From assembly GCA_018818835.1 (NCBI GenBank), contig JAHIRD010000067.1:1-35674 (forward strand): 35,674 nt of DNA, written 5' to 3'. Each line of letters starts with the position of its first letter. Within the stretch, counting starts at the first letter, position 1. The DNA is from Pseudomonadota bacterium (GTDB taxonomy: Bacteria; Desulfobacterota; Desulfobacteria; Desulfobacterales; Desulfolunaceae). The notes under the pieces were generated by a model. It searched no databases, was not told the origin of the DNA, and worked only from the letters and a program-made list of their open reading frames with translations. The translations under genes and the position numbers were made by a program. Below, in pieces: positions 1-35,674 of this stretch.

Positions 1-158
1 AATATTCCATCTGATTTTGATTTTCAAAGAGCAAAGTCAAAAAAAAGATAAATTTAAGATTGCAAATATGTTTCGAAATGTTCGTTTATTACAATTTTGT
101 ATTTAATACTACTTCTGACTTTTTACAGGGCCATCAAAATTCACAATGCATTGAATGT

Positions 159-374
159 TTATTTTTTGCGAGGCCCTAAACGCTTGACCGGCATGTTGAA
201 AAAAGTGAGTTTGATGAAATCGAATCCGAACCGCATCATCTCCGTATCGCTGCGCCGGATTTTTTTCCGGATGTCGTCTTTGACCTTATAGCGTTTGAGA
301 AAGGTGCTTCAAAAGACAAATTCCCGGAAGACATCCACATTGTAGGCGGTCATGGTGTTGAATTCCGGGGTCAC
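159..374 (-). pseudogene. Broken gene tail, probably a transposase remnant
   Basis: Read on the minus strand there is one 71-codon frame, beginning about position 374 and ending in TAA at 159-161, interrupted by a single TGA at 309-311. The product before the stop codon includes NVDVFREFVF, and after it comes a basic stretch (LKRYKVKDDIRKKIRRSD) and an ending in FFNMPVKRLGPRKK. Both halves read like real protein, so this is a decayed C-terminal fragment rather than noise. It lies directly downstream of a DUF6788-type gene on the same strand; genes of that family commonly sit just upstream of DDE transposases, which is why I infer a transposase. The N-terminal bulk of the gene is absent, as if deleted. 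The family identity is inference and not proven by a catalytic motif. Confidence 0.45.
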
Positions 375-391
375 CTTAGAATGGCACTAAC

Positions 392-754
392 TTAAGTTTT
401 TGTATGTCTTTTCCGTTTTTTAACGGGTGTAGTTGTGTATTGGCATAGAAGAAGTGATATCACCTTCATTTTCTTGATAATATTGTCTAATTCGCGATTG
501 TTGTCAATGGCCTTTTGGTAAGATTTGGCTTGACCTGCGGTGAGGTTTATCGTAGTCGTTTTCCCATTTTTTTTGAACGTCCACTGGTAGTAAGGGCCAT
601 AGGTTTTTTCTTTTGACGGATCCTTCGGGGCCTCCCGCACTATCTTTCTTTCTGTAATTGTTCCCTGCAAAACTAATCCTACTTTCCCCAGTCGCGATAC
701 CAGCCTTGCGTACTGTGCTTGTAGCTGCTTGGCTGATTTTTTGTCTTCAGTCAT
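392..754 (-). CDS. DUF6788-type small basic protein (transposon companion)
   Basis: A 120-residue protein starting at ATG 754, chosen because GGAGG stands seven bases upstream; the frame is open further upstream but without a ribosome site. The centre (about residues 30-95) matches what I know of DUF6788: a beta-rich unit with 'L.GTITER', then 'YGPYYQWTFKKNGKT' and 'LTAGQAKSYQKAIDNNREL'. Usual members carry a CxxCxC-type segment between these two motifs; here it is replaced by a lysine/proline-rich segment without cysteine. Function is unknown; members are found beside transposases. The last 10-15 residues are very basic and may be read-through into decayed DNA. The gene sits beside the broken transposase-like tail on the same strand, so the pair is probably the relic of one mobile element. 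Confidence 0.6.
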   Translation of the reverse strand: MTEDKKSAKQLQAQYARLVSRLGKVGLVLQGTITERKIVREAPKDPSKEKTYGPYYQWTFKKNGKTTTINLTAGQAKSYQKAIDNNRELDNIIKKMKVISLLLCQYTTTPVKKRKRHTKT

Positions 755-780
755 AAATCCTCCGTTTTTTTGTTGATTTT

Positions 781-806
781 TATTACAAGTATATTTACTT
801 GTAATA
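781..806. promoter_or_regulatory. Perfect AT-rich 11-bp inverted repeat, operator-like
   Basis: Arms TATTACAAGTA (781-791) and TACTTGTAATA (796-806) are perfect reverse complements around a 4-bp spacer. It sits in the leader of the DUF6788 gene, between the predicted promoter and the start codon, where a repressor would act. There is no T-run beyond either arm, so a terminator is unlikely. Confidence 0.5.
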
Positions 807-871
807 AATGATGTCAATAAAATTATGGAGGGATAATGAAAATGAAAAATAAGTCTATCTTGCTGGGCCAA

Positions 872-901
872 AGTATAGCGGGTGTTGGGGTGTTGGGTCA
901 A
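872..901 (-). promoter_or_regulatory. Sigma-70-type promoter for the DUF6788 gene
   Basis: Minus strand: TTGACC (896-901), 18-bp spacer, TATACT (872-877), about 120 bp upstream of the DUF6788 start codon. Both hexamers match the consensus well; the spacer is one base longer than ideal. Confidence 0.4.
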
Positions 902-1008
902 ATCTTTATTCTTGACAAATCATAAATATTCAATAATTTCAGAATAATGGCATGACAACATTGCATCAAATATTCAGGCGAATATTATTATCATTGGGTC
1001 AACAATTC

Positions 1009-1130
1009 TATAATGAAAGCTCGGCCTCCCATGGGCATGGCTGAAGCCATGCGGCACACCCTCCCAGGGCAGGAGCCTGAGACAAGGGGGCTCAGGGTAT
1101 AGGTCAGGAATGTAATTCCGTGAACAGCTT
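1009..1130 (+). ncRNA. Candidate structured RNA: GC-rich hairpin island with its own -10 box
   Basis: In an AT-rich gap of about 700 bp without a gene, positions 1018-1125 are markedly GC-rich and contain consecutive hairpins: GCATGGC-TGAA-GCCATGC, CCTGAG(9 nt)CTCAGG, and GGAAT-GTA-ATTCC. A perfect TATAAT lies at 1009-1014, which would start a transcript near 1021, at the first base of the GC-rich part; the -35 is poor. No open frame of note crosses it and I do not recognise an RNA family. No T-run follows, so the 3' end is unknown. A remnant of a larger mobile intron is another possibility. Confidence 0.3.
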
Positions 1131-1250
1131 ACATAATTATCCTAATATTAGCATTAAGTGGTCTATGTCAGTATGGGAAATCATGTGGACTATAATGTAG
1201 GACATGAAGAATACAAAAAATCACCTCAAAAGTATAAGTTGCAATCCAGA

Positions 1251-1276
1251 TAGGTGCACGGCGCGCCATACCCCTA
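1251..1276. repeat. REP-like imperfect palindrome
   Basis: An imperfect palindrome centred on GGCGCGCC, with outer arms TAGG and CCTA. It resembles the hairpin repeat type built on GTAGGGGCACGG...CCGTGCCCCTAC that is dispersed in many proteobacterial genomes. A relative is at 2638-2657. Confidence 0.4.
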
Positions 1277-1535
1277 CAATGTACGAACGTTTTTGCTCAA
1301 CTGATTGACCCGGGTGAGGGGCAACATGGATTTATGAATAAGATTAAAGTCCTTTATAACATTGTCTTTAAACAAGTTGCATTTCATGGGTCCTTGTTGT
1401 CGACTTTTTATTCACCATAAAGGTCATGAAGCGATGGGCATGATATCCGGGTAAAATATACACATTTATAGAAACTGGATAAAAAGTATCCATTCATCGC
1501 CTTTTGCATTTGAAGGAATATTCGGGAGTGGAATT

Positions 1536-1559
1536 AAAAATCAGTTTAAAAATCAGTTT
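1536..1559 (+). repeat. Two tandem copies of AAAAATCAGTTT upstream of a sigma-54 promoter
   Basis: Exact direct repeat of 12 bp (1536-1547 and 1548-1559), ending 22 bp before the -24/-12 promoter of the PspA-like gene. It could be a site for an activator or a bending protein such as IHF; this is inference from position only. Confidence 0.35.
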
Positions 1560-1581
1560 GTTAATACAATACATATTAAAC

Positions 1582-1599
1582 TTGGCATATGCATTGCTT
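1582..1599 (+). promoter_or_regulatory. Sigma-54 (-24/-12) promoter of the PspA-like gene
   Basis: TTGGCATATGCATTGCTT has the invariant GG (1584-1585) and GC (1596-1597) exactly ten bases apart, matching the consensus TGGCAC-N5-TTGCW. Transcription would begin near 1609, about 20 bp before the start codon of the PspA-like gene. In enterobacteria pspA is transcribed by sigma-54 with PspF, so the promoter class fits the gene downstream. No PspF gene is in the window. Confidence 0.7.
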
Positions 1600-1627
1600 A
1601 ACATGGAAGACATTAAAGGAGGTTGTT

Positions 1628-2071
1628 ATGAAACACAGCTTAAAAAGTATGCCAGGGCTTTTTCCAGAAAACATCAAGCCCGTGGTTGATCCTAATGAGA
1701 ATCTCGAAGGCATGGTTCGTCAAATCATCTGCGATATGGAAGAAACTCTTTGTAAGGCACGACAAAATGAAGCGGAAGCCATGGACACCCAAAAAAAACT
1801 TGAACATCAACTCAAACAAGCCCAAAACGACATCGTCAGATGGGAGCAATGTGCACAGCATTGCCTGAAAATCAATGACGGGGGCATGGCCAGCAGGGCG
1901 CTGGGTCAGAAGAACGATTCTGAAATCAGCGCCGCCTCTTTAAACAAAAGCCTGAAATCAGCGGCGGAAACATGCCATGAACTGGAACAGGAAATCAAAC
2001 GGATGGGAAAAGAACTGGATGATATCAAACGAAAAGCCCTGGACCTTGGAATCTGGCAAAACGCTGCTTAA
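1628..2071 (+). CDS. Short PspA/IM30 (phage shock protein A) family protein
   Basis: A 147-residue, mostly helical protein. Start ATG 1628 is fixed by AAAGGAGG five bases upstream; an upstream in-frame ATG overlaps the promoter. Residues about 22-140 follow the PspA/IM30/Vipp1 pattern: 'DPNENLEGMVRQIICDMEE', then heptad-rich coiled coil (KKLEHQLKQAQNDIVRWEQ, ALGQKNDSEISAASLNKSL, ELEQEIKRMGKELDDIKRKA). PspA proteins bind the inner leaflet of the inner membrane under envelope stress and, in enterobacteria, hold the activator PspF inactive. Usual length is about 220-230, so this one stops where helix 3 or 4 would begin and lacks the C-terminal helices needed for the ESCRT-III-like polymer; the stop is a clean TAA. 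It stands alone, with no pspB/C. The sigma-54 promoter supports stress control. Confidence 0.75.
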   Translation: MKHSLKSMPGLFPENIKPVVDPNENLEGMVRQIICDMEETLCKARQNEAEAMDTQKKLEHQLKQAQNDIVRWEQCAQHCLKINDGGMASRALGQKNDSEISAASLNKSLKSAAETCHELEQEIKRMGKELDDIKRKALDLGIWQNAA

Positions 2072-2159
2072 GTCTATTAATCTTGAGTGGTTATTTATTG
2101 CCCCGTTAACCCGTGCCTGCTCGTCGGCCTCTATGAACGGGTATCTGATTTCCTGGGGA

Positions 2160-2385
2160 TTCAAAATTCATTAGATAGTTTTTGGCAATAGTCACAGCAC
2201 CCTTTCGAACACGACCGCCTTTCCATGCGGTCAACCCCATATTGGGCTTCCGGGCCATCCGCCCTCTGGGAAATCAGCTCTACGGCCGTATGACCGGGGA
2301 TGGCCCAGTGCATTTTATTCTGGACCGAGGCAAAAAAATTCCCGGTAATCTCGCAATGGGGGTCATAATCCATCTGATATTTTGA
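2160..2385 (-). pseudogene. RhuM-family protein fragment, frameshifted
   Basis: The minus strand encodes MDYDPHCEITGNFFASVQNK, then MHWAIPGHTAVELISQRAD in one frame, and after a frameshift near 2245, NMGLTAWKGGRVRKGAVTIA and KNYLMNF in another. These two pieces match the conserved middle of RhuM proteins (virulence RhuM, PF13310), which read roughly 'DYDP..FFATVQNKLHYA..GKTAAELI..RAD' followed by 'NMGLT.WKG..VRK.DV.VAKNYL'. Both ends of the normal gene are missing. RhuM genes travel on genomic islands, often inside restriction-modification loci, so this marks an old island or phage-defence remnant. Confidence 0.65.
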
Positions 2386-2456
2386 TGCGCTTCATCATTG
2401 GCCCAATTCTTACACATCAATCACCATAACCCATTTGCCCAGCTTTTTTTAGCTTG

Positions 2457-2474
2457 TCCCCGCGAAGGCGGGGA
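2457..2474. repeat. REP-like hairpin TCCCCGC-GAAG-GCGGGGA
   Basis: Perfect 7-bp arms around GAAG. This is the core of a very common dispersed proteobacterial repeat (TCCCCGCGAAGGCGGGGA). It lies in a gene-free stretch (2386-3296) that contains only repeats. Confidence 0.55.
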
Positions 2475-2637
2475 AGCTGGCCGCCAGAGGCATGCCTTCC
2501 TTCATGAACTTCATGGCCTTCATGGTGACTAAAAAAAGGTTTAACCACGAAGAAGGGCAAACGATTATCCTTGCTGCCGGGGGCCCCAAAAATGTATTTT
2601 GGGATGAGTCAAATGTCCGCTGTCGAGAGGCAAACAC

Positions 2638-2657
2638 GGGCACGACGCATCGTGCCC
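2638..2657. repeat. REP-like hairpin GGGCACGA-CGCA-TCGTGCCC
   Basis: Perfect 8-bp arms around CGCA, followed by CTAC; same type as the palindrome at 1251-1276. Confidence 0.5.
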
Positions 2658-2978
2658 CTACCCTCCCGTGCGATGATCTCACTTGGGTGCTCTTTGTGCC
2701 TTCGTGAGAGACGACGCTTTTGGTTGTGGCTTTGCCGCTCTGTGCTACTATCTCGTAAAATTTAGTTTTTTTTGCTGGAAGTTGAAGCCATAAGAAAATA
2801 GCTTACTAAAAGTATTTGCTTTCCTTCGTGCCCTTCGTGTTCTTCAGAGAGCGTAGCGAACGGGTGGTTAAAAAAAATGTGTTTGCGGCTATGCCGCGCT
2901 GTGCTCTTCAAGACCTTCATGGTGATTATAGAAATCCCAGGCCTTGCCTGGGATTGAAAAAAAGCAGTTTAACCTTGC

Positions 2979-3207
2979 AACACCGTCTGCAGAACATATC
3001 CGTGTTTGACTGTGACAGTCCGTGTTTGTCCAGGCTATTTCTTTCGTGGACAAACACAGACGGCCAAGGACTGACACGGACATTTGAACACCGTCTGCGG
3101 AACATGTCCGTGTTTGTCTGTGACAGTCCGTGTTTGTCCAGGCTATTTCTTTCGTGGACGAACACAGAAAACCACGGACGAACACGGACATTGGAACACT
3201 GTCTGCC
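2979..3207. repeat. 108-bp tandem repeat, two copies plus a partial third
   Basis: The unit begins with CACCGTCTGC at 2981 and again at 3089 (period 108), with a related CACTGTCTGC at 3198. Each unit holds TGTGACAGTCCGTGTTTGTC, then CAGGCTATTTCTTTCGTGGA, differing at only a few bases. The words 'ccgtgtttg' and 'aaacacaga/gacacgga' make it internally repetitive on both strands. No supported gene runs through it; on either side are dispersed copies of another module, CTTCAGWGAG..GCGAACGGGTGG (2840-2870 and 3221-3252). Confidence 0.65.
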
Positions 3208-3296
3208 GCGCTGTGCTCTTCGTGTGCTTCAGTGAGCTATGCGAACGGGTGGTGAGTAAAAAATCACCAAAATCCTTTCTTCTCTGTGTTTATGTT

Positions 3297-4547
3297 TCAG
3301 CCGTACATCAGATGAGCACTGGTCAGAGTCTGCCCGATGATTTTTTCTTTGACACGCCTGATGTCTCGTTGTTCACGCATGATATAGCGATAAAGACCGG
3401 CATGGGTGATATCGCCCACCATTACCAGACCCACCAGGTGTTTGCCCTCTTTGGAAAACACCAGTTTCCGGTAGGCATTCCCGGAAACATTCCGATGGAC
3501 CTCATAGTCTCCGCTGCCCGGATGGACCTGCCCCATAGACACAAAGGGGAGGCCAGCCACCTGGGTGGCGTTCATCACGCCGAATGTTCCGGCATAGGCC
3601 GTGGGATCGCCGGCCATATTTTTTCCGGCGCACAGGCCCATTTCAGCCGCATTGGTCCAGAGACCGGTCACGACCCTGTTTCCGGTGACAGGGTCAAAGG
3701 TCACGGCCACATCGCCTGCCGCAAAAATGTTTTCCCGACTGGTCCGGGTGTATGGATCCACCACCACGCCCTGGTCAATCTCCATATCCGATGATTTCAG
3801 AAAATCAACACAGGGCCGGACCCCTTTACCGATGAACACCATGTCGCACGGGATATCCACCCCGTTATCCAGAATCACGGCCTTGACCCCATTGGGCCCT
3901 TGCACAATGGTTTTTGCGGACCTGCCGGTCATGATTTTCAGACCTGCATGTTCAAGGGCCTGCCTTATCATCACCGCATCATCAGGCTCCATCAGCTGGG
4001 AAAGGATTTCCGGGGAATACACCACCAGAGTCACGGCAACTTTTTTTTCCAAAAGGGCAAAGGCCGCCTTGAGATTGAGCAGGCCTCCGCCCAGAAGAAT
4101 GGCATGCCGGGCCGAAGATGACCGCTGGGCTGCATCCCGGGCCTGGGCAAGGGTTCGCAATGCATAGACACCCTTGATTCCAGTCCCCTCAATATCCCTG
4201 GGGATGTAAGGACTGCTTCCCGAAGCGATCAAAAGACGATCAAACAAGACCGTATCCCCGGATTTTGTTTTTACCTGGTTGCTGTGGGTGTCCAGACTGA
4301 CAACCCGAGTATTCAGACGCAGATCAATGCCCTTTGCCTGATACGGCCCCTGTCCGGTCATGGCCACATCAGCCGGGGATTTCTCACCGCTGATGATAAA
4401 CGGAATCATGGGTCTGAAGTAAGGCGAATCTGTTTCTTCGGACAGGACCGTGACCTTAGCCTCCGGTTCTGTTTTAACAATGGCGCAGGCTGCGGACAGA
4501 CCTGCTGCACTGGCTCCGATAATCACATAAGTCTGGTTCGCGGCCAT
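3297..4547 (-). CDS. FAD/NAD(P)-dependent oxidoreductase linked to CO dehydrogenase
   Basis: A 416-residue pyridine nucleotide-disulfide oxidoreductase-like flavoprotein. The start at ATG 4547 is chosen over an upstream in-frame codon because GGGGAG lies five bases before it and it follows the cooF stop by one base. An N-terminal Rossmann motif GASAAG (about residues 11-16) binds FAD, AILLGGGLLN near the middle is the second nucleotide-binding fold, and NIFAAGDVAVTFD is the C-terminal FAD motif. There is no redox-active CxxxxC pair, so it is not a thioredoxin/lipoamide reductase. Similar flavoproteins stand next to cooS-cooF in clostridia and sulfate reducers and are thought to pass electrons from CooF to NAD(P)+. 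Last gene of the cooS-cooF operon. Partner and coenzyme choice are inference. Confidence 0.8.
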   Translation of the reverse strand: MAANQTYVIIGASAAGLSAACAIVKTEPEAKVTVLSEETDSPYFRPMIPFIISGEKSPADVAMTGQGPYQAKGIDLRLNTRVVSLDTHSNQVKTKSGDTVLFDRLLIASGSSPYIPRDIEGTGIKGVYALRTLAQARDAAQRSSSARHAILLGGGLLNLKAAFALLEKKVAVTLVVYSPEILSQLMEPDDAVMIRQALEHAGLKIMTGRSAKTIVQGPNGVKAVILDNGVDIPCDMVFIGKGVRPCVDFLKSSDMEIDQGVVVDPYTRTSRENIFAAGDVAVTFDPVTGNRVVTGLWTNAAEMGLCAGKNMAGDPTAYAGTFGVMNATQVAGLPFVSMGQVHPGSGDYEVHRNVSGNAYRKLVFSKEGKHLVGLVMVGDITHAGLYRYIMREQRDIRRVKEKIIGQTLTSAHLMYG

Positions 4548-4548
4548 A

Positions 4549-5055
4549 TCATCTCCCCTCACCCCGGCTCAATTCCTCAGCCGCTTTCCGCCGCAGGTCC
4601 TTGGAAAAGTCCGTCACCGTCTGATACACAAGAGCCTTGGTGGGACAGGCAGACACGCATGCCGGTTGATCCCGGTCCTGGCACCGGTCACACCGGTAGG
4701 CTTTCCTGGCCTCCAGATGCCTGCCGATGACCCCATAGGGGCAGACCATCACACAGGTCCAGCAGCCAATGCACTTATCGGCATCCGTGACCACAGCCTG
4801 GTCAGCTGTGCGATGAATGGCCCCGGCAATGCAGGCGTGCATGCAGGGTGCATCTTCGCAATGACGGCAAAGGATGGGAACAGGAACACTGGCTGACACC
4901 GTCTCAACGTAGACCCTGGATTTGGGCATGGGGTGTTCCCCCATGGCCTCATATATATTTTTTGATGCTGAATGGGCAACAGCACAGGCTAACTCACAGC
5001 TGTGGCATCCCATACACAGATCTTTTCGAACAAAAATTTCCTTTATCTGATCCAT
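4549..5055 (-). CDS. cooF: CooF-type polyferredoxin of carbon monoxide dehydrogenase
   Basis: A 168-residue iron-sulfur protein with four cysteine quartets: C14/17/20/24, C63/66/71/75, C95/98/101/105 and C122/125/133/137, predicting four [4Fe-4S] clusters in the arrangement of the CooF/DMSO-reductase-B-subunit family. It takes electrons from CooS and passes them on, here most likely to the flavoprotein encoded next. There is no signal peptide or membrane segment, so it is cytoplasmic. Start ATG 5055 follows AAAGGAG at a good distance, and the gene is 24 bp downstream of cooS and one base from the flavoprotein gene, so all three are one transcription unit. The C-terminal tail is highly charged. 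Confidence 0.9.
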   Translation of the reverse strand: MDQIKEIFVRKDLCMGCHSCELACAVAHSASKNIYEAMGEHPMPKSRVYVETVSASVPVPILCRHCEDAPCMHACIAGAIHRTADQAVVTDADKCIGCWTCVMVCPYGVIGRHLEARKAYRCDRCQDRDQPACVSACPTKALVYQTVTDFSKDLRRKAAEELSRGEGR

Positions 5056-5079
5056 GGTGATCTCCTTTGGTTTTTCACA

Positions 5080-6993
5080 TCAAAGCCCAAGACCTTTTCG
5101 ACGCTCATCAATGGCAGCAAGAAGTTTGTCTGCCGCAGACTCGGGATCCAGATCAACGATAAAATAGCCTCCGGTCACGTCCCTGACTGTTTTCGTAAGC
5201 ACCTCCACCACAAGGGGACTTCCCATGACAGGCAGCATCACCCCCACATGGGTGGGCAGGCCTGCGGCCACCGCATAGGTGCCGATGGACACGGCCTTTT
5301 CCGAAACAGCTTCGGCTGCCGAGGCCACCACAGGCAGGGCATCCGTATCCACTCCCAGATAATTGGCAACAGCCACGGCCAGGGCCACGGCCCTGGAATT
5401 ATCCACACAGGAACCCATGTGAAGCACCGGAGGAAGGGGACCGCCCAGGCCGTTGGCTTCTCCAATGGCCGTGAGCACAGCCTTGATGCCATCCCCGCAC
5501 AGCGCATCCACATTGGCCGGATCCATGAGGCCATGTCGCATCAAAGCACCTGCACCGCAACCTGTGGCCAGGATCAGAACATTTTCCTTGAGCATTTTTT
5601 TTGCCATGATCACGAAATTTTCATCCTGGGGCACCTTTACATTATTGCACCCGGCATAGAGGCACACCCCCCTGATATTTCCTGCTTTGAGATTATCCAC
5701 CAACGGCTTTAAGGGATCAACGGCATTCAATTTAGATAAGGCCGCCACAATGGCTTCCACGGAAAACCCTGCCACCACAGGTGTTTTCACATCGGGAATC
5801 TCAACAGGTTTCCCCTTTCGTTTCGCATAATTTAAAGCGGCCATGGCCAGTATTTCTTCGGCCTTTTTACCCGCTTCTTCTTCGGAAAATTCCATGTGAT
5901 CCGTTCCCGTGATTTTGCACAAATCCATGGTGGTCAGAACCTGGGTCCCCATGCATTGGGCCACCGTTGCCACCGAGGGCATGATGCACTGGTAATCCAC
6001 CACCATCAGATCAACCGCCCCAGTTAAAATAGCAGTCTCCTGGCTCACCGAATGGGTGCAGGAAGGAATGCCGTGGCGCATCATGATCTCGTTTCCCGTG
6101 CAGCAGATCCCCACCAGATTAAAGCCTGCCGCGCCCTTGGCTTTGGCCATATCCTGTTTTTGGGCAGCCACGGACACCAGAATATCCGATAACACAGGAT
6201 TGTGTCCGTGCAAGGCAATGTTCACCCAGTCTTTTTTCAAGGTACCCAGATTGGCCTCACTTTTCACAGGGGTGGGTGTACCAAAAAGAATATCCGCCAG
6301 GTCCGTGCCCATATAACATCCGGCCAGATCCGCCACCCCGCATCGCAGTCCCGCGAGAAGCAGATTTACAGCGTCGGCATCCACACCGTAAAGGGTCCGG
6401 TGCATGATTTCGGAGATTTCATGGTCAATGCCTTTGGGTACCAGGCCATGTTTCAATAAAACATCCACACGTTTCTGTGGCACCACTGTGGCTGCCCACA
6501 TGACCGGGGTTTCCTTTTCATGAAAATCAGCCAGGGCAGCCATGGCCAGATCCTTGGCAATATCTGCGATGCTTCGGCCGTCCACGGGAATTCCCATGCG
6601 TGTTGACACGGATTTTAATTTGGCTTCATCCTTGATCCGGTAGTCCTTTGTCTTACCCGTGGCCATTTTCAAGAGGGTGTGAGCCAGATGCTTGGCATGT
6701 CCCGAATGGGCTGCTGTTCCGGCAGCAATGGCACGGTCCAGCCCCCTGGCCACCATGACATCAGCCGAGGCACCGCAGATGCCTTCCCTGGGACCTTCCC
6801 CAAAGGGATCAATGCGGCAGGGCCCCTGGAGACAATGTCTGCAGCACAAACCCGTATCACCAAAACCGCACTGGGGAAGCATGGTCTCATACCTGTCCCA
6901 TATGGTTTGAATGTTTTCTTTTTTTGCTTTGGCAAGCATCTGATTTACTGCCGGATCAAGACTCTTTTTCCTTGGAACCCTCGCATCTGCCAT
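5080..6993 (-). CDS. cooS: Anaerobic Ni-Fe carbon monoxide dehydrogenase catalytic subunit
   Basis: A 637-residue monofunctional CODH (CO + H2O to CO2 + 2 electrons). ATG 6993 is preferred to an upstream TTG because AGGAGG is seven bases before it. Every ligand of the well-studied Carboxydothermus CODH-II is found at a constant offset of three: D-cluster C42 and C50; B-cluster C51, C54, C59, C73; C-cluster H264, C298, C336, C449, C479, C529; and the acid-base residues H96 and K566. The enzyme should therefore be active and homodimeric in the cytoplasm. First gene of cooS-cooF-flavoprotein. No ACS subunits, no hydrogenase and no nickel-insertion ATPase CooC are in the window, so this is the stand-alone type that probably yields reduced ferredoxin or NAD(P)H from CO. 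Confidence 0.96.
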   Translation of the reverse strand: MADARVPRKKSLDPAVNQMLAKAKKENIQTIWDRYETMLPQCGFGDTGLCCRHCLQGPCRIDPFGEGPREGICGASADVMVARGLDRAIAAGTAAHSGHAKHLAHTLLKMATGKTKDYRIKDEAKLKSVSTRMGIPVDGRSIADIAKDLAMAALADFHEKETPVMWAATVVPQKRVDVLLKHGLVPKGIDHEISEIMHRTLYGVDADAVNLLLAGLRCGVADLAGCYMGTDLADILFGTPTPVKSEANLGTLKKDWVNIALHGHNPVLSDILVSVAAQKQDMAKAKGAAGFNLVGICCTGNEIMMRHGIPSCTHSVSQETAILTGAVDLMVVDYQCIMPSVATVAQCMGTQVLTTMDLCKITGTDHMEFSEEEAGKKAEEILAMAALNYAKRKGKPVEIPDVKTPVVAGFSVEAIVAALSKLNAVDPLKPLVDNLKAGNIRGVCLYAGCNNVKVPQDENFVIMAKKMLKENVLILATGCGAGALMRHGLMDPANVDALCGDGIKAVLTAIGEANGLGGPLPPVLHMGSCVDNSRAVALAVAVANYLGVDTDALPVVASAAEAVSEKAVSIGTYAVAAGLPTHVGVMLPVMGSPLVVEVLTKTVRDVTGGYFIVDLDPESAADKLLAAIDERRKGLGL

Positions 6994-7014
6994 GGCCAAT
7001 CCTCCTGGAATTGA

Positions 7015-7036
7015 TTGTCATAGACCGTCATGTCAA
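7015..7036. promoter_or_regulatory. Imperfect dyad TTGnCAT-N8-ATGnCAA upstream of cooS
   Basis: A 22-bp imperfect inverted repeat, 21 bp before the cooS start codon and just upstream of its ribosome site. The layout (conserved half-sites, N8 centre) is like a helix-turn-helix operator, but it matches neither the FNR (TTGAT-N4-ATCAA) nor the CooA consensus. The gap 7037-7388 holds no gene; I saw no convincing -35/-10 pair for cooS there. Confidence 0.3.
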
Positions 7037-7225
7037 CGGACCTTCAAAACAGCTTAAACTCACTTTTTTCATAAAAATGATGATGTATTTGGCGTTCAAA
7101 TAACCTGAAACGGTATCGTTTAATCTTGCGGCTTATCTGATCACTTGTTATAAGCACACCCTTTTTAAATCGCAATAATTAAATACCATATCAGCGGAAC
7201 TTCTTTTCATTGTTAAAATTGCAGA

Positions 7226-7254
7226 TTGACTCAACTCTTTAACGATAGTATGAT
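7226..7254 (+). promoter_or_regulatory. Sigma-70-type promoter for the lipoprotein gene
   Basis: TTGACT (7226-7231), 17-bp spacer, TATGAT (7249-7254). Transcription would start near 7261, leaving an AT-rich leader of about 130 bases before the start at 7389. Confidence 0.6.
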
Positions 7255-7388
7255 TTACATACTCTATCAAAAACGAATCAGTTCCGGACCCTATCTTTTC
7301 GATATAATTGTTTGTTCATATAAATCTTGGTAAACTCATGATTTAATATGGTTAAAATTATTTATTCATTAAAAAAGGGGGGTGACTT

Positions 7389-8600
7389 ATGGGCAAAAAC
7401 ATGAACACTATTTTATGTTTTTCGTTTATCATTTTCATCACAATGGGTCTTGCCGGTTGTAAATTAAGCGGGTGTATCACGACCGCTGACGGAGTCCCAC
7501 TTGAAGGTGTAACCCTTGTATTGAGCGGGAATACCAATGGGACAACCACAACAGATAGCAATGGCAACTATGAATTCGAGGTGCCAAACAACGATGCCGA
7601 TTACACGATCACCCCGTCCTTGAATCGTTATGCCTTTACCCCCGAACGCTACGATGTCCAATCGAACAAATCCACGGTGGATGGGTTGGATTTTACCGGA
7701 GAACGTGTTGCCTACACCCTGAGCGGAACCCTCAAAACACGTTATTTTGATGACCCCATTATCAATGCGACACTTCGTGTGAGCGGGGATGCCAGCGCCA
7801 CAAGTTCAACTGACATAAATGGTAACTTTGAATTGGACATCCCCACTGATTTCGGGACATACACCATCACACCAACATTGACCCGATATGTTTTCAATCC
7901 TGCTCACATCGACATTACGGTGGACGAGACCACACAGGCCGAAGATTATCGTATCCAAGGAATCAATTTTACGGGTGAATACATGGTAAGTTCCGAATTC
8001 AACGACATCACCTATTATCATGCCTGCGACAACACCGGGCCGCCTTCCATTCACAGGGGAGACAGCGCATATGATATCACGTTCGAAGTCCGTGATAGTG
8101 ATCCTGTCAACCAGACACCCTACTGGTACAAAAACGGGAAATATGTCAATGGCACGACCTACCATGCCCGTGATATTTATCGTGATAATTTTTCATTTGA
8201 AACAGGACGTATCGGCTTTTATATCCAACTCGACATCACAAGCACACCACCCCAGTTCGTGTTCAGGGATTCAGCATTTGCATCGGACAGCAGCCGGTTT
8301 GTCATATCCATTGAAGGGACCCAATTGGGCATTGTTTATCGTGGAGAGACAGAAATCTTTGACGATGTCATTCCCCATATGACCTGGTTTTTCCTGGAAA
8401 TGAAATTCAGTGATCATGTCCTCACCCTGTTCATTGATGACGAGGTCATTGGCAGCGTGGCAGGCAGCTCCCTTTTCACACAACCCGATACCGTGAGCTT
8501 TGGCCTTGGCGAGGCTGGCCTGGTTTCTTTTGATCAGATATTGTCCGCAAATGATCCGGACCGGAATCTGTATGAGCTAAGAAGCAGGACTGAATTTTAA
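7389..8600 (+). CDS. Secreted lipoprotein with two Ig-like repeats and a lectin-like C-terminus
   Basis: A 403-residue lipoprotein: a hydrophobic signal segment (residues 5-23) ends in the lipobox LAGC with C24 as the lipidation site. Residues about 26-105 and 108-198 are two copies of a carboxypeptidase-regulatory/CNA-B-like beta sandwich, each with 'TDxNGNxE', 'YTITPxLxRYxFxP' and ending 'FTGE'. Residues about 205-395 are a beta-rich domain suggestive of a concanavalin-like/LamG fold ('GRIGFYIQLDI', 'WFFLEMKFSDHVLTLFIDDE'). No catalytic motif is seen, so an adhesive or carbohydrate-binding role is inferred. Start ATG is preceded by a GGGGGGTGA ribosome site. It is a single-gene unit with its own promoter, convergent with the dihaem cytochrome gene. 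Confidence 0.7.
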   Translation: MGKNMNTILCFSFIIFITMGLAGCKLSGCITTADGVPLEGVTLVLSGNTNGTTTTDSNGNYEFEVPNNDADYTITPSLNRYAFTPERYDVQSNKSTVDGLDFTGERVAYTLSGTLKTRYFDDPIINATLRVSGDASATSSTDINGNFELDIPTDFGTYTITPTLTRYVFNPAHIDITVDETTQAEDYRIQGINFTGEYMVSSEFNDITYYHACDNTGPPSIHRGDSAYDITFEVRDSDPVNQTPYWYKNGKYVNGTTYHARDIYRDNFSFETGRIGFYIQLDITSTPPQFVFRDSAFASDSSRFVISIEGTQLGIVYRGETEIFDDVIPHMTWFFLEMKFSDHVLTLFIDDEVIGSVAGSSLFTQPDTVSFGLGEAGLVSFDQILSANDPDRNLYELRSRTEF

Positions 8601-8669
8601 TTCGTTTGCCCCATAAGCGCTAAGTTATTTTTTATTTATAACACCATTTGAAAATTCACAACTCCAAGC

Positions 8670-8707
8670 AAAAAAATATGTTCCCAGGCCGAAGCCTGGG
8701 AACATAT
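8670..8707 (-). terminator. Strong intrinsic terminator of the dihaem cytochrome gene
   Basis: A 14-bp stem (8676-8689 with 8694-8707) closed by a TTCG loop when read on the minus strand, followed by a run of T residues. About 70 bp after the stop of the minus-strand cytochrome gene. On the plus strand the following bases are not T-rich, so it works mainly for the minus strand. Confidence 0.8.
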
Positions 8708-8774
8708 ACAACCATTTTGTATTTTTTCAATTTTGTTCCTGATTGCGATTATCCCAACAACACTCTAAGTGCCA

Positions 8775-9827
8775 TCAGTACCCATCGGTCAGTGTCTGGA
8801 GAAAGGCCACCAGATCATCAACATCGCTGTCACTCAGGCCCAGATTACCCACATCGCCGACAATATTCCGGTCAAGTTCCGGGATATAGGCACTGCTGTC
8901 ATTAATAAATGCCACCATATCCCTCAGAGAGGCAAAATAGCCATTGTGGGCATAGGGCGGTGAGGCCGCGATATTTCTCAAGGTGGGAACCTTGAATTTT
9001 CCATCCTGGTTCGAATCTGAGACCGTTGCACCCAGCCCAGGATCCGGTTCAGGCAGCGGGACCAGCGGATTGGCAGGGGCTCCGATATTCGCATACTGAT
9101 AATTGGTAAACAATGGCGCCGGTGCTCCAAAGGCTGCGGCGCTGCTGTGACAGTCGGCACAATTTAATTCAAACAGAGCCATACCCCGATTTTCAGCAGC
9201 CGTGAATCGACTTTTCGCTTTGTCATATTTTGATGTAAAGCTCGTCACTTCATAGGACCGTTCATAAGCGGCAATGGCCCGGCCAAAATTATTGTAAGCC
9301 ACTTCCACGTCATCGAATGCACCGGGTCCAAACACAGTTAAAAACAGATTGGCATAGGTTGACGCTTGGATAACAGCGATGACAGCGTCCTTGCTCGCCA
9401 TGGCCATTTCAAGAGGATTCAAAGGGGGCCCCAAGGCTTGTTCAGCCAAGGGATCGTCAAGCACGGAACCGTCGGCCCGGCCATCCCAGAACATCCCCCC
9501 CACCCACTGATCACCCACCAGATCAAGGGAAGGGCTGAAACCCGCATAGGCAGCAGTGGGCGCATTCCGGCCACCTTTGCTCACACCGTCAGCACCCAGG
9601 GAAACCACACTAACCTCGGGGTTAAGGGCATTTCGCCGATCCGCAAATCCCGCAAAGGGATGATGACAGACCTGGCAGGACTGGGTTCCATTATAGGACA
9701 GATTTTTGTCTTTATAAAGATGTCTGCCAAGAATCTCTATGGGAGTCAAACCCGTTGAAGGCACGGCAAACGAGACCGCAGAACATAAAAGCGTAAGAAT
9801 TGCACTCGCAAACACTATTTTCTTCAT
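8775..9827 (-). CDS. Dihaem cytochrome c peroxidase / MauG family protein
   Basis: A 350-residue exported protein with a signal peptide (MKKIVFASAILTLLCSAVSFA) and two c-type haem sites, CQVCH at 51-55 and CADCH at 223-227, the spacing usual for bacterial cytochrome c peroxidases and MauG. FWDGR (113-117) and 'KVPTLRNIAASPPYAHNGYF' with 'LRDMVAFI' near the C-terminus are typical of the family. Classical members reduce H2O2 to water in the periplasm; MauG-type members oxidise proteins, and sequence alone does not separate these here. Start ATG has TAAGGAG upstream. Single-gene unit, stop followed by a strong terminator. In an anaerobe it would serve in peroxide defence. Confidence 0.85.
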   Translation of the reverse strand: MKKIVFASAILTLLCSAVSFAVPSTGLTPIEILGRHLYKDKNLSYNGTQSCQVCHHPFAGFADRRNALNPEVSVVSLGADGVSKGGRNAPTAAYAGFSPSLDLVGDQWVGGMFWDGRADGSVLDDPLAEQALGPPLNPLEMAMASKDAVIAVIQASTYANLFLTVFGPGAFDDVEVAYNNFGRAIAAYERSYEVTSFTSKYDKAKSRFTAAENRGMALFELNCADCHSSAAAFGAPAPLFTNYQYANIGAPANPLVPLPEPDPGLGATVSDSNQDGKFKVPTLRNIAASPPYAHNGYFASLRDMVAFINDSSAYIPELDRNIVGDVGNLGLSDSDVDDLVAFLQTLTDGY

Positions 9828-10177
9828 GACTGTATCTCCTTATAGATCATTTAACGTTTTTTTAAACGACATATGATAATACACGTTCCAGGTATCACCT
9901 CCTTTTTTGGGTCACTCATCGTGGCTGGGGGTATGGGTTTTGAATAAGGGTCACAGACCCCATAACACATCATCAACGCTTAAACATATGTGGGTAACTG
10001 TAAATGGCTCAAAGGCCGGAGCGTAATGGCTGAATAGCCTAAATCAAAGCTTTAACGTTACTGAGGACGGATTGTTACACATTTTTTAAACTTATTTTGT
10101 ATCCTTTTTTATTTTTCAGGTTCTATAGTTTATGGAAAGAGTTTAGAATAAAGGTGACATCATATAAGGAGTGAAAC
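9828..10177. other. Gene-free gap between divergent genes
   Basis: No open frame is convincing. It contains a small hairpin GGGTC-ACA-GACCC (9948-9960) and two similar arms, AATGGCTCAAAGGCC (10012-10026) and AATGGCTGAATAGCC (10025-10039), which could fold. I compared it by eye with c-di-GMP, TPP and fluoride riboswitch cores and found no match. The promoters for the cytochrome gene (minus) and the sigma-factor operon (plus) must lie here, but no hexamer pair stands out. Confidence 0.4.
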
Positions 10178-10267
10178 ATGAACGAAGTTTTGAGTTTTAT
10201 TGCCATCATCGCAATCTGGTATCTTCTCCAGGCTGTCATTCTTCCCAAAATGGGAATCAGCACATGA
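10178..10267 (+). CDS. 29-residue single-pass membrane peptide
   Basis: A complete small gene: AAGGAG six bases before ATG 10178, then MNEVLSFIAIIAIWYLLQ and a tail AVILPKMGIST before TGA. Residues 4-22 form one hydrophobic helix; the tail has one lysine and a conserved-looking 'LPKMGI' ending, a pattern I have seen in tiny proteins of sulfate reducers. Function is unknown. Its stop overlaps the ATG of a 14-residue frame, which itself overlaps the ECF sigma factor start, so it is the first cistron of the sigma operon. It may sense or signal membrane state, but that is inference. Confidence 0.6.
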   Translation: MNEVLSFIAIIAIWYLLQAVILPKMGIST

Positions 10268-10308
10268 ATGAAAGATTCCTGCCAGGTGGCAGACAAGAAA
10301 AAACATGA
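10264..10308 (+). CDS. Possible 14-residue coupling peptide before the sigma factor
   Basis: The frame ATG 10264 to TGA 10308 encodes MNERFLPGGRQEKT. It starts inside the stop of the 29-residue gene (ATGA) and ends on the start of the sigma factor gene (ATGA again). The sigma gene has no good ribosome site of its own, so passage of ribosomes through this frame could set its translation. The peptide itself need not have a function. Confidence 0.3.
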   Translation: MNERFLPGGRQEKT

Positions 10309-10919
10309 TAAAAAATAACACACAAGGCCTGGTCCCTGATGAAGACCAGGCCTTGATTGACGGGATTAAACGCGGTGAGACCGGTCTTTTCGAAACCCTG
10401 GTGGACAAGTACTCGCCCAGGCTGTACAATTTCGGTCTGAAAATCTGCAAAAGTCGTGAAGATGCCGAAGATCTGGTCCAAGAAAGCTTTATAAACATTT
10501 TCAGATATGTAAAGGATTTCAGGCAGGAAGCCAGTCTCAAGAACTGGATGTACCGCATTGCCGCGTCGGTCTGCTGGAAAATGAAACGCAAAACCGGATC
10601 GATAAAAGAAAAGGATCTGTCTCTGGAGGAGTTGATGCCCGACCATCATGCGTCCCCGGAACAGGTTCCACCGGCCTGGGCCCATGAGCCCGTGGCCCAG
10701 CTTCTCAATCAGGAACTTTCCGGCCAGATTCAGAATGCCATATCCCGATTGCCCACCCCCTACCGGCTGGTTCTGGTCCTGCGGGATATGGAAGGGTTCT
10801 CCACCGATGAAACAGCGGACATCCTCTCCATTACCCCAGCCAATGTCAAAGTCCGGCTTCACAGGGCCCGGCTCTTTGTCCGGGATGATCTAAAGGAATA
10901 TTATGAACACCGACCATAA
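10305..10919 (+). CDS. ECF-type RNA polymerase sigma factor
   Basis: A 204-residue sigma-70 family factor with only region 2 (about residues 24-95; 'RLYNFGLKICKSREDAEDLV' is region 2.1-2.2, 'KNWMYRIAASVCWKMKRK' 2.4) and region 4 (about 137-195; 'RLPTPYRLVLVLRDMEGFS', and 'NVKVRLHRAR' as the recognition helix). This two-domain form defines ECF factors, which direct RNA polymerase to stress or envelope regulons. It is co-transcribed with the anti-sigma factor, whose gene begins 17 bp before this one ends, so the pair is made together. The start ATG overlaps the stop of an upstream 14-codon frame. Its target promoters are unknown; such factors usually switch on their own operon. Confidence 0.92.
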   Translation: MIKNNTQGLVPDEDQALIDGIKRGETGLFETLVDKYSPRLYNFGLKICKSREDAEDLVQESFINIFRYVKDFRQEASLKNWMYRIAASVCWKMKRKTGSIKEKDLSLEELMPDHHASPEQVPPAWAHEPVAQLLNQELSGQIQNAISRLPTPYRLVLVLRDMEGFSTDETADILSITPANVKVRLHRARLFVRDDLKEYYEHRP

Positions 10920-11148
10920 CCATGACATGTGCAAGGCGTATTTTGCAAAGCTGTCCGAATTCATCGATCAGGAACTGGGCGATGATGTGTGCAGGGATAT
11001 CCAAAAGCACCTTGAATCCTGTGGCTGCTGCAATGCATGCCTTGAAACCCTGAAAAAAACCATTCAACTTTGCGCAAACATCAAGGACAAGCCTGTGCCT
11101 TCCGAGCTTTCACGAAAACTCAAACATATGATCAGACACCGGATATAG
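10903..11148 (+). CDS. Soluble zinc-finger anti-sigma factor
   Basis: An 81-residue cytoplasmic protein with the ZAS signature HLESCGCCNAC (H36-x3-C40-x2-C43, with a further cysteine at C42), in a helical region as in RsrA and ChrR. There is no transmembrane helix, so it is not of the membrane-spanning type. The clustered thiols C40, C42, C43 and C46, plus C10 and C30, suggest that zinc release on thiol oxidation could set the sigma factor free, as for RsrA; that is inference. The 17-bp overlap with the sigma gene implies translational coupling. It is followed at once by a strong terminator. Confidence 0.85.
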   Translation: MNTDHNHDMCKAYFAKLSEFIDQELGDDVCRDIQKHLESCGCCNACLETLKKTIQLCANIKDKPVPSELSRKLKHMIRHRI

Positions 11149-11165
11149 GGCCTGCCCAATAATTT

Positions 11166-11206
11166 TATATTGAAAAATAGGAGTCGAAGTCCTATTTTTC
11201 AATATA
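11166..11206. terminator. Bidirectional terminator, 17-bp perfect stem
   Basis: Arms 11166-11182 and 11190-11206 are perfect reverse complements around a 7-base loop; the right arm contains TCCTATTTTT, giving a T-run in both directions. It begins 18 bp after the anti-sigma stop and faces the end of the radical SAM gene. The remaining 150 bp up to 11,358 show nothing I can name. Confidence 0.65.
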
Positions 11207-11358
11207 ACTATTTCGGAAAGGACATCAAAGGCTTCCATTCTTCTAAAGCCTGTTTTCCGGAAGAAACCTGTCATACCGGACTTATCATCTATTCCATTGA
11301 ATCACCGCAAATGATATCCGAGCATGTCCTTGCTGTCCCCTGGTGGTTTATCTGAACC

Positions 11359-12963
11359 TTACGCCGTTTTGAATTTTGCCCTAAAAGCATGGCAAACGTT
11401 AGAGTCTACGGTGTGAACATAAACCTGGCCCCTTGCATCAATGCCCCGGATCAGGCCGTCCTCCATAAAGGCGTTTATCAGTGTGATTCCGACCTGGAAT
11501 CGGTCTTTGGGATCAAGGATTTCCGATGAACTAAGCTTTAACGGGTGGATGCTGACGTTTCTTTTTTTAAGTTCTTTGGAGAAATTCAAAATCCGGCCCA
11601 GTCGTAGCAGGGTCACGGATTCCAGGCGGGTGGTGCTGTCTGACACGGGGATAGCTGTTGATCGCATCAGTGAAAACGTTTCCGGCAGACCCTGTGTTTT
11701 AGCCAGCTGGTCATAATCAAAACTGCCGGGAGCCGGGTAATAAACCGAAACCCCGGCCAGGGTATCCTTGGTTCCAAGATAAATCAGATCATCAACCGAT
11801 TCCATGGCTGTTTGGCCAGGCGCACCCACCAGGATATAACATACCGATGTCATACCATGGTGTTTGGCAGACAAAAGGACACGTTCAAGGGCTTCCCGGA
11901 CATCCACCCGCCTGAACCGTTTGAGCTGGCGTTGACTCAGGGTACACACGGACAGGTTCAGGGCTGTGAATCCTGCCTGCTTAAGGGCAGCCACCAGGTC
12001 ATCATCCAAAGATGGGGGAAACAGGCCGTTCATGGCCCGGAGTTCCAGGCCCAGATGGCCAAAATGATCTGTAATCCGTGTCATCAGATCCAGGCACCAG
12101 GCCTTGTCCAGGGTCAGGTTCTCATCTTCAAAGTCAATAAACCTGACCCCATATTCAGTGACAGCCTGGGTGATTTCCTCAAACACCGAGTCCACGGATC
12201 GTTTCCTGTAAGGGGAAGCCGGCGATGCAACACAGCAATAGGTGCATTTCATAGGGCAGCCCCTGCTGGCTGTAATCACAGCGCTACCGCCTTCTTTCCT
12301 GCCGTAAAATCCATGATTGACCAGATCCATACGGGGTAAGGGGAACTCATCGGGCCTGTCCATGAACGAGGGGGGGCTCATGTGCAATGCCCCACTGTCT
12401 TTTCTGAATACAAGACCGTTGATCCTGTCAAGGGGTGATCCGGTGACCAGGGCCCGGGCCAAGTGTGGCATGACAGCCTCCCCTTCCCCTCGCACCACAA
12501 AATCAACGCACGGATGGCTTAGAACAGCCTCGGGCAGCTGGGTGGGATGATGTCCCCCTAAAACAATCCGACTCAAAGGGAGCTGTTTCCTGACTTCCAT
12601 TGCCACCTCAAGGGCCTCATCAGCATAGGCTGTAAACAAGGATGAAATGCCCACGAGAAAGGCCCCGGATTCCCTGGCCATACGCCCGATATGTTCAACG
12701 CTGTAACCAAAGTGCCTGAAGGTGTGAAACAGGGAAAAGGGAGACAGGTCCTCCTTCCCGTAGAAAGGCTCAAGATAGGCCATGTCGCTTGGTGTTTGTA
12801 TGACTTTGGATTTTGAGGTAGCCAGACCGTCAACAAGGAGAACGGGAAACCCGTCTTTTTCAAGCGCGGCGGCAATGGAAATCAACCCGTAGGGAATGCT
12901 TCGTTTGCGGGTAAAATAAAAATCCCTTATGGGGGGTTGAATCAAAAGGATTCTGTTTGACAT
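11359..12963 (-). CDS. B12-binding-type radical SAM protein
   Basis: A 534-residue cytoplasmic enzyme. Residues about 1-170 form a cobalamin-binding-like fold ('RILLIQPPI', 'YGLISIAAALEKDGFPVLLV', 'IVLGGHHPTQLPE', 'VVRGEGE'), although the DxHxxG motif that binds cobalamin from below is not seen. The radical SAM core follows with ASRGCPMKCTYCC, whose CxxxCxxC cysteines hold a [4Fe-4S] cluster, and 'FEDENLTLD'. This is the architecture of BchE/HpnP/YgiQ-like methylases and cyclases; substrate unknown. Start ATG 12963 gives the typical MSNRILLIQPP beginning, but no strong ribosome site is present and an upstream in-frame start is possible. It stands alone, so its neighbours give no pathway. Confidence 0.8.
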   Translation of the reverse strand: MSNRILLIQPPIRDFYFTRKRSIPYGLISIAAALEKDGFPVLLVDGLATSKSKVIQTPSDMAYLEPFYGKEDLSPFSLFHTFRHFGYSVEHIGRMARESGAFLVGISSLFTAYADEALEVAMEVRKQLPLSRIVLGGHHPTQLPEAVLSHPCVDFVVRGEGEAVMPHLARALVTGSPLDRINGLVFRKDSGALHMSPPSFMDRPDEFPLPRMDLVNHGFYGRKEGGSAVITASRGCPMKCTYCCVASPASPYRKRSVDSVFEEITQAVTEYGVRFIDFEDENLTLDKAWCLDLMTRITDHFGHLGLELRAMNGLFPPSLDDDLVAALKQAGFTALNLSVCTLSQRQLKRFRRVDVREALERVLLSAKHHGMTSVCYILVGAPGQTAMESVDDLIYLGTKDTLAGVSVYYPAPGSFDYDQLAKTQGLPETFSLMRSTAIPVSDSTTRLESVTLLRLGRILNFSKELKKRNVSIHPLKLSSSEILDPKDRFQVGITLINAFMEDGLIRGIDARGQVYVHTVDSNVCHAFRAKFKTA

Positions 12964-13236
12964 GAAAAGTCTCATTAAAAAACGTCTGTATCCACGGCCT
13001 GTTGGCCAACTCCGGAACAAATCACTTCACGTGTTGGGTGCCATCCTATCATTCACCTGTGACCTTATCGGTGGCACAATCATCAGGCAGGCATTTTCTT
13101 TTTCCACTTATACAGCCACTATTCCATCATAAGGTCAATCCTTTTTTCCCTGTGAGATATTTCATAGCAGACCAGGAAATTTTCATCTATCCTTGGACCA
13201 TGGTTGTATATTAATAAAAAAAAGGAAGGACATATC

Positions 13237-13431
13237 ATGGGTTATGCCATTTTCAATAAATCATCTGGAAGAAAAAAACATTCATTGGAGAAAACGACAT
13301 TGACCAAAGGAAGAAAGGCGCGGTCTTCGGGTCAAGGATATTTATCAATAATCCAGTACCTCGAAGAGTTGGAATCCCAAATCCAGGCGGATATGATCAG
13401 GTCAGAGTCAACACAGACGACTGAGCACTAG
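13237..13431 (+). CDS. Small basic protein of unknown function
   Basis: A 64-residue protein starting at ATG 13237, nine bases after GGAAGGA. The N-terminal half is rich in lysine and serine (KSSGRKKHSLEK, KGRKARSSGQGYLS), the C-terminal half is an amphipathic helix (IIQYLEELESQIQADMIRSE). No signal peptide, cysteine or known motif is visible. The gene sits alone between the radical SAM gene and the convergent ribosomal protein operon. Its good ribosome site is the main support for it being real. Confidence 0.45.
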   Translation: MGYAIFNKSSGRKKHSLEKTTLTKGRKARSSGQGYLSIIQYLEELESQIQADMIRSESTQTTEH

Positions 13432-13446
13432 CTGACCTGACATATA

Positions 13447-13478
13447 CAAAAAGGGAGCGAGGCAAAGCCTGCTCCCTT
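13447..13478 (-). terminator. Terminator of the rplM-rpsI operon
   Basis: Stem AAGGGAGC..AGGC / GCCT..GCTCCCTT (13451-13458 and 13460-13463 with 13467-13478, one bulged base) followed on the minus strand by TTTTTG. It lies about 30 bp past the rpsI stop. It can also stop plus-strand transcripts of the small gene ending at 13431, though the T-run is weaker on that strand. Confidence 0.75.
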
Positions 13479-13505
13479 GATATATCAATAAGCGGACAGA
13501 AAATC

Positions 13506-13892
13506 TTAACGTTTGGAGAACTGGAACCGTGCTCGGGCACCTTTCTGACCGTATTTCTTACGCTCTTTCACTCGGGAATCACGGGTGATGAACCCTGCTT
13601 TTTTGAGTACGGATCGGAGTTCAGGATCAACCTGAAGAAGAGCTTTTGTAATGCCGTGTCTCACAGCACCAGCCTGTCCGATAAGACCGCCGCCTTTTAC
13701 TGACACTGTGATATCATACGATTCAATGCCACCGATAAGTGTCAGGGGTTCGGTCAAAATAAGTCGTGCAGATGCACTGAAGTAGTCTTCAACAGGTTTG
13801 TTGTTTACGACAATTTTGCCGTTACCCGGAGTCAGCCAGGTTCGAGCTACTCCATTTTTTCGTTTACCGGTTGCGTAATAAGTGTTTTCCAT
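13506..13892 (-). CDS. rpsI: 30S ribosomal protein S9
   Basis: A 128-residue uS9 of normal length. The N-terminus '[19 protein letters not shown]', the '[19 protein letters not shown]' loop and the conserved C-terminal tail ending RARFQFSKR, which reaches the P-site tRNA, are all intact. Start ATG 13892 has GAGGAAA upstream. It is 36 bp downstream of rplM on the same strand, the usual bacterial pair. Confidence 0.97.
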
Positions 13893-13928
13893 GTCTAAAC
13901 ATTTCCTCGGTATATTTTTTCGAACAGA

Positions 13929-14369
13929 TTATAATTCAATTTTAAGAACATCCGGATTTTGAGCCGCATGGGGATGTTCGGAGCCGGAATAAACATGAAG
14001 TTTTTTGTTCAGATCTCGTCCCAGCCTGTTTTTTGGAAGCATACCTCTTACTGCAAAACGGAGCACGTCTTCGGGTCGTTTTTTCAAAAGATCACCGGCA
14101 GATGTACTGGTCAGTCCGCCCATGTAACCGCTGTGTCTGTGATAAAATTTATCTTTCAGCTTATTTCCGGTCAAAACAACCTTATCGGCATTGATGACAA
14201 CAATCCAGTCACCCGTATCAGTATGGGGAGTGTACATGGGATTGAATTTACCACGGATTCTGGCAGCTATCATTGATGCAAGACGGCCCATAACCTGGCC
14301 TTCGGCATCGACAACATACCATTTTTCCTTATTATCTGAACGTTTTGCGCTATATGTATACTTTTTCAC
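13929..14369 (-). CDS. rplM: 50S ribosomal protein L13
   Basis: A 146-residue uL13, with 'WYVVDAEGQVMGRLAS', 'NADKVVLTGNKLKDK' and 'RHSGYMGG', and the 'AVRGMLPKNRLGR' signature. GTG at 14369 is taken as the start because AGGAG lies seven bases before it and the product then begins MKKYTYSAKR as in homologues. First gene of rplM-rpsI, expressed from the promoter at 14410-14438. Confidence 0.97.
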   Translation of the reverse strand: MKKYTYSAKRSDNKEKWYVVDAEGQVMGRLASMIAARIRGKFNPMYTPHTDTGDWIVVINADKVVLTGNKLKDKFYHRHSGYMGGLTSTSAGDLLKKRPEDVLRFAVRGMLPKNRLGRDLNKKLHVYSGSEHPHAAQNPDVLKIEL

Positions 14370-14409
14370 GTTTATACTCCTGATCAAGTTTCAAAAAAAT
14401 AACTTGAAT

Positions 14410-14438
14410 TAAATAATTGAATTAGCACCTGCTGTCAA
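14410..14438 (-). promoter_or_regulatory. Sigma-70-type promoter of rplM-rpsI
   Basis: Minus strand: TTGACA (14433-14438), 17-bp spacer, TATTTA (14410-14415), with a TG-poor but AT-rich downstream. About 40 bp upstream of the rplM start. The perfect -35 fits strong ribosomal expression. Confidence 0.6.
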
Positions 14439-14592
14439 GGTAATTTTTCCGATAATACGCACAAATTTGAAAGAGGCGCTCTCTGTTACCGGTTGCCCAC
14501 GGTCATCATTGATAATAAAAAACCCATTACTGGAATACATTCCCCCTGTTTTCACAAATCAGGATATGGATGGTTAAAATCATCGGCCTGCA

Positions 14593-14976
14593 CTAAAGTT
14601 CAATGGCCTTGTCTTTCAACTTATTCAGATCCGATGCCTTCTGGGGCTGCCGCGAGGTCTTGCATGAGACTTCTGCATTGAGAATTCCGCCGCTTTCCAC
14701 GATCAAATCCCGGCACACCACTTTACCGGAGCAAGAACCTGTGGACAGTATCACCAGCTCTTCCGTCGCTTCGATTTCACCTTCAAAGGTACCACCGATG
14801 GTGATTCCCGTAACCTTTGCATCACAGTAGACAGAACCTTCTTCTGCGATCACGACAATTTCACCCCTGATTTCACCTTTAACCGTCCCCTTGATCACCA
14901 GCCGACCCTTGCTTGAAATATTCCCGTCAACCACAAGGTCACGATCAATGATTGACAGGTTTTTCGATTTGCTCAT
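14593..14976 (-). CDS. Bactofilin (CcmA-like cytoskeletal protein)
   Basis: A 127-residue bactofilin (DUF583). The middle (about residues 18-105) is a right-handed beta-helix made of short repeats with regular glycines and hydrophobics (LVIKGTVKGEIRGEIVVIAE, 'VTGITIGGTFEGEIEATEEL', 'GKVVCRDLIVESGGILNAEV'), flanked by disordered ends. Bactofilins polymerise without nucleotide at the membrane and place peptidoglycan hydrolases; CcmA of Helicobacter pylori does so in setting helical shape. The gene overlaps the end of the Csd4-like carboxypeptidase by 32 bp, so both are co-translated, and a YkuD protein follows the same unit upstream. This context suggests a shape or curvature role. Last gene of the long minus-strand run. 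Confidence 0.9.
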   Translation of the reverse strand: MSKSKNLSIIDRDLVVDGNISSKGRLVIKGTVKGEIRGEIVVIAEEGSVYCDAKVTGITIGGTFEGEIEATEELVILSTGSCSGKVVCRDLIVESGGILNAEVSCKTSRQPQKASDLNKLKDKAIEL

Positions 14977-16771
14977 CCCGATCCATCTCCCGAGTGTAAT
15001 TAATTGAAACTGAACCTATTAGAAGCTCATCCCGCAGCACCTCGATCCGGTGGGGGCTGGAGAAAAATTGATTGTTCAACATATCATGCCCGACAACAAT
15101 AGGCGTATTGATTTTAAGGGGAAAGGCCCCGGACGCCTGACTTGAAATTCTGATTTCAAGATTAGAAATCTTCTCCACATTGCTTATGACATCGACCAGT
15201 GTCAGCGTCCTCCCCAGTTTCTTAAGGTCACCAAAAAGGATTGAGCCGCCATTTTCAAAACAGGTGATGGGTTGACCCTCTGTTTTAATCAGCATATAAT
15301 TCAACACGGGCGTATCCAGTTCAACGAATAATTTACCAATTATAGCATTTTCTCCATGAGTTACAACCTGATATTTCAAGCCTTTCCGGTCCAGGGAATA
15401 ATTGGGCCAAAGATCTTTGGCCGTGTTGATGCGGCAGCCCCTGTCCTCCCCGGTATTTTCTGATTCCGGTCCCACATAGCCCTTGAAATTCACCTGGAGA
15501 CGGGAGGGGTCAAAGGCGTCTGAAATGACATCCTCCAACTCAAAGATATCCCCTTTGATCATTCTGATCGTACTGTAGTTTTCCATGATCAGTTCCTTGC
15601 CGTTCACCTTCACGCGGTACAGAAGAAATGATCCACCCTTACCTTTTTTATCACTGACCGTAATACAACCGGCATCTTTACCTCCGTTTTCATCCAGAGC
15701 CAGATAGACACTTCCGCACGGGTAAAAATCCTTTCGAACGGTAATCCGGGTTGAGCGATCAATGGCAAGGGGCTTTCTAAAATCGTTCACCGATCCAAAA
15801 CCCAGGATATCTGCGCTGAGTCCCCTCTCGAAATTTGCCTCGATATGAGTGATGCTGACCACATCATTGGGCCGGATGGTCAGGATCTGGTCGCACCGCA
15901 CCACAATGGGCTGGGTGTCGTTCACGGTTATTACCAGATATTTCAAATCCGGTTCTTCAAGATTCACAGACGGAAGCTCGGGCACCACTCCAAATTCATC
16001 CATAAATGCATTGATCGCATGGATATGATGACGAATCTTCATCTCAAGGGGGAGGGATTTACTTGACTCCACCCCGAATGCCGGAATTCCGCATTTGGTC
16101 AGGGCATAATAGGTCGCTGATTTCCGCTGGGCCTTATGAATCGTATGTTCGGAAAAGGTGTTGTGGTTGTTGAAATGAAAATGATATTCATTATTTTCAA
16201 TATCCCTGTTGATCTTGTCAACCACACGACGTCCGATGTCTCCCAGTTCAATGACCAGCCCATCCTTTTCCCGGCGCTCACAATCTGCAATCACAGACTG
16301 GCCAAATTTTTTTGGATTCCGGTCATCATCGACCCACACCTCCGAATAAAACCCTGAACCGTCATGGAGATTCAACAGGCAGTCGCTCTCTGCAATCAGG
16401 TCCTTTAAAATGGCCACCACCTTGGTTTCGTAATTCGGCTTACTGTCTTCGGCGAATTTCCGGTTCATGTCCTCATTCACCTGCCTCTGATTGAGAACAA
16501 TGGAATGAAAATTCGCCCGGGGAACGACAATCAGGTTGCCTTTGGACAAACTCATATCCGCATAGATATCCGCCGACAAAAAACCTCCGGGCTCATCCCC
16601 CTGTATCCCGCCGATCAATAGAATGGTCTTTCCGTCTTCCTTACCATAGACCCTGTATACGTTGAGTTCATAGTCCGTCCCCTCAAAAAAAACCATATGG
16701 GTCCGTTTCGCCTCTGCGATTCCTGAAAAAAACAGGGCCAGGAACAAAACCACCCCAAAGCTAATCCTCAT
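14945..16771 (-). CDS. Csd4-like zinc D,L-carboxypeptidase (M99/M14 family) of the periplasm
   Basis: A 608-residue exported peptidase. Start ATG 16771 is chosen because it begins the signal peptide MRISFGVVLFLALFFSGIAEA; it overlaps the previous gene by 11 bp. Residues 55-60 are GIQGDE, giving Q57-x-x-E60 as zinc ligands, with H136 in NLHDGSGF as third ligand and E235 (GVESS) as a likely catalytic glutamate. In H. pylori Csd4 the zinc is held by Gln, Glu and His in just this way, a rare variant of the normal His. Csd4 trims peptidoglycan tripeptides to dipeptides. The C-terminal 350 residues are beta-rich and would be the extra M99-type domains. Neighbours (bactofilin, YkuD protein) support peptidoglycan remodelling for cell shape. 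Function here is inferred from these motifs. Confidence 0.8.
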   Translation of the reverse strand: MRISFGVVLFLALFFSGIAEAKRTHMVFFEGTDYELNVYRVYGKEDGKTILLIGGIQGDEPGGFLSADIYADMSLSKGNLIVVPRANFHSIVLNQRQVNEDMNRKFAEDSKPNYETKVVAILKDLIAESDCLLNLHDGSGFYSEVWVDDDRNPKKFGQSVIADCERREKDGLVIELGDIGRRVVDKINRDIENNEYHFHFNNHNTFSEHTIHKAQRKSATYYALTKCGIPAFGVESSKSLPLEMKIRHHIHAINAFMDEFGVVPELPSVNLEEPDLKYLVITVNDTQPIVVRCDQILTIRPNDVVSITHIEANFERGLSADILGFGSVNDFRKPLAIDRSTRITVRKDFYPCGSVYLALDENGGKDAGCITVSDKKGKGGSFLLYRVKVNGKELIMENYSTIRMIKGDIFELEDVISDAFDPSRLQVNFKGYVGPESENTGEDRGCRINTAKDLWPNYSLDRKGLKYQVVTHGENAIIGKLFVELDTPVLNYMLIKTEGQPITCFENGGSILFGDLKKLGRTLTLVDVISNVEKISNLEIRISSQASGAFPLKINTPIVVGHDMLNNQFFSSPHRIEVLRDELLIGSVSINYTREMDRDEQIEKPVNH

Positions 16772-17804
16772 TGGGTTTTTCACCGTCACTGGCTCCTTCA
16801 GGGGAATCACTTCCCGGGTCAGTGGCTGGATTGTCACCAACCGGTATGGCACGGTCTGTTGTCACTACGGTTACGCCTTCTTTAGCCATGGGTTTTGGCT
16901 CACTGCCCAACGGTAGGCCCGGTTTTCCATGAGACTCATTGGGAGGAACGGAAACGGACGTCTTATCATTATTTTCTGCGGAGCCCTTATCTGGCGGATC
17001 GGCCTTGGGTTTTTTAATCACATCCAGATCCACGTCAAAGGTGTTTTCATAGATCTTGTCACCGTCCGTAGAAAATATATACACATCCATTTTTTTATAA
17101 TGGTCATCGGGAAAAGGATTGTTAAATTTGAATTTCACACTTTTAAAATGATTGATTGAAAAAAACTGCCCCATACTCGGCATGGAAGGGATACCGTCCT
17201 TTAGGGTTACCGGCGGCATGGTCAACCAGTCCTGAGAATTATTCGAATCCGGCCTGAGGATCACGAACACCCGGCCTGCAATAGCATCAAGTTTGCACGT
17301 ATTCTTAACGATAAACCGAATCCTGGTTTCGCTGTCCCCTTCATTTTTGGAAAACGTCAGGTCCTTCACGTCCGCTGTCATTTTTTCAGCCTTCTTGGTC
17401 TCTTTCTTGGGGGTCGGCTTGGGGGCATCGTCTGCCTTCTTTTCAGCCTTTACTTTGGGCTCAGCGGTTTCCAGTTTTTTCTTGGGAATAAATAACTGGG
17501 CTTGCAGATGTTCCTTTTCATCCTGAAGGTGTTTTCTTTCATTTTCCACCGAGACAAGGCTCACTCTGAGTTCCTTGTTTTGATCCCTTGATTTAAAATA
17601 CATCATGGAAAAAAAGGCCGAAAAACCCAGTGAGAGAGCAAGTACAACAACCACGGTAATCACAAATTCCCTGTATCTCTTGATGGCAATGGTTTTTCCA
17701 TCCTCGCTCACAAAAAGCATCTGCCATTTACCCGTACGTTTGAAGGGGTTGGGAACCGAATACTTTTTCAGTTCTTTTTCCATATCTCTTGAAGAATCTT
17801 CCAT
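16761..17804 (-). CDS. Single-pass membrane protein of the shape module, unknown family
   Basis: A 347-residue protein with a 46-residue basic cytoplasmic N-terminus (KKYSVPNPFKRTGKWQ), one transmembrane helix (about 47-69, VITVVVVLALSLGFSAFF), a coiled coil (about 73-107), a Lys/Pro-rich linker, a beta-rich periplasmic domain (about 148-262, including RIRFIVKNTCKLDAIAGRVF), and an acidic, Pro/Ser-rich disordered tail. I do not recognise the family. Start ATG has AGGAGG at seven bases. It overlaps the YkuD gene by 37 bp and the Csd4-like gene by 11 bp. With one end in the cytoplasm where bactofilin polymerises and the other in the periplasm with the two hydrolases, it is placed to bridge them, as Csd5/Csd7 do in Helicobacter; this is inference. 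Confidence 0.7.
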   Translation of the reverse strand: MEDSSRDMEKELKKYSVPNPFKRTGKWQMLFVSEDGKTIAIKRYREFVITVVVVLALSLGFSAFFSMMYFKSRDQNKELRVSLVSVENERKHLQDEKEHLQAQLFIPKKKLETAEPKVKAEKKADDAPKPTPKKETKKAEKMTADVKDLTFSKNEGDSETRIRFIVKNTCKLDAIAGRVFVILRPDSNNSQDWLTMPPVTLKDGIPSMPSMGQFFSINHFKSVKFKFNNPFPDDHYKKMDVYIFSTDGDKIYENTFDVDLDVIKKPKADPPDKGSAENNDKTSVSVPPNESHGKPGLPLGSEPKPMAKEGVTVVTTDRAIPVGDNPATDPGSDSPEGASDGEKPNED

Positions 17805-19108
17805 GTTTGTTCCTCCTTCACCAGTACAAGAGTTTTTATCCCGGAAGCTGTGTAGCCACTTGATTTATAGTTCTGTCTGAAATCTGCACGAACCTGATTT
17901 TGTTCAATGGTCAGAGTCGGTTCGGAAATCGTGATTGTAATATAATCATAGACCGTGCTCAGATAACGCTTCCGGTCCAGCCAGGCTTTCTTGTCCATGT
18001 CACCGGACTGAAATCCCTGGGCATAGCACGCCCCGTAGTGTTCGATATCCCCTTTGCCCCATGCCTCTAACCAGACATCAATGGTTTGTCTGACCTCAGT
18101 GAGGACCCTTGCCGCACGGCCTTTTCGCTCCTGTTCAAGAATTTGATCTGCTGCCCATAAAATAGGCTGACGTTTCTTCATGTCCGGCTCACGGCTTGCC
18201 CCTGCAGAATGAATGACTTTATGGGTATCCCCGATAATTTTATATTCCTCTGATTTCAGGGAAATGTAGAGCTTTCGTATTCCGGCATCATGGCCATAAT
18301 CTCCCCGGTTGAGTTTCAACCTGAAAATGACCACCAACACATCCCCATCTCTGTAAATTCCACGGTTATCAATCTCAACTGAAAAGGGCCCTGTTTCGGC
18401 CTTTGCCTTATCCCGAATCGAGCGCCAGTCATTCCACCACGCCATGTGGGGGAGATATTCCGATGCATAAAAAGAAAGATAGACATGGTAATCCCCATCA
18501 CTGATGCTGTCTTTCCATTTGGCCAAGAATGAGTCAACAGCCTCGGATATCACGGCCTGATCATTGTTTTCCGAAAAGTCTATTTTTTCAGAAATAATAA
18601 TGGGGGTAAAATCAAGGGATATGTCCTTTTCCACACCGACAAGCTGACCGTTTTCAAGGGCAACACATCCGTTGGAATCCATGGGCTTTAAATCCCTGTC
18701 TGTCCCATGCAACCAGATTGCACTCCCGTTACGCCCCCCGACACAGTCAAGAAGATTGGGATAATCCGTGGGCAAGGCCATGACCCCGTAAACAGGCGCC
18801 AGATCTTTTTCAAGATACTTTCCAACAAAAAAATAGACCCCTTCCGGGGTTTTTTGATCACCGGCTATCTGTTTTCGCCCCTGAACTTTACCGGTGGAGC
18901 ACGTTAAGGTGCGTTCAAGAACCACCTCCATATCAGACCGGTAAAGGTAAAGGGTCTGACTTGATTTTTCTACCACAATGACCGTGCTTCCGTTGCCCGG
19001 CATGGAAACAATGGATGAGGGCAACATCGCAGAGTATACCGAACGGGCCTCCATGGTATATGACATGATCAGGCCGCCTAAGACAACACATAACAAAAAC
19101 CGTTTCAA
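17768..19108 (-). CDS. YkuD L,D-transpeptidase/carboxypeptidase with two NTF2-like regions (Csd6-like)
   Basis: A 446-residue exported protein. The start is TTG 19108, with AAGGAG five bases upstream, giving the signal peptide MKRFLLCVVLGGLIMSYTMEA. The YkuD domain (about 40-175) has H134 in 'WLHGTDRD' and the nucleophile C148 in 'DSNGCV'. Two alpha/beta regions follow, about 185-300 ('VDSFLAKWKDSISDGDYHVY') and 345-446 ('IDVWLEAWGKGDIEHYGACY'), each starting with an NTF2-like helix. Csd6 of H. pylori joins a YkuD domain to one such domain and acts as an L,D-carboxypeptidase. Here the NTF2-like part looks doubled. It likely removes or cross-links peptidoglycan stem peptides; which of these is not decided by sequence. 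Co-transcribed with the membrane protein, Csd4-like protein and bactofilin. Confidence 0.85.
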   Translation of the reverse strand: MKRFLLCVVLGGLIMSYTMEARSVYSAMLPSSIVSMPGNGSTVIVVEKSSQTLYLYRSDMEVVLERTLTCSTGKVQGRKQIAGDQKTPEGVYFFVGKYLEKDLAPVYGVMALPTDYPNLLDCVGGRNGSAIWLHGTDRDLKPMDSNGCVALENGQLVGVEKDISLDFTPIIISEKIDFSENNDQAVISEAVDSFLAKWKDSISDGDYHVYLSFYASEYLPHMAWWNDWRSIRDKAKAETGPFSVEIDNRGIYRDGDVLVVIFRLKLNRGDYGHDAGIRKLYISLKSEEYKIIGDTHKVIHSAGASREPDMKKRQPILWAADQILEQERKGRAARVLTEVRQTIDVWLEAWGKGDIEHYGACYAQGFQSGDMDKKAWLDRKRYLSTVYDYITITISEPTLTIEQNQVRADFRQNYKSSGYTASGIKTLVLVKEEQTWKILQEIWKKN

Positions 19109-19133
19109 TACAACTCCTTAAACTATCGAACAA

Positions 19134-20174
19134 TTAAAAAAAGGTTCTCTGAACCTTGAATCCCATGTGACGGTAAGCATCTTCAGATGCTTTTCGACCT
19201 GAAGAGGTGCGCGTCAGCATTCCTATTTTTAAAAGATAGGGCTCCACCACATCGACCAGGGTGTCGGTTTCTTCCTGGAGGGTTGCGGCAATGGCCTCAA
19301 TCCCCACCGGCCCACCATGGTAGTACTCAATGATGGTTCGCAAAAATTGTCTATCCAGATTTGTCAGCCCTTTTTCATCAACCCCTTCAAGGGCCAGGGC
19401 AGATTTTACGGTGTCACATGTCAATGAGCCATCGGACCGAACCTGGGCATAATCCCTAACCCGTTTAATCAGCCTGTTGACGATCCGGGGTGTGCCCCGG
19501 GAACGACGGGCAAGCTCATAGGCCCCTTCGTCGTTGATGGACACCCCCAGAAGATCTGCGGAACGTCTCGTGATGGTCACCAGATCTTCGATGGAATAAA
19601 AATCAAGACTTCGAAAGATCCCGAAACGGTCCCGCAAGGGTGCTGAAAGCAGGCCCACCCGGGTGGTGGCACCCACCAGGACAAACTGTTTCAAACGAAA
19701 GCGATGGCTCCGGGCATGCATACCCTTGTCAAACACAAAATCAATGGAAAAATCCTCCATGGCCGGATACAAGAATTCTTCAACGGTTTTGGGCAAGCGA
19801 TGAATCTCATCAATAAAAAGAATGTCCCCCTGCCCCAGGTGGGTGAGTACCCCGATCAGATCGCCGCCTTTTTCAAGGGCGGGGCCCGAGGTAATGGTCA
19901 GCTCCCCCCCCATCTCATTGGCGATGATATGGGCAAGGGTTGTTTTGCCCAGACCCGGAGGCCCATGAAACAGAACATGCTCTATGGGCTCCCCCCTCAT
20001 TTTGGCCGCCTGAATGGCAATTTTGAGCGTCTCGACAGCTTCTTTCTGGCCCACGTAATCATCAAATTTATCGGGCCTCAGGGATACGATATCCTGGCTG
20101 TCGTCCATGGGGAGGTCTTTTTTGGTCAAAAGCCCTTGCTTTTCCGAAGAAAATGTCAGAACATCATCGCCCAT
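19134..20174 (-). CDS. ruvB: Holliday junction branch migration helicase RuvB
   Basis: A 346-residue AAA+ motor. Walker A GPPGLGKT is at residues 71-78, Walker B DEIH at 122-125, sensor '[18 protein letters not shown]', and a C-terminal winged helix ends 'AYRHMGF'. As a hexamer on RuvA it drives branch migration of Holliday junctions. The gene follows ruvA by 30 bp and precedes the Csd6-like gene by 25 bp, so the shape genes may be read on from the ruv promoter. The N-terminal 20 residues are longer than in E. coli; the internal M23 is an alternative start. Confidence 0.97.
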
Positions 20175-20204
20175 GGCTATGCCCCTCGCGCCGTATCAAA
20201 CATT

Positions 20205-20825
20205 CTAAAGATTCTTTTCACCGCGGTATACCTCATCGAACAGGTCTTCGGGTGTTCCAATCGATGGATTTCGTTCAAAGGCCTCGGCGATCATCGTCCT
20301 GGCATCAGGAGCCCTGTGACCCAGTTGAGTGACCAGAACATCCAGAACCATATCGGTAAAATCCCCAAGCTGAACCGGTTTTTCAATGGATTCGCCCGGA
20401 TGAATCAGGGCAAATTTACCCATTTTCCCCTCAAGGGTTGCGATGATCTTCTGGGCCGTCCGTTTACCAATGCCATCCAGTTTTTGGAGGGTAATAACAT
20501 CCTTATTTTCAATGGCCCTGGCAATTTCACGCGCCGGAAGCGTCATGGCCTTGACCGCCTTCATGGGGCCAATGGCTTCCACACTGATGAAGTATTGAAA
20601 AAATTCTTTTTCCGCTTCCAGATTAAAACCGATGAGGGTGGGCTTGGGCTGGCGCTCTGTCTGGTGATAATAGATATAAAGTGAGGTCGTCTCGTCGTCT
20701 CCTCGTGAGCCCATGGTTTCCAGCACATTTGCAGGAAGAAGAATTTCATAACCCACATGATTGACAAGGAGGATAATTCGGTCCTCTTCCTTTTTAATGA
20801 TTTTCCCCTCAAGGTAGGCAATCAT
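20205..20825 (-). CDS. ruvA: Holliday junction DNA-binding protein RuvA
   Basis: A 206-residue protein with the OB-fold N-domain (MIAYLEGKIIKKEEDRIILL, 'VNHVGYEILLPA', 'GFNLEAEKEFF'), helix-hairpin-helix motifs ('LQKLDGIGKRTAQKIIATL') and a C-terminal domain III ('SIGTPEDLFDEVYRG') which binds RuvB. It tetramerises on four-way junctions. Normal length. In order ruvC-ruvA-ruvB; the ribosome site is a modest GGGGAT. Confidence 0.95.
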   Translation of the reverse strand: MIAYLEGKIIKKEEDRIILLVNHVGYEILLPANVLETMGSRGDDETTSLYIYYHQTERQPKPTLIGFNLEAEKEFFQYFISVEAIGPMKAVKAMTLPAREIARAIENKDVITLQKLDGIGKRTAQKIIATLEGKMGKFALIHPGESIEKPVQLGDFTDMVLDVLVTQLGHRAPDARTMIAEAFERNPSIGTPEDLFDEVYRGEKNL

Positions 20826-20905
20826 ATGGCCATATCCCCAGTCTCCCCTAATGATGCATTCGTAAAAACAATGCCAGATGGCTATGGAAAAAGGCCATCA
20901 GGTAT

Positions 20906-21379
20906 TTAATATCTGAAAAGCCCAATCAAAGCCAGAGACAATGCATCGGACGCATGATAAGGCCGGATGGGCTTTTCATGGTGAAGATAACGGCGAACCG
21001 CTTGTTCAAGCTGTTCCTTTCCTGCGTTTCCATTACCTGAAAGTATTTTCTTGGATTCACGTACAGGAACTTCAACGACGGATATACCGGAGTGAGCAGC
21101 AGCCAGAAGCACAACCCCACTTACTTTACCCAGAAGAATACCTGATTTGGGGTAGCGTTCCAAGGAAAAAACATCTTCGACCACCATAAGATCCGGTTTC
21201 TGATCGTTCAGAATACCCATAATCTTGTCGTAAATATGGGCAAGTCGAATGGACAAGGTATCTGTTTTTTGTGTGTCGATGCTCCCGAAAGAATAGCTAT
21301 CGATTTTCATTCCCATCCCCGAAACAAGCCCGATCCCCGTCCCGGCAAGCCCCGGATCAATACCAATAACCCTTTTCAT
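20906..21379 (-). CDS. ruvC: Crossover junction endonuclease RuvC
   Basis: A 157-residue resolvase with catalytic residues D8 (GIDPG), E69 (VVEDVF), H142 and D145 (HASDALSLAL). The third acid is a histidine, as in Thermus RuvC, whereas E. coli has aspartate. It cuts Holliday junctions handed on by RuvAB. ATG 21379 gives the normal start MKRVIGIDPGL; in-frame GTG 21394 and ATG 21388 upstream, the first directly touching the cpoB stop, are possible. The 80-bp gap to ruvA holds no gene. No yebC-like gene is beside it. Confidence 0.94.
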   Translation of the reverse strand: MKRVIGIDPGLAGTGIGLVSGMGMKIDSYSFGSIDTQKTDTLSIRLAHIYDKIMGILNDQKPDLMVVEDVFSLERYPKSGILLGKVSGVVLLAAAHSGISVVEVPVRESKKILSGNGNAGKEQLEQAVRRYLHHEKPIRPYHASDALSLALIGLFRY

Positions 21380-21394
21380 TACCGCCATGGCCAC

Positions 21395-22201
21395 CTATTT
21401 ACTGGAATCAAGTTTCTTTTTGGCAATGGCAGCTTCGCTTGAGCCTTGAAATTTTTTTATCAGTTCGTTCAAAATCAGTTTTGCATTATCAGCTTCACCC
21501 AGTTCAAAAAATGCCAGACCCTGTTTCAAATAGGCACTGGCAACCTTATTGCCCTTGGGATAATTCTCTATCACTTTCTGATATTCAAGGATCGCCTTCT
21601 GATACCATTTCTCCCTGTAAAAGGATTCGCCGATCCAGAACTGGGCATTATCCGCGTTGGGTGAATTCGGATAATTTTTAATCAGTCTGCCAAAGCCCTC
21701 CCTGGCCGTTTTCATATCATCTTTTTCAAGGGCTGCCTGGGCGTCAATATATAGCTGGGCTTCAGGTGAGGTATTTGTCACGGGTGCTGTTATGGGAGCC
21801 GTGTTTACCGGAGCAGACATTCGGGGTGCATCGCTGTTAAAACCCACATATGTTTCAAGATGGGCCATTCGTCGTGAAAGATCCGCCAAGAGAAGATCAA
21901 GCCGTTCGATTTCCGTGGTAAGCTTATCCGATGAACTTTTGTTTTTTTCCTGGATGTATGTGTTTTCTTCGAAACGGCCATCGATTCGGCGGATCTGTTC
22001 GGCAAGATTGTCAAATCGATTGTTCAGTTTGGCGTATTCTCCCTTGATGTTCTTGGAGCTGTCTTCAACGGAGACTTTCTGGTTGGATATTTTTTTTTCA
22101 ATGACATCAATCCGGTCATCCAGATACACCACGTCACGGCTCAAGGCACATCCCGACATAAGGATTAAACAGGATACCACGATGATTATTTTTCTATTCA
22201 T
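21395..22201 (-). CDS. cpoB: Tol-associated lipoprotein CpoB/YbgF
   Basis: A 268-residue periplasmic protein. The start at ATG 22201 gives a signal segment ending in the lipobox MSGC with C18 lipidated, unlike E. coli CpoB, which is soluble. A coiled coil (about 25-115) that trimerises in CpoB is followed by a Pro/Thr linker and a TPR domain (about 150-268; 'AQLYIDAQAALEKDDMKTA', 'NADNAQFWIGESFYREKWY', 'VASAYLKQGLAFFELGEAD'). CpoB links Tol-Pal outer-membrane constriction with PBP1B. It follows pal by 145 bp, in the order usual for the tol-pal cluster. Confidence 0.9.
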   Translation of the reverse strand: MNRKIIIVVSCLILMSGCALSRDVVYLDDRIDVIEKKISNQKVSVEDSSKNIKGEYAKLNNRFDNLAEQIRRIDGRFEENTYIQEKNKSSSDKLTTEIERLDLLLADLSRRMAHLETYVGFNSDAPRMSAPVNTAPITAPVTNTSPEAQLYIDAQAALEKDDMKTAREGFGRLIKNYPNSPNADNAQFWIGESFYREKWYQKAILEYQKVIENYPKGNKVASAYLKQGLAFFELGEADNAKLILNELIKKFQGSSEAAIAKKKLDSSK

Positions 22202-22262
22202 ATGCCCTGCCTTAAGTATCATCACTTTCTGTTGAAATTTATTCTGCCTTTTAAAACACGTT

Positions 22263-22345
22263 ACGAGCAGCAGAAAATCTGCTGCTCGTTTTATTTCTTT
22301 TCAACGTATTTTCACTACTCCCGACATGGAGTCCGGGATTTTTTT
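22263..22345 (+). terminator. Two plus-strand terminator-like hairpins between pal and cpoB
   Basis: First, ACGAGCAGCAGA (22263-22274) and TCTGCTGCTCGT (22278-22289) form a perfect 12-bp stem followed by TTTTATTT. Second, TCCCG..CGGGA (22320-22343) is followed by a run of T. Both have the T-run on the plus strand, although pal and cpoB are read from the minus strand, so they would stop antisense transcripts; on the minus strand they may act as mRNA-stabilising stems. Confidence 0.5.
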
Positions 22346-22346
22346 C

Positions 22347-22928
22347 TTACTTGATCACAAAATGAGCCCGTCTGTTTTTTGACCAGGCGGCTTCGGAATG
22401 TCCCATGACAATCGGTCGTTCTTCGCCATAGCTGAGTGTTTTAATCCTTGCTGAATCAACGCCCAGATTCATGAGGGTGCTCTTGACACGTGCGGCACGT
22501 CGATCACCAAGGGCAAGGTTGTACTCTGTGGTTCCACGCTCATCACAATGTCCTTCAATGACGACGGTGACATTGGTGTTTGCAAGAAGCCAGTTTGCTT
22601 TATTCTCAATAATACCCATGGCGGAGTCCTGGATCACGGAGCTGTCATAGTCAAAATAAAGATCAATATTGATAAAATCATCTTCGGCCTGGGCCATGGC
22701 AGCGGCTTCTCTGTTGGCTTCATCTTCGGAAGCGTCCATGGCCACATCCTCTTCCGTCGCTGTATCCGCTGCCGTATCAACCATATCCGTGGCCGTATCC
22801 ATTGTATCGGTCACAGCCTGATCAGCATTGGGGTCAGTCGTAACCTTCTTTTTGCCACATGATACAACAAGCATCAAAGACAGAAGAATACATACCAAAG
22901 ATAACTTTATCGTCCAGGTTCTGTTCAT
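22347..22928 (-). CDS. pal: Peptidoglycan-associated lipoprotein Pal
   Basis: A 193-residue outer-membrane lipoprotein. The lipobox VVSC gives C24 as the modified residue. An unusually Asp/Thr/Ala-rich linker (about 32-80) follows, then an OmpA-like domain (about 85-193) with 'IDLYFDYDSSVI', 'VVIEGHCDERGTTEYNLALG' and 'GEERPI', which binds diaminopimelate in peptidoglycan. It works with TolB and the TolQRA motor to keep the outer membrane attached during division. AGGAGG precedes ATG 22928. It follows tolB by 23 bp. Confidence 0.96.
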   Translation of the reverse strand: MNRTWTIKLSLVCILLSLMLVVSCGKKKVTTDPNADQAVTDTMDTATDMVDTAADTATEEDVAMDASEDEANREAAAMAQAEDDFINIDLYFDYDSSVIQDSAMGIIENKANWLLANTNVTVVIEGHCDERGTTEYNLALGDRRAARVKSTLMNLGVDSARIKTLSYGEERPIVMGHSEAAWSKNRRAHFVIK

Positions 22929-22951
22929 TTTTCCTCCTAACGTTCATTTTT

Positions 22952-24313
22952 TTAGTTGTTGAATATGTTTGGTGACCACTTGGGGTTCGTCTGCTCACCC
23001 GACAAAAACAAGAGGCGTCTCTGGTCCGTACCTGAAGAAGTCATTACATAAATCCTCGTGTATCCTTCCCGGGAGGATGAAAAAGCGATCATACTTCCGT
23101 CCGGAGACCACGAAGGCGATTCATTGTCACCTGCCTCGCGGGTCAACTGCTCAACTTCACCTGTCTTGAGATCCATGACATAAATCTCAAATTTTGATTC
23201 TGACACACCGGAGTAAGCGATTTTTTGACCCGTGGGTGACCATGATGGAGATGTATTGTACTTCCCTTGATACGTTAACCGTTTGACGCGTCCAGAGTCC
23301 ATATGTTGCATGTATATCTGTGGAGTGCCGGACCGTTTGGATACAAAAGCCATATTGTCTCCATCCGGTGAAAAGGACGGTGATACATCAATGCCCCATT
23401 CACTCCATTTGCTTGTAATCCTTTTACGTATTTTACCTTCCCGGGTCAATAAATAAATTCCCTGCCCACCCTCAAAGGAAAGTGAGGCTGCCAAGTCATG
23501 TTTCCCGGGAACCCAGGCCGGTGTGATATTGGTCCCTGTCATGGCCGTCAAAAGAGTCACATTGCCCCGGCCCAAGTTTTTTATAAATATGTCCGGTTTG
23601 CCCTTTTCATAGGATGTATAAGCAAGCTGGGTACCATCCGAAGACCAGGCCGGAGACAGGGTAATGCTTTTGGTATTCGTGACTTTGACCGGATTTTCTC
23701 CGTCAAACTCACAGATGTAAATTTCCTTATTTCCCGTTCCCGAGGAGACAAACGCGATTTTACTGTGAAACAGCCCCTGGCTTCCGGTGAATTTCCTGAT
23801 GATTTCCGTTCCGAACCGTCGGCAGATATCCCGGATGCTTTTGTCGCTGCCTTTGTACCTCTTGGCCACCAGCTGCTGTTCCCTGAATGTATCATAAAGA
23901 TAAAATTCTATGGTCACATCGCCGTTCTTTTCGAGAATACTTCCGGTGACCAGGAGTTCGGATCCGATCATGGTCCAGTTTCTGAAATTGATCTTGAAGA
24001 CATCAATCCCTTTAACACCCGGATTTTCAAGGAAAGCCGCATGATCGATCAATTTAAAATACCCTGTGAATTCCAGCAGTGACGACAGGGTTTTACACGC
24101 TTCTGCGGAAAGGCGCTCTTCCACCTTACTCTTGCTCATGGTCATCAGAAGGGGCACAGCAAGCGGTGCTTTCCGTGTAAACGGATTTGATATGGTGATA
24201 TATCCGTTATCATCCCCGAAACATATGGAGGACGACATCATGACAATCACGACTAAACCCAACATTTTTATATTCACAATTCGATCCACGTATCTCAGTA
24301 ATGTCATTGTCAT
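22952..24313 (-). CDS. tolB: Tol-Pal periplasmic propeller protein TolB
   Basis: A 453-residue protein: N-terminal domain (about 40-170, 'FTGYFKLIDHAAFLE', 'TGSILEKNGDVTIEFYLYD') and a six-bladed propeller of PD40 repeats (about 190-450, repeated 'SPSWSPDG..IAFSS.R'). The start at 24313 overlaps the tolA stop by one base, but a GTG 13 codons in gives a more usual signal peptide (MNIKMLGLVVIVMMSSSICFG). TolB binds Pal and is released by the TolA motor. In line with tolQRA-tolB-pal order. Confidence 0.94.
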   Translation of the reverse strand: MTMTLLRYVDRIVNIKMLGLVVIVMMSSSICFGDDNGYITISNPFTRKAPLAVPLLMTMSKSKVEERLSAEACKTLSSLLEFTGYFKLIDHAAFLENPGVKGIDVFKINFRNWTMIGSELLVTGSILEKNGDVTIEFYLYDTFREQQLVAKRYKGSDKSIRDICRRFGTEIIRKFTGSQGLFHSKIAFVSSGTGNKEIYICEFDGENPVKVTNTKSITLSPAWSSDGTQLAYTSYEKGKPDIFIKNLGRGNVTLLTAMTGTNITPAWVPGKHDLAASLSFEGGQGIYLLTREGKIRKRITSKWSEWGIDVSPSFSPDGDNMAFVSKRSGTPQIYMQHMDSGRVKRLTYQGKYNTSPSWSPTGQKIAYSGVSESKFEIYVMDLKTGEVEQLTREAGDNESPSWSPDGSMIAFSSSREGYTRIYVMTSSGTDQRRLLFLSGEQTNPKWSPNIFNN

Positions 24314-25137
24314 TATTCCAGACCCTTTGGGGTAAACTCAAAACGCACCTCAATAAAGGGCTTGTTTAAGCCAGGGGGATGGGGCCGCACCGGGCTTGAT
24401 TTCAATATGGCCATGGTGGCAGAGCTGTCCATATAATCATTCCCGGATTTCCGGGTGATTCGAACATTCCGGATGTCGCCATTGGGCAGCACCTCAAAGG
24501 TCACTTTGGTCAGTAAATTTTTCTGCCCTGCGGCCAGATTTTCAGAAAAGGCCCAGTTTTCGTGTATCTCCACACCCAAATTAAGCCTGTAACGCTCTAT
24601 CAGACTGGCATCGTAGGCTGAATCGCTCTTCATATCATCAGATAATCCATCACGCCCCTGTTTTTGAGATTCCGTAGCGCGGGTTTCTTTTTCCAGCCGT
24701 TTTATCCGATCGGCAATGGGGTCGGTTTTGGGTGCTGCGGCCAGATTTTTTTCCAGTCGTTTAATCGCTTTGTCAATAACATCCTTAGGGTCTTCCTTCT
24801 TTTTCGTTTTGACAGGTGCTTTTTTCTTTTTCGGGGCAATGGATGTTTTTTTTGTTTCAACAGGTTTTGATTGTTTTTTCTCGACTTTTTTTTCAGGTAC
24901 AGGGCTTTCTTTCTTGGGTGACGGGGCTTGGGGCTCGGGTTTGCCTTTGGGGGGCGGGGCATAGGCCAAATCCACGTCAATGTACCTGAGCGGAATGGCC
25001 TTACTATAAAAATTATTGGAAAAAAAAGCGATCACGATACAAAATCCAATATGCAGTAAAACGGATACGCCAAGGGCCACCGTCCAATCTCGGAATTCTT
25101 CGTCCGCCTTGACAACAAAGGCAGGGTTTCTATTCAT
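24313..25137 (-). CDS. tolA: TolA-type energy-transducing protein (TonB-like C-terminus)
   Basis: A 274-residue inner-membrane protein. One transmembrane helix (about 18-41, VALGVSVLLHIGFCIVIAFF) is followed by a Pro/Lys-rich stretch (about 60-130), helical linker (130-175) and C-terminal domain (about 180-274; 'YRLNLGVEIHENWAF', 'VTFEVLPNGDIRNVRITRKS', 'VRPHPPG'), of TonB/TolA type. It spans the periplasm to contact TolB/Pal and the outer membrane and is moved by TolQR. Shorter than E. coli TolA (421). Its C-terminal domain looks as much like TonB as TolA, but the tolB-pal neighbours decide the call. Ribosome site GGAAG. Confidence 0.85.
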   Translation of the reverse strand: MNRNPAFVVKADEEFRDWTVALGVSVLLHIGFCIVIAFFSNNFYSKAIPLRYIDVDLAYAPPPKGKPEPQAPSPKKESPVPEKKVEKKQSKPVETKKTSIAPKKKKAPVKTKKKEDPKDVIDKAIKRLEKNLAAAPKTDPIADRIKRLEKETRATESQKQGRDGLSDDMKSDSAYDASLIERYRLNLGVEIHENWAFSENLAAGQKNLLTKVTFEVLPNGDIRNVRITRKSGNDYMDSSATMAILKSSPVRPHPPGLNKPFIEVRFEFTPKGLE

Positions 25138-25159
25138 GTTTCTTCCATTTTACACTTAT

Positions 25160-25579
25160 TCAGGTCTTTTTTTCAGGTATGGGATCGGTAATCAAGGCGA
25201 GTTTTTCTATCCCTGCGCCCCTGATTTCAGACATGACGTCCATGACCGTCCCGTAAGGCACCCGCTTATCAGCCCGTACATATACCTTTTGTGTGGGTTT
25301 TTCCTTGAAAATGGCCTGAAGTTTGGTACCCAGCTTCCCGGCATCCACCATAAAATCATTGATAAAAACGCGGCCCTCCTTGTTGATGGAAACAACAAAG
25401 GGGACATCTTCTTCCTGGTGAAGGGACTGGGTTGTGACTTCCGGAAGGGAAACATCAACCCCCTGGGTCATCATGGGAGCCGCCACCATGAAAATAATCA
25501 AAAGAACAAGCATAACATCCACAAAGGGAGTCACATTGATTTCCGACATCAACGGAGCGTCACCACCACCCACCATCAT
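25160..25579 (-). CDS. tolR: TolR/ExbD biopolymer transport subunit
   Basis: A 139-residue protein with a single N-terminal transmembrane helix containing the proton-carrying aspartate ('[20 protein letters not shown]', D21) and a periplasmic domain with '[20 protein letters not shown]'. With TolQ it uses the proton motive force to drive TolA. ATG overlaps the tolQ stop (ATGA). Confidence 0.95.
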
Positions 25580-26310
25580 GTGTTTTCACCTTTTGGTCTG
25601 AAAATATCGCGTTCCACGATGTTTAAAAAATCCGCAGAAAAACTTCTCAGGTCCGAATCAATGACCCTGACTTTCTGAGAAAAATAATTAAATGCGATGA
25701 CCGAGGGGATGGCAACCAAAAGGCCCACGGCCGTTGCCACAAGTGCCTCGGCAATACCCGGGGCAACCACGGCAAGATTAGCTGAGCCTTTGTTGGCAAT
25801 TCCCTGAAAGGAGGACATGATCCCCCACACCGTTCCGAACAGGCCGATAAACGGAGCGGTACTTCCGGCCGTTGCCAGAAAAGGAATCAACTGGGCCATC
25901 CGTGTCACTTCTTCGTCCGTTGCTTTTCGAAGGGTTCGCCTCATGTGTTCGACGCCGGAGCGGGTGTCCAGAGATGAATTGCCATTCTGATCAAGGCTTG
26001 ACTCCTGTCCCTGTACTCCGCTTGGATTGGTCAAACGTTTCAGCTCCATATAAACGGTCCTGAAAACCCGGGCGACCGAACTTTCTTTGAGCTGCCGGGC
26101 CTTGGAATAGGCATCTGCCAGATTCCTGCTTTTCCAGAATGCATCAATAAAGGCAACGGTTTCCTTATGGGCTTTGCTGATAAGTCTGAATTTCAAAATG
26201 ATAATGGCCCAAGATGTGGCCGAAAAACCAAGGAGAAGCAAAAGGACCAGTTTGACAACCAGACTGGCACCAATGATCATTTGAAATACACCTAAAGATT
26301 CATGAGCCAT
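25576..26310 (-). CDS. tolQ: TolQ/ExbB proton channel subunit
   Basis: A 244-residue inner-membrane protein with three membrane helices (about 15-40, 145-170, 180-205) and the family motif '[17 protein letters not shown]' in the second. Five TolQ units surround two TolR helices. ATG 26310 has GGAG seven bases upstream and starts [10 protein letters not shown]. The cytoplasmic loop has an extra polar stretch (about 100-118, [17 protein letters not shown]) not usual in TolQ. First gene of the tol operon; the gap upstream (26,311-26,560) shows no clear promoter hexamers. Confidence 0.94.
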
Positions 26311-26560
26311 TGAGGAACTCCACATATTTTTTGAGGATGATCGATTTTATTGTGACCTGTAATCTATATAAGGTATTATGCTGTGTCAAGAAAATACAAC
26401 AGGTTTTTACGATGAGCGTTAAGGAGCCTGACAACATTGTCACGACCAAGCCCATGGTATGTCCGTCCATGCGACGCATGGGCAACAGGCATTTTTAAGT
26501 CAACGCCTTTCCTTTCGGGGCGGACGGCTCACCGCAGTGTCTTTTCAAAAAGTCACTAAC

Positions 26561-26590
26561 AAAAAAGCCCCCGTAACCGGGGGCTTTTTT
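26561..26590. terminator. Terminator at the end of groESL
   Basis: AAAAAAGCCCCCG-TAAC-CGGGGGCTTTTTT: a perfect GC stem with A and T tails, so it works on both strands. It lies 35 bp past the groEL stop on the minus strand. Confidence 0.9.
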
Positions 26591-26624
26591 ACAGTTTAAC
26601 TGCGTGGATCAAACACAAAGCAGA

Positions 26625-28307
<1,683 letters not shown>

Positions 28308-28351
28308 CTATATTTTAATGAAATGATCGATCAAAAGTCTCACAAACACAA

Positions 28352-28642
28352 TCACGCATCAACAACACAAAGAACATCATCCTGGCTCATGATCAGATAT
28401 TCTTTTCCATCAAGTTTCACTTCAGTACCGCCATATTTGCTGAAAAGAATTCGATCACCCACCTTCAATTCCATGGCGATCACGTTCCCTTGTTTATCGA
28501 CCTTACCTTTTCCAACAGCCACAACAGTCCCCTCAGCAGGTTTTTCTTTTGCAGTATCAGGAATGATAATTCCACCTTTGGTTTTTGTTTCTTCCGCAAG
28601 CCGTTCCACCAGAATTCGATCCTGTAATGGTCTGATTTTCAT
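28352..28642 (-). CDS. groS: Co-chaperonin GroES (10 kDa)
   Basis: A 96-residue protein with '[15 protein letters not shown]', mobile loop (about 16-32, '[19 protein letters not shown]') and '[20 protein letters not shown]'. AGGAG precedes ATG 28642. No CIRCE inverted repeat is upstream, so HrcA control is unlikely; a heat-shock sigma promoter is possible but I could not pick one with confidence. Confidence 0.98.
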
Positions 28643-28800
28643 TTTTCTTACTCCTTTTTTTGTTCAACTTTGTTAATTTTTTCAGATTAATAATCAAGAG
28701 TTATCAATGAAATAACATGATAGTATATGATACAATACTCTTCACCTGTGTGTTACAAAAACATACTGAAATCACTGCACCATGAAAAATGATTAATCCG

Positions 28801-28834
28801 TTTTAAAACCTGTCAAAAAGCTGGGTTTGACAGG
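28801..28834 (-). terminator. Terminator of the FmdB-type gene
   Basis: CCTGTCAAA (28809-28817) and TTTGACAGG (28826-28834) form a 9-bp stem, followed on the minus strand by TTTTAAAA. It is 13 bp beyond the stop of the zinc-ribbon gene. Confidence 0.6.
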
Positions 28835-28846
28835 AGGGAATCCGGA

Positions 28847-29107
28847 TCAACTATCGGATTTCTTAACGCTGCTTGTGTCCGTAGTACTTGCTGCTGCGGG
28901 TTTCGATACCGTGGAACCGGTACTTGATTTATTACCATAATTATCCGCATACCATCCTCCACCTTTCAGGTGAAAGGCGCTCTGGGAAATCAGTTTCCTG
29001 AGACCACCGGAACAGTGCCTGCATTGAGTTAGCGGCTTATCGGATACTTTCTGAACGATTTCGTCCACCCGGCCACATTCGGTGCATTCGTATTCATAAA
29101 TCGGCAT
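28847..29107 (-). CDS. FmdB-family zinc-ribbon protein
   Basis: An 86-residue protein. Residues 1-42 are the FmdB ribbon: MPIYEYECTECGRVDEIVQK with CxxC at 8-11 and a second CxxC in 'QCRHCSGGLRKLIS'. The segment 'SAFHLKGGGWYADNY' is the usual second part, and a Ser/Thr/Lys-rich disordered tail ends it. FmdB was named for formamidase regulation in Methylophilus, yet the family's role is unsettled. Often found beside groESL in Desulfobacterota and relatives, as here, but separated from groES by its own terminator. Confidence 0.85.
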   Translation of the reverse strand: MPIYEYECTECGRVDEIVQKVSDKPLTQCRHCSGGLRKLISQSAFHLKGGGWYADNYGNKSSTGSTVSKPAAASTTDTSSVKKSDS

Positions 29108-29263
29108 GTTCTTAAACCTCCCGGCAAATCCAATGAAAATAAGATCAAAGTTGTTAATCCCACATGAACTGGAATAATATAGTCAGTCATTATCCATTGT
29201 CAAGCAGACTGATTCAAAAAATTATTTATTTTTATATTCAATATCTTATTAATTATTATCCGG

Positions 29264-29770
29264 TCAACAACCATAAAATTTAAAGACCTCTTTCATCCCG
29301 CTGATGTTTATTTTCTTCAATATATCCACGGTGCTTTGGTGGACAATGGTTTCTTCAAGGGCACGTTCGTCAGGGGAGGCATCGAAGAATTGAATAAACT
29401 TCCCAAATCGAATAATATGGATCAATTCATGGGCTATGATATAAAGAACAAAGGGGTCCAGCCTGAGGCTGAAATTTTCTCTGAGAGCCTGGATAATTGA
29501 ATGGTCCTGAAGACATATCCTGTAGAAATCAAAATCACCTGACCCCAGTTGGGATTTGTTTCGCTTGCCCAGATAACGAACAATCTGGGCAAAGGGCCCA
29601 AAAACAATTTCCGACTTGGAAAGCTGGGACAGGGTCAGAACATCATATCGGTTCCTCAGCCACTGGCTGGAAGACATTTTGTAGAATTCACTCACAATGT
29701 CCTCGGCCATTTCAATGGCATTATTTACAATGACAATCTGCTCATCACTGAATTCTTCAATTTTTTTCAT
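29264..29770 (-). CDS. Predicted HExxH metalloprotease-like protein, unknown function
   Basis: A 168-residue cytoplasmic protein with HELIH (about residues 114-118) in 'YIIAHELIHIIRFGKF' and an EExxVH stretch ('ERALEETIVHQSTVDIL') which may supply the third zinc ligand, as in gluzincin-like families. The early part is helical. I do not recognise a named family. The start is uncertain: ATG 29770 is chosen (GGATGGA about ten bases upstream), with in-frame GTG 29815 and ATGs between as alternatives. It is a single gene between the FmdB gene and the divergent bS22-like gene. Confidence 0.65.
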   Translation of the reverse strand: MKKIEEFSDEQIVIVNNAIEMAEDIVSEFYKMSSSQWLRNRYDVLTLSQLSKSEIVFGPFAQIVRYLGKRNKSQLGSGDFDFYRICLQDHSIIQALRENFSLRLDPFVLYIIAHELIHIIRFGKFIQFFDASPDERALEETIVHQSTVDILKKINISGMKEVFKFYGC

Positions 29771-29850
29771 TGTATTTCGTCCATCCATTCCCATGCTTTC
29801 ATTGATTCCTATCACATAAAAAAACTATGGACAAACTCATGAAAAGGGTG

Positions 29851-29878
29851 TTACAGTTCCGCCTTATTAAAATAATAC
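29851..29878 (+). promoter_or_regulatory. Possible promoter for the bS22-like gene
   Basis: TTACAG (29851-29856), 16-bp spacer, TAATAC (29873-29878), leaving a leader of about 15 bases before the gene's ribosome site and TTG start. Confidence 0.35.
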
Positions 29879-29900
29879 TACTTTGATTGGAGGTGGTCTT

Positions 29901-29999
29901 TTGGGCAGTGTTATCAAGAAACGAAGAAAAAAGATGCGTAAACATAAGCACAAAAAACTGTTAGCCCGTACAAGACATCAAAGAAGAAAAGGGAAATAA
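29901..29999 (+). CDS. bS22-like (AURKAIP1/COX24-domain) very small ribosomal protein
   Basis: A 32-residue, extremely basic protein, MGSVIKKRRKKMRKHKHKK then LLARTRHQRRKGK. It matches the pattern of the AURKAIP1/COX24-domain family, whose mycobacterial member bS22 sits in the small ribosomal subunit (MGSVIKKRRKRM...RKLLR.TR.QRR). The start is TTG 29901, supported by GGAGGTGG eight bases upstream, so searches limited to ATG or to longer genes would miss it. It has its own promoter candidate and a strong terminator, so it is a one-gene unit. Confidence 0.85.
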   Translation: MGSVIKKRRKKMRKHKHKKLLARTRHQRRKGK

Positions 30000-30031
30000 T
30001 CCTTAAACTTTCTTTGTTTTTGTATACAATT

Positions 30032-30073
30032 AGAAAAAGCACCCGACATAATTCTATGGAAGGTGCTTTTTCT
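30032..30073. terminator. Bidirectional terminator between the bS22-like gene and hflC
   Basis: AGAAAAAGCACC (30032-30043) and GGTGCTTTTTCT (30062-30073) are perfect arms with T-runs on both strands. It serves the small gene on the plus strand and hflKC on the minus strand. Confidence 0.85.
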
Positions 30074-30105
30074 GTATGGCCTCCAATCCCGGCCCTTTAA
30101 CGTAT

Positions 30106-31053
30106 CTAATTCCGGCCGTTGATATATTTCAAAAATTCCGAGTCTGTTGACAACAAAATGGTGCTGTCCTTATCCATGGACTGATTATAAATCTCCAGGG
30201 ATTTTACAAAGGAATAGAATTCAGGATCCTTACCATAGGCATCGGCATAGATTTTTGTCACGGTTGCGTCGGACTCCCCTTTGAGCATCTGGGCTTTCTT
30301 ATATGCTTCGGAGGTGATTCTCTTAAGTTCCTTTTCTTTATCACCTTTGATTTTCTGGGCTTCCCCGCGACCTTCGGATCGGAACTTCTCAACAATCTGG
30401 GTACGTTCTGCAATCATCCGGTCGTAGACTGACCGCTGGACATCGTCCCTGTAATTGATCCGCTTGATTTTAACGTCCACCAATTCAATGCCGTAAATCT
30501 CAAGCTTCACTTTGGCCTGTTCCAAAATCTGCCGGGTGATTTTTTCCCGGCCCACGGTGATGTTGTAGTTGACCCTTTCGCCCACCATTTTCCCTGATAC
30601 CGGTTCAACCTCCGTAATTTCATAGTCAAATTCCCGGTTGGTATTCCGAACTGACTCGATCAAATCATAGGAGGCAATGGCATTTTTCACCGAAGGATCA
30701 ATGATATCACCGATAAGTGCGAGGGCCCGCCTCAAGTCTTCACAGTTTTTCAAAAACAGAATCGGATCATCAATTCTCCACCTGGCAAAGGCATCCACCC
30801 AGATATAGGTTTTATTTTTTGTGGGAATTTCTCCCCGTTCACCGTCCCATTCCAGAAGATTTTTAGGGTACGTGTTGACAATATCCACAAACGGAAACTT
30901 GAAATGAAGACCGGCATCTTTGATCGCCGCGCCTTCGACCTTTCCGAATCGTGTGATGACCACCTGCTGGGTCTCATCCACCGTATACATTGAAAAAAGT
31001 GCGGTCATCATGATCACCGCAACGATTGCCATTACGACTCCGCTGATTTTCAT
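30106..31053 (-). CDS. hflC: HflC, SPFH-domain partner of the FtsH protease
   Basis: A 315-residue inner-membrane protein: one N-terminal helix (about 4-24), an SPFH/band-7 domain (about 25-190; 'TVDETQQVVITRFGKV', 'YIWVDAFARWRIDDPILFL'), a coiled coil with 'EGRGEAQKIKGDKEKELKRI', and a conserved end ('LLSTDSEFLKYI'). HflK and HflC form a cage around FtsH and limit its access to membrane clients. ATG overlaps the hflK stop (ATGA), with GGAGGGTG upstream. Followed by the bidirectional terminator. Confidence 0.95.
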   Translation of the reverse strand: MKISGVVMAIVAVIMMTALFSMYTVDETQQVVITRFGKVEGAAIKDAGLHFKFPFVDIVNTYPKNLLEWDGERGEIPTKNKTYIWVDAFARWRIDDPILFLKNCEDLRRALALIGDIIDPSVKNAIASYDLIESVRNTNREFDYEITEVEPVSGKMVGERVNYNITVGREKITRQILEQAKVKLEIYGIELVDVKIKRINYRDDVQRSVYDRMIAERTQIVEKFRSEGRGEAQKIKGDKEKELKRITSEAYKKAQMLKGESDATVTKIYADAYGKDPEFYSFVKSLEIYNQSMDKDSTILLSTDSEFLKYINGRN

Positions 31054-32090
31054 TTTATTTCACCCTCCATTTTTCCCATATTCAGCAAGGGCAGAATATT
31101 TTTCTGTTTGGAATCCACGATGTATTTTTTCCCTATTTTGGGAAGAAGCTCACCCATTTTTTCAAGATATATCCTGCGGGTGGTCACATCTTTGGCCTTG
31201 GAGTATTCCGTGTACATGGATATAAATCGGGCCGCGTCACCCTGGGCACGATTGATCTTGTCCAAGGAGTATCCTTCGGCTTCTCTGATGGTCCTCTCGG
31301 CCTCACCCAGGGCGGCAGGGATGGCCTGGTTGTATTCCTCGTTGGCCTTGTAGATCATGGTTTCCTTTTCCTGCTGGGCCTTGTTCACCTCATTGAATGA
31401 AGGCTGGACAGTTTCGGGGACATTGGTTTTCTTCATTTCGATGGTTTTGACCTTGATGCCCATCTCAGCTGAGTCAAGCTCACTCTGTAAAAGATCTTTA
31501 CAGGCCATGGCGATTTCATCACGTTTGATAATCACCTCATCCACGCTTCGGTCTCCCACAATAAGCCGCATGGTGGCCTGGGAGAGGTCGTTGAGCAGAT
31601 TTTCCGGATCATGGACCTTGAACAGATATTTTTCCGGCTCAAACACCTGATACTGGACAAGCCAGGGGACCACCGCCACATTCAAATCTCCGGTGAGCAT
31701 CAGAGTCACATCCCCTGTCTCAGCGCCGGCCCTGTACTGACTCTGTGTCTGGTAGCCGAACTCCATCCTGTGTACCGAATCCACCTTGATTTTGGTCAGT
31801 TTTTCAATGCCCCGGGGGAATTTGAAATGAAGCCCGGCTTTTTCTTTTCGGACAAACTCTCCGAACCGCTGGACAATGCCCACCTCATTGGCTTCGATGG
31901 TATACACCATGGACGAACCGAAAATCAGAAGAAACACCAGAAGCACCAGAAAGCCTCCGGGCATCTTGAATTTTTTAAATTGTTCAATGATATCATCGAG
32001 GGGGGGCGGTTCATCGCCGCTCCCACCGCTACTGGGGCTTTTCTTCTGACGTTGCTGCTGTTCCCTTAACTTTTCCCAATCCCAATTCAT
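31050..32090 (-). CDS. hflK: HflK, SPFH-domain partner of the FtsH protease
   Basis: A 346-residue protein with a hydrophilic Gln/Ser/Gly-rich N-terminus (WDWEKLREQQQRQKK, GGSGDEPPPLDDII), one membrane helix (about 45-63), SPFH domain ('VYTIEANEVGIVQRFGEFVR') and coiled coil ('EKETMIYKANEEYNQAIPAA'). Typical HflK layout, including the longer tail before the membrane helix that HflC lacks. First gene of hflK-hflC. Confidence 0.95.
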   Translation of the reverse strand: MNWDWEKLREQQQRQKKSPSSGGSGDEPPPLDDIIEQFKKFKMPGGFLVLLVFLLIFGSSMVYTIEANEVGIVQRFGEFVRKEKAGLHFKFPRGIEKLTKIKVDSVHRMEFGYQTQSQYRAGAETGDVTLMLTGDLNVAVVPWLVQYQVFEPEKYLFKVHDPENLLNDLSQATMRLIVGDRSVDEVIIKRDEIAMACKDLLQSELDSAEMGIKVKTIEMKKTNVPETVQPSFNEVNKAQQEKETMIYKANEEYNQAIPAALGEAERTIREAEGYSLDKINRAQGDAARFISMYTEYSKAKDVTTRRIYLEKMGELLPKIGKKYIVDSKQKNILPLLNMGKMEGEIK

Positions 32091-32123
32091 AGGTCTTTAC
32101 CTGTCTTGTTTTGATTAATTATT

Positions 32124-32152
32124 ATTTAAAAGAAACCATTTTCGTGATTCAA
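32124..32152 (-). promoter_or_regulatory. Possible promoter of hflKC
   Basis: Minus strand: TTGAAT (32147-32152), 17-bp spacer, TTAAAT (32124-32129), about 34 bp before the hflK start. The gap 32,153-32,389 shows no gene; it is a divergent intergenic region. Confidence 0.35.
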
Positions 32153-32389
32153 TGAATAACACTGGCTCACTCCGAAATGCGTGTGGAAGGAATTTTGATG
32201 GCGTCGTAACACGTCCCATATGCAGCGTCGACTTTTACGAGTTCATCAATTTTTGATCGATTTAGACCAAGTATAAACGTCATATGTAAATTCTTAATGT
32301 TTTTGCATGAATCACCATCATTTTCAAGACAAAAAGGGTTTTTCTAATATTGGCCAGTATTTTTAAGGCCCCCTAAAACCCTTTTATTC

Positions 32390-32426
32390 ATTTCCCTTGA
32401 CAGGGAAATCCTACTTTCTGTAGTCT
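32390..32426 (+). promoter_or_regulatory. Promoter with a dyad around the -35, immediately before the DciA-like gene
   Basis: TTGACA (32397-32402), 18-bp spacer, TAGTCT (32421-32426). The -35 is the loop of a perfect 7-bp inverted repeat, ATTTCCC (32390-32396) and GGGAAAT (32403-32409), an operator-like layout. Transcription would begin at about 32433, the A of the start codon. Confidence 0.45.
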
Positions 32427-32432
32427 CTATCC

Positions 32433-32750
32433 ATGAAAAAAGAAAATCAGAAAGACATGATGCATATCGGAAATATTCTCACCCGTTCCTTGAAATCCTT
32501 CAGAAGTCAAGGAGATGGGGACATGACCCGCATCTGGGACATATGGGACATTGCCGTGGGGGACGTTGTCGCACAAAACACCCGGCCAGCAGCGTTCAAG
32601 GGTCATCTTCTCCAGGTGAATGTTTCCAGTTCATCCTGGCTTTATCATCTGAATTTTCTTAAATCCGAACTGCTGGAAAAAATCAATACAGCCCTTGGCT
32701 CACAGATGGTGAGGGAGATGATTTTTAAAATCGGAAAAATCAGCCCCTGA
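32433..32750 (+). CDS. DciA-like (DUF721) replicative helicase loading protein
   Basis: A 105-residue protein of the DUF721 family: 'IGNILTRSLKSFRSQ', 'IWDIWDIAVGDVVAQNTRPA', 'LLQVNVSSSSWLYHLNFLKS', 'INTALGSQMVREMIFKIGKI'. The pattern of helix, WxxAVG, then a KH-like beta-alpha unit is that of DciA, which loads DnaB in bacteria without DnaC/DnaI. No ribosome site precedes ATG 32433 and the predicted transcript starts at or next to it, so the mRNA may be leaderless; M9 or M10 are alternatives. The TrmN6-like gene follows by 8 bp. Confidence 0.75.
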   Translation: MKKENQKDMMHIGNILTRSLKSFRSQGDGDMTRIWDIWDIAVGDVVAQNTRPAAFKGHLLQVNVSSSSWLYHLNFLKSELLEKINTALGSQMVREMIFKIGKISP

Positions 32751-32758
32751 AATCTCCC

Positions 32759-33478
32759 ATGGAACCCGTCACCATAGACAGCCTCTTCGGAGGCGCCATA
32801 CAAATGAAACAATATCTGTCGGGATACCGTTATACCATTGATCCGGTCCTCCTGGCTCATTTTGTCAGGCCCGGATCCAAGGACAGGGTCATGGATCTTG
32901 GCACCGGAGCGGGTATCATCCCGGCAATCCTGTCACACCGTTATCCGGGCCTTACCATATGTGGCATTGAAATCCAGGCCAGACTGGCAAAACTGGCCCT
33001 GTCAAATATTCAGGAAAACGACCTGGCCCATGGTGTATCCATCATTTGCGGTGACATGACTCAACCATCTGTGTTCCCAACATCAGGCGACATGGATTTT
33101 GTGTTATCCAACCCTCCGTATATCCCTCATAGGGCAGGCCGGTTGAACCCTTCCGACGAAAAGGCCATTGCCCGCCATGAAGTCAAAATAACACTCCGCC
33201 AACTGATCCTGACGGCAGTATCTTTGTTGAAAGACAAAGGGCATTTTGCCGTAATATACCCCCAAAATCGTCTTGTGGATCTTTTGATTGAGATGAGGGC
33301 AGCAGGCCTTGAACCCCGGACCCTGCAAATGGTCCAACCCCACTCAGGGGGGACGGTCAAACGTGTCCTCGTTGAATCGGTCAAAGGAGGCAAGCCGGAC
33401 CTGACCATCCTTAAAACCCTATCCATCTACCAAAGGCCGGGCATTTACAGTGACGAAATAAAAGACATGTTCCGTTGA
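32759..33478 (+). CDS. TrmN6-like N6-adenine methyltransferase
   Basis: A 239-residue class I SAM-dependent methyltransferase. 'VMDLGTGAGIIPAIL' is SAM motif I, 'GIEIQARLAKLALSNI' the acidic ribose-binding part, and 'VLSNPPY' the NPPY motif of N6-adenine or glutamine methylases. The start 'DSLFGGAIQMKQYLSGYRYT' is that of TrmN6/YfiC, which methylates A37 of tRNA-Val1. It follows the DciA-like gene by eight bases and probably shares its transcript. The tRNA target is inferred from the family. Confidence 0.85.
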   Translation: MEPVTIDSLFGGAIQMKQYLSGYRYTIDPVLLAHFVRPGSKDRVMDLGTGAGIIPAILSHRYPGLTICGIEIQARLAKLALSNIQENDLAHGVSIICGDMTQPSVFPTSGDMDFVLSNPPYIPHRAGRLNPSDEKAIARHEVKITLRQLILTAVSLLKDKGHFAVIYPQNRLVDLLIEMRAAGLEPRTLQMVQPHSGGTVKRVLVESVKGGKPDLTILKTLSIYQRPGIYSDEIKDMFR

Positions 33479-33520
33479 TCTTCCATTGCTGTGCCTAAGT
33501 CAAATGTGTTATCTTAAACC

Positions 33521-33576
33521 ATCTAACACCAAGCTGAGGCGCACAGTTTTATGCGTCGCCTCCAGCTGTTGGTTGG
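33521..33576 (+). other. Possible orphan integron attC-like site
   Basis: The left end ATCTAAC (33521-33527) fits the attC R'' box RYYYAAC; the right end GTTGGTT (33568-33574) fits GTTRRRY with one mismatch. Between them AAGCTG-AGGC and GCCTCC-AGCT pair as L-box-like arms with one unpaired base that would be an extrahelical nucleotide, and a short AT-rich loop. I see no integrase gene, no second attC and no clear cassette frame in the window. A chance hairpin or another dispersed repeat cannot be ruled out. Confidence 0.4.
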
Positions 33577-33584
33577 CGACGTAC

Positions 33585-33710
33585 CGTACTCGTGCGCGTA
33601 CTCGAGTCATGCTGCCACGGTATACATCACGTTTTTCATGGTCGAACATTTTGCACCTTTTCGAGTACGCGTACGAGAGACGCCCCTTCGGGGCTGAGTA
33701 CGCGTACGAC
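33585..33710. repeat. GTACGCGTAC repeat cluster with a 17-bp inverted repeat
   Basis: CTCGTGCGCGTACTCGA (33589-33605) is the reverse complement of TCGAGTACGCGTACGAG (33661-33677) but for one base, and a third copy GAGTACGCGTACGA is at 33696-33709. A hairpin GCCCC-TTC-GGGGC (33682-33694) lies between the last two. All are 10-140 bp upstream of cheR. The whole stretch from 33,479 to 33,728 has no gene I can support. Confidence 0.6.
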
Positions 33711-33728
33711 TATTAAGGAAAACATACG

Positions 33729-34511
33729 GTGTACAACACCCACATCACTGAAAAACAGTTTAAAAATCTTGTCGGCATTGTGCATAAGGTCAGCGGTATC
33801 AGCCTTAACGAAAGTAAAAAAAGCCTCTTGAAGGCCCGTATTGCAAAACGACTCAGAGCCACCCGGATCAATTCCATCTCTGACTATATCCAGCTGATTG
33901 ATCAGGACAAAGATGAATTCGATAATTTCATAGACGGGATCACCACCAACCACACCTATTTTTTCAGGGAAAACAAACATTGCGAATACATCATCAACAC
34001 CATGGACCCAAGCAAATCACTGAAAATCTGGAGTGCGGCCTCGTCAAGCGGTGAAGAAGCTTATTCCATTGCCATACAGCTGATTGAGAACCATTTCCGT
34101 TTTGAAATATTTGCATCTGACATTTCGGACACCATGCTTGAAATAGCCGGCCGGGGAATCTATCCCCTTGATCGGGTCCGTGCTGTTCCTAAACAGCTTC
34201 TGCATAAATATTTCCAGAAAGGTGTCAACCATTCTGCCAACAAGGTCAAGGTTAAACCTGAGGTGAAAACACACATCCGGTTTGGGAAATACAATCTGGT
34301 TACGGCCCCACCCCCCAAGGCGGAATATGATATTATTTTCTGCAGAAATGTAATGATCTATTTTGATCTTCCCACCAAACAAAAGGTCATGGACGATATG
34401 TGGACCGCCCTGAAAACCGGAGGCTATTTTATTTTTGGCCAGTCCGAAAGTATTGTGGGTATCAAGACACCCCTGAAAACCATTTCGCCGAGTATTTATC
34501 AAAAGCGTTGA
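33729..34511 (+). CDS. CheR-type chemotaxis protein methyltransferase
   Basis: A 260-residue enzyme which methylates glutamates on chemoreceptors with SAM. N-terminal helical domain (about 1-80, 'FKNLVGIVHKVSGISLNESK') and methyltransferase domain with 'IWSAASSSGEEAYSIAIQL' as the SAM site (family usual: WSAACSTGEEPY), 'FASDISDTML' and 'DIIFCRNVMIYFD'. The start is GTG 33729 with TAAGGAA upstream. No other chemotaxis gene is in the window, so it is an orphan cheR or the edge of a scattered set. Confidence 0.9.
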   Translation: MYNTHITEKQFKNLVGIVHKVSGISLNESKKSLLKARIAKRLRATRINSISDYIQLIDQDKDEFDNFIDGITTNHTYFFRENKHCEYIINTMDPSKSLKIWSAASSSGEEAYSIAIQLIENHFRFEIFASDISDTMLEIAGRGIYPLDRVRAVPKQLLHKYFQKGVNHSANKVKVKPEVKTHIRFGKYNLVTAPPPKAEYDIIFCRNVMIYFDLPTKQKVMDDMWTALKTGGYFIFGQSESIVGIKTPLKTISPSIYQKR

Positions 34512-34541
34512 ATAACCATTGATGTATTCATACTCATAAGC

Positions 34542-34571
34542 TTGACAGACCCCTGTATTTTATTGTCTAAT
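34542..34571 (+). promoter_or_regulatory. Possible promoter of the terminal exported protein gene
   Basis: TTGACA (34542-34547), 18-bp spacer, TCTAAT (34566-34571), about 105 bp before the start at 34678. Confidence 0.4.
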
Positions 34572-34677
34572 CCATGTGATTGAATTATAGTGCGGGGAAG
34601 CAATTCACCAATATCAAGCGTTTATGTTATTTCATAATAACTTTAATAACCCTTCATTTTTGATGACAGGACCGGCC

Positions 34678-35674
34678 ATGCCCTTACTCAAGCATTTCGT
34701 ATGTTTCGTCATTAGTCTTTTATTAATTCCCTGCTCAGGTTACGGGGAAAAAAAGCCTGACATCCCCGAGGCCCTGAAACCCTGGAAAGAGTGGGTTCTT
34801 TATGGCAAGGAATATTACACCTGCCCCAGGGCATATAATGCATCAGACGAATTTTTCTGCGTCTGGCCCGAGATTCTTGATCTTGACTTTACCGCTTCGG
34901 GAGGCGTCTTCAAGCAGATCGTCACGGTGTTCTCTCCGAGCCCTGTCCCTCTTCCCGGTGACAGGGTTCTCTGGCCTCTGTCTGTGCTGGTGGATGGAAA
35001 CGCGACACCTATTCTTTCTTCTAACGGAACCCCCAGCGTCTACCTGGAAACAGGCAGCCACACCCTTTCCGGCAAATTTGGCTGGAACACCCTGCCCTCC
35101 TTTTTCCCTGTCCCCGAACATACGGGCCTGGTCTCCTTGCGGGTCAACGGCACCATGCAGGTTTCACCTGCCATTGATACAGAAAACCGTCTGTGGATCA
35201 GCAAAAAAAGCCTTGATGAAAACCCTCCTGAGACCAAAGAGATGAACAGCGTCAATGTGTCTCTTTACCGGTTGGTGGATGACGGGAATCCCATGGTCAT
35301 CGAAACCCGGATGGAACTTTCGGTATCCGGAGACAAACGTCGCGAAAAACTAAATCTTTTTCTTCCGCATCCGGCAGCCGTTGTTTCGTTGACCAGCCCC
35401 CTTCCCCTGAAACTTATGGAAGACGGCACCCTTTGGGTTGATGTGAAAAGCGGAACCTATGCCATAACCATCAGCTCTGTCATCAATGCCCCGGTATCCG
35501 AACTGGGTCCCCTTAAAACCCTTTATGGGGAAGAACTCTGGGCCTTTAAATCCAGACCGGACATGAGAACAACCCGCATCGAAGGAGTTCAGGCCATTGA
35601 CCCCATGCAAAGCAATCTGCCTGAGGCATGGAAAAAATACAGCTCATACAGAATCACCGATGGCAGCAAAATTA
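34678..35674 (+). CDS. Large exported protein of unknown family, 5' part only
   Basis: An open frame of 332 codons from ATG 34678 (AGGA seven bases upstream) that runs off the window. A signal peptide is clear (MPLLKHFVCFVISLLLIPCS, then GYGEKK; 'LIPCS' is close to a lipobox). The mature part begins 'ALKPWKEWVLYGKEYYTCPR' and 'EFFCVWPEILDLD', followed by beta-rich sequence with 'SPVPLPGDRVLWPLSVLVDG' and 'SHTLSGKFGWNTLPSFF'. I recall very long periplasmic proteins of Proteobacteria with the same opening, but no assigned function. No catalytic motif is visible in the part seen. Reported as a partial gene. Confidence 0.75.
   Translation, partial: MPLLKHFVCFVISLLLIPCSGYGEKKPDIPEALKPWKEWVLYGKEYYTCPRAYNASDEFFCVWPEILDLDFTASGGVFKQIVTVFSPSPVPLPGDRVLWPLSVLVDGNATPILSSNGTPSVYLETGSHTLSGKFGWNTLPSFFPVPEHTGLVSLRVNGTMQVSPAIDTENRLWISKKSLDENPPETKEMNSVNVSLYRLVDDGNPMVIETRMELSVSGDKRREKLNLFLPHPAAVVSLTSPLPLKLMEDGTLWVDVKSGTYAITISSVINAPVSELGPLKTLYGEELWAFKSRPDMRTTRIEGVQAIDPMQSNLPEAWKKYSSYRITDGSKI

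Follow-up and report, generated by a model that had tools for sequence, protein, structure and literature searches.

In the LmdC-BacA system of Hyphomonas and Rhodospirillum, the M23 endopeptidase LmdC binds bactofilin and is steered by the cytoplasmic bactofilin filament; this bitopic protein crosses the membrane once, with a short beta-hairpin on the cytoplasmic side and a coiled coil, and its gene adjoins that of the bactofilin (PMC10945521). The available parts of the literature on Helicobacter pylori describe a bactofilin, CcmA, together with the non-enzymatic membrane proteins Csd5 and Csd7, M23 enzymes such as Csd1, and the carboxypeptidases Csd4 and Csd6. The genes corresponding to those studied here are presumably scattered in H. 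pylori, judging from their HP locus numbers. In Campylobacter jejuni, the L,D-carboxypeptidase Pgp2 produces the substrate of the D,L-carboxypeptidase Pgp1 (PMC10151779, available part). In Bdellovibrio bacteriovorus, the NTF2 domain of Bd1075 is needed for localisation and curvature, and the N-terminal dimerisation domain of Csd6 and Pgp2 is absent (PMC8938487, available part).

The locus compared here with these systems lies in a window, i.e. the whole stretch of DNA analysed, of 35,674 nt (assembly GCA_018818835.1, contig JAHIRD010000067.1), from a Pseudomonadota bacterium assigned by GTDB to the Desulfolunaceae. Open reading frame calls placed four genes on its minus strand, from 19108 down to 14593: a putatively exported YkuD-NTF2 protein of the Csd6/Pgp2/Bd1075 type (17768..19108, 446 aa), a bridge or adaptor protein (16761..17804, 347 aa) starting 37 nt inside the YkuD gene, a putatively exported M99 metallo-carboxypeptidase of the Csd4/Pgp1 type (14945..16771) and a bactofilin (14593..14976, 127 aa). 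With the M99 start at the ATG at 16771, the overlaps are of 37 bp (YkuD/bridge), 11 bp (bridge/M99) and 32 bp (M99/bactofilin). On the same strand, ruvB-ruvA-ruvC (19134..21394) are found directly upstream and rplM and rpsI (13506..14387) downstream, all conserved neighbours outside the module, while a tol-pal-like block encoding MotA/ExbB, ExbD, TonB_2, TolB, OmpA and a TPR/YfiO protein is located further upstream. An earlier interpretation made from the letters alone, hereafter the sequence-only reading, had described four overlapping same-strand genes following ruv and tol genes in a Desulfobacterota-type host, and this description holds.

The likeness to each known system is partial. As in LmdC-BacA, a bactofilin gene adjoins that of a bitopic protein, but this protein carries an Ig-like domain where LmdC has its M23 peptidase, and the enzymes are encoded separately, as two carboxypeptidases. 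A bactofilin, a non-enzymatic membrane protein and the same two carboxypeptidase families are shared with H. pylori, whereas the operon has no M23 enzyme. Homologues of both Pgp1 and Pgp2 of C. jejuni lie in the one operon, whereas in C. jejuni the neighbour of bactofilin 1104 by gene number is an M23 protein, 1105; the available portions of the literature on Pgp1, Pgp2 and bactofilin 1104 mention no bridge-like protein. Unlike the YkuD gene of the window, bd1075 is monocistronic according to the available part of its description.

The first product had been proposed to be a Csd6-like YkuD protein with NTF2-like regions, and both Pfam (PF03734, 2e-15; Cds6_C PF24125, 5e-22) and the PDB agree. 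The best PDB match by sequence, and hence the closest solved structure on that measure, is Bd1075 (7o21, 8.8e-36), followed by Csd6 (4xzz, 4e-19) and Pgp2. The YkuD domain covers approximately residues 42-156 and an NTF2-like domain residues 339-441, and a weaker NTF2-like copy at about 192-293 scores 8e-5, below the Pfam cut-off, whereas the structure of Bd1075 contains one NTF2 domain. Among 34 aligned YkuD proteins, window included, PF03734 was detected in 34 and PF24125 in 31, and the catalytic His134 and Cys148 are present in 89 of 89 YkuD rows. The position two residues after the cysteine (Cys+2) is occupied by Ala in 44 of these rows, Val in 41, Thr in four and Arg in none. Arg is found there in most L,D-transpeptidases, Ala in Csd6 and Pgp2 and likewise in YafK-like enzymes, and Val in Bd1075 (PMC8938487, as far as the available text goes). 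The lack of Arg in all rows therefore argues against a transpeptidase, not against an amidase. The protein might instead be an amidase like DpaA/YafK, or else an L,D-transpeptidase, and the two enzymes would then not act in series. LdtF/DpaA is weakly matched in NCBIfam (5.6e-4, 19.1 bits where the cut-off is 365), but in view of the Csd6-type NTF2 domain and the ranking of the PDB matches this alternative appears quite improbable. The protein, which bears a carboxypeptidase signature, is predicted to be an L,D-carboxypeptidase converting tetrapeptides to tripeptides.

The longest reading frame of the M99 gene begins at 16852 (635 aa), while the ATG at 16771 yields 608 aa with an apparent signal peptide, as read from the sequence. 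The latter length is the one put forward previously, and the GIQGDE motif noted with it is present. The earlier assignment to a Csd4-like zinc carboxypeptidase is in line with a match to Peptidase_M99 (PF17033, 6e-41; 141 bits, the cut-off being 27), a family found in 20 of 20 aligned M99 proteins, window included. Csd4 has a metal-binding QxxE...H motif plus two active-site arginines (PMC4220969, available part). In the 635-aa numbering, the metal ligands Gln84 and Glu87 are conserved in all 88 covering rows (one of the 89 rows is cut off) and His163 in 89 of 89, as are Arg123 and Arg131, spaced as Arg86 and Arg94 of Csd4. By sequence the protein matches Csd4 at 4e-31 (PDB 4q6m). The sequence-only reading had staked its proposal on a structural comparison, and in a fold search with the M99 model the best PDB match is indeed Csd4 (4wcn, 1.4e-23, vs 3e-8 for the next family), over 462-488 columns with an rmsd of about 16 A. 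The window protein scores 15.6 bits for the Pfam M99_C domain, short of the cut-off of 27, and eight of the 20 proteins match this domain at E 0.01. The enzyme may have the three-domain fold of the Csd4/Pgp1 family, which includes a beta-barrel and an Ig-like C-terminal domain. A D,L-carboxypeptidase acting from tripeptide to dipeptide is predicted from the family and residues, and since Pgp2 makes the Pgp1 substrate, the YkuD and M99 enzymes would fit as consecutive steps.

The last gene, already read as a bactofilin, matches PF04519 (5e-20, 71.9 bits vs 27.9) and Bactofilin A (PDB 2n3d, 1e-6), and the alignment shows Cys82 and Cys88 to be conserved in the window-type subfamily. Bactofilin co-occurs with the bridge, a family without a Pfam model that is widespread in the sample: across 96 genomes, 64 have both, none the bridge only, 14 the bactofilin only and 18 neither (Fisher p 3e-11, phylogeny ignored), so that the bridge is restricted in this sample to bactofilin-bearing genomes, 64 of the 78 having it as against none of the 18 others. 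In the high-quality subset of 66 genomes the corresponding numbers are 48, 0, 7 and 11 (p 3e-8, phylogeny ignored).

No Pfam family exceeds its cut-off in the window bridge protein. Its AlphaFold model (mean pLDDT 79.2) comprises strands 29-32 and 38-41, which form a hairpin (29-41), one helix (44-105) consisting of the membrane span and then a coiled coil, an Ig-like beta-sandwich (144-263) and a disordered tail. The hairpin would be cytoplasmic and the Ig-like domain periplasmic; a simple charge rule gives no clear orientation for the bridge. M23 proteins of relatives, LmdC-like by architecture, have a similar hairpin profile: the hairpin-only profile-profile score is 16.4, whereas 200 controls with permuted columns reached at most 14.4 and 285 real windows taken from the other operon proteins at most 13.3. 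Two short strands give little on which to base homology, and the hairpin limits were set by eye. The resemblance shows only in the profile-profile comparison: a plain HMM search of the hairpin against 19 M23-locus ORFs gave nothing significant, its best match, at E 0.1, falling in the membrane span. In the model, the N-terminus (hairpin, span and coiled coil) matches the LmdC-type layout, which supports a protein that may work like LmdC, as distinct from membership of its family. That the bridge is a bactofilin adaptor of LmdC-like design is likely and is the best-supported mechanistic point, one absent from the sequence-only reading.

Three other identities were considered for the bridge. An LmdC-type M23 peptidase was rejected, with no M23 family in the Pfam matches of 64 members and an Ig-like modelled C-terminal domain. 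Csd5, which has an SH3 domain (PMC9507126, available part), was rejected as well, no SH3 family being found in the 64 members at E 0.01. DUF6776 (PF20567) reached at best E 0.0088 in one of the 64 members, is not among the matches of the window protein and exceeds its cut-off in no genome among 198 of the phylum. Separately, one bridge protein (L106) carries a SPOR domain.

Of the 65 bridge loci of relatives, a count that takes in the window, 17 have all four genes in the window order, as do 39 of the 53 named loci anchored on M99 whose flanks are long enough; the usual position is between ruvCAB and rplM-rpsI. Because many relatives share it, the arrangement is not due to chance, and the conservation that the sequence-only reading had depended upon is found. 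The YkuD and bridge genes share exactly 37 nt in 23 of the 33 pairs from the relatives set, which includes the window, and in 37 of the 62 from the named set, some contigs being common to both sets. In the relatives sample, module-type M99 above the Pfam cut-off adjoins YkuD or the bridge at 22 of 22 loci (window included). Upstream ruvB is present in 48 of the 56 loci having at least 3.5 kb upstream, hence the whole block is a stable feature of this bacterial order, and the gene order could be merely ancestral and devoid of functional meaning. This is very improbable, given that the five more distant loci L171, L177, L184, L214 and L219 keep the YkuD-bridge-M99-bactofilin order with no ruvB or rplM match in the stretch examined, that the enzymes are missing from many ruv-to-rplM blocks whose flanks persist, and that, across whole genomes, the bridge goes with the presence of a bactofilin.

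Across the 65 bridge loci the enzymes are not constant: YkuD and bactofilin occur without M99 in 13, none of the other three genes is beside the bridge in 15 (two of which end downstream at a contig end), and neither YkuD nor M99 is beside it in 31, which means that further partners of the bridge must exist. Bridge and bactofilin occur without enzymes in 16. The term self-contained, applied previously to the module, is therefore too strong, and the enzymes look like optional cargo. Those 16 loci would also suit a co-regulated envelope gene set without any tether, in which the carboxypeptidases diffuse on the sacculus while bridge and bactofilin do a separate job, and H. pylori Csd6, which seems to be diffuse and shows no sign of interacting with CcmA, Csd5 or Csd7 in the available parts of the literature, provides a precedent. 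Such an arrangement is nonetheless unlikely here. The Ig-like domain of the bridge is fused to the C-terminus of YkuD-NTF2 in two loci (L204 and L207, sisters in the M99 tree, so possibly one event), the YkuD gene overlaps that of the bridge, most often by the exact length given above, and an adjacent bactofilin accompanies 30 of the 32 bridges with YkuD beside them vs 18 of 33 without (p 5e-4, kinship ignored).

The four genes probably constitute one bactofilin-scaffolded, membrane-spanning peptidoglycan-trimming module, in which the bridge tethers two consecutive stem-peptide enzymes. Gene order, families, catalytic residues, the Ig-YkuD fusion, the restriction of the bridge to bactofilin-bearing genomes and the hairpin similarity come from the analysis, and from them we infer physical binding, topology, enzyme activities and shape output. 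Polymerised bactofilin at the inner membrane, on its cytoplasmic side, would bind the N-terminal beta-hairpin of the bridge, which would cross the membrane once and, through its coiled coil and Ig-like domain, hold two soluble enzymes of the periplasm or mark where they sit. Of these, the YkuD-NTF2 enzyme would remove D-Ala from tetrapeptides and the M99 enzyme would next remove mDAP from the resulting tripeptides; trimming at one place would lessen cross-linking there, and the cell would be bent or locally reshaped. More tentatively, and with a little less than an even chance, the bridge may found a family of bactofilin adaptors of LmdC design, in which the hairpin was kept, the M23 domain was swapped for an Ig-like docking domain, and exchangeable soluble enzymes, YkuD and M99, are recruited in trans.

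Curvature is a plausible output by analogy, as the literature available in part describes effects of Csd4, Csd6/Pgp2, Bd1075 and CcmA on curvature or helicity. Bactofilins elsewhere serve stalks, budding, chromosome organisation and motility, according to similarly partial sources, the host is known from contigs alone and the module spans several groups (Desulfobacterales, Syntrophus and Desulfarculaceae); bactofilin-scaffolded trimming at a pole, appendage, division site or envelope junction, instead of lateral curvature, is therefore possible, if somewhat doubtful in view of those four precedents.

Under the favoured reading of a tethered trimming module, the operon probably unites, together with an undescribed adaptor, an arrangement known elsewhere as dispersed parts in corkscrew-shaped gut bacteria. 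In contrast to LmdC, no description was found of a link from bactofilin to the L,D- and D,L-carboxypeptidases of Helicobacter and Campylobacter, and the filament-enzyme link becomes directly testable in an operon where a bactofilin and a bitopic protein bearing an LmdC-like hairpin are encoded alongside both enzymes. If the adaptor-family proposal is true, bactofilin shape modules would be plug-in platforms, and a cytoplasmic filament would be directly and physically connected to the two steps of stem-peptide trimming; no description of such a connection was found for Csd4, Csd6 or their homologues. The operon also suggests a function for a bridge family present in 64 of the 96 sampled genomes, and that sulfate-reducing and syntrophic bacteria may share wall chemistry with helical pathogens.

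The same bacterial order also contains orphan Csd4-proper enzymes (L131-L139), with no YkuD, bridge or bactofilin adjoining in the stretches taken. They belong to the M99 family, as does the window enzyme, but match PF17033 far more strongly (1e-78 to 1e-87), bear the M99 C-terminal domain above the Pfam cut-off in the two scanned, and form a clade separate from the module-type M99 in the M99 tree (support 100).

The four module genes follow one another on the minus strand, preceded in transcription order by ruvC, ruvA and ruvB and followed by rplM and rpsI on the same strand. The first (19108-17768) is an open reading frame whose domain match identifies a YkuD-NTF2 protein of the Csd6/Pgp2/Bd1075 type, and the second (17804-16761) encodes a single-pass membrane protein, here called the bridge. 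Domain matches identify the third (ATG at 16771 to 14945; the longest open reading frame starts at 16852) as a Csd4/Pgp1-type carboxypeptidase, M99, and the fourth (14976-14593) as a bactofilin. The overlaps of 37, 11 and 32 bp described in the sequence-only reading are reproduced when M99 starts at the ATG at 16771. In the window, Pfam gives strong domain assignments for three of the four module proteins, and the bridge matches no family above cut-off in Pfam or NCBIfam. The YkuD and bridge genes overlap by exactly 37 nt in 23/33 pairs from 96 related genomes and in 37/62 pairs from a second set retrieved through M99, the two sets having some contigs in common. In the window (17768-17804), the start codon of the bridge shares nucleotides with a codon for a conserved NTF2-domain tryptophan, which points to translational coupling of the two genes.

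The 96 related genomes, that of the window included, were searched with the bridge protein and then with a profile at E 1e-8, which placed the bridge in 63 and 64 genomes, respectively; M99 was present in 30 and bactofilin in 78. The proteins encoded in the window supplied the profiles used to annotate stretches around the matches. Of 68 stretches examined (the window and L063-L129), 65 were counted, since L127 and L128 held no bridge match and the weak profile match in L129 was to a 744-aa protein which Pfam identifies as a TPR/MerR protein. YkuD upstream, M99 downstream and bactofilin downstream within 2.6 kb accompany the bridge together in 17 loci, YkuD with bactofilin in 13, M99 with bactofilin in two and YkuD with M99 in one; bactofilin alone is found in 16, YkuD alone in one, and none of the three in 15. 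In L080 and L108, both counted as lacking bactofilin, the contig breaks off downstream. The gene ruvB lies upstream in 48 of the 56 bridge loci having at least 3.5 kb of upstream sequence. In several relatives, a SAM hydroxide adenosyltransferase gene, assigned by Pfam for one and by position, length and reading for the others, lies between ruvB and the module; the window has no space for it there.

The second set came from a scan with an M99 alignment, in which the best 80 of at least 538 relatives, biased toward close kin of the window, include Desulfobacterales, Desulfobacula, Desulfotignum and Syntrophus MAGs and Desulfocarbo indianensis. M99 had to be flanked by 2.7 kb on its upstream side and 1.2 kb on its downstream side, which retained 53 of these 80 loci and dropped 27. 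The four-gene order described from the sequence is conserved among these best matches, with all four genes in order in 39/53 loci; the departures, from the same 53, are loci without YkuD (four), without bridge and bactofilin (four), without bridge (one), with no bactofilin within the distances used (three) and with bactofilin upstream (two). Individual relatives show further irregularities. In L072 (6407-7941) the M99 gene is present as two open reading frames, which may be broken or misassembled, with the other three module genes in place, and in L064 (2742-5922) ruvA and part of ruvB are tandemly doubled upstream of the module, by duplication or assembly error.

Co-occurrence ties the bridge to bactofilin. 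Bactofilin is present in all 64 bridge genomes and the bridge in none of the 18 bactofilin-free ones (Fisher 3e-11, kinship ignored); among 66 high-quality genomes, 48 have both, none the bridge only, seven bactofilin only and 11 neither (Fisher 3e-8, kinship ignored). Since every bridge genome has a bactofilin, the 15 lone-bridge loci also belong to genomes which encode one at some place. The module bactofilins carry a cysteine at position 88 in 101/106 rows and at position 82 in 85/106. A possible fusion of M99 and bactofilin was considered in an Olavius algarvensis Delta 4 MAG, where a 728-aa open reading frame spans both genes (L097, 8732-10918). There is no obvious membrane span at the join, and a true fusion would put bactofilin in the periplasm; the junction has a Shine-Dalgarno-like sequence together with a GTG in frame, overlapping an out-of-frame stop, which makes an ordinary overlap with one indel or assembly error likelier. 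The apparent fusion was left out of the evidence, and the locus was still scored as having both genes.

The presence of a Csd4-like carboxypeptidase, recognised from the sequence alone, is upheld by structure comparison, as the modelled protein matches Csd4 first (4wcn, 1.4e-23; next family 3e-8). Residues were counted by alignment columns, with both samples combined and deduplicated, because sequence variants escaped strict regular expressions (G.QGDEPG in 73/99 M99, the YkuD pattern in 85/98). Gln46, Glu49 and His128, the metal ligands of Csd4 (PMC4220969), have their equivalents kept in 88/88, 88/88 and 89/89 covering rows, as are two active-site arginines in 89/89. The YkuD proteins keep His134 and Cys148 in 89/89, and the residue two positions after the cysteine is Ala in 44, Val in 41, Thr in four and Arg in none of 89. 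At this position most L,D-transpeptidases have Arg, Csd6 and Pgp2 have Ala, and Bd1075, which bends Bdellovibrio, has Val (PMC8938487). By sequence, the YkuD protein finds its closest PDB match in Bd1075 (7o21, 8.8e-36). An amidase is a possible alternative, because YafK-like amidases also carry Ala two positions after the cysteine. Pgp2, the L,D-enzyme of C. jejuni, produces what the D,L-enzyme Pgp1 then uses as substrate (PMC10151779), so that the operon would encode two consecutive trimming steps.

Two kinds of M99 can be told apart. A sample of 198 genomes from the phylum gave a match in 42, 40 of them above cut-off; seven fit the Pfam model far more closely (1e-60 or better) and are all without an adjacent bridge match, which 23 of the other 35 have when compared by eye. 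A quick-method tree built from 95 M99 proteins has a branch with support 100 that splits nine orphans (L131-L139), from the same order, from the other 86. The fit of the orphans to the Pfam model far exceeds that of the module-type enzymes, and the stretches taken around them hold no YkuD, bridge or bactofilin match, as if these Csd4-proper enzymes had been separately acquired. Module-type M99, in the 96 related genomes with the window included, has YkuD or bridge adjacent in 22/22 loci and bridge in 20/22, a count which leaves out one genome (G093, L140) whose M99 match is below the Pfam cut-off and has no module gene beside it. The separate clade, better Pfam fit and solitary position of the orphans argue for module-type M99 as a distinct, operon-tied lineage.

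The bridge model (mean pLDDT 79.2, pTM 0.47) comprises a beta-hairpin (29-41), a single helix (44-105) with membrane span and coiled coil, an Ig-like sandwich (144-263) and a disordered tail. Hydropathy gives one N-terminal-proximal span and no second in 131/135 bridge proteins from both sets, some of them shared. The charge flanking the span is more positive on the N-side, favouring a cytoplasmic N-terminus, in 87/135, the window protein not among them. Two relatives (L204 and L207) carry the Ig-like domain fused to the C-terminal end of YkuD-NTF2, an enzyme expected to be periplasmic; as the two are sisters in the M99 tree, the fusions may be one event. These fusions and the analogy with LmdC suggest a cytoplasmic hairpin.

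Sequence comparison of the bridge with the PDB gave only weak matches (best E 0.012), chains with helices or coiled coils, BRIL fusions for example, making up most of them. Fold comparison found a generic Ig-like sandwich, mostly of GH2 enzymes, with Z reaching 10.8 over 104 residues; the structural matches indicate no function, and a family missing from that list may still apply. DUF6776 was rejected as its family, with one of 64 members matched by Pfam (E 0.0088), none in the genome of the window or in the controls, and in the phylum sample one weak match in 198 genomes and none over cut-off. The bridge tally of 63/198 in that sample is not a bridge frequency, as many weak matches span the coiled coil only. 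One bridge (L106, 7533-8699), in a locus without adjacent bactofilin, has a C-terminal SPOR domain (5e-9), a peptidoglycan-binding type.

LmdC of Hyphomonas and Rhodospirillum is described as a bitopic M23 peptidase whose cytoplasmic region binds the bactofilin BacA, with a beta-hairpin critical for recruitment in R. rubrum, and bactofilin and M23 genes adjoin in 226 species (PMC10945521). We compared the profile of 64 bridge N-termini with that of M23 proteins from relatives, seeded with one from the genome of the window (encoded on a contig without bactofilin), which are LmdC-like by architecture alone. The whole N-terminus scored 44.6 with 18 rows, two rows of another M23 type having been removed by eye, and 40.4 with all 20; with the hairpin columns permuted 200 times, scores averaged 31.4 and peaked at 42.5. 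The hairpin alone, with limits chosen by eye, scored 16.4, against a permuted mean of 6.1 and maximum of 14.4; among 285 real 25-residue windows, partly overlapping and taken from the remaining three operon families, the highest score was 13.3. In a plain HMM search, the bridge hairpin had no significant match in 19 open reading frames from M23 loci, several in the wrong frame. The similarity is small, if above these controls, and may also reflect convergence of two hairpins.

A bactofilin-scaffolded trimming module with the bridge as adaptor is the most economical reading, and we regard it as moderately probable, slightly less so because the charge balance around the span does not back the topology. 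The components, gene order, conserved residues, fusions and co-occurrence are observed; the contacts, topology, activities and effect on shape are what we infer from them. The scaffold would run from bactofilin filament through hairpin, membrane span, coiled coil and Ig-like domain to the enzymes, which would locally shorten tetrapeptides to tripeptides and these to dipeptides and so take away cross-linking sites; fewer such sites could alter local wall growth and, with it, cell shape. A bactofilin and a wall hydrolase with a bitopic link are an already known kind of system. The titles and abstract beginnings listed for open-licence literature related to bactofilin, Csd4, Csd6 and LmdC report neither the four-gene operon nor the bridge family, and a non-enzymatic adaptor with two carboxypeptidases within one operon appears to be new.

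The genome of the window encodes a second bactofilin on another contig (C178; L130, 7947-11583). By reading, it is without the cysteines conserved among module bactofilins. It directly follows genes for a PBP2-like penicillin-binding transpeptidase and an FtsW/RodA-family protein, with ATP-synthase genes, by open reading frame, downstream.
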